64,000 bases of DNA. Source: Numidum massiliense (GTDB lineage: Bacteria; Bacillota; Bacilli; Thermoactinomycetales; Novibacillaceae). How positions within the stretch are numbered: the first letter of the stretch is position 1; each line of letters opens with the position of its first letter. The position numbers and the translations under genes are program-made. The notes under the pieces were generated by a model. That model saw nothing but the letters and a program-made list of their open reading frames with translations. It did not search any database and was not told the DNA's origin. This document shows, piece after piece, positions 1-64,000 of the stretch. The DNA lies in the NCBI RefSeq assembly GCF_001375555.1, contig NZ_CTDZ01000009.1, positions 1,481,758 to 1,545,757 on the forward strand. The letters are read 5' to 3'.

Positions 1-38
1 GAGTGAAGTTTACGGTAAAAAAATTCCCGCTTACCCAT
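1..38 (-). CDS. sdhC: Succinate dehydrogenase cytochrome b558 subunit, N-terminal fragment
   Basis: Only the first 12 codons are inside the window: they read MGKREFFYRKLH and the next codon begins TC (Ser). The start ATG is preceded by a strong GGAGGAGAGG ribosome site. The peptide closely matches the N-terminus of Bacillus SdhC as I remember it (…NREFYFRxLHS…), the membrane anchor of succinate:menaquinone reductase. The neighbour aspA makes fumarate, so the placement makes metabolic sense. The call rests on a very short match and could be wrong. Confidence 0.55.
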   Translation of the reverse strand, partial: MGKREFFYRKLH

Positions 39-196
39 GTCCTCTCCTCCCATTTTTCCCGATTGCCGCAACCCGACTGCCTCTAACTTTCGCTCCACAT
101 CCGCCTCAACCGCCTATTAACATAAAAGCCTCTGCGGGACGAACCCTCCCCGCTTTTGCGCGGCAGAAGGGCCCGCTCGCAATCCTTATTTCCCGC

Positions 197-1657
197 TTAC
201 TTTTTCAACAGTTCTTTGCCAGAGATGCCGGGGTGAGTCATCTCATACGGATCTAAAATCGTATGGAGTTCTTCCGCGCTAAGCACGTCACTTTCGAGGC
301 ACAGGTCACGTACCGAGCGCCCCGTTTCGAGCGCTTGGCCCGCAAGGCGCGAAGCGGTCTCGTAACCGACGTGTGGATTGATCGCGGTGATGACGCCGAC
401 GCTCCGCTCCACATATTCTTTCATCGTGTCCGCGTTTGCGGTAATACCGTCTAAACAGTACTCATCAAACACGCGTAAGACGTTCGTTAACACTTTAATC
501 GATTGCAACAAGTTGAACACGAGCACCGGTTCCATCACGTTCAACTCGAACTGCCCTGCTTCCGAAGCTAAGCAAACCGTATGATCGTTACCGATCACTT
601 GAAACGCGACCTGATTCAACACTTCGGCCATCACCGGGTTCACTTTCCCCGGCATGATCGACGAACCGGGTTGCCGGGCAGGTAGCGTTATTTCTGCCAA
701 GCCGGCGCGCGGGCCTGAAGACATTAAGCGCAAGTCGTTCGCCATCTTCGATAAATTGATCGCACATATTTTGAGTGCCGCCGACACTTGCACGAGCCCA
801 TCCGTATTTTGCGTCCCGTCGACGAGGTTGTCTGCCGTCTGGAACGGGTATCCGCTTATTTCTTGCATGTGAACGACGACTCGTTCAATGTACTTAGGGT
901 CGGCATTTAGCCCAGTACCGACGGCAGTCGCCCCCATATTGACGGCGTACAGCCCGCGGCGTGCTTCTTCTATTCTTGCGATGTCCCGCGCGATCACTTG
1001 TCGGTAAGCGGCAAACTCTTGTCCGAGGCGGATCGGAATGGCGTCTTGCAAATGTGTGCGACCCATCTTAATTAAGCCGTCGAACGCCTGCGCTTTCCGC
1101 TGCAACGTCTGGTCGAGGGCTGCAAGGACCTCGAGTAAGCGGTCGAGCATTTCCAATGCCGCGAAGCGCACAGCTGTCGGAAAGGCGTCATTCGTCGACT
1201 GCGACATGTTGACGTGTGTATTCGGGCTCAACTGCCCGTAACTGCCTTTCGCTTTTCCTAACAGTTCCAACGCCCGGTTGGCGATCACTTCGTTGGCGTT
1301 CATATTGACCGAAGTCCCGGCGCCCCCTTGAATCGGGTCGACGATAAACTGGTCATGCCACTTGCCGTCGATCACTTCTTGCGCCGCTTGCACGATCGCC
1401 TCACCCATCGTCCGCTCCAGTTGCCCGACGTCCATGTTGGCCAGTGCCGCCGCTTTCTTCACGATGGCAATCCCTTTAATGAGTGACGGCTCTAAGGCGT
1501 AACCGGTAATCGGAAAGTTATCGACAGCGCGCAACGTCTGTACCCCGTAGTAAGCGTCTTGCGGTAGCTTGCGCTCACCTAAAAAGTCTTTCTCGATCCG
1601 GTAGTCGCAGTCTGTCGCTAAACGGTCTTCCCGCGCTTTTACCACTGTCTCCGTCAT
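197..1657 (-). CDS. aspA: Aspartate ammonia-lyase (aspartase)
   Basis: Catalyses L-aspartate to fumarate plus ammonia in the cytoplasm. The 486-residue protein has the fumarase/aspartase superfamily signature GSSIMPGKVN at residues 331-340 and the GRTHLQDA block near residues 199-206; the length is normal for bacterial AspA. The reading frame is open further upstream, but that extension runs into the end of the transporter gene. The ATG used here has GGGAG about 9 bases upstream and begins MTETVV. It lies 31 bases after the Dcu-type transporter gene and is very likely cotranscribed with it, giving aspartate uptake followed by deamination to fumarate. The upstream Fnr-like box suggests induction at low oxygen. 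The alternative, a class II fumarase, is unlikely because of the overall match to AspA. Confidence 0.93.
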   Translation of the reverse strand: MTETVVKAREDRLATDCDYRIEKDFLGERKLPQDAYYGVQTLRAVDNFPITGYALEPSLIKGIAIVKKAAALANMDVGQLERTMGEAIVQAAQEVIDGKWHDQFIVDPIQGGAGTSVNMNANEVIANRALELLGKAKGSYGQLSPNTHVNMSQSTNDAFPTAVRFAALEMLDRLLEVLAALDQTLQRKAQAFDGLIKMGRTHLQDAIPIRLGQEFAAYRQVIARDIARIEEARRGLYAVNMGATAVGTGLNADPKYIERVVVHMQEISGYPFQTADNLVDGTQNTDGLVQVSAALKICAINLSKMANDLRLMSSGPRAGLAEITLPARQPGSSIMPGKVNPVMAEVLNQVAFQVIGNDHTVCLASEAGQFELNVMEPVLVFNLLQSIKVLTNVLRVFDEYCLDGITANADTMKEYVERSVGVITAINPHVGYETASRLAGQALETGRSVRDLCLESDVLSAEELHTILDPYEMTHPGISGKELLKK

Positions 1658-1688
1658 TTTGGTCCGCTCCCATCCACTAAATATTTTT

Positions 1689-3011
1689 TTAAAACATAAA
1701 CGTAATAAGTAACATCCCAATGACAACTGCCGAAATCGTTGCTACGAGCCCGGGGAGCATGAAACTGTGGTTTAACACATACTTCCCGATACGCGTCGTT
1801 CCGGTGCGGTCAAAGTTGATCGCTGCGACAATCGGCCCGTAGTTCGGGATAAAGAAATACCCGTTGACCGCTGGAAACATCGCAATAAGTAAGGCTGGCG
1901 AAATACCTAGGGCGATCCCTAGTGGCATTAGCGCGCGCACGGTCGCCGCCTGACTGTTCAACAAAATGGAAAGGATAAACAAGGCGATCGCAAATAGCCA
2001 CGGGGCAGCCTTGACGAGCCCTTCGATCGAATCTTGCACTAACTCGAGGTTTCCGTTGAAAAACGTATCGCCCATCCAAGCGATCCCGAAAATAGCGACG
2101 ACAGCGGTCGCGCCGGCCTGAAAGACGTTCCCGCTAATTACAGTTTCCACTTTTGGGCGGCAAGTGAGAATAATGGCTGCCGCAGCTGTCAACATGACGA
2201 TCTCAATCGCCGTCGGCATGTCCATGCGCACGAGTTCACCTTCGACGTTCCATACAGGGCGGAGGCTTTCAAACGAACCGAGTAACACGACTAAAAGGGC
2301 GGCTGTGAGGAACAGCGTAACCGACACTTTCGCCGCCTTCGTCGGCACGTAAACTGTTTTTTCCTCTTTTTGGGACGGTTCTAGTCCTTCTTTTAACCGT
2401 TTTAAGTACACTGGATCTTCATTAAGTTCCTTACCGACCTTACTCGCGACGAACGCACCGAGCATACAGCCGATAAATGTCGCCGGAATAGAAACTTTAA
2501 GTATGTCGAGCAGCGAAATGTCAAAACCGGAGAGTAGCGCGAGCAAGGCAACTGTCGCCGCCGAGATCGGACTAGCGACGATCGCTTGCTGCGAGGCGAT
2601 AACCGCAATCGACATCGGCCGCTCTGGCCGGATCCCCGTTTCACGCGACACTTCAGCGATCACCGGGAGCACCGAATATGCGACGTGCCCCGTCCCAGCA
2701 CAAAACGTAAACAAGTACGTCACCATCGGCGCGGCGTACGTAATGCGCTTCGGGTATTTACGCAACGCCTTCTCCGCCAAATACACGAGATAGTCTAGCC
2801 CCCCTGCCGCTTGCAAACAACCAGCAGCAGTAATGACGGCCAAAATCATTAACATGACGTCGATCGGTGCCGATGTCGGCTGTAGCTGAAAGACGAACGT
2901 CAAAATCGCAAGACCGACACCCCCCATTACCCCGAGACCGACTCCGCCGAGGCGTGCCCCGATAAAAATACAGAGCAACAGGATAAAAAATTGCAGCCAA
3001 AATAGAAACAA
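1689..3011 (-). CDS. Anaerobic C4-dicarboxylate transporter, DcuA/DcuB family
   Basis: Inner-membrane antiporter of the Dcu family, which exchanges aspartate, fumarate and malate for succinate in enterobacteria. About 440 residues with 10-12 hydrophobic segments. The N-terminal block GARLGG…VFQLQP…IDVMLMI, followed by FCAGTGHVAYSVLPVIAEV and IASPISAATV, is diagnostic. Some blocks look more like DcuB (VFxLQP, PIDVMLxI) and others like DcuA (LDYLV, LPVIAEV), so no symbol is given. I chose the TTG start, which sits 8 bases after AGGTGG and aligns with the DcuB N-terminus; an upstream GTG in frame lacks such a site. The gene is followed directly by aspA, which mirrors the aspA-dcuA link of E. coli with the order reversed. 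Confidence 0.9.
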   Translation of the reverse strand: MFLFWLQFFILLLCIFIGARLGGVGLGVMGGVGLAILTFVFQLQPTSAPIDVMLMILAVITAAGCLQAAGGLDYLVYLAEKALRKYPKRITYAAPMVTYLFTFCAGTGHVAYSVLPVIAEVSRETGIRPERPMSIAVIASQQAIVASPISAATVALLALLSGFDISLLDILKVSIPATFIGCMLGAFVASKVGKELNEDPVYLKRLKEGLEPSQKEEKTVYVPTKAAKVSVTLFLTAALLVVLLGSFESLRPVWNVEGELVRMDMPTAIEIVMLTAAAAIILTCRPKVETVISGNVFQAGATAVVAIFGIAWMGDTFFNGNLELVQDSIEGLVKAAPWLFAIALFILSILLNSQAATVRALMPLGIALGISPALLIAMFPAVNGYFFIPNYGPIVAAINFDRTGTTRIGKYVLNHSFMLPGLVATISAVVIGMLLITFMF

Positions 3012-3075
3012 CGTCGTCACCACCTCACGTTTTTTTACTTGCACAAACAGGATTTGTCAACAGGTTCATTAGTAT

Positions 3076-3110
3076 CACCATGTCGAAAAAAACAAAAACA
3101 CCATGTCGAA
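3076..3110. repeat. Direct repeat in the leader of the dcu-aspA operon
   Basis: CACCATGTCGAA occurs twice with a 23-base period (3076-3087 and 3099-3110), in the probable 5' untranslated region of the dicarboxylate operon. In the sense of transcription it reads TTCGACATGGTG. Two same-handed copies about two helical turns apart would suit a response regulator or other dimeric activator, but no such function is shown here. Confidence 0.4.
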
Positions 3111-3137
3111 CGAACACACCAAATACGATACACCGTA

Positions 3138-3192
3138 ACAATACGCCGTGTACAATACACCGCATACAATCCTACATGTGATTTATTTCACA
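3138..3192 (-). promoter_or_regulatory. Fnr/Crp-type box and promoter of the dcu-aspA operon
   Basis: A perfect 16-base box TGTGA-TTTATT-TCACA lies at 3177-3192; this is the consensus for Crp and for Bacillus Fnr. Weak -10-like TATTGT hexamers follow at 3157-3152 and 3143-3138. With the nearer one, the box is centred about 40 bases upstream of the likely start of transcription, the usual place for an activator that touches RNA polymerase. Oxygen-dependent control fits the aspartase/C4-dicarboxylate genes downstream. The box is seen directly; the regulator is inferred. Confidence 0.6.
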
Positions 3193-3250
3193 AGTGGACA
3201 TGCCATCGATCCGTTTCATTGAACACGGTGTCAACATCAAAATGAGCGGT

Positions 3251-3306
3251 AAAAAAAGAGAACTACAGCTCACCGTCTAACTTACAACGATTTACCGTAG
3301 ATCTCT
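3251..3306 (-). terminator. Probable intrinsic terminator after glpK
   Basis: In the minus sense GAGATCTAC pairs with GTAGTTCTC (one mismatch) and is followed by seven T. The loop is long, about 30 bases, so this is a moderate-strength candidate. It lies just beyond the glpK stop codon. Confidence 0.45.
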
Positions 3307-3362
3307 CCCTGTCTCAACCTGTAATTATGAACCTGTACTTTTAGTATAACATCATTTCGACG

Positions 3363-4898
<1,536 letters not shown>

Positions 4899-5717
4899 TT
4901 ACTGGGTGACTGTGTCAGCACCGCTACCGCGCCCTCGATCGGCGACGCGCGTCAGCAAAACGCTACCGACTGTAATGGCCGTCCACAACCAAAACGACCC
5001 GCCGTACGCACCGTCAAAGACGGCCCGATACAAGACAGCTCCGTATATGCCGCCGATTATCGGCCCGACGACGGGAATCCACGCATACCCCCAGTCAGAC
5101 CCTCCTTTTCCAGGAATAGGGAGGATAAAGTGGGCGATGCGCGGCCCGAGGTCGCGCGCCGGATTGATCGCATAGCCGGTTGGTCCCCCGAGGGATAAGC
5201 CGATGGCGACGATGAGAAAGCCGACAATAAACGGGTTCAACCCTTCCGTAAACTCGTTGGAGCCGATCGATAACAAACCGATGAGCAACACCGCCGTGCC
5301 GATAATTTCACTTAACAAGTTTGCAGCTGGGTGACGAATGGCCGGCGACGTAGCAAACACCCCTAACTTGACCGCTGGATCGTCAGTCGCTTTCCAGTGA
5401 GCAAAAAAGTGGAGATAGACGATTACCCCGCCGATCACGCCGCCGATCATTTGTCCGGCGACATACGCGGGGACGTCGGCCCACGGAAAATCGCCGATTG
5501 CCGCAAAGCCGATCGTCACTGCGGGATTGAGGTGTGCACCACTAATTTGGCCGACGGCGTAAACGCCCATCGTCACCCCGAGACCCCAAGCGAGTGTAAT
5601 TACAATCCAGCCCCCGTTTTGTGCTTTTGACTTGTTTAAACTGACGTTGGCCACGACGCCACACCCTAAAATAATTAAAATCATCGTGCCAAACAGTTCC
5701 CCTAAAAACGGTGTCAT
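4899..5717 (-). CDS. glpF: Glycerol uptake facilitator (aquaglyceroporin)
   Basis: Membrane channel for glycerol, 272 residues, about six membrane helices. Both pore motifs are present: GAHLNPAVT in the first half and INPARDLGPR in the second. The Asp right after NPAR marks the glycerol-conducting branch rather than water-only aquaporins. GAGGAGG precedes the ATG. It is the first gene of glpFK. The start lies 45 bases downstream of the attenuator hairpin, so expression depends on antitermination by the product of glpP next door. Confidence 0.95.
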   Translation of the reverse strand: MTPFLGELFGTMILIILGCGVVANVSLNKSKAQNGGWIVITLAWGLGVTMGVYAVGQISGAHLNPAVTIGFAAIGDFPWADVPAYVAGQMIGGVIGGVIVYLHFFAHWKATDDPAVKLGVFATSPAIRHPAANLLSEIIGTAVLLIGLLSIGSNEFTEGLNPFIVGFLIVAIGLSLGGPTGYAINPARDLGPRIAHFILPIPGKGGSDWGYAWIPVVGPIIGGIYGAVLYRAVFDGAYGGSFWLWTAITVGSVLLTRVADRGRGSGADTVTQ

Positions 5718-5762
5718 ACTTTCTCCTCCTCAGTCATCTCCATGTTAGGCGATTTGAACGCG

Positions 5763-5830
5763 AAAAAAAGCAGAGATCCCACAAACTAAACCCTTGTTCA
5801 AGCACAAGGATTTCATTGTGGGATCTCCGC
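5763..5830 (-). promoter_or_regulatory. Attenuator hairpin in the glpFK leader (GlpP target)
   Basis: In the minus sense a 15-base stem (GCGGAGATCCCACAA with TTGTGGGATCTCTGC, one wobble pair) encloses an inner hairpin (CCTTGT/ACAAGG) and is followed by seven T. It stands between the promoter and glpF, so it would stop transcription unless read through. In B. subtilis GlpP bound to glycerol-3-phosphate gives this read-through in glp leaders, and glpP is the adjacent gene here. Confidence 0.8.
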
Positions 5831-5845
5831 TGTCTCCGCTTTCAA
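5831..5845 (-). promoter_or_regulatory. cre site (CcpA operator) of glpFK
   Basis: TTGAAAGCGGAGACA matches the catabolite-responsive element WTGNAARCGNWWWCA at 14 of 15 positions. It lies downstream of the promoter and just before the attenuator, where CcpA bound to HPr-Ser-P would block elongation. Glucose repression of glycerol use is the known behaviour in Bacillus. Confidence 0.65.
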
Positions 5846-5862
5846 TATGAACTTCTTACCTT

Positions 5863-5891
5863 ATTAAATCACAGTGCGAAAGCGCCGTCAA
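5863..5891 (-). promoter_or_regulatory. Sigma-A promoter of glpFK
   Basis: TTGACG and TTTAAT are separated by 17 bases, each hexamer differing at one position from the vegetative consensus. It sits upstream of the cre site and attenuator. Confidence 0.7.
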
Positions 5892-5915
5892 GACTTGTTT
5901 AATAAAAAACGTTGC

Positions 5916-6479
5916 TTACGGTGTTGGCTGAAACTGTTTCCACAAATGTTTTGCCGAACTCGTCGCCGCAAGTGCGCCACCGTCTAAGGCAGCCTGTACG
6001 TCTTCTGATGTGCGAATGAGACCACCAGCAAAGATGGGAATACGTGTCTTGTCGTACACTTCTTTAATGATGTTCGGCATGATGCCGGGCAGTACTTCAA
6101 TGTAATCCGGGTTGTTTTTTCCCAAAATTTGGTAACTCGTCTCTAAGGCGAGTGAATCGAGTAAAAACAGACGTTGAACGGCGAGCAATCCTTTTTTCTT
6201 CGCCGTCGTGACGACACTGGAGCGGGTGGAAATAATCCCTGCTGGACGAATCTCTTCACAAATAAACTGCGCGCCGTACTCGTCGCCTTTCAGACCACAT
6301 ATTAAATCCGCGTGCAGCAGTAATTTTTTTTCGGATTGCTTCGCGTAAGCGACGATACTTTTTAGTTGACTGATGTGTGTGTCCAACATGATGATGTATT
6401 CGTAATGACTCTCGAGCAACCACTCGAAGTCGCGCATTTTGCGCACGGCTGGCACAATTTCTTGTCCAAAAAACGCCAC
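5916..6479 (-). CDS. glpP: Glycerol operon antiterminator
   Basis: RNA-binding antiterminator that responds to glycerol-3-phosphate and lets transcription pass the attenuator in glp leaders. The 187-residue TIM-barrel-like protein has the GlpP family blocks HADLICGLKGDEYGAQFI, GIISTRSSVV, QRLFLLDSLALE, DYIEVLPGIMP and IPIFAGGLIRT. The open frame extends further upstream, but the GTG start used here (reading VAFFGQEI) has AAGGGG seven bases before it and matches the B. subtilis length of about 190. Its stop lies immediately upstream of the glpFK promoter on the same strand. Confidence 0.93.
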   Translation of the reverse strand: MAFFGQEIVPAVRKMRDFEWLLESHYEYIIMLDTHISQLKSIVAYAKQSEKKLLLHADLICGLKGDEYGAQFICEEIRPAGIISTRSSVVTTAKKKGLLAVQRLFLLDSLALETSYQILGKNNPDYIEVLPGIMPNIIKEVYDKTRIPIFAGGLIRTSEDVQAALDGGALAATSSAKHLWKQFQPTP

Positions 6480-6647
6480 GTCCCTACCCCTTTCCGATTG
6501 ACAAATACAGCGGCGAGTGGCGCCTTTAAACGGGCGCTCACACGCCGCGTTTAACTCACAAATGGTTACCGGAAAGAGTATAACACAAAACGTGCTGCAT
6601 TTGTACAAGTGTGACCGCTGATCGTCATTTTGCCCTTTGCACAGGAC

Positions 6648-8180
6648 TCATAGTTCTGCTTCAATGCCCGTATTCGCTTTGACGTACATTTCTTTGTACT
6701 TTTCATCCGCTGTTTCCGGACGGCTTAGTAGACAAAAGACGATTGAGGAAAGAAAACCGAGTGGAATACTGACGATTCCCGGATTGGCGAGCGGAAAGAT
6801 CGCGCTCTCCCCGAGCACACTCGGGCCGAGGACGACGAGTGTCACTGCGGATACGAGACCGACCAACATCCCGGCTACCGCCCCAGTCGTATTGAAGCGT
6901 CGCCAGTAAACGGAGAAAATGATCACTGGCAAGTTGGCACTCGCAGCCACCGCGAAGGCCAGCGCCACAAGGTAGGCGACGTTTTGCCCCTTACCTAGTA
7001 TGCCGATGACGATCGAAATCGCCCCGATGACAAAAGCAGTATAGCGCGCCACGCGAAATTGCGTCTTTTCGGAGGCTTTACCTTTTTTAATGACGTTTGT
7101 GTAAATGTCGTGCGCAAACGCACTGGAAGCGGTAATCGTCAACCCGGCGACGACAGCGACGATCGTCGCGAACGACACAGCAGCAATCGCCGCCATAAAT
7201 AAATCGCCCCCGACCGTGCCCGGTCCGCCGCCGATGGTTTGCGCGAGCAGTGGCGCAGCCATGTTACCGCCAGCGTCTGCAGCAAGAATTGCATCGCGTC
7301 CGACGAAAAGCGCGGCACCGAAGCCGAGGAAGGTCGTCATAATATAAAAGAGTCCAATGATGACCATCGCCCAAATAACCGACTTGCGCGCCTCCATCGC
7401 TGTCGGCACGGTGTAAAAGCGGATGAGGATATGCGGCAAACCGGCCGTCCCGAGCACGAGTGCAAAACTTAAGGAGACGAGATCGATCGGGTTTTTGTAC
7501 AGCATCCCGGGTTGTAAAAATTCCACGCCTTGTTTGGCGACAACCTCCCCGAACAGTGCCGAAATGTTGAAGCCGAACGACATTAGTACGAGTAGGCTAA
7601 TCAACACCGTCGCAAACATGAGCAACACCGCTTTTACGATTTGCACCCACGTCGTCGCCAGCATGCCGCCGAATACGACGTAGACAATCATGAGCACGCC
7701 GATGATGAGCACTGACAATTCGTACGGAATGCCGACGAGCAAATGAATAATCGCTCCTGCGCCGACCATCTGCGCAATCATATAAAACGTACTGATTACG
7801 AGCGTGTTCACTGCAGCCATCGTCCGTACCGGCTTCTGTTTTAAGCGGTACGCCAACACGTCGGCAATGGTGTATTTTCCCGAATTGCGGAGCGGTTCAG
7901 CGACAACGTACAACACGATGAGGTAGCCGACTAACCAGCCGACAGAATACATAAAACCGTCGTACCCGTTCAACGCAATGAGCCCAGCGATCCCTAAAAA
8001 GGAAGCGGCACTGAGGTAATCGCCGGCAATGGCGACCCCGTTTTGCCAACCGGAAAGTGAGCGGCCGGCAGCATAAAAGTCGGCCGCACTCTTATTGCGC
8101 TGTGACGCCCAATACGTAATGTAAATCGTTATACCGACGATTAGCAAAAACAAGATGACCCCAAACATTTCTGTCGGCAT
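6648..8180 (-). CDS. Sodium:acetate (monocarboxylate) symporter, ActP/YwcA type
   Basis: Sodium:solute symporter family protein of 510 residues with about 13 membrane segments. The N-terminal run [17 protein letters not shown] and the following [11 protein letters not shown] are typical of the ActP acetate permeases; YwcA is the B. subtilis homologue. It follows a DUF485 gene with a gap of only three bases, the usual partner (YjcH/YwcB) of these transporters. Acetate, or another short monocarboxylate such as pyruvate or propionate, is the likely substrate. No clear terminator is seen after it. Confidence 0.88.
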
Positions 8181-8183
8181 AAA

Positions 8184-8489
8184 TCAAACCCCTTCCCCGT
8201 CGTATTTTTGGCGAATATCTTCTGCTTGTGCATCGAAGCGCTTAGCGCGGGCAACGTACAGAAACGCAAGCAGCCACGCCACGAAAAACTGTGACGTAGC
8301 AAAGGCGTAGCCAAACGTAATATTGCCGACGACGAACGTGTTCATAAGCGGTTTAACGTAACCGGCCATGAGTGGCAGTGACAAGTAAAACAAAATAAAG
8401 ACGACGACGATCGGCCAAATGAAACGCGCTTTGCTGCGTTCCAACGCCTTAAACTCGTTGGATGTTGCAATTTTTTCCCACTTATCCAC
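8184..8489 (-). CDS. DUF485 membrane protein, partner of the acetate symporter
   Basis: About 101 residues with two membrane helices (FIWPIVVVFILFYLSLPLM and a later FFVAWLLAFLYV), the layout of the YjcH/YwcB family found in front of actP-like genes. The GTG start (VDKWEKI) has GGGAGGG seven bases upstream; the longer upstream frame has no support. The role is unknown beyond its constant pairing with the symporter, probably as an accessory subunit. Confidence 0.85.
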   Translation of the reverse strand: MDKWEKIATSNEFKALERSKARFIWPIVVVFILFYLSLPLMAGYVKPLMNTFVVGNITFGYAFATSQFFVAWLLAFLYVARAKRFDAQAEDIRQKYDGEGV

Positions 8490-8625
8490 GCGTTGTCCCT
8501 CCCTAATGACATATTTGCTCAAACCTGTTGGCGCTCGCCTATTGTAAGTGCTTTCAATAATAAACAAAATTCGTCGCGTATTTGTCATAAGTTGCGCGAA
8601 TGGCGCTCACCCGTGCGCGAATGGC

Positions 8626-8653
8626 AAAAAATCGGCCCTGAACGGAGCCGATT
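8626..8653 (-). terminator. Intrinsic terminator after recX
   Basis: In the minus sense AATCGGC pairs with GCCGATT and is followed by six T overlapping the stem end. It lies about 40 bases after the recX stop codon. Confidence 0.75.
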
Positions 8654-8691
8654 CCATTAATTCGCGTCTAATTCGCTGTCGAATGACTAGT

Positions 8692-9369
8692 CTATTCATT
8701 TCCATCGCTACCATCTTCTCCATCGCTACCATCTTCGTCATGGGCGCGGCGTAACTCGCGTAGCGCTGAGGCAATGTCAGAGTAGGAATAACCTTTGCGG
8801 GCAAGGAATGAACCGATGCGCCGCTGCACCGTCTGCCAATCGAGGTGACGTACCCGCGCATACCGTTTGAACGCCCATTCGCGCGCGAGATCGGCCTCGT
8901 CGGTTGCGGAAAGGTCGGCTAACGCCTCGTCAATTGTCTGTTCCGCAATACCTTTCTGCCGCAATTCCATGCGCAGCAGTTCTCGCGACGCGCCTTTCGT
9001 ACGGCGCCGTTCCCCGACCCACGCGTTTGCGTAGGCGCGGTCGTCGAGATAGCGGTATTGGGTGAGCCAGGCGATCACAGTCGCGACGATCGCGTTAGAA
9101 AAACCTTTTTCTCGTAAATATCTTACGATCTCTTGTTCCGTGCGCGGTTTGTAAGCCACGTACTTAAGCGCCAATTGTTTCGCTTTCGCTTCTTCTTCCT
9201 CCCTGAGCACGCCCCGCCAGTCATCTTCGTGTACGGTTTGTCCTTTGTGCAAACGGCACTTAACGAGCACGTCTTCGTGCACACTCAGCGCAAACTCCCC
9301 GTCGAGAAAAATATTAAACCGCTCGGGATGGCGTTTCCCCTGCTCAATTTTCGTAATCGTGCGCTCCAA
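8692..9369 (-). CDS. recX: Regulatory protein RecX
   Basis: Modulator of RecA filaments. The 225-residue protein has the three-helix repeat pattern of RecX: RTEQEIVRYLREKGF, YLDDRAYANAWV and KGASRELLRMELRQKGI, then a third repeat. The TTG start has an AGGAGAGGGGG site eight bases upstream. It follows recA on the same strand and may be read through from it past a short hairpin. The C-terminus ends in an acidic tail (GSDGEDGSDGNE) produced by an 18-base tandem duplication, probably recent slippage. Confidence 0.92.
   Translation of the reverse strand: MERTITKIEQGKRHPERFNIFLDGEFALSVHEDVLVKCRLHKGQTVHEDDWRGVLREEEEAKAKQLALKYVAYKPRTEQEIVRYLREKGFSNAIVATVIAWLTQYRYLDDRAYANAWVGERRRTKGASRELLRMELRQKGIAEQTIDEALADLSATDEADLAREWAFKRYARVRHLDWQTVQRRIGSFLARKGYSYSDIASALRELRRAHDEDGSDGEDGSDGNE
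8701..8736. repeat. 18-base tandem duplication inside the recX 3' end
   Basis: Two adjacent near-identical 18-base copies of CCATCGCTACCATCTTC(T/G) code for the repeated acidic GSDGED tail of RecX. Nothing suggests a function for the duplication. Confidence 0.7.
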
Positions 9370-9472
9370 GGTTCCGTCCCCCTCTCCTTACGCTAAGATC
9401 ATCCGTAGAACTCGCAACTAGGCTTGCCGTATGCAGGAACTACCCGCAGGCGCAAAGATCGCATCCGTATCG

Positions 9473-9547
9473 TTACTATTAGCATCCGTAGTTTCCCATT
9501 AGCATTCGCAGTTACTATTAGCACCCAAGTTACAATTAGCACCCTGG
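9473..9547. repeat. Four degenerate 18-20 base tandem repeats between recX and recA
   Basis: Units built on TTACTATTAGCATCCGTAG are repeated four times with drift (9473, 9492, 9512, 9530). The shared core is ATTAGCAYYC. The last unit forms the left arm of the hairpin that follows. A related core, TTAGCATCTGTC, is tandemly repeated near 35.74 kb. Confidence 0.6.
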
Positions 9548-9564
9548 CGAACGACAGGGTGCTA
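9537..9564 (-). terminator. Hairpin after recA, weak terminator or transcript-end stem
   Basis: TTAGCACCCT and AGGGTGCTAA form a perfect 10-base stem around an 8-10 base loop. There is no long T run on either side, so termination may be partial and recX could be expressed by read-through from recA. Confidence 0.5.
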
Positions 9565-9612
9565 ATCAAATGTGTGTTTCTAAAACATGCAAGGTAAAAG
9601 CGGCCGTTCCCC

Positions 9613-10671
9613 CTAATCGAGGAGGGTTGCTTCCTCTTGTTCCTGTTCAGGTGTGTCTTTGTCGCTTCCCGCGGATGCGGCGCCCCCTTCGAGACCGTAG
9701 TGGCGACGCACTTTTGTTTCGATCGTTTCCGCAATGTCCGGATGCTCTTTTAAGTAGTCTTTCGCATTTTCCCGACCTTGTCCGAGCCGCTCCCCTTCGA
9801 AAGAATACCATGCACCGCTTTTGTTGACGATGTCTAATTCGCTGCCGATGTCGAGCAAGCTCCCCTCGCGGGAGATCCCTTCACCGTACATAATGTCGAC
9901 CTCGGCCTGTTTAAACGGCGGAGCTACTTTGTTCTTCACGACCTTAATCCGCGTGCGGTTGCCGACCATTTCGTTCCCTTGTTTGAGTGTCTCGGCACGA
10001 CGCACTTCAAGCCGGACACTGCTGTAAAACTTGAGCGCCCGTCCGCCTGGCGTCGTTTCCGGGTTACCGAACATGACGCCGACCTTCTCGCGCAACTGGT
10101 TGATAAAGATGGCGATCGAACGCGATTTGTTTATCGCTCCCGACAGCTTGCGCAACGCTTGCGACATTAAGCGCGCCTGCAGGCCGACGTGTGAGTCGCC
10201 CATCTCCCCTTCGATTTCCGCTTTCGGCACGAGCGCTGCCACCGAGTCGACGACAATAATGTCTACTGCGCCGCTGCGTACGAGCGCCTCAGCGATTTCC
10301 AGCGCCTGTTCGCCCGTATCGGGTTGCGACAAGAGCAACTCGTCGATGTCGACCCCGAGCTTCCCGGCGTAGACCGGATCTAACGCGTGTTCAGCGTCGA
10401 TAAACGCGGCTTGTCCACCTTTCTTCTGCACTTCGGCAATCGCGTGCAGGGCGACCGTCGTCTTCCCCGACGATTCGGGACCGTAAATTTCGATCACGCG
10501 GCCGCGGGGAAAGCCGCCGACACCGAGGGCAATGTCGAGGGCAAGTGCGCCGCTCGGAACGGTAGAAATCGGCGCGTGCGCCGCCTCGCCGAGTTTCATA
10601 ATCGAGCCTTTGCCGAACTGCTTTTCAATCTGACGCAGCGCTTGCTCCAAAGCTTGTTTGCGTTCTGACAC
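9613..10671 (-). CDS. recA: Recombinase RecA
   Basis: Strand-exchange ATPase and SOS co-protease. The 352-residue protein carries Walker [10 protein letters not shown] at residues 64-72, the [14 protein letters not shown] block, [20 protein letters not shown] and the L2-type [20 protein letters not shown]. The start is the second of two nearby GTG codons: it has AAGGAG eight bases upstream and gives the N-terminus [12 protein letters not shown], matching Bacillus RecA. The acidic tail ([12 protein letters not shown]) is normal. A LexA-like box lies before its promoter, so SOS induction is expected. Confidence 0.97.
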
Positions 10672-10715
10672 GTCCACCTCTCCTTTTGTCGTTCTTTCAT
10701 CTACTATCTATGTTC

Positions 10716-10744
10716 ATCTTAATCGTTTTCCACTCGTTTGCCAA
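10716..10744 (-). promoter_or_regulatory. Predicted recA promoter
   Basis: TTGGCA and TAAGAT with a 17-base spacer in the minus sense, some 40 bases upstream of the recA start codon. Confidence 0.5.
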
Positions 10745-10753
10745 CCCTTTTTA

Positions 10754-10767
10754 CGAACATTTATTCC
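10754..10767 (-). promoter_or_regulatory. LexA (DinR) box of recA
   Basis: GGAATAAATGTTCG agrees with the Bacillus SOS box CGAACRNRYGTTYG at 12 of 14 positions and lies directly upstream of the predicted -35 element. SOS control of recA is established in B. subtilis; binding here is inferred. Confidence 0.55.
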
Positions 10768-10870
10768 CCTTTTTTTATCGCGTGACCCCTGCCGTGTACT
10801 GATGGCCATAACCCAAACAGCAGCTCACATAAACTGGGTACTCCGAGCGTAAACTAGCTAGCATTCGCTG

Positions 10871-12469
10871 TTAGCGGCGCCCTTCCCGCGGTCTTGCCGG
10901 TTCTAAGTTTATGCGAGCGCCGTTGATGCGCGATTTTTGTAACGCTTCGAACACGAACGGGGCCGCTTTTTCCGGAATTTCGACAAAAGCAAAGCGGTCA
11001 AAAATGTTAATCTTTCCGATGTCGCGATCAGTGACTCCAGTCGCGGTTTCAATCGCAGCGACGAGGTCGCGCGGCCGGATGTTGACATTTTTTCCGGCGT
11101 TAATAAAGAAACGCACCATCCCCGGAGCCGCACCTGTCTCGCCGAAGTGGTACCCTTCCTCGTCTGCGGGACGCTCGTAGAAGGCTAGTTTTACGGCGGC
11201 AGCGGCGATCTTCAGCGGGTCGTGCCCAGCTGTGACTAATTCGTGTACTGTTTCGTCGAACAAGTGGGTATCGCCCTCTTCTTCAATCGCATGCGCCAGT
11301 TGCTCCACCCAGCTCGCCTGCATTTTCTCTGCCACTTCTTCCGGTGTCGGCAAGTTACGCGGTTCGAGTGACGACTTCGTCGCCCGCTGTAGCAATTGCA
11401 GTTGTTTTATTTCCCGCGGCGTGACGAGCGTGATCGCTTCACCGCTCTTCCCGGCACGCCCCGTGCGCCCGATGCGGTGCACGTAGCTTTCCGCATCTTG
11501 TGGTATATCGTAATTGATTACGTGCGACACGTTGTCGACGTCGATGCCTCGCGCTGCCACGTCCGTCGCCACCAGTAATTCGACACGTCCCCCGCGAAAA
11601 TCGTTCATCGCGCGGTTGCGCTGCACTTGGTTCATGTCGCCGTGCAGACCAGCAGCTAAGTACCCCCGCGACTGGAGGGCGTCCGCCAATTCGTCGACTC
11701 CTTTTTTTGTGCGGCAAAACACGATGCCGAGTTCGATGTCGTCACAATCCAAAATGCGGCAAAGGCCATCTAATTTATTGCGCTCTAACACTTTGTAGTA
11801 CACTTGCTTGACGAGTGGCGCCGTCACATCGCCCCTGTTCACCGAAATGCGTTTGGCGTTGTTCATATACCGTTTCGACAAGCGCAACACATCCGGGGAC
11901 ATCGTCGCCGAAAACAACAACATTTGCCGTTCCGCTGGTATGTGGCGCAGCACTTCTTCAATGTCGTCAATAAAGCCCATGTCGAGCATTTCGTCCGCTT
12001 CGTCTAACACGATCGTGTCGATCGCCTGTAGCTTCAGCGTGCGGCGGTGGATGTGGTCGAGGACGCGTCCCGGCGTCCCGATGACGATGTCGACACCTTG
12101 CTTGAGGGCGCGAATTTGGTGCCCGATCGACTGTCCGCCGTAGATCGGTAAAACTTTAGTCCCCTTATATTTAGCAATGCGACGTATTTCTCCGGAAACT
12201 TGGATCGCTAATTCTCGCGTCGGTGTAAGAATGATGCTTTGCACGTGATGGGCGCGCGATTTAACACGCTGGACGAGGGGGATGCCGAAAGCGGCAGTTT
12301 TTCCAGTCCCTGTCTGTGCTTGTCCGATAAGGTCGTTGCCGTCGAGTATGTGCGGAATGCACGAGGCTTGAATCGGCGACGGCTCCTCAAAGCCGAGTTG
12401 TTCAATGGCGCGTAAAATAGTTTGTTCAATGTGTAGATCTTCAAAACGTTTGGTCAAAGTACACGTCAC
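10871..12469 (-). CDS. DEAD-box ATP-dependent RNA helicase with C-terminal RNA-binding domain
   Basis: Unwinds structured RNA; related to CshA/DeaD of Bacillus. The 532-residue protein has Q-motif GFEEPSPIQASCIP, Walker A AQTGTGKT, PTRELA, DEAD (VLDEADEMLDMGF), SAT, ARGIDV and HRIGRTGRAG in order. The C-terminal 80 residues (MVRFFINAGKNVNIRP onward) match the DbpA/CsdA RNA-binding fold. The GTG start overlaps the cinA stop codon; a TTG at 12457 preceded by AAAGGTGA with seven-base spacing may be the real start (MTKRFEDLHIE). It is translationally coupled to cinA in either case. I give no symbol because CshA and DbpA types overlap. Confidence 0.92.
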   Translation of the reverse strand: MTCTLTKRFEDLHIEQTILRAIEQLGFEEPSPIQASCIPHILDGNDLIGQAQTGTGKTAAFGIPLVQRVKSRAHHVQSIILTPTRELAIQVSGEIRRIAKYKGTKVLPIYGGQSIGHQIRALKQGVDIVIGTPGRVLDHIHRRTLKLQAIDTIVLDEADEMLDMGFIDDIEEVLRHIPAERQMLLFSATMSPDVLRLSKRYMNNAKRISVNRGDVTAPLVKQVYYKVLERNKLDGLCRILDCDDIELGIVFCRTKKGVDELADALQSRGYLAAGLHGDMNQVQRNRAMNDFRGGRVELLVATDVAARGIDVDNVSHVINYDIPQDAESYVHRIGRTGRAGKSGEAITLVTPREIKQLQLLQRATKSSLEPRNLPTPEEVAEKMQASWVEQLAHAIEEEGDTHLFDETVHELVTAGHDPLKIAAAAVKLAFYERPADEEGYHFGETGAAPGMVRFFINAGKNVNIRPRDLVAAIETATGVTDRDIGKINIFDRFAFVEIPEKAAPFVFEALQKSRINGARINLEPARPREGRR

Positions 12470-13722
12470 CTTTCATTTTTGAGCGTATGCGTAAAATATT
12501 TGTATAAAAGAAATAGCGCTTGTTTTGCTGCGTTTGCTTGAATTGTCGGCCTTAAGCCAGCCAACTTTAACAATTTAACGACGGTCTCTCCCGTTGGACG
12601 GGCTAAGGCGATAAAAACGTGGCCGACCGGTTTATCTTCGACCGCATCGGGGCCAGCAACTCCCGTAATGCCGATGCCGTAATCGCTGCCGAAGCGTTCC
12701 TTCGCGCCTTCGGCGAGGAGGCGCGCTGTCGTTTCACTCACCGTGCCATACGTGGCGAGTACCTCTTCTGGAACGCCGAGTAGCTGTCGTTTGCTGGCGA
12801 CACTGTAGCACACAATGCCGCCGCTGAAGACAGCGCTGCTGCCAGGCACTTGCGTAAACATATGACTCGCAAGGCCCCCCGTGCAACTTTCCGCCACCGC
12901 TACCGTTTGCTTGGCAGTGCGCAACTGGTCGACGACGACGTCTGCTAGCGACGTGTCGTTCACACCGTACAAGTAACGGCCGACGCGCGCGCGAATCCGC
13001 TTCTCCGTCTCCGCCATAAGTGCCTCTGCCTCCTTGGCGGTAGATGCTTTCGCCGTCAGTCGTACGGTTACTTCTCCTTCTTTCGCCAGCGGTGCGATCG
13101 TCGGGTTGCGCTGCGCGCGAATGATGTCCACGATCTCGGTTTCGAGCTGCGACTCGCCGATGCCGAAAAAACGCAACACGCGGGAATGAACGACTTCCTC
13201 GGCAGGCAATAAGCTGCGCAAATACGGGAGGACGTCATTTCGGAACATCGGTTTTAACTCGCGCGGCGGTCCTGGCAACAACACGTAATGATGCGCACCT
13301 GACGTTAGCGCCACGCCTGGCGCTGTCCCGTTGTCATTCAGGAAAACCGTTCCGCCCGCGAACACGAGCGCTTGTTTACGGTTGTTGTCCGTCATCGTAC
13401 GGCCGCGCGACGAAAAAAAATGTTCCATCCGCCGCAAGCTTTCCGCATGTATCTCAAGCGGTACGCCGGCAATGTCTGCCACCGTTTCCTTCGTCAAATC
13501 GTCTTCCGTCGGGCCGAGACCACCGGAAAAAACGAGCAAATCTGCTCGCGTCTGCGCTTGCTGAATCGCCTCGCACAGCCGTGCGCGGTTGTCGCCGACG
13601 ACCGTGTGAAAGTAGACGTCAATTCCTATTTTCGCCAGTTCTTCCGATAAATATTGGGCATTCGTGTTTACAATTTGCCCTAACAACAATTCTGTTCCGA
13701 CTGCAATAATTTCTGCACGCAA
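12466..13722 (-). CDS. cinA: Competence/damage-inducible protein CinA (nicotinamide-nucleotide amidase)
   Basis: The 418-residue protein has two domains: an N-terminal MoaB/MogA-like fold (AEIIAVGTELLLGQIVNTN, GGLGPTEDDLTKE) and a C-terminal PncC-type amidase (AVAESCTGGLASH, VFSGGIVCYSVASKRQLLGV, GITGVAGPD). It recycles pyridine nucleotides and is linked to natural competence by its place next to recA. The TTG start has GGAGGAGGAG upstream. It follows pgsA by about 20 bases, as in B. subtilis, but here a helicase gene stands between cinA and recA. Confidence 0.95.
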   Translation of the reverse strand: MRAEIIAVGTELLLGQIVNTNAQYLSEELAKIGIDVYFHTVVGDNRARLCEAIQQAQTRADLLVFSGGLGPTEDDLTKETVADIAGVPLEIHAESLRRMEHFFSSRGRTMTDNNRKQALVFAGGTVFLNDNGTAPGVALTSGAHHYVLLPGPPRELKPMFRNDVLPYLRSLLPAEEVVHSRVLRFFGIGESQLETEIVDIIRAQRNPTIAPLAKEGEVTVRLTAKASTAKEAEALMAETEKRIRARVGRYLYGVNDTSLADVVVDQLRTAKQTVAVAESCTGGLASHMFTQVPGSSAVFSGGIVCYSVASKRQLLGVPEEVLATYGTVSETTARLLAEGAKERFGSDYGIGITGVAGPDAVEDKPVGHVFIALARPTGETVVKLLKLAGLRPTIQANAAKQALFLLYKYFTHTLKNER

Positions 13723-13743
13723 CTCGTCTCCTCCTCCATTACC

Positions 13744-14319
13744 TCAAGAGTGCATGAGAATTTCTTTGTTTTTATAAAAATAATCGATACCCGACCAGAC
13801 GGTAATCACGACGGCAGCCCAAATCGCAATTTGTGAAAACGGAATGGAAAAAATACTAAACGGGAAATTATTCAACATGAGACTAATGACCGCTACAATT
13901 TGTATCGTCGTTTTCCACTTGGCGAGTTTGCTCGCGGCGATGACGCGCCCGTTTTCGATCGCGATTAGTCTAAGGCCGGTAACGGCAAATTCGCGGCTAA
14001 TAATGACAATGACAATCCATGCGTCGATGCGTTGCATTTCGACGAGAGAAACGAGTGCTGCGGTCAAAAGTAACTTGTCGGCTAGTGGGTCGAGCAACTT
14101 TCCTAACGTCGTCACGAGTTTGTGTTTACGCGCGATGTAACCGTCTAAACCGTCCGTACTCGCGGCAATAATAAACACAATTACCGCGACTAATTCGCTA
14201 ACGGTAACGACTGAACCGGCGAATTCTACCTTGCCGAAGTCAAAAGGTACCGATAAAAACACGATAATGACGGGAATTAACACGATCCGCGACAACGTAA
14301 TTTTGTTAGGGAGGTTCAC
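13744..14319 (-). CDS. pgsA: CDP-diacylglycerol-glycerol-3-phosphate 3-phosphatidyltransferase
   Basis: Makes phosphatidylglycerol phosphate, the first committed step to phosphatidylglycerol and cardiolipin. The 191-residue membrane protein has the complete CDP-alcohol phosphotransferase signature DG-x2-AR-x8-G-x3-D-x3-D, read here in DGLDGYIAR and GKLLDPLADK. The N-terminus MNLPNKITLSRIVLIP is typical. A GTG start follows GGAGGAGGAG. It lies between rodZ and cinA as in Bacillus. Confidence 0.96.
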   Translation of the reverse strand: MNLPNKITLSRIVLIPVIIVFLSVPFDFGKVEFAGSVVTVSELVAVIVFIIAASTDGLDGYIARKHKLVTTLGKLLDPLADKLLLTAALVSLVEMQRIDAWIVIVIISREFAVTGLRLIAIENGRVIAASKLAKWKTTIQIVAVISLMLNNFPFSIFSIPFSQIAIWAAVVITVWSGIDYFYKNKEILMHS

Positions 14320-14399
14320 AGGCGCTCCTCCTCCTTATACGAACGAAAACGCCACAATTTCACAACTATTTCAACCTCACTTTTTTAATCGCTGCCTCG

Positions 14400-15242
14400 T
14401 CAGTCTTTCACCTTCATAAGGAAATCGCGCGGTTGATCATATTTAGTCGATATTTCTTTACCGTTGACTTTAAGCGTGACACCGCTCGTATTGCCGACGC
14501 GAATCCACAACCCTTTGTTTGAAGTATATTTTTGTTTAGCGCCTTTTTGCACTTCTTTTGAGGCTAAAACATTTCCGTTGTCTCCGCCATCTTTTACCTC
14601 GTACCAGACGCGTTCGTTCGCTTTTAGCTCCAACTCTACTTTTTTCGCCCCAGACACGGCGTAAGTGATCAGACTACCTTGCTCATTAACTTTTTTAACC
14701 TTTACAGCTGGCTTAGCCGGCTTCTTTGCTTCTTTCTTATCTTGCTCCGCTGTCTTTTCTTTTCCTTCCTTTTTTACTTGTTCTTGCTGAGGCTTGTCCT
14801 GTACCGTTTTTGATTGATCCGAATCAGCGATGTCGCGGTCGCCGAGCGCTGAACCTTTTAGTGCCGTATAAAGAACGACACCGACGAGAATGAGAAATAA
14901 GATGAGCACCCCCCGTGAAAACCACTTGGCAAGCGAAAATGACGGTTCGCGGTCACGCTGTTTTTGCTCCGAGAACTGTTTTTGCAACTCCGGGATCTGC
15001 TCTAACCCATCCTCTTGCGCATCTTTCAGTTGCTCGAGAATGGACTGAACGTCAACATCGACAAATTCGGCATAAGTGCGAATGAAAGCACGCGTATAGA
15101 AGTTACCCGGTAATGATTCAAGTTTATCTTCTTCTATAGCTTTTAAATAGCGCATTTGAATTTTAGTCGCCTCTTGAACGTCGTGCAAGCTTAGGCCTTT
15201 CGCTTCACGCGCTTCCTTTAGCATTTGGCCTACACCGGACAT
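14400..15242 (-). CDS. rodZ: RodZ-type helix-turn-helix membrane protein (YmfM)
   Basis: Cell-shape protein that links the MreB cytoskeleton to wall synthesis in rods. The 280 residues run: an Xre-type helix-turn-helix at about 1-75 (LKEAREAKGLSLHDVQEATKI), one membrane helix near 115-135 (RGVLILFLILVGVVLYTAL), a lysine-rich flexible linker, and a C-terminal beta domain (DUF4115) in which GLWIRVGNTSGVTLKVNGK is recognisable. This is the standard Firmicutes RodZ architecture and position (upstream of pgsA). Confidence 0.9.
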   Translation of the reverse strand: MSGVGQMLKEAREAKGLSLHDVQEATKIQMRYLKAIEEDKLESLPGNFYTRAFIRTYAEFVDVDVQSILEQLKDAQEDGLEQIPELQKQFSEQKQRDREPSFSLAKWFSRGVLILFLILVGVVLYTALKGSALGDRDIADSDQSKTVQDKPQQEQVKKEGKEKTAEQDKKEAKKPAKPAVKVKKVNEQGSLITYAVSGAKKVELELKANERVWYEVKDGGDNGNVLASKEVQKGAKQKYTSNKGLWIRVGNTSGVTLKVNGKEISTKYDQPRDFLMKVKD

Positions 15243-15309
15243 CCGTGTACCTCCTTGTCGTCAATCGCGATTATCGGTGTATTCGTTTCGTTAACTAGTG
15301 TCGGGTACG

Positions 15310-16083
15310 TTAACTAATGTCAAATGAAGAAAACCCCGCGTTAAGCGCATCGTAAGTAATTTCTTCGTGCGGCTCGCTCCGCAGTTCGACAATGTAATCG
15401 AAGTCATCCAGCGCATACTCTGTTTCGCGCACAAAAACGTCTGGGTGTTCGACCACTTTGCTCACTGGCCGGCGTAATATTTCTCGTACTAACGCTTGAT
15501 GTTCTTCCGTTCCGCGCATGGCCGAAACGATCCCGTCTATGATGTAGACGTGGTCTTGAGACATCTCGTCAGCAGCCAATTGGCGGCGCACCGTTTGCCG
15601 CAACAACGTGGAGGAGACGAATGTCCAACGCTTGCTCGCACACACGCTGGAGGCGACGATCGACTCGGTTTTTCCGACGCGGGGCATGCCCCGAATACCG
15701 ATCAGTTGATGTCCATCCTTTTTTAACAGTTCGGCTAAAAAGTCAACGAGCAGTCCGAGTTCGTTGCGGATAAAGCGGAACGTGCGTCGGTCGTCTGAAC
15801 AACGGTCAATATAACGCCCGTGGCGGATCGCTAACCGATCGATAATCGTCGGGTTGCGCAGTGCTGTAACAGTTACTTCATCCACGCGATTTAACAGTTC
15901 GCGTAACGCATCAATTTTTTCGTAATCGTCTGTTTGTAGCAACATGCCGCGGCGCCTGTTTTCCACACCGTTTAGCGTTAAAATATTAATATTCATCATC
16001 CCGAGAATCGAAGAAATGTCGCCTAACAACCCAGGACGATTTTTGTGAATTTGATATTCTAAGTACCATTCTTGTATATCCAT
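15310..16083 (-). CDS. ymfK: YmfK family protein (DUF3388) with ACT-like domain and P-loop
   Basis: Conserved Bacillales protein of 257 residues and unknown function. The first 75 residues look like an ACT small-molecule domain (EYQIHKNRPGLLGDISSILGMM); the middle has a P-loop-like GIRGMPRVGKTES. The gene holds the same place in the ymf cluster as in B. subtilis. A regulatory, ligand-sensing role is plausible, but nothing here proves it. Confidence 0.88.
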   Translation of the reverse strand: MDIQEWYLEYQIHKNRPGLLGDISSILGMMNINILTLNGVENRRRGMLLQTDDYEKIDALRELLNRVDEVTVTALRNPTIIDRLAIRHGRYIDRCSDDRRTFRFIRNELGLLVDFLAELLKKDGHQLIGIRGMPRVGKTESIVASSVCASKRWTFVSSTLLRQTVRRQLAADEMSQDHVYIIDGIVSAMRGTEEHQALVREILRRPVSKVVEHPDVFVRETEYALDDFDYIVELRSEPHEEITYDALNAGFSSFDIS

Positions 16084-16145
16084 TCACAACCGCCTCATTT
16101 TCAGACCTTTTTCCCATTCTCCCTTTACGAATACACATTACAATG

Positions 16146-16154
16146 ATTATAACA
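16146..16154 (-). promoter_or_regulatory. Extended -10 promoter of ymfK
   Basis: TGTTATAAT in the minus sense is a perfect TATAAT with the extended TGn motif, about 65 bases upstream of the ymfK start; no good -35 element is visible. Confidence 0.4.
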
Positions 16155-16201
16155 TAAGAACACATAACAAATTAAACCATCAATTTGCCTTCTAAGCAAG
16201 T

Positions 16202-16230
16202 AAAAAAACGCCCTTCTATGAGGAAGGGCG
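16202..16230 (-). terminator. Intrinsic terminator after ymfJ
   Basis: CGCCCTTC and GAAGGGCG form an 8-base stem with a 6-base loop followed by seven T in the minus sense. It separates ymfJ from ymfK, which then has its own promoter. Confidence 0.85.
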
Positions 16231-16242
16231 CAAGACGTTCAT

Positions 16243-16494
16243 TTAGTGGTCATGTTCGACTAATTTAACCATGACACTAGCGAGCGCGCGTTGCTCCTCG
16301 TCTGAACTGACGGACCACATGTCTTGTAGCAAGCGCTGTTCGCGGTTTTCAGGGTCAACTTTTTGCGCTAAGTAATCCCCTATTTGGTAAGCGACGTTTG
16401 AAATCGTGTCGTCGCTCATCCCCATCCCGTGCGCTTGCTGCACACGATCTTGCAAAAATTGTTTCCAATCAGCGAAGTTATCCATGACTGACAT
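16243..16494 (-). CDS. ymfJ: YmfJ family protein (DUF3243)
   Basis: Small 83-residue cytoplasmic protein with no known function, found next to ymfI and ymfK across Bacillales. The sequence is helical and soluble, with FADWKQFLQDRVQQA at the start and DEEQRALASVMVKLVE near the end. GGAGG precedes the ATG by seven bases. Confidence 0.88.
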   Translation of the reverse strand: MSVMDNFADWKQFLQDRVQQAHGMGMSDDTISNVAYQIGDYLAQKVDPENREQRLLQDMWSVSSDEEQRALASVMVKLVEHDH

Positions 16495-16585
16495 GCATAT
16501 TCCTCCTTTAACACTAACATAACACGCGATTAAGCATACTATTCCTCAGCTTGCGCGTTTTATGCGTAATGAGGGCATGTCGCAC

Positions 16586-16621
16586 ACTATATCGTTACGG
16601 CGTACTATGTCGTTACGGCGT
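16586..16621. repeat. 18-base tandem duplication over the ymfI stop codon
   Basis: ACTATATCGTTACGGCGT is followed at once by ACTATGTCGTTACGGCGT. The second copy covers the last codons and stop of ymfI, the first is in the spacer. It resembles the duplication at the end of recX in length and position. Confidence 0.6.
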
Positions 16622-17362
16622 GTACCAGCCGCCGTTGACGTGTAAAATTTGCCCCGTCATGTAGCCACTTTCCGGACGGCACAATTGCAACACCCAGTGG
16701 GCGACTTCTTCCGCCGTGCCGAAACGGTCGAGCGGGATGTCCGCAGCAGTTGCCGCTCGCTCTGCCGCGCTGAGTGACTGAAGCATGTCCGTATCAACCG
16801 CTCCTGGAGCGACCGCGTTCACCGTGATCCCGGATGGCGCCCACTCCGCAGCGAGCGCCTTCGTCAAGCCGTTCAACGCCGCTTTTGCAGCGGAATAAAG
16901 TACTTCGCACGCCCCGCCAGCACTGCCCCATATTGAGGAGAGGACGACGACGCGCCCCTGTTTTTGCTGAAGCAAATGAGGTGCACTAGCCTGAAGGACG
17001 TGGAAGGCGCCACGCACGTGTGTATCCATTAACGCATCGTAATCGGCGTCGCTCATGTCTTGGAACAGCCCCGTGCGACTAATGCCGGCGTTATATACGA
17101 CGGTATCGATGCGTCCCCAAACAGATAGGACCGTTTGCACCATGCGGTTAACCGCCTCGCGATCGCGGACGTCGGCTGCGAGACACAGCACGTCGCTCCC
17201 TTTGTTCCGGCAGTGAGCAGCAACGGCAGCAGCCTTGTCGTGTGACGACAAGTAGTTTAACGCCAGTCTGGCACCGTGGGCGCTAAACTTTTCCGCAATT
17301 GCACGACCGATGCCGCGGCTCGCACCGGTCACGAGGACGACTTGTTCACTGAGTGGCCGCAT
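16613..17362 (-). CDS. ymfI: Short-chain dehydrogenase/reductase YmfI (FabG-like)
   Basis: NAD(P)-dependent oxidoreductase of about 249 residues. It has the Rossmann motif TGASRGIGRAI, NAG (VVYNAGIS), catalytic Ser in VVLSSIWG, and YSAAK with Tyr and Lys. The family is related to 3-oxoacyl-ACP reductase, but the true substrate of YmfI is not known. The start is uncertain: ATG (MRPLSEQ) and a TTG three codons before it both lack a clear ribosome site and both overlap the end of ymfH, so translation is probably coupled to it. Confidence 0.87.
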   Translation of the reverse strand: MRPLSEQVVLVTGASRGIGRAIAEKFSAHGARLALNYLSSHDKAAAVAAHCRNKGSDVLCLAADVRDREAVNRMVQTVLSVWGRIDTVVYNAGISRTGLFQDMSDADYDALMDTHVRGAFHVLQASAPHLLQQKQGRVVVLSSIWGSAGGACEVLYSAAKAALNGLTKALAAEWAPSGITVNAVAPGAVDTDMLQSLSAAERAATAADIPLDRFGTAEEVAHWVLQLCRPESGYMTGQILHVNGGWYTP

Positions 17363-18647
17363 CGTTCGCAACCGGACGCACGACCGAGGCGCAAAACTGT
17401 TCGGCGTTGACGTGATCAGCGAGACGCGCTTGCACGTCCTCGAGAGTCAACTGTTCCAGTACCGGGACGACGCGGAACAGATCGGCCGCGTTAAACCGAT
17501 AGCGCGTAAATTGGTTGGCGATAAACTCAGGGGAATTGAGCTGCCGCAAAAACTCGCCGATCTTCTTCCGCTTTAACCGTTCGAATTGCGCCGTGTCGAT
17601 AATGAGGGCGTCAGGTTTGGCGAGTGCCTCTTTCACGCGGTTTAAGAGTGCGTCGGGGTCGTTCGTATCGCCGCCGAACATGCTGAAGGCATAACCCTCT
17701 TCGAGTGAATAGTCAAAACCGAAGCCTTGATCGATTAGGCCGTCGTCGTACAGCGACTGGTACAAATCGGAGCTCTGCCCGAACAGTGCTTCCAAAGCAA
17801 TCGCCGTGGCAAACTCCCGTTTTAGGTATTCGTCGCCTTTCACGTGTACGCCCGTTTCCTTAAAGCCCATCAAACACTTTGGGATACCGACAGACAGTTG
17901 CACTTCTTTCAGCGGTTCGGCGACCACTGCGTCCTCCTCAGGGTAAAACCGTTCGATCGCCCCTTTGTCTTTGTACGGTTTAGCCGCTTGGTTGTCGCGA
18001 ACGAGCCGCATGGTCTCTTCCGGATCGACGGCACCGACGACGAACAAGAGCATATTGCTCGGGTGGTAAAACGTCTCGTAACACGCGTACAGCGTTTCCT
18101 TCGTAATCTTGCTAATCGATTCGACCGTACCGGCAATGTCGATGCGCACTGGGTGGGCGGCAAACATCGCCTCAATCAACCCGAAGTAGACGCGCCAGTC
18201 GGGATTGTCGTCGTACATGCGAATTTCTTGCGCGATGATCCCTTTTTCCTTTTCCACATTTTCATCGGTGAAATACGGATCCTGTACGAAGTTTATTAAC
18301 GTCGTCAAGTTTTCTGGTACGCGATCCGTGCAAGAAAATAAGTATGCCGTCCGTTCGAAACTCGTATACGCGTTGGCGGACGCCCCTTGTTCGGAAAAGT
18401 CGTTGAACACGTCGCCGTCTTCCTGTTCGAACATTTTATGTTCCAAAAAATGGGCGATCCCGTCTGGCACGCGCGTGCGCTCGCCGTTCGGCGGCTGAAA
18501 GTCGTTGTCGATCGACCCGTAACGCGTCGTAAACGTCGCATACGTCTTTTGAAATCCTTTTCGCGGTAACACGTACACTTCGAGCCCGTTCGGCAATTTT
18601 TCAAAGTAAAGTGTCTCCTGTAGTTGATCGAAAGTGATCGCTTCCAC
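17346..18647 (-). CDS. ymfH: Processing-peptidase-like zinc protease YmfH (M16)
   Basis: M16-family (pitrilysin/insulinase) protein of 433 residues. The inverted zinc motif HFLEH is intact at residues 66-70, and the downstream glutamate region ENVEKEKGIIAQEIRM is present, so it should be the catalytic member of the YmfF/YmfH pair. It starts three bases after ymfF. In the family one active and one inactive subunit usually form the enzyme; the substrate is unknown. Confidence 0.9.
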   Translation of the reverse strand: MEAITFDQLQETLYFEKLPNGLEVYVLPRKGFQKTYATFTTRYGSIDNDFQPPNGERTRVPDGIAHFLEHKMFEQEDGDVFNDFSEQGASANAYTSFERTAYLFSCTDRVPENLTTLINFVQDPYFTDENVEKEKGIIAQEIRMYDDNPDWRVYFGLIEAMFAAHPVRIDIAGTVESISKITKETLYACYETFYHPSNMLLFVVGAVDPEETMRLVRDNQAAKPYKDKGAIERFYPEEDAVVAEPLKEVQLSVGIPKCLMGFKETGVHVKGDEYLKREFATAIALEALFGQSSDLYQSLYDDGLIDQGFGFDYSLEEGYAFSMFGGDTNDPDALLNRVKEALAKPDALIIDTAQFERLKRKKIGEFLRQLNSPEFIANQFTRYRFNAADLFRVVPVLEQLTLEDVQARLADHVNAEQFCASVVRPVANDAATQ

Positions 18648-18650
18648 TAG

Positions 18651-19937
18651 CTATTCCTCCTTGCGGTCGCGTAAAAAGTAAATCGTGTCTAAGGCGATTT
18701 TACTCGCTACACGCACAACGTCTTCTTTCTGTACAGCGTCAATTTGCTCAAGGTAAGCGGGCAGCGAGCGCTGCTTGCCGCTCAATACACCGTTATAGTA
18801 AAAGTCGATCATCGCCTGCGGCCGGTCTTCGATTTCCCGCAGTTGGTTCGCGAGCATCGTCTTCGTCTGTGACAGCTCGGAATCGCTAATGTTGCCGTTC
18901 GTCATTTCCGCTAACTGCTGGCGCATAATAGTTACGGCGCGTTCGTAGTTTTCGATCTCGATCCCCGACTGAATCGTGAGTAATCCTTTGTGCGATTCGA
19001 GGCGGGAAGCGGCGTAATAGGCGAGGCTCTCCTTTTCCCGCACGTTGAGGAACAACTTCGAGTGTGGGAACCCACCGAGAATGCCGTTGTATACCATTAA
19101 CGCAGCGTAATCGGAGTCTTTCATGTCGGTTTGCGTGCGGCAGCCGAGGTTTAACTTGCCTTGCGCCACATCGAGCCCTTCGACAACCGTGCGCACATCT
19201 TTCACCGGGTGCGTCACTGGTGCAACTGCCACTCGCTCGCGTGCACCTTGCTCTCGCGCGAACCTGAAGTGGCGAGTGACCGCTTCCTGTACCTCAGAGA
19301 CATCGACGTCCCCGACGACGAATACGTCGATAGGCGCCGTACGCAGCAAGTTTTCGTACGCTTCGTACAGCGACGTGCGGTCGATCGCCGCTAACTGTTC
19401 CGTACTTCCGTAATTAAACACACTGTAAGGCTCGCCGTGACACATCTCGCCGATGCACCGTTCCGCGGCATACCGTATTTTATCGTCGATGAGGCTGTCG
19501 ATGCGCTGGCGCAAGTTTTGTTTTTCTGACGCTATGTACTGTTCGACAAATCCGCCGTCTTTGGTAGCCGGTTTCGCTAGGATCTCCCCTAAAAAAGCAA
19601 TCCCTTCATCTAACAGTGGCGTCTGATCGCTTAAAAAATTTTCGTTCGCAATTTCTAAGCCGAATTGTAAAATGTGGCGCTCGCCGCGTTTCGCGACACT
19701 GCTGTAAAAAGTGGCTCCGTACAAATCGTCCAAATGTTGTTTGATCGCTTTTAGTGACGGGAAACGAGCCGTTCCGCGACGCAACACTTGCGCCATGAGG
19801 GCGTGTTCGGTCGCGTATTCGGTGCTGAGCGGACGTTCGATGTTCACGACGATCGTATTCGTCTTAAACTTCGTTGTCGACCAAACGTAACTATTGATCC
19901 CGTTCGTTTCCGTCTGCTTAAAATATGTGTCTGTCAA
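18651..19937 (-). CDS. ymfF: M16-like peptidase subunit YmfF (zinc motif lost)
   Basis: The 428-residue partner of YmfH. The fold blocks are recognisable (ALMAQVLRRGTARFPSLKAIKQHLDDLYG; LFLNVREKESLAYYAASR), but no HxxEH motif occurs at the expected place, so it is probably the non-catalytic half of a heterodimer. The TTG start has AAAGGAG upstream. It is the first gene of the ymfF-ymfH-ymfI unit, at the border with the accessory island. Confidence 0.88.
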   Translation of the reverse strand: MTDTYFKQTETNGINSYVWSTTKFKTNTIVVNIERPLSTEYATEHALMAQVLRRGTARFPSLKAIKQHLDDLYGATFYSSVAKRGERHILQFGLEIANENFLSDQTPLLDEGIAFLGEILAKPATKDGGFVEQYIASEKQNLRQRIDSLIDDKIRYAAERCIGEMCHGEPYSVFNYGSTEQLAAIDRTSLYEAYENLLRTAPIDVFVVGDVDVSEVQEAVTRHFRFAREQGARERVAVAPVTHPVKDVRTVVEGLDVAQGKLNLGCRTQTDMKDSDYAALMVYNGILGGFPHSKLFLNVREKESLAYYAASRLESHKGLLTIQSGIEIENYERAVTIMRQQLAEMTNGNISDSELSQTKTMLANQLREIEDRPQAMIDFYYNGVLSGKQRSLPAYLEQIDAVQKEDVVRVASKIALDTIYFLRDRKEE

Positions 19938-20274
19938 ACGATCTGCTCCTTTCCATCCTCCGTAAAAGGTTGTGCCACGCGGGCGTTCCTTTGAAAAGCT
20001 TAACCTAAGGCATATTTTTCATGCAGGATACCCATCATAAATGTGTGTCTGCAAAAAGGCAACTGTTTTGTTTGGATCCTCTTTCATTATATACCAATCG
20101 TTACCGCATGAACACAACCGCGCGCTTATACGACATAATCGCTGGCGTAGAAACGGAGTTTTTCACTTGTGGAGAAGGGCGCTATTACGACTTTGTAACA
20201 AAAGAGCGTTATCGCTATTATGTGCCACGGGCATAATGCTCATCGTGCCTTATTCAGGCGGAAAGGGAGTAAAA
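19938..20274. other. Divergent spacer between ymfF and the phosphodiesterase gene
   Basis: Holds the ymfF ribosome site at the left edge and, near the middle, an AT-rich stretch CATTATATACC that could contain a -10 element. Apart from the small frame listed at 20108-20236 nothing is recognised. Confidence 0.4.
20108..20236 (+). CDS. Possible small protein of 42 residues
   Basis: An ATG opens a frame reading MNTTARLYDIIAGVETEFF and ending in RYRYYVPRA. Its codon use looks coding, with many TAT/TAC and GCG/CGC codons like the neighbours. There is no convincing ribosome site before the ATG, and the frame stays open upstream to another ATG at 20021. It stands between ymfF and the phosphodiesterase gene, on the strand of the latter. 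I recognise no family. Confidence 0.25.
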   Translation: MNTTARLYDIIAGVETEFFTCGEGRYYDFVTKERYRYYVPRA

Positions 20275-21861
20275 ATGAATGCATCCGTAACGCACGAACC
20301 GCGCGTCTTACTCATCGTTGCCGATTCGCTCATGCCTGGGCCGCTGTTTAAATTAATGGAAGAAGGGAAACTACCGGCATTTTCTTTTTTAGCAGCGCAC
20401 GGCTTTACTTCCGAAATGGTCAGTGTATTTCCGACGATGAGTGTCGTTAACGACAGTACGATGCTAACCGGGACTTATCCGGACGCACACGGTATACCCG
20501 GCCTCGTCTGGTTCGACCCAAACGAGAACCGCTTAATCAACTACGGCGATTCGTTCGGCAATATCCTAAAGCAAGGACTTTTGCGCGTAGCTAAAGATGC
20601 GATGATTTTTTTAAACGAACGCCATTTAAAACGAGACGTACAGACGATCCACGAGGTGCTTGCCGAACGCCATTTGTTATCTGCCTCAGTCAATTTAATG
20701 ACGCGCCGCGGGTCTTACCGCCACGAATTGCGCTTTCCGTTCGACAAGCTTCTCGGAAAGGAAGACATTACCGGCCCCGCCGAATTGCGCAGCGGTTTTT
20801 TTACGCGCAGCGGCCATCGAGGGCTACCGCATCCGTTTAACCAATACGGTTACAGCAACAAAGTGACGGAGCAAATGACGCTGGAAATTATGCGTGAAAA
20901 AAGTCCCCCCCGCTTACTCGTCACTTACCTTTCGGATCCCGATAAGAAGATCCACAAGCACGGGCCAGAGAGCGTCGAAGCGCTGTACGACATCGACCGC
21001 TTTATCCAACATATTCTCGACGCATACCCGACGCGAGAAGCAGCCTTAAAGGAGTGGCAAATCGCAGTCGTCGGCGACAGTGGACAAGCACCGGTGGTGG
21101 CAAATAAGAAGCGAGCGATCGTTTCCTTGGAAAAGTTACTCGCACCGTACAAGCTGCGCGGCATGGGCAAAGCAGTGAAAGACGCTGACTTAGCCCTCGC
21201 GGTTAATGAGCGCATGGTGTACGTGTACCCGCTACATGAGGACATCAGTTTGCCGCAACTCGCCTCAGAGATCGTGCGCGACGACCGCGTCGATCTCGTC
21301 GCCTTTGCGGGACGTCACTTGCCGGAAGGGGAGAATGCTGGAGACAGTAACGAGGGGAATGTCACAGACGTTCAGGCAGGACGCGACGAAATTGGCACAA
21401 GTGAAATAAATACTCTTCCCGGTCGCGTCTACGTGTACACTGCGCACGGTCACTTGCATTTTCAAGCGGGTGGGACGCGCGTTGACCCTTATGGAAATCC
21501 TTGGGAGCTGACGGGTGACGCCGACTTACTCGACTTGAGGCAGCAAGGCGGACAGTGGGTATTCGGGGAATATGTCGACGTGTTTCGGCAACTGTACGGC
21601 GCTGTTCATGCGCAGCAAATTCCCGCCCTCGCTGTCACGGCTAAACCAGGGTTTGAATTTAAATACCAGTCAGCGCCGACGCACGTCGGGGGCGGCAGCC
21701 ACGGCGGGATTAGTAAGCAGGAGATGATCGTTCCGCTCATCGTCGGTGGCACAACCGTTAAACCGATGCACAATCGACTTGTCGATCTGAAGGACTATTT
21801 GCTGACATTGCTCGGCGAAGACCCGGAACAATCGCCTCCGGAACAATCGCCTAAAGATTAA
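20275..21861 (+). CDS. Type I phosphodiesterase / nucleotide pyrophosphatase family protein
   Basis: Alkaline-phosphatase-superfamily enzyme of 528 residues with no evident signal peptide. The metal and nucleophile region is clear: LLIVADSLMPGPLFKLMEEG, then FPTMSVVNDSTMLTGTYPDAHGIPG, where the nucleophile lies. A late THVGGGSHGGISKQEMIVPL block is typical of the family. The ATG used has AAAGGGAG seven bases upstream; the frame runs open further back without support. Substrates of this family are phosphate mono- or diesters; the specific one cannot be told. A hairpin follows the stop. Confidence 0.85.
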   Translation: MNASVTHEPRVLLIVADSLMPGPLFKLMEEGKLPAFSFLAAHGFTSEMVSVFPTMSVVNDSTMLTGTYPDAHGIPGLVWFDPNENRLINYGDSFGNILKQGLLRVAKDAMIFLNERHLKRDVQTIHEVLAERHLLSASVNLMTRRGSYRHELRFPFDKLLGKEDITGPAELRSGFFTRSGHRGLPHPFNQYGYSNKVTEQMTLEIMREKSPPRLLVTYLSDPDKKIHKHGPESVEALYDIDRFIQHILDAYPTREAALKEWQIAVVGDSGQAPVVANKKRAIVSLEKLLAPYKLRGMGKAVKDADLALAVNERMVYVYPLHEDISLPQLASEIVRDDRVDLVAFAGRHLPEGENAGDSNEGNVTDVQAGRDEIGTSEINTLPGRVYVYTAHGHLHFQAGGTRVDPYGNPWELTGDADLLDLRQQGGQWVFGEYVDVFRQLYGAVHAQQIPALAVTAKPGFEFKYQSAPTHVGGGSHGGISKQEMIVPLIVGGTTVKPMHNRLVDLKDYLLTLLGEDPEQSPPEQSPKD

Positions 21862-21909
21862 TGATGAAAAGGATTCAAAAGGATTCAACAGTAAAAAAAC
21901 GTAAAAATA

Positions 21910-21949
21910 GAAAGCAGCCCGACTCCCACGAAAGAGTCCGGCTGCTTTT
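21910..21949. terminator. Bidirectional terminator between converging genes
   Basis: AAAGCAGCC-C-GACTC pairs with GAGTC-C-GGCTGCTTT around an 8-base loop (one internal mismatch), with T-rich sequence on both sides. It ends the phosphodiesterase gene on one strand and the subtilisin gene on the other. Confidence 0.75.
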
Positions 21950-22021
21950 CAACGAAAGCGTGGGAAGCGTGTGTTCGCTTTCCATTTTATCGTACGTTCA
22001 TCATACGTTGTTACGACAGCG

Positions 22022-24481
22022 TTATTTTTTCGCTTTTTTCACGGTTACCGTTCGCGCGAAGCTCACTTGCCCTTTCGTGTTTTTCGCCGTGACGGTCAGC
22101 TTCGTGCCCGCTTTTTGCGGCTTAATTTTTACACTGAAGGCGCCTTTCGAGGTGGCTTTCGCACTGCCGAGCTTCGTTTTGCCGCGTTTGACGGTGACGG
22201 TCGCCTTAGCGCTTGTCTTCCCTTTTACCGTCTTGCTGCTGCTGTAGACCGCGTTTACCGTCGGTGCAGCGGGCTTCGCTTTTTTCACGGTTACCGTGCG
22301 CGCGAAGCTCACTTGCCCTTTCGTGTTTTTCGCTGTGACGGTCAGCTTCGTGCCCGCTTTTTGTGGCTTGATTTTTACACTGAAGGCGCCTTTCGAGGTG
22401 GCCTTCGCACTGCCGAGCTTCGTTTTGCCGCGTTTGACGGTGACGGTCGCCTTAGCACTCGTCTTCCCTTTTACCGTCTTGCTGCTGCTGTAGACGGTGT
22501 TTACTGTTGGTGCAGCGGGCTTCCCCTTCTTCACCGTCACGTAAGCGGACGATTTATGTTTCGTCTTCGCATCTTGGGCCACAACGGTAAGCTTTGTGCC
22601 GACTTTTTGCTTCTTAATCTTTACTGAAAATGTACCTTTACTGTTCGCCTTACCTTTACCGAGTACAGTTTTACCTTTTTTGACAGTGACTGTCGTCCCT
22701 TTTTTCGCCTTTCCAGTTACCGTCGTTTTTGTATGGTAGACGGTGTTGACCTTCAGCTTGATCGTGTCTGCTGCGTTAAACACTTTCGAGGCGTGCAACC
22801 GTCCGTATCCGTAGGTCGTGTCATACCCTTTTTTGCCGAGGTCAGTGCTGTTCTTCTGGAAGTACGACTTCGCTTTAGCCGGCGTCATGTCGTCGCGAAC
22901 CGAATACAAGTACGCGGCGACTGCGGAAACGTGTGGTGTTGCCATGGACGTACCGGACAAATATGCGACTTCCCCGTTCACGATCATGGCAGGTATTTTT
23001 TCACCGGGCGCAACTAAAGTGAGGCCTTTACCGTAGTTGGAAAACTTGCTCCGCTTGTCCTTATTGTTCGTCGAACCGACGGCAATGGTGTATGTCGAGG
23101 AAGCTGGGTAGCCAATCGTACCTTTCCCGGCGTTACCGGTTGCGGCGACGACTGTCACTTTTTTCTTGTTCGCATACTTTAACGCATCTTCGACCACTTG
23201 GCTTTTGCCGCTCGTTCCTAAACTGAGGTTAATCACTTTGGCGCCTTTGTCAGTAGCGTATTTAATCCCTTTCGCAATGTCGCTCGCCCAACCGCGGTTG
23301 TTGCGATCGAGTACTTTCACTGGAATAATCGTCGTTAGGTCGTTCACCCCGGTCATCGAATAACCGTTGCCACTTTTTGCCCCGATAATGCTGCTCACGT
23401 GTGTCCCGTGGGAATGGTCGTCCATCGCATCCTTGTTGTTATGGACATAGTTTTTACCGTCTTTTACGCGGCCACTGAAGTCAGACGCCGTATATTCAAT
23501 GCCCGTATCGAGGACAGCAACTTTCGTTTTACGTAAGTTTTTCCCTTTCAGCGCATTTTTTAGCGAGGCATATTTAATATCTGCCCCTTTGGTCGCTTTG
23601 TTGGCGAGCGGCCACTGATAGCTGTAATTGACATCGTTAGCGAAGCCTTCAAATTGTCGGTTCGCTTCTGCGTACTCAACTTCCGGCAGTGCGCTTAATT
23701 GCTTTGCCACGTCGGTGACCTGTTTTTTGGCTTGCGCTTTCCCGTTGAGTTTGACGACGTACAAATTATCAATGAATGTTTCACCGCTAAAATCACGGTA
23801 CGTTGCCACATCGACTGATTTTTTCGTTAACGACTTCGTTTTCTGGCCGACGAATGCTTTAGCAGCGCCTTCTGCTTTCGCGCCGTCTTTCATTTTGACG
23901 AACACGAGGTTCGCTTTATCGGCATCGCTTAGTTCTCCCGTCAGCCCTTTGTGATCCAACCGCTTTTGCTGTAGATCTGCCGGTAGCCCTTCCGCTTGTG
24001 CGGCACCGCTCGCCGAACTGCCCGCTATGTTGCGCGGACCTTTCTTGATTGCACTTACTTTCACCGAGAATGAGCCTTTACTGTCGGCTACTACATAGTA
24101 CGGACCCTTCCACGCGATCGGGAAATCGTAAGAACCAGTCTTGCCAGCGTTAATTTTTTTGTAGTGGTAAGTCAAACCTTTGTCCAATCTCTTTTTGTCC
24201 GGGAACAAGAAAATTTCCGTGGTCGACTTTGCCTTTACCGTCACGCGCATGTGCGTTTTAGCTTTAACTTCACTCGCTTTAGGCGTAACCTTGTAAACTT
24301 TCAACGCCTGTCCTTGCATCGAACCTTCGACTTCTTGACCGAGTGCGAGATCCTCTTCCCCAGATTGCGCGCCACTCGTATTCGCAGCAAAACTTTCGAG
24401 CGGGATGAGCGCAACGCACATTACGACAGCGAGTGCGAGGCACAACGCTTGTCCGAGACGTTTCGTCATGGATTCTTTCAT
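22022..24481 (-). CDS. Secreted subtilisin-family serine protease (S8) with three C-terminal Ig-like repeats
   Basis: Extracellular protease precursor of about 819 residues. A signal peptide covers residues 1-32 (ALCLALAVVMCVALIPLESFA); a pre-/pro-region reaches about residue 280. The catalytic triad is intact: Asp325 (VLDTGIE), His358 (HGTHV), Ser512 (SGTSMATPH), with the oxyanion Asn450 (AATGNAG). The last 250 residues are three lysine/threonine-rich beta repeats of about 82 residues; the last two are nearly identical in DNA as well. They may bind the cell wall. The ATG was chosen because it starts a normal signal peptide; GAGAGGAG lies 12 bases upstream. It has no close partner gene. Confidence 0.92.
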   Translation of the reverse strand: MKESMTKRLGQALCLALAVVMCVALIPLESFAANTSGAQSGEEDLALGQEVEGSMQGQALKVYKVTPKASEVKAKTHMRVTVKAKSTTEIFLFPDKKRLDKGLTYHYKKINAGKTGSYDFPIAWKGPYYVVADSKGSFSVKVSAIKKGPRNIAGSSASGAAQAEGLPADLQQKRLDHKGLTGELSDADKANLVFVKMKDGAKAEGAAKAFVGQKTKSLTKKSVDVATYRDFSGETFIDNLYVVKLNGKAQAKKQVTDVAKQLSALPEVEYAEANRQFEGFANDVNYSYQWPLANKATKGADIKYASLKNALKGKNLRKTKVAVLDTGIEYTASDFSGRVKDGKNYVHNNKDAMDDHSHGTHVSSIIGAKSGNGYSMTGVNDLTTIIPVKVLDRNNRGWASDIAKGIKYATDKGAKVINLSLGTSGKSQVVEDALKYANKKKVTVVAATGNAGKGTIGYPASSTYTIAVGSTNNKDKRSKFSNYGKGLTLVAPGEKIPAMIVNGEVAYLSGTSMATPHVSAVAAYLYSVRDDMTPAKAKSYFQKNSTDLGKKGYDTTYGYGRLHASKVFNAADTIKLKVNTVYHTKTTVTGKAKKGTTVTVKKGKTVLGKGKANSKGTFSVKIKKQKVGTKLTVVAQDAKTKHKSSAYVTVKKGKPAAPTVNTVYSSSKTVKGKTSAKATVTVKRGKTKLGSAKATSKGAFSVKIKPQKAGTKLTVTAKNTKGQVSFARTVTVKKAKPAAPTVNAVYSSSKTVKGKTSAKATVTVKRGKTKLGSAKATSKGAFSVKIKPQKAGTKLTVTAKNTKGQVSFARTVTVKKAKK
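22031..22522. repeat. Two near-identical 246-base tandem repeats in the protease gene
   Basis: Units start at 22031 and 22277, exactly 246 bases (82 codons) apart, and differ at few positions, mostly silent. A third, more diverged unit lies further upstream in the gene. Such identity means recent duplication or ongoing gene conversion. Confidence 0.85.
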
Positions 24482-24955
24482 TCTATCGTTTTTCTCCTCT
24501 CTCAATGAAAACTTCTCCTACACAAAATCGACATCACGCAAAAGTCGCAAAATTAAAGGTAGACAACGCCACTTAACAAACTTGCTCTTCACACCCTTAT
24601 TTTGCGAAAATCGGCCACCTAAACATACAGTTTCAGACTTGTATACGATCCCGCTCACCGGTTAGATTATTCTATACTCGAATCTTCCGTTTACTAAAAC
24701 GCCAGTTTTAACCGCTACATATGCCCTTTCTGTAAATTCTATGTGTAACCAATTAAATTATAGATTTTTGTGTCGATTCGTAGTGTATGTAGGCAATGCT
24801 GAAAACTTACACTACCAATAGTACCCAATACTATGGCTGAAAGTCAACTAGATCGTTTAATGGTAAAATAAACCAATGGGAATTGCTGTTTTTGCTCTGT
24901 AAGGGCAGTCGGCACACACTTGTCGACCTCCCGCATCTGCCACTTTGGCGACATT
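24482..24955. other. Intergenic region before the protease gene
   Basis: No complete gene. It holds a 26-base element at 24660-24685 that recurs near 32.2 kb, an everted repeat ATAGTA-N5-TACTAT at 24818-24834, and the 5' part of a frame interrupted by the IS21 element. Confidence 0.5.
24660..24685. repeat. Dispersed promoter-region element, copy 1
   Basis: GGTTAGATTATTC followed by CGAATCT after 6 bases. The same element (GGTTAGATTATTC, five bases, CGAATCT) occurs at 32224-32248 in front of another minus-strand gene. Here it lies about 180 bases upstream of the protease start. Confidence 0.45.
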
Positions 24956-25020
24956 TGTATTATGCAAGTAGAAAATCCAGCAAAGTGCAATTAAAATTTC
25001 CAGCACCCCGGTTTCCAAAT

Positions 25021-25743
25021 CTACCAATTCATGTAAGAATGCTTCAGTCGGTAACTCGTGCCACTAAATGTGATCAAGTAACTGTAATGCACAAGGCGAT
25101 CGATGATCGCGTTCGTGAGTCGTTCATCGTGAAAGACACTGTTCCACTTACTAAATTCCAAGTTAGTCGTGAGGATGACGCTTCGCTTCTCATAGCATCC
25201 GGCAATGACTTGAAACAATAACTGCGCGCCTTCCCCGTTAAGGGGGATGTACCCCCATTCGTCGCAGATGAGCAAGTCCACCTTCTCCAACTGCTGTATA
25301 AATCGTTGCAATTGCCCCTTTTGGTTAGCGTCAATCAATGCATTCACGAGCGCCGCTGTGCGGTAAAACTTTACGCGCTGCCCTTGGTTGCAGGCTGCCA
25401 CACCGATGGCTGTGGCAAGATGCGTCTTCCCTGTGCCGACTGGGCCGTAAAGAATTAGGTTTTCTTTACGCGCAACAAAAGATACCTCCTTTAATGTATC
25501 GATACTGAGGGGGCGGGGGAGCTCGATCCCTTCGAACACATACCCCTCAAACGTTTTGATCCTATCAAAATTCGCTTGCTTGAGTAACCGGTTTTTACGG
25601 TTCACCTCCCGCTGTGCCACTTCACTAGCGAGTAATTGTGCAAGGAACTGTTCATGTGTCTCTGCCTGAATAGTCGGATAAACATCGACGATGTGACTGC
25701 CGAGTTTTAGCGCCTTGCAGTGGGCGGCAATCATGTCTTTCAT
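25021..25743 (-). CDS. istB: IS21 helper ATPase
   Basis: AAA+ ATPase of 240 residues that works with IstA in target selection. Walker A GPVGTGKTHLA and Walker B LLICDEWGYIPLN are intact, and the C-terminal ILTTNLEFSKWNSVFHDERLT region is typical. The start overlaps the istA stop by four bases (ATGA), so translation is coupled. Full length for the family. Confidence 0.93.
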   Translation of the reverse strand: MKDMIAAHCKALKLGSHIVDVYPTIQAETHEQFLAQLLASEVAQREVNRKNRLLKQANFDRIKTFEGYVFEGIELPRPLSIDTLKEVSFVARKENLILYGPVGTGKTHLATAIGVAACNQGQRVKFYRTAALVNALIDANQKGQLQRFIQQLEKVDLLICDEWGYIPLNGEGAQLLFQVIAGCYEKRSVILTTNLEFSKWNSVFHDERLTNAIIDRLVHYSYLITFSGTSYRLKHSYMNW

Positions 25744-27233
25744 CGCCCATCACCTTTTCTTATTCTTAGCAAGTGATCGTAAGATCCAAGATCCGTCTTG
25801 TAAATAGCATGTGACGGCACGTCGTGTGAGACAGCAAGTGTAGAGCACTCATTCGCACGCCCGGTGAGACGGTACCAAGTGGCAAGTAAGCTATCCGCGT
25901 CATCCACGCCTTGGGCGAGTGTTTCTTCCAATGCCGTCGTCGCAAGTTGCATGTCTCCTTGGCTTAGAAATTCCGCAAGTAATCGCAACCCCTTCGGTCG
26001 TCGCTCCTTGACCGTTAGGTACTCGCGCCACGGGTCGGGCAGTTGTCTGTAAAACGCCGTATACTTCATCGCATTGGGCCGTTTCGCCATGAGTGACAAA
26101 TACGGTGTCCATTTCATCGCTTCTTTCCCTTCTCCGTAGATACGGGAGTGCGTGACGATGGTGCGATAGGACTCATCTTGTACAATGACGCGATCGCAGG
26201 TCACTTTGAGCCATACTTCCTGACGTGCTAACCCCGGTGATGTCGAGTAACGGTTTTTCTGAAAGCATACTTTTCCGTACTTATCAGTTTTCGCTTTGAC
26301 CATGCGGTGGACGTCAAAGGCTGTGCGCGGCAGTGGCTTGAACTGTGCAGCATCTGCTTGAAACCGTTCGGCGATCTGCTCCTGATGCTTATAGTGCGTA
26401 CGCTGCATATCCCGTTCGCATCGCTGTAGTAGATCAGCGTTATAAGCATCCAGATCCTCAAATTTAGGGATCGGGACGAAGAAGTTTCGCCGGTGGTAGC
26501 CGACCTTATTTTCGACATGCCCTTTTTCGTTCCCGCTATTCGGGTTGCAAAAGGTAGGCTCGAAGCCGTGGTGATAGGCAAACCGGGCAAACGAATCGAC
26601 GAGTTGGCGCTCACCGTTTTTACAAATCGTCGCTACAGCCGCAGATAAGTTGTCAAACCATAGACGCGTAGGGACGCCACCGACATGCGCAAAGATTCGT
26701 TTGAGTCCTTCCAGTAAACACTCGGTATTTTGTGCGCGGAAGACTTGGACGTAGGCCGCATTGCTGTATGGGAACGACACGTTTAAATAATAGCCTTTAA
26801 AGGCTTGTCCCTTTTCTTCAAACGTAGCCTCTCCGAAGTCGACCTGTGCCTCCCCCGGCGTATGTTCGAGCGGGATGTAACCGCGCGTCTTCTCCTTAAG
26901 TGCTGTCTTCTTCTTGGCAACGTAGTACTGAACGGTCCTTAGCGATACATTGAAGGCCTCACCGTGCATTTCCTTAAGGCGTTCATAGACGCGTCGCGCA
27001 GTATGCTTCTGTTTACGCGGAGCTTTTAAGTCGCCCTCTAGCCAATCGTCGATCGTCTCCTTGTAGGGATCCAGTTTGGATCGACGCGGTTTCCGCTTCG
27101 GAGTTTCATTCCAATCCTCCATGTCGATGTACTTTTTAATCGTTTTGAAGTCGTGTGTTGTTCGCCGCTGAATTTCTCGTAAAGATAGCCCTTCCCTTTC
27201 GTATAAAGACTTGATATAGTGAACGTGAACCAT
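25740..27233 (-). CDS. istA: IS21 transposase
   Basis: DDE transposase of about 497 residues. It has an N-terminal helix-turn-helix (LSLREIQRRTTHDFKTIKKYI), then the catalytic core: first Asp in AQVDFGEA, second in RLWFDNLS, and Glu in NEKGHVENKVG. The ATG was chosen because GAGGTG lies six bases upstream; a GTG three codons earlier is also in frame. Intact and full length. Confidence 0.93.
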   Translation of the reverse strand: MVHVHYIKSLYEREGLSLREIQRRTTHDFKTIKKYIDMEDWNETPKRKPRRSKLDPYKETIDDWLEGDLKAPRKQKHTARRVYERLKEMHGEAFNVSLRTVQYYVAKKKTALKEKTRGYIPLEHTPGEAQVDFGEATFEEKGQAFKGYYLNVSFPYSNAAYVQVFRAQNTECLLEGLKRIFAHVGGVPTRLWFDNLSAAVATICKNGERQLVDSFARFAYHHGFEPTFCNPNSGNEKGHVENKVGYHRRNFFVPIPKFEDLDAYNADLLQRCERDMQRTHYKHQEQIAERFQADAAQFKPLPRTAFDVHRMVKAKTDKYGKVCFQKNRYSTSPGLARQEVWLKVTCDRVIVQDESYRTIVTHSRIYGEGKEAMKWTPYLSLMAKRPNAMKYTAFYRQLPDPWREYLTVKERRPKGLRLLAEFLSQGDMQLATTALEETLAQGVDDADSLLATWYRLTGRANECSTLAVSHDVPSHAIYKTDLGSYDHLLRIRKGDGR

Positions 27234-27529
27234 TGTCAACACCTCGTGTTTTCCTCCTCTAACTGATTGCCGTCAATTAGAGGGTAGTAATTAATTGGGG
27301 TGCTGGCAATGGTCTTTTCGTTTTCCAGCTCAATGCGGGATTTTTAAGTTGCGTTTTGCTCCATTTCTATTTTGCACTAAACAGCGACATTGCCGTTGAA
27401 GGCTCTAACAAACTTGAACTGTCGACACTGGGTGCAACGAGGGGGTACCCTTTGTATTGGAAAAAAGTTAATAACGACACCGAAGCTCTTCGTCGTATCG
27501 AATCCCTGATAAACGTGTTAAAAAATTGA

Positions 27530-27877
27530 TGAAGTTGGGAACGGTTTCCCAAGATTAATCGTCTTAATATGTGAATGCATGAATGCCACGAAATTCGAGA
27601 GAGTGCTAGTAATTACACAATGGAATTAAGAAGCATATCTTCATTGTTTTTGGAACGTTGGTAACACAAATTATAACTATTACCGTCGAAATTACCAAAA
27701 AGTTATTCATGACGGCGAGTCAACAAGAGCCAGTTATACTTCCATATGAGTCAACAGCGCACAATCGATCGTCAAACGACATTTTAAGGGATAGTCGTTT
27801 GAGTTTTATTAAGGAATTGTTTGTTTCCTTATTGTCGTGAACTGGATGCTATACGATTAATGGAAGGGGCTTAAAAG
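27530..27877 (+). other. Region between IS21 insertion and the LuxR-type gene
   Basis: AT-rich, with no recognised gene. A 60-codon frame at 27658-27840 starts at TTG, begins with a hydrophobic stretch (VTQIITITVEITKKLF) and ends LSFIKELFVSLLS; its upstream frame stays open from about 27.61 kb with more hydrophobic residues. Since it precedes a regulator gene it could be a small membrane or signal peptide, but support is weak. Confidence 0.25.
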
Positions 27878-28506
27878 TTGGAACATGTAAATGTTTTATT
27901 ATTAGGAGAGAAAAGAGAACGCCTAAATGAAATATTCAAGTGTTTAGATAAGGAAAAGGACGTACATGTTTTCACTGTAGTTAGTTTGTCCAAGGCAACT
28001 AAAATTAACTTTCGTGTCGACTTCATTTTAGTTGATTGCGATTCTGTTAATGATTATGAACATCTTCCTTTCATTCGTGATTGGAATGCAGTAGCCATTT
28101 ATACACGTTTCACCAAAAAAACAAACTTCTGGAAGCCTTCAAAAAGGGATTTGTACATTTTCTACTTGTCGAAGATATATATCATTTACCTACTCAGATT
28201 CGACGTTTACACCGCTATTCCAACATGACTAATATCGATTTTCTTAAATTGTTAAAGGAGGAATATCTCCGATTAAAAAGGATCGAAACAAAATATGAGT
28301 ATGAAAAGAACTCAAGTAAATTGACACCATCAGAAATCAATATATTGAAATATATAGAAAAAGGATATACGCAAAGCCAAATCGCTGCCGAGTTATTTAT
28401 TTCTATTAGGACGGTAAAAAATCATATTAGTAATATACTGAAGAAAACAAAGTTAAATAGTAGTAAGGAGGCTGCAATTAAAGCGAGGGAACTTGAGCTT
28501 TTGTAA
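27878..28506 (+). pseudogene. LuxR-type response regulator, broken by a frameshift in an A7 tract
   Basis: Two overlapping frames together make one protein of about 209 residues. The first (TTG start, GAAGGGGC seven bases upstream) gives a receiver-like N-terminus (NVLLLGEKRERLNEIF, then FRVDFILVDCDS). The second continues with KLLEAFKKGFVHFLLVEDIYHL, a coiled region, and a LuxR helix-turn-helix (LTPSEINILKYIEKGYTQSQ, then ISIRTVKNHISNILKK). The frames join if the A run at 28115-28121 had eight A instead of seven. The receiver lacks an obvious phosphorylation pocket except the Asp in VDCDS. It could be a mutation, a sequencing error, or slippage on the A tract. No histidine kinase gene is nearby. 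Confidence 0.75.
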
Positions 28507-28527
28507 AAGTTGTTTGGGGTAATAAAT

Positions 28528-28968
28528 TTACTCCCGAGGACCTTTAGTATTTTCAATAATTGCCATTATAACTGAATAAACAAGCGCCAAGCTTATGAGC
28601 CCAAATCGAGACAGGCTGATATCTTTGATTAAATAGTCAAGTACATATATGTATCCTAGGACGTATAGAAAACTTATAATCTCTTCGATGATGAATTTTA
28701 ATTTGTTATTATCCGGGAATAGTGATTCCAAAATCGTCACCAAAGCAATACCGATTACCAGTGAAGGTAGGATCGAAATAGTCATCCCTATTCCGAACCA
28801 AAAGACACCCAAGGATGTCATTAGTTCAATGTTTAAAGGATTTATTTTCGAGGCAAGTACTAATACACCCATATTAGTAAGAACGACAACACCTAATATA
28901 ACTACGGCTAATAAAGCGATACCAATCCAAACAACTAGATGAGAAAAAATGCCTTTTATTGATTTCAT
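28528..28968 (-). CDS. Small membrane protein, possibly YrvL-like
   Basis: 146 residues with four hydrophobic segments (VVWIGIALLAVVILGVVVL; GVFWFGIGMTISILPSLVIG; IISFLYVLGYIYVLDYLI; FGLISLALVYSVIMAII). AAGGAG lies seven bases before the ATG. The layout and the C-terminal pattern resemble the YrvL regulatory family, but the match is from memory and weak. It lies between a broken regulator gene and a broken secreted-peptide gene, so an immunity role for the latter is an alternative. Confidence 0.7.
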   Translation of the reverse strand: MKSIKGIFSHLVVWIGIALLAVVILGVVVLTNMGVLVLASKINPLNIELMTSLGVFWFGIGMTISILPSLVIGIALVTILESLFPDNNKLKFIIEEIISFLYVLGYIYVLDYLIKDISLSRFGLISLALVYSVIMAIIENTKGPRE

Positions 28969-29212
28969 TTATTAACTCCTTACTGATTTTTGATTTCTTT
29001 CGTCGGCCAGTCATTTATTTATTAATAATTTCCTTAGGTCATTATTATAATGGAATACTGGCTTTTTGAAAAGAAAACGCCCTTCACTTTTACCTTTGAA
29101 AAATCCTCACTTCAGTTTTAGTCCAATAAAGAGAGAAGGACGTTTTCATCATTTATTGCAGTCTTAGTCTTATTCAAGTTGCGCTTCTTCTCACCACTTA
29201 GAAATAGGCCCT

Positions 29213-29706
29213 TTAAATCAACCAAAGAAGAAGCTCGGCAATTCTATTGGCATCTCCTTTGGGGATCCCAGCTTTCGTTAACGCAGCCACTATTGCTTTT
29301 TTAGTTACTTTGCTAGGCCACTCAAGGGCTTTCCCTATTTTTCCTGAATATACTCTGAGTAGTTTAGCATTTTTCTTGCTAAATACCCAAGGATTTTGGA
29401 TAATGCTTTTCCGCCAGTTCGAAATGCCCAACCAACATAACGGAGTACCTTAAGTGTACCACCAAGCACACCCTGTACTTGCGGATCACCGAGACTCTCT
29501 TTGAACTCGCTTTCAATAGCTTGGATTTCTTCCTCCGTCATGAATTGTTGAATAGTGACAATGAGCATTTCGTCGCTTATCTCTAGTTGTGATTCTGTTT
29601 CAGAAGATCCGCTAGCAAGAACCGTATACTCGCCAAACACAAATGCAAAACACGCAAACACAAGTACAAAGGCAACATTCCTTTGGAACCTTGGATTCAA
29701 TAACAT
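29213..29706 (-). pseudogene. Secreted cationic helical peptide, bacteriocin-like, frameshifted
   Basis: Two frames together encode about 164 residues. The first has a signal peptide (NVAFVLVFACFAFVFGEYTVLA), an acidic propeptide (SETESQLEISDEMLIV, then EEEIQAIESEFKES) and the start of a basic helical part (GGTLKVLRYVGWAFRTGGKAL). The second continues NAKLLRVYSGKIGKALEWPS and ends KAGIPKGDANRIAELLLWLI. They join if the A run at 29370-29374 had one more base. The design (signal peptide, acidic spacer, basic amphipathic C-terminus) is that of a secreted toxin or bacteriocin precursor, but I recognise no named family. It shares an operator with the cysteine-rich gene at 33.2-34.0 kb. Confidence 0.65.
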
Positions 29707-29847
29707 CTGTTAACCACGCTCCCATATTTTTTTGACTTGAAACTACATCGACCCTACGATCTGATAGCAAGGTGAAAAATGCCTCTTAGCACGCCCCCTC
29801 TATGTTTAAATACTCTTTATTTGACTGACTATTGATGTCTAAATTAA

Positions 29848-29853
29848 AGTATA
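29848..29853 (-). promoter_or_regulatory. -10 element of the secreted-peptide gene
   Basis: TATACT in the minus sense within the palindrome AAGTATACTT. The equivalent position in front of the cysteine-rich gene has TACACT within AAGTACACTT. No good -35 is present in either, as expected for an activator-dependent promoter. Confidence 0.5.
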
Positions 29854-29874
29854 CTTATTTTTCGCAGATATTAT

Positions 29875-29896
29875 AGTACTATTTTTTTATAGTACC
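29875..29896 (-). promoter_or_regulatory. Operator palindrome, copy A
   Basis: AGTACTAT-N6-ATAGTAC, a 21-base interrupted palindrome whose 22nd position differs from copy B. It is centred about 44 bases before the predicted transcription start and 169 bases before the start codon of the frameshifted peptide gene. Confidence 0.65.
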
Positions 29897-30356
29897 CCTG
29901 ATACTTTATTATGGGTCAAAGTTGTTTGCGGGTTCTGGGACTATATTGGTCAGGATGCCTTAAGGCGAACGCGTGTCGCTTTAAAACAACCTCCAGTGCG
30001 TCATGAGTCCGAGGCGTCACTGACCATCTACCGGCGACTCGAACGTTTCCCTCGTTATGCCAACTGAGCACTTGTATATTCCCGCAGTATTTTTATAAAG
30101 GCGTGCTCGGATAACTGGGTTGCGAGCGAAATTACCGTGACGAATGGATACTAGTGAAGCACCAATTGCACCGAAAGATCAAGCGGATGGATATCACAAG
30201 CTGATATAACTAAACAAAACGCCTAAAAGCTAACGATATTGCATATCCCACAATTGACGGATATAATGGCCGTGATATGAGCTCATTGAAAAGACGGTGT
30301 TTTTTGTTAGGGGCGGAGCAAGTTCCTTGTCTTTCCTGCTGCGAGCATCTTCGCGT

Positions 30357-31489
30357 GTATGTGTAACATTTCTCTCGAAGGGTTTTAGCAGGAATTTGGA
30401 GGGAGAATATAGAAAAGGAAGACCTAAATAGTACTCCTAACCACCACGAAAGGAGAGGTCTTCCTTGAAAACCATTATACCAGAAATCGCTACTATCTTG
30501 GAACAGTCTACAGATATGTTGTCGTTTTGGGAAAGCTTACGTATTCGCCTGATGGAAGTGATGGCTGATCTGTTCGGAGAATTTTTGGAGCAGCTCGATC
30601 AGATGATGACGACGCATTACAAGGAAAAATACGGTTGGAAAAGTGAGCGATTGGACAGCCGGGAGTTCACCAGTTTTTTTGGGACAGTGTCCTATAAACG
30701 CCACTTGATGTACGACCGAAACGGAAACGCACATTACCCTGTCGATGAGGCAATCGGTTTAAAACGCCGTAAAAGATACAGCCCAGACCTTATGATGCTC
30801 GGAGCAGAGTTAGCTGCAGCGCCGGGAATGACCTACCGCCTCGCCTCAGAGGTCACGCAAAAACTTGCCGGTATAACGATCAGCCATACGACGTTTCAGC
30901 GCTTAGTAAAAGAAGCAGGTGAAGCTCAAGCTGTCATGGATGCTGAAAAAAGGGATCGAATTTTTGAGGATACGGTAATTCCTAACTCTCCGTCCGTTAA
31001 GCACTTATATTGCGAAGCAGATGGCTTATACGTCAAAGGGAGAGGCAAAGGAATAGAGATCAAAAATATGCTTGCCTATACCGGGTGGGAGCAAAACGGA
31101 CAGCGTGTCTCGTTAACAGATCGTCACGTCTTTTCTACCGTTGAATCGGTGGATGACTTTTGGGAAATAGGTTATGCAGCGATTCGACATCGTTGGGATC
31201 TCTCACATACACATGTGGCGACTAATGCGGATGCGGCTTCATGGATCTCTGAGGAACGCGTTCAAAATACCTTTTCTGAAGCGACATCGGTTGTCCGCCA
31301 ATTGGATCCTTTTCACGTAAAGAGGAGTATTCGTCGCGGGTTGAGCCGCCAGCCAAGGCTCATTCCTCAAATTGAAAAGGCAATATCCGAAAAAAATAAG
31401 GATAGGTTTAAAGCGGTGATTGATACGGCACAGGGAAATGCAGAGACGGAGCGAGAGGAAAAGCGTATCGAGAACATGCAGAAGTATCT
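30357..31489 (+). mobile_element. ISLre2-family element, 5' fragment
   Basis: The left end (GTATGTGTAACATTTCTC…) and the first 341 codons of the transposase (start 30465, frame ending at 31494) match the complete copy at 57.7-59.3 kb without a visible protein difference. The match stops at 31489, in the codon for Leu341, so the last third of the element is missing. The break abuts the 5' fragment of another gene. The identity to the full copy says the truncation is recent. The product cannot be an active transposase. Confidence 0.9.
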
Positions 31490-31547
31490 ACCATAGTCGA
31501 TAGTCGAGTGCTTCAAGGTAACGCTGGATGTCGAAAGGATATGTCAT
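31490..31547 (-). pseudogene. N-terminal fragment of a paralogue of the next membrane protein gene
   Basis: Reading from ATG at 31547 the 19 codons MTYPFDIQRYLEALDYRLW align with MHYPPIFQRYLEALNYYLW, the start of the intact gene whose ATG is at 32207. The frame then meets the broken end of the ISLre2 fragment and stops. So a tandem paralogue once stood here and lost all but its start when the element inserted and the flank was deleted. Confidence 0.7.
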
Positions 31548-31586
31548 AATATCAGCTCATTGTACCGGTCACACTTATTGCAGTTA

Positions 31587-32207
31587 TCACTCAAAAACTT
31601 TCAATGCATATCTCGTGTACAGCCACTGTATTGGCAACTGTACGAGAAGTAGCAAAACGGCAGGAATGACAATTAATTTCCAATGGAGGTGCTGGAACTG
31701 TGTTTCAAATCCGAGGGCCATTACGTAAATTAGCATGAAACTTAGTGCAAAGTAACGCAAAAGCTCCCGCAACACTTTACGGTCGTAACGGTAATAAAAT
31801 AGCGTTCCTAAACTGACGAAGTAAAAAAAGACGAGTGAGAGTACGTGTGGCCATAACTCGTGGTATGCCTCTTTCTGCAAACCTTGTATAAAACTTGGGG
31901 TGATGATAGAACCAAACATGAGTATAAGGGGCATATTCGAAAAGAAACGTTTTATAGACTTAGTGAATGAGTCGTTATTCGAAGTATTTTTTGTCTGATG
32001 CTTCACTATTTGTTCCGGATCCCCAAGCTCACGTAGCATTCGTTTCATGTTCTCTTCAGAAGGAGTTGACGATTCCTGCATAAAATCATCCATTTGTTTT
32101 TTTACGGTAGTTAGTATGGCGTTTTTTTCTGCAGTCTTCAGTTCACTTAACCACAAATAATAGTTAAGTGCTTCTAAGTAACGCTGGAAAATAGGAGGAT
32201 AATGCAT
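31587..32207 (-). CDS. Membrane protein with N-terminal HAAS-like cytoplasmic domain
   Basis: 206 residues. The first 75 form a helical cytoplasmic domain ending SEENMKRMLRELGDPEQI, the pattern of the HAAS (DUF1700-like) domains that are often paired with PadR regulators; four membrane segments follow (MFGSIITPSFIQGL; VLSLVFFYFVSLGTLFYY; YFALSFMLIYVMALGF; LIVIPAVLLLLVQLPIQWLY). AAAGGAG stands eight bases before the ATG. No PadR gene is visible nearby. A truncated paralogue lies just downstream. Function unknown; membrane sensing or immunity are possible. Confidence 0.75.
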   Translation of the reverse strand: MHYPPIFQRYLEALNYYLWLSELKTAEKNAILTTVKKQMDDFMQESSTPSEENMKRMLRELGDPEQIVKHQTKNTSNNDSFTKSIKRFFSNMPLILMFGSIITPSFIQGLQKEAYHELWPHVLSLVFFYFVSLGTLFYYRYDRKVLRELLRYFALSFMLIYVMALGFETQFQHLHWKLIVIPAVLLLLVQLPIQWLYTRYALKVFE

Positions 32208-32223
32208 ATGGTCATCTCCTTTG

Positions 32224-32248
32224 GGTTAGATTATTCAATCCCGAATCT
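32224..32248. repeat. Dispersed promoter-region element, copy 2
   Basis: GGTTAGATTATTC and CGAATCT with a five-base gap, matching the element at 24660-24685. Here it lies within 20-45 bases of the start codon of the HAAS-domain membrane protein, so in the promoter or leader. Confidence 0.45.
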
Positions 32249-32404
32249 ATTTGTACAATTTCCTTCAGGTACCGATGACGCGTAAAGGCTGACCACAGAA
32301 AGAGCAAGGAACTCCCCCCCCGTTGCCCCCGATCAAAGAACACTTGTTGCCTTTTCAATTTCTCCTCCTGTTCTGTTAAACATACACATCAAAACAGTAG
32401 AGGA

Positions 32405-32490
32405 TTATTTGGAGGCTGGCAAGCCTTTTTTGTTCTGCAGACTATGTACGTTTTCTCTGCAAGACTATGTACCTCTATTTTGCACTAAAC
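32405..32490. mobile_element. Solitary IS21-type terminal end (relic)
   Basis: CTATTTTGCACTAAACA at its right side is the same as the right end of the intact IS21-family element (18 bases identical counting the next base inward); sequence beyond that differs. Two imperfect copies of CTGCA-AGACTATGTAC lie inside, as expected for the multiple terminal repeats of this family. No transposase frame is attached. Confidence 0.4.
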
Positions 32491-32612
32491 ATTGGGATAC
32501 GTCTCTAATTGTATCTGCGCGTACAAGTACACGTCAACAGAGATGTCCCTTCCTTTCTGTAAGGTTAAACAATCGTGGTCATTATATCCGGCATCTCTTA
32601 GAAGTTGAGTCC

Positions 32613-33202
32613 GTATAATTGTGTAAGAAGGACTTCCAAAAAATAAAGGGAGCCAGTTTCAAAAATCCTCGGTTAGAATGAAAGTTGAGAGACCACATTC
32701 TAGAGAGGATAAATTTTGAAATGGCTCAATACAAGATTACCGTAGATCAGGAATTACTGCACCAGCTTTTTTTAAGAAATTCCAAAGAAGCCGGTGTCGC
32801 TAAGTTGCTCAAATCGGTATTAAACCAAGTACTTCAAGCCCAAGTGACGGAACAGGTGGCTGCTGAACCTTATGAGCGCACCGAAGATCGTCGCGCCTAT
32901 CGTAACGGGTCATACCCCCACCAGTGACGACGCGTGTGGGCACGCTGACCTTACACGTCCCACGGCTCCGAAACGGTCAATTTTCCACCGATCTGTTAAC
33001 ACGTTACCAGAGGAGCGAACAAGCCATAATGCTTGCGATGATGGAGATGGTCGTTACGGCTTTCCACACGCAAGGTCTCCCAGGTAACAGAAGAACTTTT
33101 TGGAAGAAGCTTTTTCAAGTCTACCGTGTCGGATCTGTGCAAACGACTGGATCCGATCGTGGCGGCATGGAATGATCGTCCGCTTTCGGACAACCAGTTT
33201 TG
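32613..33202 (+). pseudogene. IS256-family transposase remnant with several frameshifts
   Basis: From ATG 32721 (GAGAGGAT upstream) the frame reads AQYKITVDQELLHQLFLRNS, typical of Bacillus IS256-type transposases, down to YRNGSYPHQ. Then a one-base loss produces a stop; the next frame continues TTRVGTLTLHVPRLRNGQFS and RYQRSEQAIMLAMMEMVV, and further shifts scramble the rest (a later frame gives …DLCKRLDPIV and WNDRPLSDNQF). Only the N-terminal 40% or so is left. The 100 bases before the ATG look like the element's 5' end. Confidence 0.8.
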
Positions 33203-33234
33203 ACCTTTTCGGGCAATAACCATTGTATGCTATC

Positions 33235-34044
33235 CTATTTTGCCCTTTTACAAATACCCGTATCCCAAAAATATGAGCAGGCCCAGTAACAAATTCGCGC
33301 TAATACAGGGTTTAAAGAAAAGGCAACGCAAGCGCCAAAACAACCAACCCGACCAGCAAATTGGCACGCGAACTCTTCCCAACTATAACTTGGCGCAAGA
33401 TTACCCATCGTAAGAGTAGTCTGACCTATGTTATTACCATCAAGGTTGGACGTGCACCCACACCCTGAATTACCCGATGACCCTTCTACCCCATTGTTTT
33501 CCTTGAATTTCTTAAAGTCCTCAAGAGTGATCTTGCTAAAATCGCCCTTGTAACCTTTCTTCAAAGTTTGCACTTCAAACCAAATATCGGCATCGTTTTT
33601 TACGGTATCATTCAAGTGTGTCTTTACGACTGACAGTGATTCAATTTTATTATCCGATTCATTGAATATTCCAGCTACACCTACGTTGCTGTCTTTAGTG
33701 TTAAAGACAAACGTATAATACACCGCATTATTTTTCTTATAGTGTATAATGACCGGTGTACGACTTAGGTCTTCTTGATCTTCAATAGCTTGAGTCAGTT
33801 TCGCATACTCTCTGTGATTCGATATCTTTCTAGCAATGACAAGCGCTTCATTGCCTTTAACCTCCCTCAAATCCTCAACCCCACTACTCTTCCCCACCTG
33901 TTGAATTGTATCGGCGTACGGTTTATGCTCCATAGCTGTCGCTGCAACAAAACTCGGACCCGCAGACGTGACTAGAAGAGCAATTGCGACTACTAACACA
34001 AAAAGAAACCTACTCGGCCTTTTGAACTGTAAACTTCCTAACAT
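33235..34044 (-). CDS. Secreted protein with cysteine-rich, halocin C8-like C-terminus
   Basis: About 269 residues. A signal peptide covers the first 33 (FLFVLVVAIALLVTSAGPSFVAA). A mixed alpha/beta middle part of about 150 residues follows (YADTIQQVGKSSGVEDLREV, TPVIIHYKKNNAVYYTFVFN). After a short SSGNSGCGC hinge, the last 70 residues hold six more cysteines in ACQFAGRVGCFGACVAF and RICYWACSYFWDTGICK. Eight C-terminal Cys, Gly/Ala-rich spacing and a precursor layout with a long N-terminal part recall halocin C8, whose N-terminal domain gives immunity. The ATG has GGGGGG seven bases upstream. It shares an operator with the peptide gene at 29.2-29.7 kb. Similarity is by pattern, so the antimicrobial role is an inference. 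Confidence 0.7.
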   Translation of the reverse strand: MLGSLQFKRPSRFLFVLVVAIALLVTSAGPSFVAATAMEHKPYADTIQQVGKSSGVEDLREVKGNEALVIARKISNHREYAKLTQAIEDQEDLSRTPVIIHYKKNNAVYYTFVFNTKDSNVGVAGIFNESDNKIESLSVVKTHLNDTVKNDADIWFEVQTLKKGYKGDFSKITLEDFKKFKENNGVEGSSGNSGCGCTSNLDGNNIGQTTLTMGNLAPSYSWEEFACQFAGRVGCFGACVAFSLNPVLARICYWACSYFWDTGICKRAK

Positions 34045-34232
34045 TTGTAATCCCCCCAAAATAGATTGGCTCTTCAGTTGCATCAGTTACTTGAGTCAGC
34101 GCAAAAAAGCGACACGTGCTAACATACAATTAAACGATGAGTAACCGCTTTAAAACTTTGAATTAAATCAACTACCTAATCATGCCCCTCCGCTCAGATA
34201 ATGAATATGACTGACGAATGAAGTGTATATCA

Positions 34233-34238
34233 AGTGTA
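34233..34238 (-). promoter_or_regulatory. -10 element of the cysteine-rich protein gene
   Basis: TACACT (minus sense) in AAGTACACTT. It aligns with TATACT in front of the other peptide gene when the two operators are superimposed (spacing differs by one base). Confidence 0.45.
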
Positions 34239-34260
34239 CTTAAAAATCTGTAACTAAGAC

Positions 34261-34282
34261 AGTACTATTTATTTATAGTACT
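34261..34282 (-). promoter_or_regulatory. Operator palindrome, copy B
   Basis: AGTACTAT-N6-ATAGTACT, a 22-base interrupted palindrome with perfect 8-base arms, 178 bases after which (counted to the longest in-frame start) the cysteine-rich gene begins. Copy A at 29875 has the same arms and spacing. Confidence 0.7.
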
Positions 34283-34426
34283 AGTATCATTTGGCTCGCA
34301 TTGACTAGAACGATGGTCGATAGTTAGTGTACACCGTAATTTTCATGACCGTCCCCGAATGAAGCAGACGATGTTTAACATATATACAGCTTACTAATCG
34401 GTATATTTATAATACACCTTACCTTT

Positions 34427-34786
34427 TAAAAATATAATATGATAAAATCCTCGTAAAAGAAAGGAGGTGAGACACCATTATCAATCCTTACCCGGATCTT
34501 GGTAATGAGTAAAACACGACATAAAGAATCGAATAACTCCATGAATGGGGAGGCGAATTTGGCAAGTTGCAAAAAGATAAATATAAATGTAAAGAGCGTA
34601 AACCGCCGCACCGAACTGATGCTCTTTACCCCATTTCGTTCCACGAGTTTCATAGTTTTACGGTATTATTTTTTTGCCATGCAAAATATAATAACCTTCG
34701 GTAGACTAAGTTTAAGGAGATGTCAGTGTAAAGGTTATTGTAAACGTTATCGTAAAGGTTAATCCTTAACGATTGAGGTGATTGCG
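34427..34786 (+). other. Spacer before the DMT exporter gene, with an orphan ribosome site
   Basis: AAAGGAGGTGAG at 34459-34470 is an almost perfect anti-16S match, yet no ATG, GTG or TTG follows at normal distance. An ATT at 34476 would give only an 11-residue peptide (INPYPDLGNE after the start). A longer frame from 34499 has no ribosome site. This may be the relic of a lost gene. The right end carries three 12-base tandem repeats. Confidence 0.35.
34727..34762. repeat. Three 12-base tandem repeats before the DMT exporter
   Basis: TGTAAAGGTTAT, TGTAAACGTTAT and CGTAAAGGTTAA follow one another. The stretch GTAAACGTTATCGTA inside it differs by one base from GTAAACGTTACCGTA in the palindrome in front of the nucleoside transporter operon at 40.66 kb. 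Confidence 0.55.
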
Positions 34787-35686
34787 TTGCCGCGCAAACA
34801 AATGCCCCCGTCTGTAGTCGCCGCACTCATCCTAGCAATTACGGTCATTTGGGGCTTCGCTTGGGTGCTCATGAAAGTATCGCTTCAGTACATGGGGCCG
34901 TTCACGTTTTCCGCTCTGCGCTTCGGCGTCGGTTCGGCGACGTTGTTCGCCGTCTTAGGCTGGCACAACAAAAAAGCGCTCTGTCCACGCAAAATTGACA
35001 TCGCTCGCTTTCTATTACTCGGCACGCTGCAGACGGGGATCGTCTTTGCCCTCGTCATGTACAGTATGCGATTTGTGGCAGCGGGCAAGTCTTCTGTGTT
35101 GCTCTATTCGATGCCGCTGTGGAGTATTATTTTCGCCGCTAAGTTTCTACGAGAGAAAGTAACGCGACCACAAGTTTACGGCGTGTGTCTCGGCAGTTTA
35201 GGTCTCGTGTTACTCATCGGCTTCGACATCGTGTTGGTACAAAGCGCACGCATTATTTTCGGAGAAGCGTTGCTCGTGCTCGCTGCCATGTCGTGGGGGC
35301 TTGCCAATGTGTATTACAAACGAGCGTTTCCACAAACCGATCCGCTGCAAGTGTGCGCCTACCAAATGTTGTTCGGTGCCGCAGGCATCGCCCTTGTTGC
35401 GGTCGTTACCGAATGGGGCCGACCGCTTACCTGGACAGGGACGAGTTTGTTTGCCCTCCTATTTACAGGGGTGCTCGCCTCTGCCTTTTGCTATGCGGTG
35501 TGGTTTTTTATTCTCACCGTCGTGAATACGGCACAAGCGACAATTGCTACGTTGCTCGTCCCTATTTTTGGCCTCCTGTTTAGTTGGCTTATGTTGGACG
35601 AAGCGTTGACTTTGCAGATGCTACTTGGGAGCGCATGCATCTTGGGTGGCATTGTCGTGTCACAATTGCCGCCGCTGCGCAACTAA
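34787..35686 (+). CDS. DMT-superfamily transporter (EamA family)
   Basis: About 299 residues, ten predicted membrane helices in two EamA halves: the first begins ILAITVIWGFAWVLMKVSLQ, the second LLVLAAMSWGLANVYYKRAF. The C-terminal LLVPIFGLLFSWLMLDEALT is typical. I place the start at TTG (MPRKQMPP), because GAGGTGAT lies five bases before it; the GTG nine bases earlier overlaps that site. Likely exporter of a small metabolite; the substrate is unknown. It stands alone at the edge of the accessory island, ended by a strong hairpin. Confidence 0.85.
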   Translation: MPRKQMPPSVVAALILAITVIWGFAWVLMKVSLQYMGPFTFSALRFGVGSATLFAVLGWHNKKALCPRKIDIARFLLLGTLQTGIVFALVMYSMRFVAAGKSSVLLYSMPLWSIIFAAKFLREKVTRPQVYGVCLGSLGLVLLIGFDIVLVQSARIIFGEALLVLAAMSWGLANVYYKRAFPQTDPLQVCAYQMLFGAAGIALVAVVTEWGRPLTWTGTSLFALLFTGVLASAFCYAVWFFILTVVNTAQATIATLLVPIFGLLFSWLMLDEALTLQMLLGSACILGGIVVSQLPPLRN

Positions 35687-35689
35687 AAT

Positions 35690-35713
35690 ATCCCCCCTCA
35701 CGCGAGGGGGGAT
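35690..35713. terminator. Strong hairpin after the DMT exporter
   Basis: ATCCCCCCTC and GAGGGGGGAT form a perfect 10-base stem with loop ACGC, four bases after the stop codon. The T-rich side faces the minus strand (ATATTTTAG), so it may also catch read-through from the nucleoside operon. Confidence 0.65.
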
Positions 35714-35727
35714 CAAAGCTATCGACA

Positions 35728-35814
35728 GCATCTGTCGTTAGCATCTGTCGTTAGCTGCTGTCGTTAGCTGCGCCGATGGCATCTGTCCTTAGCTGCTTTC
35801 GTTAGCTGCTAACC
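35728..35814. repeat. Six degenerate 13-base tandem repeats
   Basis: Units GCATCTGTCGTTA (twice), GCTGCTGTCGTTA, GCTGCGCCGATG, GCATCTGTCCTTA, GCTGCTTTCGTTA and a partial GCTGCTAACC. No spacers separate them, so this is no CRISPR array. The core TTAGCATC(C/T)GT also occurs in the repeats between recX and recA. Confidence 0.75.
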
Positions 35815-35921
35815 GTATCGAAATGTGTGGCCAACGGTTCTTTTACTAACCGGACGAGTTGTCCGTATACGTGAGACGTGCAAATGTCGTTAAACGTACG
35901 AAAAGGTTCTGACCGTCGTCC

Positions 35922-36854
35922 TTACCGTCCTTTGTTGTCGTACGGTTTGCCTAGCGCACTCGGCGATTCGGCGCGTCCGACGAAGCCGGCGAGGGCGAGA
36001 ATGGTCAAAATGTACGGCACCATGCTGAGCATCTCACTCGGCACATATTCCGACAAGCCGAACACTTGCCCCGTCAGTGCCAGCGACACCGCAAAGCCGA
36101 AAAAGAGCGACGATCCGAGCACGCCAAACGGGTGCCACTTACCGAAAATCAGAGCGGCCAAGGCGATAAACCCTTGTCCGGCAATCGTCGTTTCACTAAA
36201 TTGGCTACCGATGGCAATCGACAGGCCAGCGCCACCGATCCCGGCGAGCGCACCGCTAATGAGTACAGCGGTGTAGCGCATGCGTACGACGTTAATACCC
36301 ATCGTGTCCGCTGCGCGCGGGTGTTCGCCGACGGCGCGCAAGCGCAGGCCGAAAGGCGTCTTGAACAGGACGAAATAAGAAATAAAGACGGCGGCAAAGG
36401 CGATGTACGTCGTCGGATAAACGGCGAACAACGCTTTCCCGATAATCGGGATGTCGCTCAACCCGGGGATGACGATCGTATCGAACGTCCCCTTAATCGC
36501 TGGGGTACGTCCCGCGTCGTACAAACTCTTCACTGTGTACATCGCAACGCCGAGCGTCAAGAAATTAATCGCCACCCCGCTGACGACTTGGTCTGCCTTG
36601 AACGAAATCGTCGCGACGGCGTGCGGAATCGCAAATAACACGCCGGCGACAATCGCCGCGAGCACACCGATCCACGGGTTGCCGGTCGCAATCGTCGTCA
36701 CTGCCGCACTAAAGGCGCCGATCGTCATTAACCCTTCCAAGCCGATATTGACGACGCCGGAACGCTCCGAAAACATGCCGCCGATCGCCGTTAACATGAG
36801 TGGTGTCGCATACCATACCGCGTTTTGCAAAAGACTCGTTAATATGTCGATCAT
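35922..36854 (-). CDS. nupQ: Nucleoside ABC transporter permease, NupQ type
   Basis: 310-residue membrane protein of the BPD_transp_2 family (as in ribose and nucleoside importers), 8-9 hydrophobic segments, with GLEGLMTIGAFSAAVT near the start and GINVVRMRYTAVLISGALAGIGGA in the second half. It is last in a four-gene operon whose order (binding protein, ATPase, two permeases) matches nupNOPQ (yufNOPQ), the guanosine importer of B. subtilis. It begins one base after nupP ends. Confidence 0.85.
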   Translation of the reverse strand: MIDILTSLLQNAVWYATPLMLTAIGGMFSERSGVVNIGLEGLMTIGAFSAAVTTIATGNPWIGVLAAIVAGVLFAIPHAVATISFKADQVVSGVAINFLTLGVAMYTVKSLYDAGRTPAIKGTFDTIVIPGLSDIPIIGKALFAVYPTTYIAFAAVFISYFVLFKTPFGLRLRAVGEHPRAADTMGINVVRMRYTAVLISGALAGIGGAGLSIAIGSQFSETTIAGQGFIALAALIFGKWHPFGVLGSSLFFGFAVSLALTGQVFGLSEYVPSEMLSMVPYILTILALAGFVGRAESPSALGKPYDNKGR

Positions 36855-36855
36855 C

Positions 36856-37926
36856 TCAAGCGGCCTCCTTTCGCTTGCGTGTCAATTTACTTTTCGCCCA
36901 GCCGACAAACGCGCTCGAGGCGACAAATAAAATGATCGAAGCGATAACGATGCGCACGACTTCAAACGGAATCTGCTGATCAAACTGCATGTTTTGTCCA
37001 CCGTACGTCAAGAAGCCGAATAGTACCGCCGAGAGCAAGATGCCGATTGGCGCGCTCGCCCCGAGGAGCGCCACGGCGATGCCGTCAAAGCCGATGCCGG
37101 TAAACGCGCCTTGGATCGCCATGTAGTGCGATGTTCCAAGCAGTTCGACCGCACCGCCTAAACCGGCGAACGCACCGCTAATCATCATCGAGGTGACGAT
37201 TTTGCGCGACACGTTAATGCCCGCGTACTCCGACGCGTCGCGGTTGAAACCGACAGCGCGCAGTTCAAACCCAAGCGTCGTTTTCCACAAAATGTAGTAG
37301 AACAAGCCGATACAAAGAAGCGCAATGAGAACACCTAAATGGATGCGCGCCCCTTCAAACAGATCCGATAAAAATCCGACTTGCAACGAGGCAGAGTCTG
37401 CGATCATCGGAGTCGTGTCGGCCCCGACCGTTAAAAACTTGCGAATGACAACGTTGGCAGTGTACAAACCGACGAAGTTCAACATGATCGTCGTGATCAC
37501 TTCGTGCACGCCGAGTTTCGCTTTGAGTAAACCGGGAATGAACGCCCACAACGCGCCGCACACGACGCCTGCGACGAGGGCGACGAGGGCGTGCAACACG
37601 GGTGGCAAGTCGAGTTTCAGCCCGATGACGACGGCGACTAACTGGCCGATCATGAATTGCCCTTCCACCCCGATGTTGAACAAACCGGTACGAAAGGCGA
37701 AAGCGACAGCTAAACCGGTAAAGATGAGCGGCGTGATCGTACGAATTGTCTCCCCGATGTCGAAGGGCGTGCTCACGACGCCGGAAAAGAGCGCACCGTA
37801 GGCGCTGATCGGGTTAAAGCCGACAACCAACATTGCGACCGCACCGACGAGCAATCCTAAAAAGATCGAAACAGCTGGAACAACCCACTTGTTCGTCTGT
37901 TTTTCTTCCCCTAGCTGCTGTTCCAT
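36856..37926 (-). CDS. nupP: Nucleoside ABC transporter permease, NupP type
   Basis: 356-residue permease of the same family as its neighbour. The N-terminal FNPISAYGALFSGVVSTPFD, then GLAVAFAFRTGLFNIGVEGQFMIGQ, and the later GFNRDASEYAGINVSRKIVTS loop are standard for the BMP-type nucleoside importers. It forms a heterodimeric channel with nupQ. The ATG directly follows the nupO stop. Confidence 0.85.
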   Translation of the reverse strand: MEQQLGEEKQTNKWVVPAVSIFLGLLVGAVAMLVVGFNPISAYGALFSGVVSTPFDIGETIRTITPLIFTGLAVAFAFRTGLFNIGVEGQFMIGQLVAVVIGLKLDLPPVLHALVALVAGVVCGALWAFIPGLLKAKLGVHEVITTIMLNFVGLYTANVVIRKFLTVGADTTPMIADSASLQVGFLSDLFEGARIHLGVLIALLCIGLFYYILWKTTLGFELRAVGFNRDASEYAGINVSRKIVTSMMISGAFAGLGGAVELLGTSHYMAIQGAFTGIGFDGIAVALLGASAPIGILLSAVLFGFLTYGGQNMQFDQQIPFEVVRIVIASIILFVASSAFVGWAKSKLTRKRKEAA

Positions 37927-39456
37927 CTAGTTTCCCTCCTTACTGTTGGCTACGGCTCCGCCGGCCATAAGTAAACCGAGTTCTTCTTCGGAAGTATCGG
38001 CTGGTTTGACATCGCCGACGATGCGGCCTTCGTAAATGACGAGCACGCGGTCACTCACATTAAGAATTTCGTCCAGTTCTAACGAAACGAGGAGCACCGC
38101 TTTGCCGCGGTCGCGCTGCGCGATCAAGCGGCGGTGAATAAATTCGATTGCCCCGACGTCGAGGCCGCGCGTCGGTTGTGCAGCGATGAGCAAGTTTGGA
38201 TCGCGGTCGACTTCGCGCGCGATGATCGCCTTTTGCTGGTTACCGCCCGAGAGTGCCCGCGCCGGTGTATGTTCACTCGGCGTGCGCACGTCAAATTCTT
38301 CGATCAGCTGACGCGCCTTTTTATATATTTCCGGGTAGTTTAACTGTAATCCTGTCGCAAACGGCGATTGATAATATGTTTGCAAGGCGATGTTTTCTGC
38401 GACAGTGAAGTCGAGCACGAGTCCGTGGCGATGCCGGTCTTCTGGAATGTGCCCTAGACCTGATTCCGTTATTTGCCGCGGCTTATACCCTGCGACATTT
38501 TTTCTGTTAAGCAAAATTTGTCCCGAAGTCGCTTTTTGCAGCCCGGTGATCGCTTCGATCAATTCCGACTGACCGTTGCCGTCGACGCCGGCAATACCGA
38601 CAATTTCCCCGGCGCGCACCTCTAAACTGAGTCCGCGCAGCTTCTCCACGCCGCGGCGATCGCGCAAGTGTAAATCTTTTACTTCCAGCACCGGTTGGGC
38701 CGGTTCCGCTGGCTTTTTGTCTACTTTAAACGACACTTCGCGACCGACCATCTTTGCGGCCAACACCGATTCGTTCGTCCCGGCAACCGGTAAGCGGTCG
38801 ATAAATTTCCCGCGGCGAATAATCGTAACGGTGTCACAAACGCGAGTAATTTCTTTTAGTTTGTGCGTAATAAAAATAATCGATTTGCCGTTCGCGACGA
38901 GGTTGCGCATAATGTCGATCAGTTCATCGATTTCTTGCGGCGTGAGCACCGCTGTCGGTTCGTCAAAAATGATGATGTCAGCTCCGCGGTACAGCGTCTT
39001 CAAAATTTCAACGCGTTGCTGCATCCCGACAGAAATGTCGCGTATTTTGGCACGCGGGTCAACTTGTAGCCCGTATTTTTCCGATAACTCACGCACCCTC
39101 GCCTCTGCGGTCTTCATATCGATGACACCGCCGCCTACTGGCTCGTTACCGAGTACGATGTTTTCTGTCACTGTGAACGGCTCGACGAGCATAAAGTGTT
39201 GGTGCACCATGCCGATCCCGAGTCGGTTCGCTTCGTTCGGGTTAGTGACGTCGACTTTGTTGCCGCGTACTCGAATATATCCTTCATCTGGCGAATAAAG
39301 TCCAAACAAAATGTTCATGAGCGTCGATTTTCCAGCCCCGTTTTCTCCGAGTAGGGCGTGGATTTCGCCTTCTTGCACGATTAGGTCAATCGAGTCATTC
39401 GCGACAATGCCGGGAAAGCGTTTCGTAATCCCCTTCATTTCTACGATAGGCGCCAT
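37927..39456 (-). CDS. nupO: Nucleoside ABC transporter ATP-binding protein, NupO type (two ABC domains)
   Basis: 509 residues with two fused ATPase domains, as in ribose and BMP-type importers. The N-terminal one has Walker A GENGAGKST, signature SVGMQQRVEILKTLYRGADI and Walker B IIFDEPTAVLTP. The C-terminal one has a degenerate Walker A (GVDGNGQSE), signature LSGGNQQKAIIARE and TRGLDVGA. The degenerate second P-loop is normal for this family. Confidence 0.9.
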   Translation of the reverse strand: MAPIVEMKGITKRFPGIVANDSIDLIVQEGEIHALLGENGAGKSTLMNILFGLYSPDEGYIRVRGNKVDVTNPNEANRLGIGMVHQHFMLVEPFTVTENIVLGNEPVGGGVIDMKTAEARVRELSEKYGLQVDPRAKIRDISVGMQQRVEILKTLYRGADIIIFDEPTAVLTPQEIDELIDIMRNLVANGKSIIFITHKLKEITRVCDTVTIIRRGKFIDRLPVAGTNESVLAAKMVGREVSFKVDKKPAEPAQPVLEVKDLHLRDRRGVEKLRGLSLEVRAGEIVGIAGVDGNGQSELIEAITGLQKATSGQILLNRKNVAGYKPRQITESGLGHIPEDRHRHGLVLDFTVAENIALQTYYQSPFATGLQLNYPEIYKKARQLIEEFDVRTPSEHTPARALSGGNQQKAIIAREVDRDPNLLIAAQPTRGLDVGAIEFIHRRLIAQRDRGKAVLLVSLELDEILNVSDRVLVIYEGRIVGDVKPADTSEEELGLLMAGGAVANSKEGN

Positions 39457-39537
39457 GACGGATCCCCTCTCAACTGTGTTGCCGAAAAATTAGGCTAGCA
39501 AATCGCTAGCCTGTGCTGTATACGGTTATTCTTGTAA

Positions 39538-40614
39538 TTATTTCGCTTTGTATTCCTTCAGTTCATCAGGTGTAGCCGGTACCTCGATTTCGCCGTCGAC
39601 GATTTTTTTCTCGAACTCATCCACTTTATCGAGCACGTCTTTCGGCACGTGCTTGTCCGAATTGTCCGCAATGCCGACACCATTTTCTTTTAAGCCGAAT
39701 TGGACTTCTTTCCCACCTTGGAAATCGCCTTCTTTGAGTGCCTTCGTCATTTCAAACACACCGACATCGACGCGTTTGATCATCGACGTTAACGTGTGAT
39801 CCGGCGCTAAGTGCGATTGATCCATATCGACGCCGATCACCCAGAACTCTCCTTGTTTCCGCGTCTTCACTTCGTCGAACAACCCTTTGCCGACGCCGCC
39901 AGCCGCGTGGTATACGATGTCCGCCCCGTCGTCAAACAGTCCTTTGGCGAGTGTACGCCCCTTCGCTACATCGTCAAAACTTTCGGCGTACGTCACGATC
40001 ACTTTCGCATCCGGTTTAACGGCGTGTACACCAGCTTCAAATCCGACTTGGAACTTTTGAATCGTCGGAGAAGTGATCCCACCGATAAATCCGACTTTGT
40101 CTGTTTTCGTCATTTCAGCGGCAATGACACCGACGAGGAAAGACGCTTCGTGCTCTTTAAACATGACAGAAACGACGTTATCCGGAATATCGCCGCCAAG
40201 GTTCGAGTCGACGATACCGAACTTGCTGTCCTTAAACTGCTTGGCCACTTGCGGAATCGCTTTGTCGAATTTGTAGCCGATGCCCCACGAAATATCTGTT
40301 TTTTGACGAGCAAATTTCGTCAAGTTCGGGACGTAGTCTTCATCGCGCTTCGATTCGATAAAGTTAATCTTCGCACCGAGTTCTTTCTCTGCCCGCTTGA
40401 CGCCTTCCCAACCTGTTTGGTTAAACGATTCGTCGTCGATCCCGCCTGTATCGCTAACCATGCCGACGGAAAATTCGCCTTCGGTCTTTTTATCCTCCCC
40501 TTTAGTGGCACCCTCTTTCTTCCCTTCGTCTTTCGCCGCGCCACATCCGGCGACGAGCAGTGCTGCCGTCAACAGCAACACGAGGGTGAGGAGAAGCGAT
40601 TTTTTCTTAAACAT
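39538..40614 (-). CDS. nupN: BMP-family nucleoside-binding lipoprotein, NupN type
   Basis: 358-residue surface lipoprotein that captures nucleosides for the ABC importer downstream. Signal peptide with lipobox LVAGC (LLLTAALLVAGCGAAKDEG), a charged linker, then the Bmp fold: FSVGMVSDTGGIDDESFNQTG, KVGFIGGITSPTIQKFQVGFEAG, YHAAGGVGKGLFDEV and VIGVDMDQSHLAPDHTLTSM. First gene of nupNOPQ. A 22-base palindrome lies 44 bases before its start. Confidence 0.92.
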   Translation of the reverse strand: MFKKKSLLLTLVLLLTAALLVAGCGAAKDEGKKEGATKGEDKKTEGEFSVGMVSDTGGIDDESFNQTGWEGVKRAEKELGAKINFIESKRDEDYVPNLTKFARQKTDISWGIGYKFDKAIPQVAKQFKDSKFGIVDSNLGGDIPDNVVSVMFKEHEASFLVGVIAAEMTKTDKVGFIGGITSPTIQKFQVGFEAGVHAVKPDAKVIVTYAESFDDVAKGRTLAKGLFDDGADIVYHAAGGVGKGLFDEVKTRKQGEFWVIGVDMDQSHLAPDHTLTSMIKRVDVGVFEMTKALKEGDFQGGKEVQFGLKENGVGIADNSDKHVPKDVLDKVDEFEKKIVDGEIEVPATPDELKEYKAK

Positions 40615-40657
40615 ACGTTCGGCCCCCTACATTTTTTCTAACTACCTTTGTGATTTC

Positions 40658-40679
40658 GTAAACGTTACCGTACGTTTAC
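40658..40679 (-). promoter_or_regulatory. Palindromic operator before nupN
   Basis: GTAAACGT-N6-ACGTTTAC, perfect 8-base arms, 22 bases long, 44 bases before the nupN start codon. Within it GTAAACGTTACCGTA recurs with one change in front of the DMT exporter. The AAACGTT core is like LacI/GalR-type operators; the regulator is unknown and not encoded here. Confidence 0.6.
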
Positions 40680-40687
40680 AGTAGAGC

Positions 40688-40708
40688 GGAAGGAGTGCCA
40701 CTCCTTCC
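40688..40708. terminator. Hairpin between spoIIIE and nupN
   Basis: GGAAGGAGT and ACTCCTTCC form a 9-base stem with a 3-base loop. No T run follows, so it may be a weak terminator for spoIIIE or only a processing stem. The 200 bases from here to spoIIIE are AT-rich with nothing else recognised. Confidence 0.4.
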
Positions 40709-40905
40709 TAAATCATTTATACCATGTACGCATACTTTTTTCCAGATGCAGGTTCTAATCTGTTAAATCACGACCGTTCATCAGCAATCATATTTTTTTA
40801 TAGAAATGGCCTTGATTGCTTTATTTTATTGAGTTTGTTAGGATCTACTAATTTAGTTTTTATGATATTAGGTAATTTTTACATGTCGGCTGCTACACAG
40901 TTTCA

Positions 40906-43251
40906 CTAACTCGTCACTTCTTCCCCAGCGCGGAACTGATCTCGCGTAATGAGTACATCGCGCGGTTTACTCCCTTCATACGGCCCGACGATGCCGCGCG
41001 CCTCCATCTCATCGATCAAGCGGGCAGCACGCGTGTAACCGATGCGTAAGCGACGCTGCAGAAGCGAAACAGAAGCCGTCTCCGCCTCGACGACAAGCTT
41101 GACCGCCTCTGGGTAAAGTTCGTCTTCGACGTCTGCATTATCTTCTTTTAAATCTTCCTCTTGCACGATGATATCTTCATTGTAGTGTGCCTCCTGCTGT
41201 TTTTTGCAGAAAGTGACGATCCGATCGACTTCCTGATCGGACAGGAAGGCCCCTTGAATGCGCGTCGGTTTAGCCGCACCGACTGGTAAGTACAGCATGT
41301 CACCGCGCCCGAGCAATTTCTCCGCCCCTCCCATGTCGAGGATCGTGCGCGAGTCTGCTTGTGACGACACGCCGAACGCGATACGCGAGGGAATATTCGC
41401 TTTAATTAACCCCGTAATGACGTCGACCGAAGGGCGCTGTGTCGCAATAATTAAATGAATACCCGCGGCACGCGCCATTTGCGCCAGACGACAAATCGCA
41501 TCTTCGACGTCCTGCGGTGCCACCATCATGAGGTCGGCGAGCTCATCGACAATGACGACGATGTACGGCAAAGCCGGGTACGGTTCTTCCGGGTGTTGCT
41601 CAGCCATCAGTTGATTGTAACGGCTGATGTCGCGGGCACCGCTTTCCGCAAACAGTTCGTAACGCTTTTCCATTTCCGCCACAATCTTCTTCAAAGCTAA
41701 GGCGGCGTGACGTGGATCAGTAACGACAGGTGCAATTAAATGCGGGATGCCGTTGTACACGTTCAATTCGACCATTTTCGGATCGACCATTAAAAACTTC
41801 ACTTCGTTTGGTTTCGCTTTATAGAGCACACTGGCAATAATTCCGTTAATACAGACGCTCTTTCCCGATCCGGTCGCCCCAGCAACTAATAAGTGCGGCA
41901 TTTTGCTCATGTCGCCGACGATCGATTCACCGGAAATATCCCGTCCGAGCGCAATGCTTACCTTCGATTCTGCTTCGTGAAATTGCGGACTTTCCAAAAC
42001 GTCGCGCAAGTTGACGATCGACACTTCCGGATTTGGCACTTCGATGCCGATCGCCGATTTTCCGGGAATTGGCGCTTCCATGCGAATGTCTTTGGCGGCG
42101 AGGGCGAGCGCTAAATCGTCGGTCAAATTGACGATGCGACTTACTTTCACTCCGATGTCCGGCTGCACTTCATAGCGAGTCACGGCCGGCCCGCGGTGGA
42201 TTTGCGTCACTTTAGCCCCTACGCCAAACGACTCGAGTGTCTGTTCAAGTTTTTTGGCGTTGGCGGTCATCCCTTTATGCTCGCCTTGTTTAATCTTTTT
42301 CGGTTTTTCCAACAAACTAAACGGCGGCAGCGAATAATTGCCCACTTCTGGGGCGCCACCCATCGGCCCGAGGACAGGTGCACCGTTCTCTGTAGCTAGT
42401 TCTTTCGTCCCCTGCTGTGCCGTTTCGCCCGACTCTGACAGCTCTGACCAAGCGAGCTGCCCTTGTTCGCGGGTCAACTTTTTCTCGTCTGATCCGTCTG
42501 TGCGTTCCGAGTAGTCGTGGATGACAGGGACGTCGCCGACCTTTGCATTCGCAGAAGAAGCTGGACCTCCTTCCTCCACATCTTCGTCCTTCTCTGTACG
42601 GCGCTGGTTGCGCTTCTCTTTGAATCCGAGGCGCCTCCGCTGCACACTGTCCCATGCGCCGTTCATAGTCTTCGTTGTAAACGTGCTAATCGCGCCCCCG
42701 CTGTTTCGTAGTTTTCGCCACAGTTGCGCATAAGAAACGCTCGTAACGAGCAACAGTCCTACTAAAATAAAGACGAAAGAAACGATGAGTGTGCCGACGT
42801 CATCGAATAAGTAACGCAGCGACGCATAGCCGATGGCACCAATCATCCCACCGCCGATATCTAACGGTACCGTAGAATCGATTTCGCGGGAAACGAGTTT
42901 CCACGTCTCCGCTAACACGCTACTGTTCCCGTCGAGAGATCGAAACAGCAAGTAATGACTAACAATTAACACCGCCGTTAACAATAAGGTAAAGCCGCTG
43001 TGGCGCGGCGTCCACTGCCGTGGCCAATCGCGCTTTACCATCATATGGATAGCTACGTACATACCGAGCAGTGGAACGATAAAGTTCCACGTCCCGACAA
43101 AAAAGCGAAAAACATAAGTAAATGATCGCCCAACCGCGCCAAAACTGCCAATCACGATCACACATATCGCGAACAGGACAATTCCGCACACTTCATACCA
43201 TCGCCCGCTTCTTACACGCTCTTTTCGCGATGATTTCTTTTTTAGGGCCAT
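40906..43251 (-). CDS. spoIIIE: DNA translocase SpoIIIE (FtsK/SpoIIIE family)
   Basis: ATP-driven motor that pumps the chromosome into the forespore. About 781 residues: four N-terminal membrane helices ([20 protein letters not shown] and following), a charged linker, the motor domain with Walker [10 protein letters not shown] and Walker [16 protein letters not shown], and the C-terminal gamma winged helix ([20 protein letters not shown]) that reads orienting sequences. The ATG ([13 protein letters not shown]) follows GAAGGGGGAA by eight bases; the longer frame is unsupported. Position downstream of ylzJ-tepA is that of B. subtilis spoIIIE rather than sftA. Confidence 0.93.
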
Positions 43252-43401
43252 TGAGACCGTTCCCCCTTCGCACAAGCAACCTTTCTCTTTGACAACCAAA
43301 ATGTATGTATGGAAATCCATTAATTTGCCTGCACGTTTCTCCATTATAACACGGAAAAGAAAAAGAAGACCAAGTATACGTGCACCTGATCTTCATGAAA
43401 A

Positions 43402-43629
43402 TCACGCGTTTGTTCGCGGGACAAAGCTGATCGTTTTTCCCGGTTCATAAGCCGGGTTGAGGAAGTGAGCGGGGTCGGGGCTAATGAGACGAACGATTTT
43501 TGCTTCTCGTTCGTTAAGCGGTTCGACGAGCATCTTGATTCCGCCTATGGAAATTTCTTGCGGCGCAGTCGTCAGTTCCTCCCATCCGTCAAACACAGCT
43601 TCTAGAGGTAACGGCGTATAATGGATCAT
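43402..43629 (-). CDS. ylzJ: YlzJ-like protein
   Basis: 75-residue soluble protein, [19 protein letters not shown] onwards, matching the YlzJ-like family next to tepA in spore formers. Its ATG overlaps the tepA stop by four bases, so the two are translated together. Function unknown. Confidence 0.87.
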
Positions 43630-44390
43630 TGCACCACGTCCTTTGCGCTCTGTTTTCGCGCGTCGATGAGCTCATTTAACGCTGCCATCGCTTCACCTAA
43701 TCCCCCGACGGCATCGATCAGTTCGTATTTTACCGCGTCTTCACCGATCACGTTCGTCCCGATATCGCGTGTCAGTTCCCCCGTTTTAAACATCAGTTCT
43801 TTAAAACGTTCTCCACCTATACGGGAGTGTTTCGTGACAAACTTCACGACGCGCTCTTGCATTTTATCTAAGTATTCGAACGTTTGTGGCACACCGATGA
43901 CGAGACCTGTTAAGCGAATCGGATGGACCGTCATCGTTGCCGTCGGAGCGATAAAGGAGCGATCCGCAGAGACAGCGATCGGCACGCCGATGCTGTGCCC
44001 ACCGCCCAAAACGAGCGTGACGGTCGGTTTCGACATGGAGGCGATCATTTCGGCGATAGCGAGACCTGCCTCCACGTCCCCGCCGACGGTGTTAAGCACG
44101 ATAAGTATACCTTCGATTTTGTTGTTTTGTTCTGCTGCAACGATTTGCGGAATGATGTGCTCGTATTTCGTCGTCTTGTTTTGCGGCGGTAAGACGACGT
44201 GTCCTTCGATCTGTCCGACGATAGAAAGACAATGAATATTTGTTTCCACCGCCGGCACACTCGTCTGTCCCAATTGCTGAATCGTGTTGACGACCGCGTT
44301 TTTCGCCGCATCCTCATTGTTCGTGCCCGGCACTCCCGTTTGCGGTTGTTTTGTCGGCTGCTCGCCGTCAGCTTGCTGGCCGTTGTCCAT
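43626..44390 (-). CDS. tepA: ClpP-family serine protease TepA
   Basis: 254 residues, a cytoplasmic ClpP-fold enzyme (translocation-enhancing protein in B. subtilis, also linked to spore protein degradation). Catalytic Ser133 in GGGHSIG and His156 in TVHPI are present; [18 protein letters not shown] is the conserved helix. GAGGAG lies before the ATG. It is between rnj and ylzJ as in Bacillus. Confidence 0.9.
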
Positions 44391-44491
44391 GGCGCATCTC
44401 TCCTCAGTTTACAGGTTTATCCGCTGGCCGTAGCATAACTTGTCCAGTCACCTGTAGTATGAGCCGCCTTCGGATGAATTATTTTACCCAT

Positions 44492-44540
44492 AAAAAAACG
44501 TGAACTCCTGTATAACGTTCATGTGCTACAGAAGTCCACG
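44492..44540 (-). terminator. Intrinsic terminator after the RNase J gene
   Basis: In the minus sense CGTGGACTTCTGTA pairs with TACAGGAGTTCACG (14 pairs, two of them G-U) with a 21-base loop, then seven T. Confidence 0.8.
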
Positions 44541-44620
44541 CCTTTGTATAGCGATATTTATTTTACGGTCACAATGCCGATCTATGTTGCTCGTTCGACG
44601 CCTCTAACGCGCGACTTCAC

Positions 44621-46294
44621 TTACACTTCCATGATGATCGGCAAGATCATCGGGCGGCGACGCGTTTTTTCGTACAGAAACCGTCCGAGGGCTTCGCGGA
44701 CGTTTGTCTTCAGTGACGCCCATTCGTTAATGTTGTCGTTCATGCAGCGATCTAACGTTTCACTCACTAATTGATTCGCTTCATCTAACAACTTTTCCGA
44801 TTCCCGTACGTAGACGAAACCGCGAGAAATAATGTCTGGACCCGATAAAACAATGCGTTTCTGCTTACTCAAAGTGACAACAACGACTAAAATACCATCT
44901 TGTGACAACAGCTTGCGGTCTCTTAGTACGATATTTCCTACATCTCCAACCCCGAGCCCATCGATTAGGACTTTTCCTGTCGGTACTTTCGACCCGAGGC
45001 GTGCGCCGTCTTTAGTAAATTCAACTGTATCGCCGTTATCTAATACAAAAATGTTTTCTGGTTTGACTCCTGTCGATTCGGCGAGTTGGGCATGAACACG
45101 TTGCATACGATATTCCCCGTGGATAGGAATAAAGTATTCTGGCTTGATCAAATTAAGCATCAGTTTTAAATCTTCTTGGTGGCCGTGGCCGGATACATGT
45201 ACGCCGTGAGAACCACCGCCGCTGTATACGACGTTCGCGCCGATGCGGAACAGTTGGTCGACCGTACGAGACACGTATTTTTCGTTCCCCGGGATCGGGG
45301 TAGCGGCAATGACGACCGTATCCCCGGGTAAAATGTCAACCTTTCGGTGGGCGTTACGCGCCATCCGCGTTAGCGCCGACATCGGTTCACCTTGGCTTCC
45401 CGTAGACAAAATGACGACTTCGTGTGCCGGCAAGCGATTAACGTCGTCGACGTCGACGAAAATGTCGTCAGGCGCGTGCAAATAGTTTAGCTCGATCCCT
45501 AAGTTAACGACGTTAACCATACTGCGGCCGATGACGCACACTTTACGGTTATACTTCACCGCCGAATTGATCACTTGCTGAATGCGGTGCACGTTCGAAG
45601 CAAACGTCGCTACAACGATGCGTTGCGCCGCATTGTGAAACACTTCGTCGAGCGCTTCGCCCACACCTTGTTCCGAGCCAGTGAACCCGGGCTTCTCCGC
45701 ATTCGTACTATCGGAAAGTAGGCAAAGTACGCCCCGCTCACCGAGCTGCGCCATTTTGTAGTAATCGGCTTGCTGGTTGTTCACCGGGCTCTGATCGAAG
45801 CGGAAGTCACCTGTGTGTACGACACGTCCAGCAGACGTTTCTAAACAAACACCGACACAGTCCGGTATACTGTGCGTCGTTTTAAAGAACGTCGCCGTCA
45901 TGCCTCCCAGTTTGATTTTAGACTGATTATTGATCAAAATTCGTTTTGTTTCGTTCAACATGTAGTGCTCTTGTAATTTGTTTTCTACAAGGCCTAACGT
46001 AAATTTCGTACCGTAGACGGGAACATTGACTTCTTTAAGCACATAAGGCAGGCCACCGATGTGGTCTTCGTGCCCGTGGGTTAACAAAATCCCCCGCACC
46101 CGTTCCTTGTTCTCCACGAGATACGTAATGTCCGGAATAACGACGTCGATCCCGAGCATCTCCTCTTCCGGAAACATAATGCCGCAGTCGATGACCACGA
46201 TGTCTTTCCCGTCTTCCACGACGTACATGTTCTTCCCAATCTCACCCAAGCCGCCAAGAGCAAAAACTTTTACCTGCTCTTTTTGCTTGGCCAA
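44621..46294 (-). CDS. rnj: Ribonuclease J
   Basis: Metallo-beta-lactamase/beta-CASP nuclease, 557 residues, with 5'-exo- and endonuclease activity in mRNA decay. The metal motif HGHEDH (residues 73-78) is complete, with GDFRFD, SDSTNAEKPG, GSQGEPM and SGHGHQEDLKLML also present. B. subtilis has RNase J2 (rnjB, with a degenerate metal motif as I recall) at this locus, so this orthologue seems catalytically competent. The TTG start has AAGGAG. Neighbours dapA and tepA are as in Bacillus. Confidence 0.93.
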   Translation of the reverse strand: MAKQKEQVKVFALGGLGEIGKNMYVVEDGKDIVVIDCGIMFPEEEMLGIDVVIPDITYLVENKERVRGILLTHGHEDHIGGLPYVLKEVNVPVYGTKFTLGLVENKLQEHYMLNETKRILINNQSKIKLGGMTATFFKTTHSIPDCVGVCLETSAGRVVHTGDFRFDQSPVNNQQADYYKMAQLGERGVLCLLSDSTNAEKPGFTGSEQGVGEALDEVFHNAAQRIVVATFASNVHRIQQVINSAVKYNRKVCVIGRSMVNVVNLGIELNYLHAPDDIFVDVDDVNRLPAHEVVILSTGSQGEPMSALTRMARNAHRKVDILPGDTVVIAATPIPGNEKYVSRTVDQLFRIGANVVYSGGGSHGVHVSGHGHQEDLKLMLNLIKPEYFIPIHGEYRMQRVHAQLAESTGVKPENIFVLDNGDTVEFTKDGARLGSKVPTGKVLIDGLGVGDVGNIVLRDRKLLSQDGILVVVVTLSKQKRIVLSGPDIISRGFVYVRESEKLLDEANQLVSETLDRCMNDNINEWASLKTNVREALGRFLYEKTRRRPMILPIIMEV

Positions 46295-46391
46295 ATAATA
46301 ACACTCCTTACGTTATTCGTTTGTCGTCACAGAAAACCGCACATATGTCACTTAGGAATATTATAAGTCATATCGACTGCAAATAGCAAAC

Positions 46392-46419
46392 AAAAAAATC
46401 GGCACCGGAAGAGGTGCCG
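46392..46419 (-). terminator. Intrinsic terminator after dapA
   Basis: CGGCACC and GGTGCCG with loop TCTTCC, followed by A and seven T in the minus sense. Confidence 0.88.
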
Positions 46420-46428
46420 CAAAAAAGC

Positions 46429-47307
46429 TTAGCGCGCGCGTACTTTTTTTACGATTTGCGCGAGCTCAATTTTTTGTTGTTCTGTCGCCGGGACAAGCGG
46501 TAAACGCACGCGCTCGTCGCCGTAACCGAGTGCCGCTAGCGCGTACTTGACCGGAACCGGGTTCGGTGCGATAAACAAGTCTTCAAACACGTCGAGCCAC
46601 TGTTCGTGAAGCGCGCGAGCAGCCTGATGATCGCCCGCAGTGAACGCCGCGACCATTTGCTTCATTTCGTTACCGATCAGGTGACTGGCGACGCTGACGA
46701 CGCCGTGTGCGCCGACGGCCATGAGCGGCAACGTGTTTTTATCGTCGCCGCTATACAAGTAAAAATCGTCGGGCGTTCGTCGCACGATGTCCGAAGCTTG
46801 CACGAAGTCGCCACTCGCTTCCTTGATCGCCACGATATTGGAGATTTCCGCAAGGCGCACGACCGTATCTGCGCTCATATTCACACCTGTACGGCCTGGA
46901 ATGTTGTACAGCATGATCGGCAGTTCGGTCGCTGCTGCTACCGTGCGAAAATGTTCGTACAGTCCTGCTTGCGAAGGTTTGTTGTAATAAGGCGCGACGA
47001 GCAAAATCCCGTCGACGCCGCATTCGGACGCTTGCTTCGTCAGTTCGACCGTCGCCGCAGTTGAATTGGAGCCCGTTCCAGCGATGACGGTCGCCCTGCC
47101 GTTAGCGGTGCGCGCGACGTGGCGGAATAAGGCGATTTTTTCCTCGACGGTCAGCGCGGGCGATTCCCCCGTCGTACCAGCGACGACGATGCCGTCACTC
47201 CCCGTCTCTATTAGCCATTCCGTAATACGCGTCACTTCGTCCCAAGCGATGTTCTCATTTTTGTCAAATGGCGTCACCATTGCCGTAATGACTTGCCCGA
47301 AATTCAA
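46429..47307 (-). CDS. dapA: 4-hydroxy-tetrahydrodipicolinate synthase
   Basis: Condenses pyruvate with aspartate semialdehyde, the branch step to lysine, diaminopimelate and dipicolinate. 292 residues, TIM barrel: GTTGE (residues 44-48), Tyr134 in YNIPGRTG, and Lys162 in IKEASGD, which forms the Schiff base. The TTG start has TAGGAGGG seven bases upstream. Together with dapG, asd and spoVFAB it forms one aspartate-to-DPA operon; all genes are tightly spaced on the same strand. Confidence 0.96.
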   Translation of the reverse strand: MNFGQVITAMVTPFDKNENIAWDEVTRITEWLIETGSDGIVVAGTTGESPALTVEEKIALFRHVARTANGRATVIAGTGSNSTAATVELTKQASECGVDGILLVAPYYNKPSQAGLYEHFRTVAAATELPIMLYNIPGRTGVNMSADTVVRLAEISNIVAIKEASGDFVQASDIVRRTPDDFYLYSGDDKNTLPLMAVGAHGVVSVASHLIGNEMKQMVAAFTAGDHQAARALHEQWLDVFEDLFIAPNPVPVKYALAALGYGDERVRLPLVPATEQQKIELAQIVKKVRAR

Positions 47308-47319
47308 TGCGATTCCCTC

Positions 47320-48549
47320 CTAGTGAATGTAAAGTTTATGCAATTCAAATTGGTGGTGTAATGCACGAACCGCCCGTACCATGTGGTGCCCGTGCACGAG
47401 CACCCAAATCGTCGTATGTGAGTCAGCGGATTGTAAGATTGGAATTTCATTTTGCGTCAGCGCCTCGACAATTTTTGCCATCACGCCGGGTACGCCGGCA
47501 ATACCCGCACCGACGGTTGACACTTTGGCACAGTTCGAGAGAACTTGCGGACGGTACCCCATTTCTTCTAAAATCGCTTGGGCTCGTTCTGCAACGTGAT
47601 CGAACACTGTATAAGCGATGCCACTCGGGTTCACACTAATGAAGTCGACACTGATCCCGTGCGCCGCCATCGCTTTAAACACTTTCAAGTGCAAGTCGTA
47701 GTCGTCTTCCGCTGCCGTTATTTTAATTTGAGTCACACCGGGTACTTGCGTAATGCCCGTGATGAGGCGATCGTGCACATCGTTTTTCGTGCGGTTGATC
47801 TCGTTTAAATGTGTGACGAGCGTCCCCGCGTGATCTGACAGCGTCGAGCGTACGCGAATTGGGATGTTCGTCTGCATCGCAATTTCAACCGCACGGGGAT
47901 GGATCACTTTCGCCCCTTGAAACGCTAAATTACTAATTTCCGTATAAGTCACTGTATCGAGTGGTGCCGCATCTTCGACGATCCGCGGATCTGCCGTCAT
48001 AATTCCTTCAACGTCCGTAAAAATATCGACCATTTCCGCGTGCAATGCGACTGCGAGCGCCGTCGCAGTCGTATCGCTGCCGCCGCGACCGAGTGTCGTC
48101 ACCTCGCCTTGTGGCGTCTGTCCTTGAAAGCCGGTGACAATCGCCACCGGCACTCGCGCGAGTTCTTCCATCAATCGTTTCGGGTTGACGGCAATAATTT
48201 GCGCATTACTAAACGTGTCGTTCGTGACGATTCCCGCTTGTCCACCGGTGAGGACACAGTTGTCAATATGCTCCATTTTTAGCATACTGGACAGCGTCGA
48301 CGCTGAAATAATTTCGCCGCAGCTGAGTAATAAGTCCCTTTCGCGGGGATTTAATTCTTTCCCGTTATGATTAATTAAGTCCAAAAGTGTATCCGTCGCA
48401 TATGGGTCGCCGCGCCGTCCCATCGCGGAGACGACAATGACGACGCGGTAATCTTCTTCGAGTGCTTTCTGCACGTGCTGGACGACCCGCTGGCGCAACT
48501 CGGGCGTCTTCAGCGACGTGCCTCCGAACTTCTGTACGATAATTCTCAT
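47320..48549 (-). CDS. dapG: Aspartate kinase, DapG type
   Basis: Phosphorylates aspartate, first step of the aspartate family. 409 residues: N-terminal kinase domain (VQKFGGTSL, GRGGSDTTATALA, FTDVEGIMTADPRIV) and two ACT domains at the C-terminus (TQIKITAAEDDYDLHLKVF; KVSTVGAGIAGVPGVMAKI). The start is ATG (MRIIVQK), with GGGGAT in front. Position between asd and dapA marks it as the diaminopimelate-sensitive isozyme DapG. Confidence 0.94.
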   Translation of the reverse strand: MRIIVQKFGGTSLKTPELRQRVVQHVQKALEEDYRVVIVVSAMGRRGDPYATDTLLDLINHNGKELNPRERDLLLSCGEIISASTLSSMLKMEHIDNCVLTGGQAGIVTNDTFSNAQIIAVNPKRLMEELARVPVAIVTGFQGQTPQGEVTTLGRGGSDTTATALAVALHAEMVDIFTDVEGIMTADPRIVEDAAPLDTVTYTEISNLAFQGAKVIHPRAVEIAMQTNIPIRVRSTLSDHAGTLVTHLNEINRTKNDVHDRLITGITQVPGVTQIKITAAEDDYDLHLKVFKAMAAHGISVDFISVNPSGIAYTVFDHVAERAQAILEEMGYRPQVLSNCAKVSTVGAGIAGVPGVMAKIVEALTQNEIPILQSADSHTTIWVLVHGHHMVRAVRALHHQFELHKLYIH

Positions 48550-48645
48550 GCCCAAATCCCCATTTTTTATCTAATCTGTACGATTTTCCGTTTTGCCGCT
48601 TCAATGGCTTGTTTCAACGAGTGCCGCGCTGTAACAACACGCCGG

Positions 48646-49680
48646 TTATAAACTTTTCACGAGGTGTTCCGCGATTTGCACCGTATTGAGTGCCGCGCCT
48701 TTTAATAAATTGTCGGCGACGACCCACATATTGAGGGCGCGCGGCTGGTCCAAATCGCGACGCAAGCGGCCGACGAACACATCGTCCCGCCCGGCAGCAT
48801 CTAACGGCATCGGGTACGCTTGCTGTGCAATGTCGTCGATGACTGTCACACCGCCCGTATCGGCTAACAGTTGGCGTACGTCATCGAGATCGTAATCTGT
48901 AGCGAGTTCGACGTAAACCGACTCCGAGTGACCGGTCGCTACCGGGATGCGCACACACGTCGCCGTTACGGCGAGCGACTCATCGCCAAATATTTTTTTC
49001 GTCTCGCGCACCATTTTCATTTCTTCTAACGTATAGCCGCCTTCGTCGGGGACATCGATTTGCGGAATGGCGTTAAACGCCATTTGGTAGTGGCGCTCCA
49101 ACTTGCCCACGGGAAACGCGCGGGCAGACACGGCTTCACCGTTAAGAGCCGCGCGAGTCTCTTCCATCAACGCGTCGATCGCACTGTTGCCAGCTCCCGA
49201 AACGGCTTGGTACGTCGATACGATGACCCGTTTCACGCCGTACCGGTCGACGAGTGGCTTCAGGGCGACGACCATTTGAATCGTCGAACAGTTCGGATTG
49301 GAAATAATCCCTTTATGTTCTTTAATCTTTTCGCTGTTCACTTCTGGCACGACGAGGGGTACGTCCGGGTTCATGCGGTAGGCGTTCGTATTGTCAATCG
49401 CGACTGCCCCGCTCGCGACGGCATGGGGCACCAGCTGCTTACTGACGCTACCGCCCGCGCTGAACAAGGCGACGTCGACGCCGCTAAACGACTGCGGTGT
49501 CGCCTCTTCGACTGTCACTTTCGCGCCGTCAAACGAAACGGTCTGACCCGCGGAACGCTGCGACGCTAAACACTTTAACGTGCCTACCGGAAATTTTCTC
49601 AGCTCTAATTGACGAAGTATTTGCCCACCTACTGCTCCCGTCGCTCCGACGACTGCTACATTTACGGCTCTCTCACTCAC
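48646..49680 (-). CDS. asd: Aspartate-semialdehyde dehydrogenase
   Basis: Reduces aspartyl phosphate to the semialdehyde with NADPH. 344 residues: Rossmann motif VVGATGAVGGQ at the start, catalytic Cys131 in SNPNCSTIQM, and HSESVYVELA. I use the GTG start (MSERAVNVAVVG), nine bases after TAGGAGG; the frame extends upstream without support. Next to dapG and spoVFB as in B. subtilis. Confidence 0.95.
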   Translation of the reverse strand: MSERAVNVAVVGATGAVGGQILRQLELRKFPVGTLKCLASQRSAGQTVSFDGAKVTVEEATPQSFSGVDVALFSAGGSVSKQLVPHAVASGAVAIDNTNAYRMNPDVPLVVPEVNSEKIKEHKGIISNPNCSTIQMVVALKPLVDRYGVKRVIVSTYQAVSGAGNSAIDALMEETRAALNGEAVSARAFPVGKLERHYQMAFNAIPQIDVPDEGGYTLEEMKMVRETKKIFGDESLAVTATCVRIPVATGHSESVYVELATDYDLDDVRQLLADTGGVTVIDDIAQQAYPMPLDAAGRDDVFVGRLRRDLDQPRALNMWVVADNLLKGAALNTVQIAEHLVKSL

Positions 49681-49734
49681 TGCTATTCTCCTCCTACTCC
49701 CGGCTTCACGCCGAGACAAACACGTTTCTTTCTA

Positions 49735-50340
49735 TTATGTGGGCAAGTAACGATATTTTTCAACTACCATTGGCTGGATTTGTTTGTTTTGAAGCGCTTC
49801 CCAGCACGTTTCCGGAATGAGTTCCATGCGCGCGACGAGCGAATTTGGCTTAGTTTCCGGCGAATCTTGCCCGAAGGGAACAAAATATAAATTTTTTGCG
49901 ACCAATACTTTCGCCAGATTGGCCGCGTTAAATCCTAAACCGTCATTCGTCGAAACGGCGACGACGACGGGGCGGCGGTTGCGCATCGTCGCTTTGGCCG
50001 CCATAAGTACGGGGCTGTCTGTGAGTGCGTTGGCCAATTTCGCGAGCGAATTACCCGTACATGGCGCAATGAGCATGACGTCGAGCCGCTTGCTCGGACC
50101 GAACGGCTCTGCCTCCGGTATGGTGGAAATAATGTGCTCCCCAGTAATGCGCTTTATTTTTTCTAACCACTCTTTCGCCTCACCGAACTTCGAATCGACG
50201 TTTGCTACAGTGTAAGTGACAATCGGCAACACTGTTGCCCCTAGTTGCACTAAGCGTTCCATTTGCGGTAACACTTCGTCGTGCGTGCAGTGTGAGCCAG
50301 TTAACCCAAACCCAACCGTCTTGCCGGAAAAATCCATCAT
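49735..50340 (-). CDS. spoVFB: Dipicolinate synthase subunit B
   Basis: Flavoprotein-like 201-residue subunit that with SpoVFA oxidises dihydrodipicolinate to dipicolinic acid, the major small molecule of spore cores. GFGLTGSHCTHDEVLPQM is the typical N-terminus and LIAPCTGNSLAKLANALTDS the nucleotide-binding region. Its ATG overlaps the spoVFA stop by four bases. Confidence 0.95.
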   Translation of the reverse strand: MMDFSGKTVGFGLTGSHCTHDEVLPQMERLVQLGATVLPIVTYTVANVDSKFGEAKEWLEKIKRITGEHIISTIPEAEPFGPSKRLDVMLIAPCTGNSLAKLANALTDSPVLMAAKATMRNRRPVVVAVSTNDGLGFNAANLAKVLVAKNLYFVPFGQDSPETKPNSLVARMELIPETCWEALQNKQIQPMVVEKYRYLPT

Positions 50341-51233
50341 GCTCCCTCCCGCTCGTTCATCTGTTCATCGATCAACTGTGACAAAGTGATCGCCAGAATT
50401 CTCCCCGCGGATTTAGGAGCGACGAGTCCAGGCAAACTGGGTGCGAGCATTGCCTTAATGCCTCGCCTTTCGGCATAGCGAAAGTCTGTCCCACCCGGTT
50501 TGGAAGCGAGGTCGATGATAAGCGTGTGCCCTGGCATCTGTTTGATCACTTCAGCGGTGACAATCGCTGCGGGCACGGTGTTAAAGACGATGTCTGCGTC
50601 GTAGACGTGTGCTTTTAACTCGCCGGAGTAAAGGGCGGTAAATCCCATTTCTTCCGCCCGCGCATACTGTTCCGGTCGCCGTACGCAGACGTTTACTTTT
50701 CCACCGAGTGCTTTTAGCGTGCGCGCCAACGTCTGCCCGACGCGTCCCATCCCAAGCACGAAGATATTTGCGCCGTGCAACGTAATGTCCGTATTTTGGA
50801 TCGCCATCATTAAGGCGCCTTCGACGGTAGGAATCGAATTGTAAATGGCGACGTCGTCCCGGTTCAACATCTCTACGAGGGGGATGTCGTGTTTTTTACA
50901 CAAATTGTACAAATACGGTTTTGCCAACCCTGTATATACCGTACATTTTTTTGCAAGCGACATCATTAATTCGTCCGTCAGAAGAATCGGTTTGGACGTA
51001 AAAATACTTTCCACTACACCGGAATCGTCGGTGCCGACAATCGGTAAGACCAGGACGTCGATATCCCGCAAAACATCTGGGGTCAGATCACTTTTGCGCG
51101 AACCGCTGTACTGGCTATCCAAATTGTCGAACCCGATTAAATAAACAGTTGCATCTTGTTCGATGCAGTGCTTAATCACTTCGAGTTGGCGGGCATCACC
51201 ACCGATGAACGCTATCTGGATCCCAGTAAGCAT
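50337..51233 (-). CDS. spoVFA: Dipicolinate synthase subunit A
   Basis: 298-residue NAD(P)-binding subunit of dipicolinate synthase. N-terminal IAFIGGDARQLEVIKHC and a Rossmann motif IFVLGMGRVGQTLART in the middle are diagnostic. The ATG (MLTGIQIAF) has AAAGGAG seven bases upstream. Expression in the mother cell late in sporulation is expected; a possible sigma-K promoter lies upstream. Confidence 0.95.
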   Translation of the reverse strand: MLTGIQIAFIGGDARQLEVIKHCIEQDATVYLIGFDNLDSQYSGSRKSDLTPDVLRDIDVLVLPIVGTDDSGVVESIFTSKPILLTDELMMSLAKKCTVYTGLAKPYLYNLCKKHDIPLVEMLNRDDVAIYNSIPTVEGALMMAIQNTDITLHGANIFVLGMGRVGQTLARTLKALGGKVNVCVRRPEQYARAEEMGFTALYSGELKAHVYDADIVFNTVPAAIVTAEVIKQMPGHTLIIDLASKPGGTDFRYAERRGIKAMLAPSLPGLVAPKSAGRILAITLSQLIDEQMNEREGA

Positions 51234-51271
51234 GTGCCTACTCCTTTCCTGTCGATCACTCATCTACCATC

Positions 51272-51301
51272 CATTGTATGATGATGCCTAAGCGCCGGTT
51301 A
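51272..51301 (-). promoter_or_regulatory. Possible sigma-K promoter of spoVFA
   Basis: CATACAATG resembles the sigma-K -10 (CATANNNTA, last base differs), with AACC 16 bases upstream as the -35. Sigma-K control of spoVFAB is established in B. subtilis; this site is an inference. Confidence 0.35.
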
Positions 51302-51553
51302 CTCGCCCGCACGGTAGTGACGGTTTTTCGCTTCGACGATGACCATTTCTGGGCCGATCTTGCGAATGTACGCCCACGGAATTTCGATTTCCATGTCCGC
51401 TTTTTTAAACCACGACGAACGAACGGGCAAAATCATCGCTTCCAGTCGCCCTGAACGCGGATCGACCGCCAAATCCGCTTGCGCAACCATACCGAGCCGC
51501 TCCCCGTTCATCACATCGATAATTTCCTTACCAGCGAGATCGCTAAAACGCAT
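51299..51553 (-). CDS. ymxH: PRC-barrel protein YmxH/YlmC
   Basis: 84-residue single-domain PRC-barrel protein, MRFSDLAGKEIIDVMNGERL onward, found next to mlpA and spoVFA in Bacillus and regulated with sporulation. The start MRFSDL is chosen by family agreement; an ATG seven codons earlier is also in frame. Function unknown. Confidence 0.88.
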   Translation of the reverse strand: MRFSDLAGKEIIDVMNGERLGMVAQADLAVDPRSGRLEAMILPVRSSWFKKADMEIEIPWAYIRKIGPEMVIVEAKNRHYRAGE

Positions 51554-51615
51554 CGTATGGCCAACTCCTTTCATTTTCCTTTCGCTTTCCTTTCTATGCC
51601 ACCCTATGTACGTGT

Positions 51616-51654
51616 AAAAAAAAGTAGTACCACTTTAGCGCGGTACTACTTTTT
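51616..51654 (-). terminator. Intrinsic terminator after the Spo0E-type gene
   Basis: AAAGTAGTACC and GGTACTACTTT form an 11-base stem with a 10-base loop, followed by more T in the minus sense; the A/T runs make it work on both strands. Confidence 0.85.
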
Positions 51655-51828
51655 GAGCATCATTGTCGTCTCTTTCATATATTCGGTTATAAGTCCATCT
51701 AGTTGTTTACTGAGCGGCAAAATCGCGGGATCAGCCAATTTCGTATAATCGCCGGAAACTTTGTGCATTAACTCCTTGCGCAGACGCTCCACCTCTGCCT
51801 CTAGCTTTTTTAAATGTACCCTTTTCAC
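51646..51828 (-). CDS. Spo0E-family aspartyl-phosphate phosphatase
   Basis: Small helical hairpin of 60 residues. Helix one LKKLEAEVERLRKELMHKV and helix two with the family signature SKQLDGLITEYMK (SxxLDxLI) are both there. Such proteins dephosphorylate Spo0A~P and delay sporulation. The GTG start (VKRVHLKKLEAE) has AGGAG ten bases upstream; the frame extends further upstream. It sits between dut and ymxH, where B. subtilis has no such gene, and has its own terminator. Confidence 0.8.
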   Translation of the reverse strand: MKRVHLKKLEAEVERLRKELMHKVSGDYTKLADPAILPLSKQLDGLITEYMKETTMMLKK

Positions 51829-51876
51829 AACTCGTACGCTCCTGTTATCGTAATAATTGGTTAATCGCAACGCTAT

Positions 51877-52320
51877 TCAGACGCCGGTATGTCCAAACCC
51901 TCCGCTGCCCCGCTCGGTCTCTGAAAGAGTTTGCACCTGTTGCCACTGAACGCGCGGGACTGCTTGTACGACGAGCTGTGCGATGCGCGCCCCTCGTTCA
52001 ATTGTAAACGGCTCGCTACCGAGATTGATGGCAATGACCCTGATTTCGCCGCGGTAATCGGCATCGATCGTCCCCGGACTGTTGAGCATCGTAATTCCTT
52101 GCTTTAGTGCGAGTCCGCTGCGCGGACGCACTTGTGCCTCCAGCCCTTCTGGCAAGGCGATACGAATGCCCGTCGGGACGAGCGCCCGCTCCCCGGGCCG
52201 TAAGACGACGTCTTCGCGCACGGCAGCGACGAGATCAAAACCGCTTGCGCCCGCAGACATTTTTTTCGGAAGTGGTAAATCTTCGTTTCCTGGTAGTTGA
52301 CAAATTTGAATGTTATACAA
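51877..52320 (-). CDS. dut: Deoxyuridine 5'-triphosphate nucleotidohydrolase
   Basis: Trimeric dUTPase of about 147 residues, hydrolysing dUTP to dUMP. Motifs in order: [46 protein letters not shown] and the C-terminal GSGGFGHTG. The TTG start ([10 protein letters not shown]) is seven bases after GGAGG; the ATG two codons before it touches that site directly. It overlaps the end of mlpA by 8 bases, implying coupled translation. Confidence 0.93.
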
Positions 52321-53695
52321 GTGCATCCCTCCGGAAGGTGTTAGGTAGTTTGTCGTTGGGGGAGACGATGGCAAAACTCACTTCTTGCGCAAAAAGCCGC
52401 TCTGCGAGCGCAATGACATCTTCCCAACGGATCGCATCAATTTTTGCTAGTACGTCGTCTGGGCTCGGATGTTCTTGTAACATCAATTCATTTTTCCCGA
52501 GTCGGCTCATGCGGTTTGCCGTACTCTCCATTCCGAGCACAAAACTACCCTTTAGCTGCTCTTTCGCCTTTTGTAATTCCTCGCGGGTAATGCCATTGGT
52601 GCGTACGTTGCGTAAAATATCGAACAATAAGGCGAGGACGCGTTCGCTTTGCTCAGCGCCGGTGCCAGCGTAAATCGCAAAAAAGCCGCAGTCTTTATAC
52701 GTCGTATGATACGAAAATACAGAATAGGCCAGTCCTCGCTCTTCGCGAATTTCTTGGAACAAGCGCGAACTCATGCTGCCGCCAACAATATTGGAAAGCA
52801 AGGTCAAATGGTAGATGTACGGGTCGTTGACAGCTAGCCCGGGCACGCTTAAACATAAGTGCGCTTGTTCAGTCGCCTTCACCCGCTGCTCGACACCGGT
52901 GCGAAACGGCGGCCGCTCGCCGGGATAGTCGTTCGTTCGCCCATTTAGAGGCGCGTGCGAGGTTCCGTCGTAGGACAGATCGTGTCCGTATACTTGTGCC
53001 CTTGCTGCGCCGTCGTCCGTTTCCCCGTGCACCGTTCGGCGTGCGCCGACGCTCTCCGGCTCCGGTGCTGTAAATGCGCCGAACTTCTGCGCCAAATAGT
53101 CGTCTAACCCTTCGGGCACGTTGCCGACGACGGTAATGACGGTACGAGCAGGCGTATACTCAGCATCCATAAACTGCCGCAGCCGCTCCGCCGTAAAACT
53201 GCTCACATTCGCTACCGAGCCGAGGATCGGTAACCCGAGTGGATGATTTCCGAGCGCAGCTTGCGATAGCAACTCGTGCACGAGATCGTCGGGCGTATCC
53301 TCGACCATGCGAATTTCCTCGATGACGACCTGCTTTTCTTTTTCAATTTCTTCCGCGGCAAACGTGGAGTGGAAAAACATGTCGTACAATATATCGAGTG
53401 CTACATACGTGTGTTCGTCGAGTACTTTGGCGTAAAAACACGTGTACTCTTTGGCCGTAAAGGCGTTGACGTGACCGCCGATGCCGTCAAACGCTTCGGC
53501 GATGGCGCGCGCCGAGCGCGTTTTCGTCCCTTTGAACACCATGTGCTCAATAAAGTGGGACATGCCGTTCGTTGCGAGCGATTCAAAGCGTGAGCCGACC
53601 GCTACCCAAATGCCGATCGATACAGAGCGTACGTGCGGATTTTTTTCCGTAAGGATGCGCACGCCGTTCGCTAATTGGTTACGTTCAATCAACAT
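52313..53695 (-). CDS. mlpA: M16-family zinc protease MlpA (YmxG)
   Basis: About 460 residues, an intact inverted zinc motif HFIEH (residues 47-51) and the downstream [23 protein letters not shown]. subtilis MlpA is about 410 residues; the surplus is a hydrophilic insertion of some 50 residues (…[20 protein letters not shown]… to …[14 protein letters not shown]…) just before the second domain's [12 protein letters not shown]. The ATG or the TTG next to it may be the start, with GAGGAGGAG just upstream. Position next to ylxY and ymxH is conserved. Confidence 0.92.
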
Positions 53696-53732
53696 ACTCC
53701 TCCTCAAAATGGACAGCGATAGTCCTACTATA

Positions 53733-54752
53733 TCAAAACAGATTTTGTGGCTCAATACGCGGGATGCGCTCCTCAGACAACACTTCCTCGACCGTTCCTA
53801 GTGTAAGTCCGTTTTGCTGCACCGTTTGAATAATTTGCGGCAACGCTTCCACCGTGCGGTCGGTCGGATGCATTAAAATGAGTGTCCCGTTGCCGAGGTC
53901 TCTACGGATGCGTTCGACCATTCGCTGCGGGGTTGTCGACGGTTTCCAGTCAACCGTATCAGCGGTCCATAGCACGGTGTACATGCCAAGGTCCGCTGCC
54001 GTCTGTACGACGCGATCGTTAAAATCTCCTGCCGGCGGCGCAAAAAACGGCGTCTCCACACCGAGCGACTGTTTGATTAACTCTGATGTCGCACTCATTT
54101 CCTGCCGCATTTTGTCCGTCGAGAGGCGGCTCATGAGCGGGTGGTGGTAGGCGTGGTTGCCGACCGCGTGTCCGGCCGCGACGATTTGCTTAGCTGTGTC
54201 CGCGTGTTTGGCGAGCCAGCTGCCGTCGAAAAAAAAAGTAGCGCGCACGTCTTCCCGTTCGAGAATGGCTAACATCGGCGCGATATGTTCCGTGCCCCAC
54301 GCAACGTTGATCATGAGCGCGACCATCGGCTTATGCTCGTTGCCGCGGTAAATGGGGTTAGGCGGTAAATGCTTAAGCTGCACTTTTGGCGGTACTTCGC
54401 GATAAACGAGCTTAGGCGGTTTACTGCTCCCCCGATCGCGGGCGAGCGCGAGCGTACGCGATTCGTCGACGACAAGCCCGTTGTATCCTGGAATTGCCTT
54501 CCAGACGGAGTCGACGCGCGCGTCAATTGGGGGCTCGGAATGTTCCTTAGCCGCTTTTTTAACTAGCTGTTCCAACGAATCGCTCATTTTCGTCTCCCCG
54601 CCTGCAGTAGGCTGGGACGACATAACTGGTACTGCCTGCCCGTGCTTGACCCCGTCAATGTATGCCGTCAACGGTGAAAAAGTGGTCAACAGTAACGCGA
54701 CAGCTACCCCGCTTACCGCTAATATCACTAGTTTTACTTGCAGCCGCGACAT
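53733..54752 (-). CDS. ylxY: Polysaccharide deacetylase-like protein YlxY
   Basis: About 339 residues, N-terminal signal anchor (LVILAVSGVAVALLLTTFSPL) and a NodB-like domain. The second motif (GHAVGNHAYHHPLMSRL) and third (FFAPPAGDFND) are present, but the first, normally TFDDGP, reads LMINVAWGTEH: the catalytic and metal aspartates are missing. This loss is seen in other YlxY proteins as far as I know, so activity is doubtful. The ATG follows GAGGTGA. Between pnp and mlpA, as in B. subtilis. Confidence 0.9.
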   Translation of the reverse strand: MSRLQVKLVILAVSGVAVALLLTTFSPLTAYIDGVKHGQAVPVMSSQPTAGGETKMSDSLEQLVKKAAKEHSEPPIDARVDSVWKAIPGYNGLVVDESRTLALARDRGSSKPPKLVYREVPPKVQLKHLPPNPIYRGNEHKPMVALMINVAWGTEHIAPMLAILEREDVRATFFFDGSWLAKHADTAKQIVAAGHAVGNHAYHHPLMSRLSTDKMRQEMSATSELIKQSLGVETPFFAPPAGDFNDRVVQTAADLGMYTVLWTADTVDWKPSTTPQRMVERIRRDLGNGTLILMHPTDRTVEALPQIIQTVQQNGLTLGTVEEVLSEERIPRIEPQNLF

Positions 54753-54846
54753 CCCGTTCACCTCGCCCTTCATTCGTCACCCTACGCCGTCAGTTCCTTA
54801 CACTTTATGCTGCACGTGGACGCGCTATGAAGAAAAAAGGACAAAT

Positions 54847-54879
54847 AAAAAAAGAGGCAGATGAACCTGACTCTTTTTT
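54847..54879 (-). terminator. Intrinsic terminator after pnp
   Basis: AAAAAGAG-T-CAG pairs with CTG-C-CTCTTTTT (one mismatch), loop GTTCAT, then more T in the minus sense. The rest of the 330-base pnp-ylxY spacer shows nothing else. Confidence 0.7.
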
Positions 54880-55083
54880 GTTACTCTTGTTGGTTAAAAG
54901 TAATCATACGTGGCATGCGCCGCCGAACGTTACCGTTTCGGGAACCGTTAACGCGGAGGGCGCTGCCAAATTACAGTGGTAAAATTCACAAGCTGTCGCC
55001 ATTTGTCGCCACGTATCGACATAGCCGCTGACGCGAAATCGCAACGTAAAATACTAACATAAAAATTGTCTCGCCGATCAGTG

Positions 55084-57195
55084 TTAACGCTTCTGCGAAG
55101 CTTTCGCTTGCTCGTTCAACACCGCTTTACGCGACAAGTTAATGCGCCCTTGGTTGTCAATTTCGGTTACTTTGACCGTCACTTGGTCGCCGACCTTAAC
55201 GACGTCGGTCACTTTTTCTACTCGTTTCGGCGCCAGCTGGGAAATGTGGACAAGCCCTTCTTTACCCGGAAGGATCTCCACGAACGCCCCGAACTTCTCG
55301 ACGCGCTTCACCGTCCCCAAGTAAATTTCACCGACTTCTACTTCGCGTACAAGGTCTTCGATGATCTTTTTCGCTTTAGCGTTACCTTCGGCGTCCGCAG
55401 AAGCGATAAAGACGCGACCATCTTGCTCGATGTCGATTTTGACACCTGTTTCGTCGATAATTTTGTTCACCATGCGGCCACTCGGTCCTATGACGTCGCG
55501 AATTTTTTCCGGCGGGATTTGCACGGTAACAATTTTCGGCGCGTACTCAGACAGTTCCTCCCGCGGCGCGGCAATCGTTTCTAACATGTGGTCGATAATG
55601 TGCAAGCGACCTTGCCGTGCCTGTGCAAGTGCATCCGCTAAGATCGTGCGGTCGATCCCTTGGATTTTGATGTCCATCTGCAAGGCAGTGACACCTTGGC
55701 GCGTACCAGCCACTTTGAAGTCCATGTCGCCGAGGTGGTCTTCCATCCCTTGGATGTCCGTGAGCACCGCAACGCGGTCGCCTTCTTTCACTAAGCCCAT
55801 TGCAATGCCGGCCACAGGTGCTTTAATCGGAACCCCTGCATGCATGAGCGCCAGAGTCGACGCACAAATGCTCGCTTGCGATGACGACCCGTTCGATTCT
55901 AACACTTCCGAAACGAGGCGGATCGTGTATGGGAACGTGTCTTCCGAAGGAATGATCGGTTCGAGCGCCCGTTCGCCGAGTGCCCCGTGCCCAATTTCAC
56001 GTCGTCCGGGCGAGCGAATCGGCCGCGCTTCGCCGACACTGTACGGCGGGAAGTTATAGTGGTGCATAAACCGCTTCGATTCCTCGAGGTCTAACCCGTC
56101 CAATATTTGTACATCGCCAAGTGCACCGAGCGTACAGATCGACAGCACTTGCGTTTGACCGCGGGTAAACAGTCCTGACCCGTGTGTGCGCGGCAAAAGA
56201 CCGACCTGCGACGACAGCGGGCGAATTTCATCGAGGCCGCGCCCGTCAGGACGGATGTGCTCAACCGTAATTAAGCGCCGCACTTCATCTTTGACAAGGT
56301 CGTCCAACACTTCGGCAACCGCACGCTGCTCTGTTTCCGTCTCTTCCGCGTCTTCCTTTTCGTACAAGGCGAAAATATCCGCCTTCACTTGTTCGATCGC
56401 TTCCTCGCGCGCGTGTTTCTCCTGCACTTGAATGGCGGCGATGAGCCTGTCTCCCGCTTGATCGCGCACTTGGCTCGCCAGTTCCTCGTCGATTTGATGC
56501 AACTCAGGCACCATCTTTTCCTGGCCGACCTCGGCAACGATTTGCTCTTGGAAGGCAATCAGTTTTTTGATCTCGTCGTGCCCGAACATAATCGCTTCTA
56601 ACATCGTCTCTTCCGGCACTTCATCTGCGCCCGCTTCCACCATGTTAATGGCGTCTTTCGTCCCAGCGACGACTAAGTGGATGTCACTTTTTTCCGCCTC
56701 TGCAATCGTCGGATTTAACACGAATTCGCCGTCAATGCGGCCGACAGTGACGCCGGCGATCGGTCCCTCAAACGGAATGTCGGAGATGGATAATGCAGCA
56801 CTCGCACCGATCATCGCCGCCATTTCAGACGAACAGTCTTGATCGACAGACATGACGGTCGTAATGACTTGCACCTCGTTGCGAAACCCTTCCGGGAATA
56901 ACGGGCGCAGCGGGCGATCGATTAATCGGCTCGCCAAAATCGCTTTCTCACTCGGCCGTCCCTCGCGTTTAATAAACCCTCCAGGGATTTTGCCAACAGC
57001 GTATAACCGCTCTTCGTAATTGACCGTCAACGGGAAGAAGTCGAGGTTTTTCGGCTCCTTCGAAGCAGTTGCTGTCGCGAGTACGGCTGTATCGCCATAG
57101 CGCACCATCACGGCCCCGCTAGCCTGCTTTGCCAGCTTCCCGATTTCCAAAACAAGCGGTCGTCCGCCTAGTTCGTATTCATAACGTTTTTCCAT
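55084..57195 (-). CDS. pnp: Polyribonucleotide nucleotidyltransferase (PNPase)
   Basis: Phosphorolytic 3'-5' exoribonuclease of the RNA degradosome, about 703 residues. Two RNase PH cores (first: [40 protein letters not shown]; second: [37 protein letters not shown]), then KH ([20 protein letters not shown]) and S1 ([20 protein letters not shown]). [12 protein letters not shown] chosen from family alignment; AGGAGG is 14 bases upstream, rather far. Directly after rpsO. Confidence 0.96.
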
Positions 57196-57281
57196 GTTGT
57201 TACAAAATTCCTCCTCTCTGCTGTACACATTCGTCATAACTTATAGTATCTCCTGCTTGCGCGGGAAATAAAAGCATTGTG

Positions 57282-57304
57282 AAAAAGCGGGGTTCACCCC
57301 GCTT
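57282..57304 (-). terminator. Terminator/attenuator between rpsO and pnp
   Basis: AAGCGGGG-TGAA-CCCCGCTT, eight perfect pairs with a tetraloop, followed by three more T. It ends the rpsO message or attenuates read-through to pnp. Confidence 0.82.
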
Positions 57305-57308
57305 CTCG

Positions 57309-57578
57309 TTAACGTCTCAGTCCTAATTTTTGAATCACGGCGCGGTAACGAGCCACATCCTTGTTGCGCAAGTAGTTGAGCAAGTTACGGCGTTGACCGA
57401 CCATTTTGAGCAACCCGCGACGGGAGTGGTGGTCTTTCTTATGTTCCCGCAAGTGCTCGTTCAGGCTGTTAATCCGCTCTGTCAAAATGGCGATCTGCAC
57501 TTCCGGAGATCCGGTGTCACCTTCTTTTTGCTGAAACTCGTGAATGATCTCCGTTTTCTTCGCTTGATCGAGTGCCAT
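57309..57578 (-). CDS. rpsO: 30S ribosomal protein S15
   Basis: 89 residues, binds 16S r[23 protein letters not shown], then [20 protein letters not shown] and [20 protein letters not shown] are invariant S15 blocks. TAGGAGGTGA precedes the ATG. In Bacillus it stands next to ribF (ribC); here about 4.6 kb of accessory DNA separates the two. Confidence 0.98.
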
Positions 57579-57722
57579 GTCGTACGTTCACCTCCTAATG
57601 TCTAAACCCCTTAACCCAGAAAGCCGTCGAGGTTATCGGCGATCCGCGTCAAGGTTGTGTCTCAAAGACCGTTAATAAGTATACCATAAATAAGCGGCCG
57701 TCTCTAGTCGTAGCCGTAGTAC

Positions 57723-59338
57723 GTATGTGTCAAGCTTTACTCGACGACCTTACAGGATCAAGGATTTAAAGACCTAAATATGTCATTCCCTAACGTTCAC
57801 TTGTTGTCCGCCCTTGAGGAGTTAACTCTTCAAGGACGGCGATTAACCACCTTATCCAAATACCCAATAGCACTTGAAGCTGATGCGGCACCTACTTGGA
57901 TCCTGCCAACTTGAACCCCAATGTGATCCGACTTACCTATTCGCCTCGCATGGCGTTTTAGTTTTTGTGTCACTTGGCGGTTGGGCCAGACAGTTAATAA
58001 TGCCTGTCTCAACGTCCCATTGGTAACGCCTTGTTGTACTTTGGCGATGGCTTGAGCCCCTTCTTCACTCCAGTACATGCCACGACGTTTCATGCGGTAT
58101 GCCAGACGTCTCTGGTTCGATTCCATGCATCCCATCCTACGAGCATTTTTTGGCACGTCTGGACTAACCTCACGCCAGTCGCAGAGGATCTCCCAGTGCC
58201 CTTCAAGATACTTCTGCATGTTCTCGATACGCTTTTCCTCTCGCTCCGTCTCTGCATTTCCCTGTGCCGTATCAATCACCGCTTTAAACCTATCCTTATT
58301 TTTTTCGGATATTGCCTTTTCAATTTGAGGAATGAGCCTTGGCTGGCGGCTCAACCCGCGACGAATACTCCTCTTTACGTGAAAAGGATCCAATTGGCGG
58401 ACAACCGATGTCGCTTCAGAAAAGGTATTTTGAACGCGTTCCTCAGAGATCCATGAAGCCGCATCCGCATTAGTCGCCACATGTGTATGTGAGAGATCCC
58501 AACGATGTCGAATCGCTGCATAACCTATTTCCCAAAAGTCATCCACCGATTCAACGGTAGAAAAGACGTGACGATCTGTTAACGAGACACGCTGTCCGTT
58601 TTGCTCCCACCCGGTATAGGCAAGCATATTTTTGATCTCTATTCCTTTGCCTCTCCCTTTGACGTATAAGCCATCTGCTTCGCAATATAAGTGCTTAACG
58701 GACGGAGAGTTAGGAATTACCGTATCCTCAAAAATTCGATCCCTTTTTTCAGCATCCATGACAGCTTGAGCTTCACCTGCTTCTTTTACTAAGCGCTGAA
58801 ACGTCGTATGGCTGATCGTTATACCGGCAAGTTTTTGCGTGACCTCTGAGGCGAGGCGGTAGGTCATTCCCGGCGCTGCAGCTAACTCTGCTCCGAGCAT
58901 CATAAGGTCTGGGCTGTATCTTTTACGGCGTTTTAAACCGATTGCCTCATCGACAGGGTAATGTGCGTTTCCGTTTCGGTCGTACATCAAGTGGCGTTTA
59001 TAGGACACTGTCCCAAAAAAACTGGTGAACTCCCGGCTGTCCAATCGCTCACTTTTCCAACCGTATTTTTCCTTGTAATGCGTCGTCATCATCTGATCGA
59101 GCTGCTCCAAAAATTCTCCGAACAGATCAGCCATCACTTCCATCAGGCGAATACGTAAGCTTTCCCAAAACGACAACATATCTGTAGACTGTTCCAAGAT
59201 AGTAGCGATTTCTGGTATAATGGTTTTCAAGGAAGACCTCTCCTTTCGTGGTGGTTAGGAGTACTATTTAGGTCTTCCTTTTCTATATTCTCCCTCCAAA
59301 TTCCTGCTAAAACCCTTCGAGAGAAATGTTACACATAC
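57723..59338 (-). mobile_element. Complete ISLre2-family insertion sequence
   Basis: 1616 bases, with ends GTATGTGTCAAGCTTTACTC and (reverse complement of the right end) GTATGTGTAACATTTCTCTC, an imperfect inverted repeat. One intact transposase gene and a 9-base target duplication mean recent insertion. A 5' fragment of the same element is at 30.4-31.5 kb in opposite orientation. Confidence 0.92.
57830..59230 (-). CDS. ISLre2-family transposase
   Basis: 466 residues, start MKTIIPEIATILEQSTDML with GAGAGGT upstream. The SREFTSFFGTVSYKRHLMYD, PDLMMLGAELAAAPGMTYRL and EADGLYVKGRGKGIEIKNML blocks are typical of ISLre2 (DUF/UPF0236-like) transposases, and MGCMESNQRRLAYRMKRRGM is the usual C-terminal region. 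Full length and intact. Confidence 0.92.
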   Translation of the reverse strand: MKTIIPEIATILEQSTDMLSFWESLRIRLMEVMADLFGEFLEQLDQMMTTHYKEKYGWKSERLDSREFTSFFGTVSYKRHLMYDRNGNAHYPVDEAIGLKRRKRYSPDLMMLGAELAAAPGMTYRLASEVTQKLAGITISHTTFQRLVKEAGEAQAVMDAEKRDRIFEDTVIPNSPSVKHLYCEADGLYVKGRGKGIEIKNMLAYTGWEQNGQRVSLTDRHVFSTVESVDDFWEIGYAAIRHRWDLSHTHVATNADAASWISEERVQNTFSEATSVVRQLDPFHVKRSIRRGLSRQPRLIPQIEKAISEKNKDRFKAVIDTAQGNAETEREEKRIENMQKYLEGHWEILCDWREVSPDVPKNARRMGCMESNQRRLAYRMKRRGMYWSEEGAQAIAKVQQGVTNGTLRQALLTVWPNRQVTQKLKRHARRIGKSDHIGVQVGRIQVGAASASSAIGYLDKVVNRRP

Positions 59339-59864
59339 CCGTAGTACGCGCAGAAAAAATGGACGGATCACTGCGGAAGGTACCGAGTGATCCGTCAATG
59401 ATTCGTGCGACAGCGTTATGAACTTAATCTCGCTTTATATTATCTTCCCCTATCCAATCATCAAATTCGATATATTTTTTTATGAAATGAGTTATTGACA
59501 ACTTGTAGAATTAAGTGGTATCTTTAGGACACAAAACTATAAATGGAGAATAGAGCCACATACATCCTGGATTATACCGCACCAATCGGATGGACAGGCC
59601 CTCATTTCTGACAACGCATACACCTCCCACACCATTTGAGGACAGTGACAAGATCATTATGCGGTTAAACGCATCAAGTCTAACTACTTCTTTCCTGCGC
59701 ACACATCGCACTCTCTCATTTATAGTTCCCATATTGAAAGGGGGAACGCGATCTTAAGAGTAACTTTCATTTTAGTATTTGAAAGTTCATGGAGTTGAAG
59801 TAGCACGGTCGTGTCACTGTCTCAAACTTTTTACCACTTTTCAAACTGTGAGGAGGATTTTCTA
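59339..59864 (+). other. Spacer before the C39-like peptidase gene
   Basis: Contains TTGACA (59496-59501) followed after 18 bases by TATCTT, a fair vegetative promoter, and an inverted repeat AACTTTCA-N10-TGAAAGTT. A 73-codon minus-strand frame here (59511-59732) lacks a ribosome site and looks spurious. Confidence 0.4.
59762..59787 (+). promoter_or_regulatory. Inverted repeat before the C39-like peptidase gene
   Basis: AACTTTCA and TGAAAGTT, perfect 8-base arms 10 bases apart, about 80 bases before the start codon. It has no T tail, so it is more like an operator than a terminator. No regulator gene is next to it. Confidence 0.4.
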
Positions 59865-60719
59865 ATGAAAAAAATAGTCGTTTTTACTGGGTTTCTAGTT
59901 ATTTTCGCATTGACCATAGCCGCTGGTACCGCCTACGCGGATACGCCAGAACTCTATCCAAAGCTCAATCCGGACGGAACTAAGCCATACATTGATTATC
60001 CGATTGATGACGAAACGAAAGCGATCATCACTGAGAAGGAAAAGCTGGTTCAACTGTACTTGGAGGCTGAAGAAGGCAAGCGTTCGATTGCAGAAGTCGA
60101 AAAGGCATTACGTGCTTTTCAGGAGAAAATTGGTGAGGAGCCTGATATGACACTGACAGATAGTCTTAAGACGAACGCTGCCGCCAAGGGCATTAGCCTC
60201 ACTCATCAGACGCAATCGAATTACTACTATTGCGGTCCTGCAACAGCGAGTATGATTATTCGAGCGAGAGGAGTGGCTAATACAACACAGAAACAAGCCG
60301 CTAAGAAACTTGGCACGACAAAAAGTGGTACACCTTGGTCTCTCGGGAAAGGAAAATACCCGATGAAAGACACGCTTAATCACTTTTTGAAAACTAAATA
60401 TTACACACCTTACGGTGTTAACGTCAATGCGTCCAAGTTTAAACATCATGTAAAGTACACGATTGACAACGGTCGTGGCGTCGCTGCGAATACGTGGGAG
60501 GTCAAGGACGGTCCAAAATTAAAGGGACATCCCAAAAATGGGGAAATTCTTCATTGGGTTCCAATCTCCGGATACATGAAAAACGGGAACTCAATCCAAT
60601 ATGCAGATTCATCCCATAAGGCTCTTGGAATTAGCTGGGGCAAAAATGTGCCGAAGTATTCCTGGATTGACTACAAAAAAATGGCGACTATTTGTGACGG
60701 ACGTGGGATCATATGGTAA
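59865..60719 (+). CDS. Secreted C39-like (papain-fold) cysteine peptidase
   Basis: 284 residues. Signal peptide (IVVFTGFLVIFALTIAAGTAYA), an acidic helical pro-region to about residue 100, then a peptidase C39_2 domain: HQTQSNYYYCGPATASMII with the catalytic Cys, and EILHWVPISGY with the catalytic His. Unlike bacteriocin exporters it is not fused to an ABC transporter. GAGGAGG lies seven bases before the ATG. The lipoprotein gene overlaps its end by seven bases, so both act together, probably at the cell surface. Substrate unknown. Confidence 0.78.
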   Translation: MKKIVVFTGFLVIFALTIAAGTAYADTPELYPKLNPDGTKPYIDYPIDDETKAIITEKEKLVQLYLEAEEGKRSIAEVEKALRAFQEKIGEEPDMTLTDSLKTNAAAKGISLTHQTQSNYYYCGPATASMIIRARGVANTTQKQAAKKLGTTKSGTPWSLGKGKYPMKDTLNHFLKTKYYTPYGVNVNASKFKHHVKYTIDNGRGVAANTWEVKDGPKLKGHPKNGEILHWVPISGYMKNGNSIQYADSSHKALGISWGKNVPKYSWIDYKKMATICDGRGIIW

Positions 60720-61975
60720 CTAAGCGATCTTTCGTCGACATTAAGTTGTTACTTACCGCGTTAGCTCTTCTTTTCCTTGTCACTGTAGGGTGTGAGAACG
60801 GGGCGACTTCGTCACCTCCTCCTCCCTCAAAAAAAACACCATCACAAAGCAAAGAAAATAATAATCACACGACTAAGAAAGGCAGTGTTTCTCAGAAAGG
60901 CAGTACCCGACAATCGGGTACTCTTCCAGAAGTCGTTTCGAAAGAAGATGTGTGGCGGGACGAAAAGATAATAACGTTTGATCAAATTCTTCATGATCAA
61001 AGGGCTTGGTCCGCGGATATTATCTCCGAAGAAGGCCTAATCGTTGGCGTAGTTCCGCATCAGAATAAAAAGCCCGAACAAATGATCCTATTTGATCCTA
61101 CCACTCGCACACATGACGTGATTCTATCAGTGAAAAACTCTGAAGAACTTGGTGGCGCGCAAGTTGGCGGGGTCGATATGAATAAAAAATGGATCGTTTG
61201 GAGTGAGCCTCTCGACCAATCGTTTGACAAATGGAATATTCACGTATACGACCGCAGGAAAAAGAAAGATCGTATCGTGACCACTAACCCTAAAGATGCT
61301 AACGGAGATGGTTTCGGAGGTACATTCATGTACCCAAGCTTATACGGTGACGAATTTGTTTGGAGTCCTGTCGTCGCGCCCCCGCTCGAGATCGGGCCTT
61401 CCGTTGCTGTAAAAAAATACAATATTAAGACAGGAAAAAGTACCGATATCGCGCCACTCGGTGGCAATCCGATTATCACGAAAGATTTTATCATCTGGAG
61501 CGGACCGGACAAAAAAGCAGACGATACGGGCGCTTTATTTTGGAACAAAAACGGCAAAATAGAACAAATCACCAAAGGATACGAAATACACTTTTATGCA
61601 ACGGACGGTAAAGCGGTCGCTTGGTCCGGACACGACAAAAATGAACCTGGTTGGTCGCTTGGCATAATCGAAAACGGGTCGGAGCGTAAGATTTTTTCTA
61701 CTAGTAAACCAGAGGATGTTCCCCAGTTTTTATCGATGAGTGAGCGCATCGTTGCTTGGGAAGGAGAAGATAAAGTCCAAGTATACGACCGCAAACTGGA
61801 CAAGGTGGTTACATTGGAAGACGACGAGGAAATCGCTGACATGTGTAACGTGTATACACGTGGTAACTACCTATTCTGGACCACCCCGATTTCGGCAACT
61901 CCAGAGGATATCCGTGCGGCGAAAGATAAAGGCATTCTCCCCCACCGCATGCACTTGATCGAGTTTAAAGATTAA
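60713..61975 (+). CDS. Lipoprotein with TolB-like beta-propeller
   Basis: 420 residues. N-terminal lipobox (LALLFLVTVGC), a Ser/Pro/Lys-rich spacer, then a repeat pattern of beta blades: KWIVWSEPLDQSFDKWNIHV, DEFVWSPVV, KDFIIWSGPDKKADDTGALF, KAVAWSGHDKNEPGWSLGII, RIVAWEGEDKVQVYD, NYLFWTTP. Each blade shows a [I/V]xW or FxW motif, as in TolB/WD40-like propellers. It likely scaffolds or guides the C39-like enzyme encoded by the overlapping upstream gene. No named family is recognised. Confidence 0.7.
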   Translation: MVTKRSFVDIKLLLTALALLFLVTVGCENGATSSPPPPSKKTPSQSKENNNHTTKKGSVSQKGSTRQSGTLPEVVSKEDVWRDEKIITFDQILHDQRAWSADIISEEGLIVGVVPHQNKKPEQMILFDPTTRTHDVILSVKNSEELGGAQVGGVDMNKKWIVWSEPLDQSFDKWNIHVYDRRKKKDRIVTTNPKDANGDGFGGTFMYPSLYGDEFVWSPVVAPPLEIGPSVAVKKYNIKTGKSTDIAPLGGNPIITKDFIIWSGPDKKADDTGALFWNKNGKIEQITKGYEIHFYATDGKAVAWSGHDKNEPGWSLGIIENGSERKIFSTSKPEDVPQFLSMSERIVAWEGEDKVQVYDRKLDKVVTLEDDEEIADMCNVYTRGNYLFWTTPISATPEDIRAAKDKGILPHRMHLIEFKD

Positions 61976-61986
61976 ATCGTGCCTTA

Positions 61987-62016
61987 TAGATCGCGATAGA
62001 TAGCGATAGATCGCGC
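61987..62016. repeat. Three 10-base tandem repeats after the lipoprotein gene
   Basis: TAGATCGCGA, TAGATAGCGA, TAGATCGCGC, starting 12 bases after the stop codon; one more intergenic micro-repeat of the kind seen elsewhere in the window. Confidence 0.6.
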
Positions 62017-62036
62017 CGATGCTGGGCGCACCCGAT

Positions 62037-62070
62037 AAAAACACCTCCCGTTCAGATCGAGAGGTGTTTT
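62037..62070. terminator. Bidirectional terminator between lipoprotein gene and ribF
   Basis: AAAACACCTC and GAGGTGTTTT, ten pairs, loop 13 bases, with A and T runs on either side; it serves the lipoprotein gene on the plus strand and ribF on the minus strand. Confidence 0.85.
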
Positions 62071-62181
62071 CTTCCAAACCGTAAGCTTATTCATCAGTCC
62101 CTACTTACTGCACCATAGCTAACTCAATCACCGCTTAGTCGCTCGAGTTAATGTTTATCTTTAGCCGGGCGTTAACGACAA

Positions 62182-63138
62182 TTATCCCTTAAGCTGAGCC
62201 TGCTCCCGTTCGCCCCAAGCGCGCGTGTCTGCCACGTCTTTTTGCATTTGCGCAATTAACTCTGAGACGTCGTTAAATTTCTTTTCCGGACGTAAATAAT
62301 GTAAAAAATGAATGCGCAACGTCTGGCCGTACAAATCTTCATCGACATCGAGTAGGTGCACTTCGAGTGAAGGAACCGGCATTTGATCGTCGAAGGTCGG
62401 ATTGAAACCGATACTCATCGCGCCGTAGCGCGTGCCGCTCAATGTATCGACGCGAACGATGTACACGCCGACGCGCGGCACCGCGTATGAGCCACACAAT
62501 TGCAAGTTTGCCGTCGGGAAACCGAGTAGTTTCCCTCCCCGTCCCTTGCCGTGCACAACTTCACCGTCGACGGCGTACGGCCGTCCAAGCAAGTCTGCAG
62601 CACGCCCCATGTCTCCTTGTTTGAGTAGCTCGCGGATCGTCGTGCTACTCACATGTTGTGCCTTGAGTTGCACCGGTTGTACGATGTCGACCTCGTATCG
62701 CCCTTGGCCTAAGTGAATTAAATCTTCCGTCGTCCCGCTCGCCTTGTGCCCGAAGGCGTAATTGTAGCCGACGACAATCCCCTTCACTTGCAACGGAATG
62801 AGAAAGCGTTCCACGAAATCGCGCGGCGCGAGCTGAGCTAGCTGCTGGTCGAAGTGTACGACGTACGCGATATCGAGACCGCACTGTTCGAATTGCCGTA
62901 GTTTTTCTGCGAGCGGTGTTAAATATTCTCCATCCGTCTTTCTCCCTAAAACTTCGCGCGGATGCGGATCGAATGTCATCGCCGCCGACGATACGTGTAA
63001 CTTTGCGGAAAGCTGCATCGCCCGCCCGAGTACTTCGCGGTGTCCGACGTGCACGCCGTCAAACGTACCGATCGCCAAAACGGCGGCGGAATAAGTGATA
63101 TTCTGATCTAACGGATAACGTAAATGGATAACTTGCAT
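62182..63138 (-). CDS. ribF: Bifunctional riboflavin kinase / FAD synthetase
   Basis: Makes FMN and FAD. 318 residues: N-terminal nucleotidyltransferase (LAIGTFDGVHVGHREVL, AMTFDPHPREVLG, VVGYNYAFGHKASG, STTIRELLKQGDM) and C-terminal kinase (PYAVDGEVVHGKGRGGKLLG, FPTANL, FNPTF). AGGTGA before the ATG. It starts six bases after truB ends, as in Bacillus (ribC there). Confidence 0.96.
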   Translation of the reverse strand: MQVIHLRYPLDQNITYSAAVLAIGTFDGVHVGHREVLGRAMQLSAKLHVSSAAMTFDPHPREVLGRKTDGEYLTPLAEKLRQFEQCGLDIAYVVHFDQQLAQLAPRDFVERFLIPLQVKGIVVGYNYAFGHKASGTTEDLIHLGQGRYEVDIVQPVQLKAQHVSSTTIRELLKQGDMGRAADLLGRPYAVDGEVVHGKGRGGKLLGFPTANLQLCGSYAVPRVGVYIVRVDTLSGTRYGAMSIGFNPTFDDQMPVPSLEVHLLDVDEDLYGQTLRIHFLHYLRPEKKFNDVSELIAQMQKDVADTRAWGEREQAQLKG

Positions 63139-63144
63139 CAGCTG

Positions 63145-64000
63145 TCACCTATTTTCTGCAAATACTTTAACGGCTTTCGCCTGCTTGCCCGTCGCGTCCG
63201 TTAAGTATAGGGCGCGAAAAGTATCCCCGACGTAAATGCGCACGAGTGTCCCGGGCGAGACAGCCTCCGGCTTTGTCTCGCTCCCGCTGGTCAGTTGCAG
63301 CGGCATACCGTTAGCGACGCGACGCGCGTCGCTCGCAGCAATTGTATAAGCGGGAAAGTGCGCCACGCCTGCCTCGAGTGGAAACAGCCATCGCTCGCCC
63401 CACTTCTCGCGCGGTGTCTCTTCCAACTGAGCGAGTGTGACGCACTGCTCAGCGCAAAACGGACCACTTTGCACGCGCACGAGGCGCGACATGTGTGCCG
63501 GATAGCCGAGGGCTGCCCCCATGTCGACACAGAGCGTTCGCACGTACGTCCCTTTGGAACACGTGACGGAGAAGTCGACTTCGGGAAAGGCACCTGCACG
63601 CATCGCGAGTAGTTCGAGGCGTTCAATCCGCACGGTGCGCGCTTTCCGCTCCACCACTTTACCTTCGCGCGCCAGGTCGTACAAGCGGCGCCCATCCACC
63701 TTCACTGCGGAGAACATCGGCGGCGTTTGTGTGATCTCACCCGTAAACTGCCGGAAGACGCGCCGGATGTCCTGTTCGCTAACGTCGCCTACTGCCGCCC
63801 GTTCGAGCTCCTGTCCTTCTTGGTCTTGCGTGTCGGTAGCGATCCCGAGCGTCATCGTCCCTTCATACGTTTTTGCTAGTTGTTGCACGTATTCAACGAC
63901 GCGAGTCGCTTGTCCGAGACAGAGTGGCAATACCCCTTCGACGGCTGGATCCAATGTCCCAGTGTGACCAACTCTTTTTTGCTGAGCCAAGCGGCGGACT
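63145..64000 (-). CDS. truB: tRNA pseudouridine-55 synthase, 5' end outside the window
   Basis: Makes pseudouridine 55 in the T-loop of tRNAs. The open frame runs to the window edge (VRRLAQQKRVGHTGTLDPA), so about 20 N-terminal residues are missing; the TTG at 63990 is internal. GTLDPAVEGVLPL holds the catalytic Asp; KTYEGTMTLGIATDT, QTPPMFSAVKVDGRRLYDLA and CSKGTYVRTLCVDMG are family blocks. The C-terminal PUA-like tail is present. Confidence 0.95.
   Translation of the reverse strand, partial: VRRLAQQKRVGHTGTLDPAVEGVLPLCLGQATRVVEYVQQLAKTYEGTMTLGIATDTQDQEGQELERAAVGDVSEQDIRRVFRQFTGEITQTPPMFSAVKVDGRRLYDLAREGKVVERKARTVRIERLELLAMRAGAFPEVDFSVTCSKGTYVRTLCVDMGAALGYPAHMSRLVRVQSGPFCAEQCVTLAQLEETPREKWGERWLFPLEAGVAHFPAYTIAASDARRVANGMPLQLTSGSETKPEAVSPGTLVRIYVGDTFRALYLTDATGKQAKAVKVFAENR

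Follow-up and report, generated by a model that had tools for sequence, protein, structure and literature searches.

A candidate one-gene bacteriocin precursor of the halocin C8 type in Numidum massiliense

INTRODUCTION

Halocin C8 of haloarchaea is made as a 283-amino-acid precursor that is exported through the Tat pathway and yields the protein HalI and a 76-amino-acid C-terminal peptide (PMC11509114). The protease that frees halocin C8 is still unidentified (PMC12893001). According to the title of Sun 2005, as cited in PMC11509114, a single gene directs both production and immunity. In Gram-positive bacteria, the closest described proteins are those of the model TIGR04450 (Gpos_C8_like; curated cut-off, 27 bits), which is annotated as "putative immunity/bacteriocin fusion bifunctional protein." TIGR04450-type proteins are encoded on hundreds of staphylococcal plasmids and on a few plasmids of Bacillus, Priestia, and Rossellomorea. 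The family models name the Gram-positive proteins "putative" fusion bacteriocins, and a literature search with most subscription journals outside its reach found no published experimental test of Gram-positive or other bacterial fusion bacteriocins. Here, we analyzed a 64-kb stretch of N. massiliense DNA (the window), which contains a gene for a secreted Cys-rich protein.

RESULTS

Gene and protein architecture

An earlier note on this DNA had described an open reading frame for a signal peptide, a middle part of about 150 residues, and a Cys-rich tail, and all of these were found at 33235-34044 on the minus strand. The features of the gene are as follows.

33235..34044, minus strand: candidate halocin-C8-like precursor gene, 269 amino acids, stop included in the coordinates (open reading frame; homologues at loci L027 and L036 and among TIGR04450-type proteins)
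34051..34057, minus strand: Shine-Dalgarno sequence GGGGGGA, 6 nt before the ATG at 34044 (sequence)
33934..34044, minus strand: Sec-type signal peptide, residues 1 to 37 (by eye; alignment with the signal peptide of the Croceifilum protein)
33475..33933, minus strand: middle domain, residues 38 to 190, candidate self-immunity or pro-domain (profile, alignment, low-confidence model)
33391..33474, minus strand: Gly/Ser/Asn/Thr linker, residues 191 to 218, with CGC at 195 to 197, candidate cleavage region (sequence, alignments)
33238..33390, minus strand: six-Cys tail, residues 219 to 269, candidate bacteriocin (profile comparison, Cys frame)

The open reading frame is a real gene, since a full-length homologue is present in Croceifilum oryzae. 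The frame could be extended up to 34083, which would give 282 amino acids. A start at 34083 appears less likely, because the ATG at 34044 is preceded by a clear Shine-Dalgarno sequence. The N. massiliense genome has one copy of the gene; a second TIGR04450 match in the same genome (G000:C9:3460566) covered only 31 residues with an E value of 1.8 and was taken as chance.

The signal peptide was called from sequence and alignment by eye. It has a basic n-region (KRPSR), a hydrophobic core, and a cleavage-like AATA. Residues 1 to 37 contain no twin arginine of a Tat signal. Halocin C8 is exported through Tat, while the window protein has a Sec-type signal.

The AlphaFold model, which was built from a two-sequence input, had a mean pLDDT of 42 and was unusable for disulfides. 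With low confidence (pLDDT of 50 to 70 at best, at residues ~60 to 140), it placed two helices and then a four-strand meander in the middle domain. Foldseek with this model returned no meaningful PDB match, and searches of PDB sequences and PHROGs gave no match to the window protein.

Homologues

Among 60 related genomes, a clear homologue was found in one, that of C. oryzae (Thermoactinomycetaceae). This homologue is 28% identical to the window protein overall, with 29% identity over residues 7 to 146 and 44% over residues 219 to 266. The tails of the two proteins have the motifs YSW, CFGxC, and WxxGIC in common. In another Bacillota genome, G458, the tail WVCKFAGALACSMACVIFIELPPVMLACRWACSYFWGMGACS closely resembles that of the window protein; its middle domain, which is secreted, is encoded ahead of it in a different frame. 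The homologue (L036 and L037 4944-6163) is split between these two frames; upstream of it lies a serine recombinase, and downstream a 4-TM gene. The homologue in genome G218 also has a broken frame.

When the window protein was searched against proteins of plasmids, phages, viral contigs, and genome contigs, no relative was found, nor did searches of viral contigs with four homologues find any. The homologues occur on small plasmids, adjacent to lysis genes of prophages, and in the vicinity of large serine recombinases, settings which are as expected for bacteriocin genes. A halocin-C8-precursor-like gene (L040 6692-7426, minus strand) was observed adjoining amidase-like and holin-like genes in what is apparently a prophage lysis region.

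Kinship with the TIGR04450 proteins

Using hmmscan, we found that the window protein matched TIGR04450 with 8.2 bits (E = 1.7), below the cut-off of 27. The sub-threshold match is colinear, running from window residues 102 to 258 along model positions 81 to 233 of 240. The Croceifilum homologue matched positions 35 to 238 of 240 with 15.7 bits (E = 0.0085). When the window and Croceifilum proteins were compared with five TIGR04450-type proteins by hhalign, the score was 44.4 (probability, 84.7; E = 6.6e-6), with 161 colinear columns from the middle through the tail, while the maximum in 60 column shuffles was 23.1. The middle alone and the tail alone were each marginal against shuffles; the significance thus comes from the combined length of middle and tail.

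These comparisons support homology of the window protein to the Gram-positive halocin-C8-like fusion proteins. Since the curated cut-off was not reached, we regard the window protein on its sequence as a divergent relative of TIGR04450 and have not filed it as a member. The TIGR04450 proteins likewise have a signal peptide, a middle part of ~150 amino acids, a six-Cys C-terminal tail, a total length of ~230 to 270 amino acids, and a location on accessory replicons. On the other hand, the tail of the window protein ends with the WACSYFWDTGIC motif, while TIGR04450 proteins have an Ala-rich CGTAFAAxC, and the linker of the window protein is longer and contains CGC.

The six-Cys tail

The eight cysteines described in the earlier note are present: residues 195 and 197 in the linker CGC and residues 227, 235, 239, 252, 256, and 265 in the tail. 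The predicted mass of the tail is 5.8 kDa from residue 219 or 8.1 kDa from residue 196. The tail cysteines of the window protein are spaced C-x7-C-x3-C-x12-C-x3-C-x8-C. The same six-Cys frame is common to the window, Croceifilum, G458, Staphylococcus aureus, S. ratti, B. altitudinis, and Rossellomorea proteins. When the tail was shuffled 200,000 times, the pattern C-x6-8-C-x3-C-x12-14-C-x3-C-x5-9-C arose 7 times, and a six-frame scan of the 64-kb window together with fetched loci totaling 197 kb found it only in the window protein and its homologues. The six-Cys spacing is not due to chance.

The CGC is missing from the equivalent place in the aligned homologues and therefore lies outside the conserved core. 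The earlier note had named four disulfides as a point to check. Because the CGC is not conserved, the core of the tail probably has three disulfides rather than four.

The link to archaeal halocin C8

The earlier note had called the tail halocin C8-like. The kinship to the Gram-positive C8-like proteins described above (44.4 versus 23.1, with the six-Cys frame) bears this out, but direct similarity to archaeal halocin C8 was undetectable. The window protein had no hmmscan match to TIGR04449, the halocin C8 domain, up to an E value of 10, and its profile comparison with archaeal halocin C8 remained at the shuffle level.

An intermediate was found in the protein L008 of genome G108. It matched NF040679, the halocin C8 precursor-like model (1.5e-18; 67 bits of a 200-bit cut-off), TIGR04450 (27.2 bits, at the cut-off), and TIGR04449 (15 bits, below the cut-off). 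The profile of window and Croceifilum proteins scored 38.8 against the L008 group, mainly in the tail, versus 22.7 in shuffles. The tail of the L008 group scored 23.0 against archaeal halocin C8 tails, versus 20.3 in shuffles. Since L008 matches NF040679, TIGR04450, and, weakly, TIGR04449, the homology of the window protein to archaeal halocin C8 appears to be indirect, running via this intermediate and the architecture.

The halocin C8 precursor (ProC8, composed of HalI and HalC8) resembles the window protein in having a signal, an N-terminal domain, and a Cys-rich C-terminal peptide, although archaeal halocin C8 tails carry more cysteines than the window tail. The NF040679 proteins are alike in architecture but different in Cys arrangement, and the window protein itself has no match to that model. 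We also considered whether the middle domain is homologous to archaeal HalI-like domains; profile comparison did not establish this, although similar stretches were seen by eye.

Genomic surroundings

The gene lies between IS21 genes and an EamA transporter. From 27 to 35 kb of the window, the GC content is 33 to 46%, versus about 50 to 55% around it, and the AT-rich stretch 27500-35000 is an accessory island. No transport or regulatory genes are directly beside the window gene. The mobile elements are as follows.

25021-27242: IS21, beside the island
30465-31496: truncated ISLre2, with a fuller copy at 57830-59230
32685..33175, plus strand: IS256/Mutator-type transposase, 5' fragment with a broken frame, shortly beyond the 3' end of the gene (Pfam PF00872 on both pieces; NCBIfam IS256)

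Three other genes of the region were noted. A subtilase (S8) at 22022-24505 (minus strand), 9 kb away with IS21 genes between, has a signal-like N terminus and Big_6 repeats and is a conceivable maturation protease. At 29213-29706 (minus strand), a 123-amino-acid open reading frame with a signal peptide and a cationic amphipathic C terminus is overlapped in another frame by a 72-amino-acid frame ending in KKAIVAALTKAGIPKGDANRIAELLLWLI; Pfam and NCBIfam gave no significant match for either, and the pair resembles another precursor of a small secreted peptide, interrupted by a frame break. At 31587-32207 (minus strand), a HAAS-like protein is encoded that ends in four TM helices. Its 4-TM half scored 22.8 over 102 columns against the product of the 4-TM gene that follows the Croceifilum homologue (shuffle maximum, 18.1), which hydrophobic patterning may explain.

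DISCUSSION

We established a secreted architecture of the window protein, its homology to TIGR04450-type proteins, and its conserved six-Cys frame. The interpretation in the earlier note is mostly right. The gene probably encodes a one-gene bacteriocin precursor of the halocin C8 type that has diverged from the Gram-positive branch described so far. In the mechanism that we propose, the full precursor would be exported through Sec. A protease outside the cell would then cut the flexible linker (~191 to 218) and free a tail of 5.8 to 8 kDa, in which the six conserved cysteines may form about three disulfides around hydrophobic helices. The freed tail would act on the membranes of competitors and kill them. 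By analogy with HalI for halocin C8, the middle domain may keep the tail inactive, protect the producer, or both. Speaking against this reading are the TIGR04450 score below the cut-off, the missing match to TIGR04449 and missing direct similarity to archaeal halocin C8, the marginal scores of middle and tail taken singly, the failure of the structure model to give support, and the absence of transport or regulatory genes next to the gene.

It was also considered that the middle may be an inhibitory or folding pro-domain only, with producer immunity coming from a separate small membrane protein. Genes for such proteins often flank the homologues: a divergent 64-amino-acid two-TM gene in S. aureus, an HTH-two-TM protein in B. 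altitudinis whose C terminus is related to the S. aureus two-TM protein (blastp, 41.2 bits), 4-TM genes downstream in Croceifilum and G458, and 75- and 68-amino-acid TM genes around the halC8-like genes of Halobacterium and Haloferax larsenii. However, these neighbors vary by group, and the 4-TM proteins of Croceifilum and G458 have no similarity to each other. The window gene has no adjoining membrane gene, the HAAS/4-TM protein being 1 kb away past the IS fragment, and the cited title of Sun 2005 assigns halocin C8 production and immunity to one gene. We therefore consider a pro-domain without immunity function doubtful. We looked in the window for remains of the 4-TM neighbor of Croceifilum or G458 and found none. 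Small TM genes recur near halocin-C8-like genes of both bacteria and archaea, at L030 3598-3792, L028 2671-3120, L033 2033-2260 and 3304-3510, and L034 2026-2253 and 3299-3505. The recurrent small TM proteins are candidate immunity or regulatory partners.

On the other hand, the gene may be a relic, intact in appearance but unexpressed, stranded on an IS-degraded island after the loss of any partner genes. The island is AT-rich and carries IS21, the truncated ISLre2, and the IS256-type fragment, which ends 60 bp downstream of the gene; a promoter scan gave nothing above chance, and the homologues in G218 and G458 are frame-broken. Yet the window gene is intact in its reading frame and start, in its ribosome-binding site and signal peptide, and in every core cysteine, which makes a relic quite improbable. 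Weak individual domain scores and a match to the FxLYD domain (16.7 bits over 22 linker residues) would fit a secreted surface or adhesion protein that is Cys-rich but unrelated and has a convergent Cys spacing. Nevertheless, the FxLYD match lies in a low-complexity linker, extends over 22 of 71 positions, and is below its cut-off, the colinear full-length profile match is far above shuffles, and the Cys spacing is missing from all unrelated frames scanned. Such convergence is very improbable, and we retain the bacteriocin precursor as the preferred reading.

In a broader and unlikely extension of that reading, the gene would represent a further branch of a domain-crossing bacteriocin class with the immunity part in the same polypeptide. 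This branch would occur in spore formers related to the Thermoactinomycetaceae and in another Bacillota genome, would be moved by serine-recombinase elements, and would be activated extracellularly by a general protease that the producer or a neighbor secretes.

By its sequence, the window protein is of a known kind, with a family in the databases, and is an unusually divergent relative. As a chromosomal, intact, and divergent member in a spore former, it offers a convenient test of whether weapon and antidote are combined in one polypeptide outside the archaea. The six-Cys frame, being conserved, provides a search pattern for more disulfide-bonded antimicrobial peptides.
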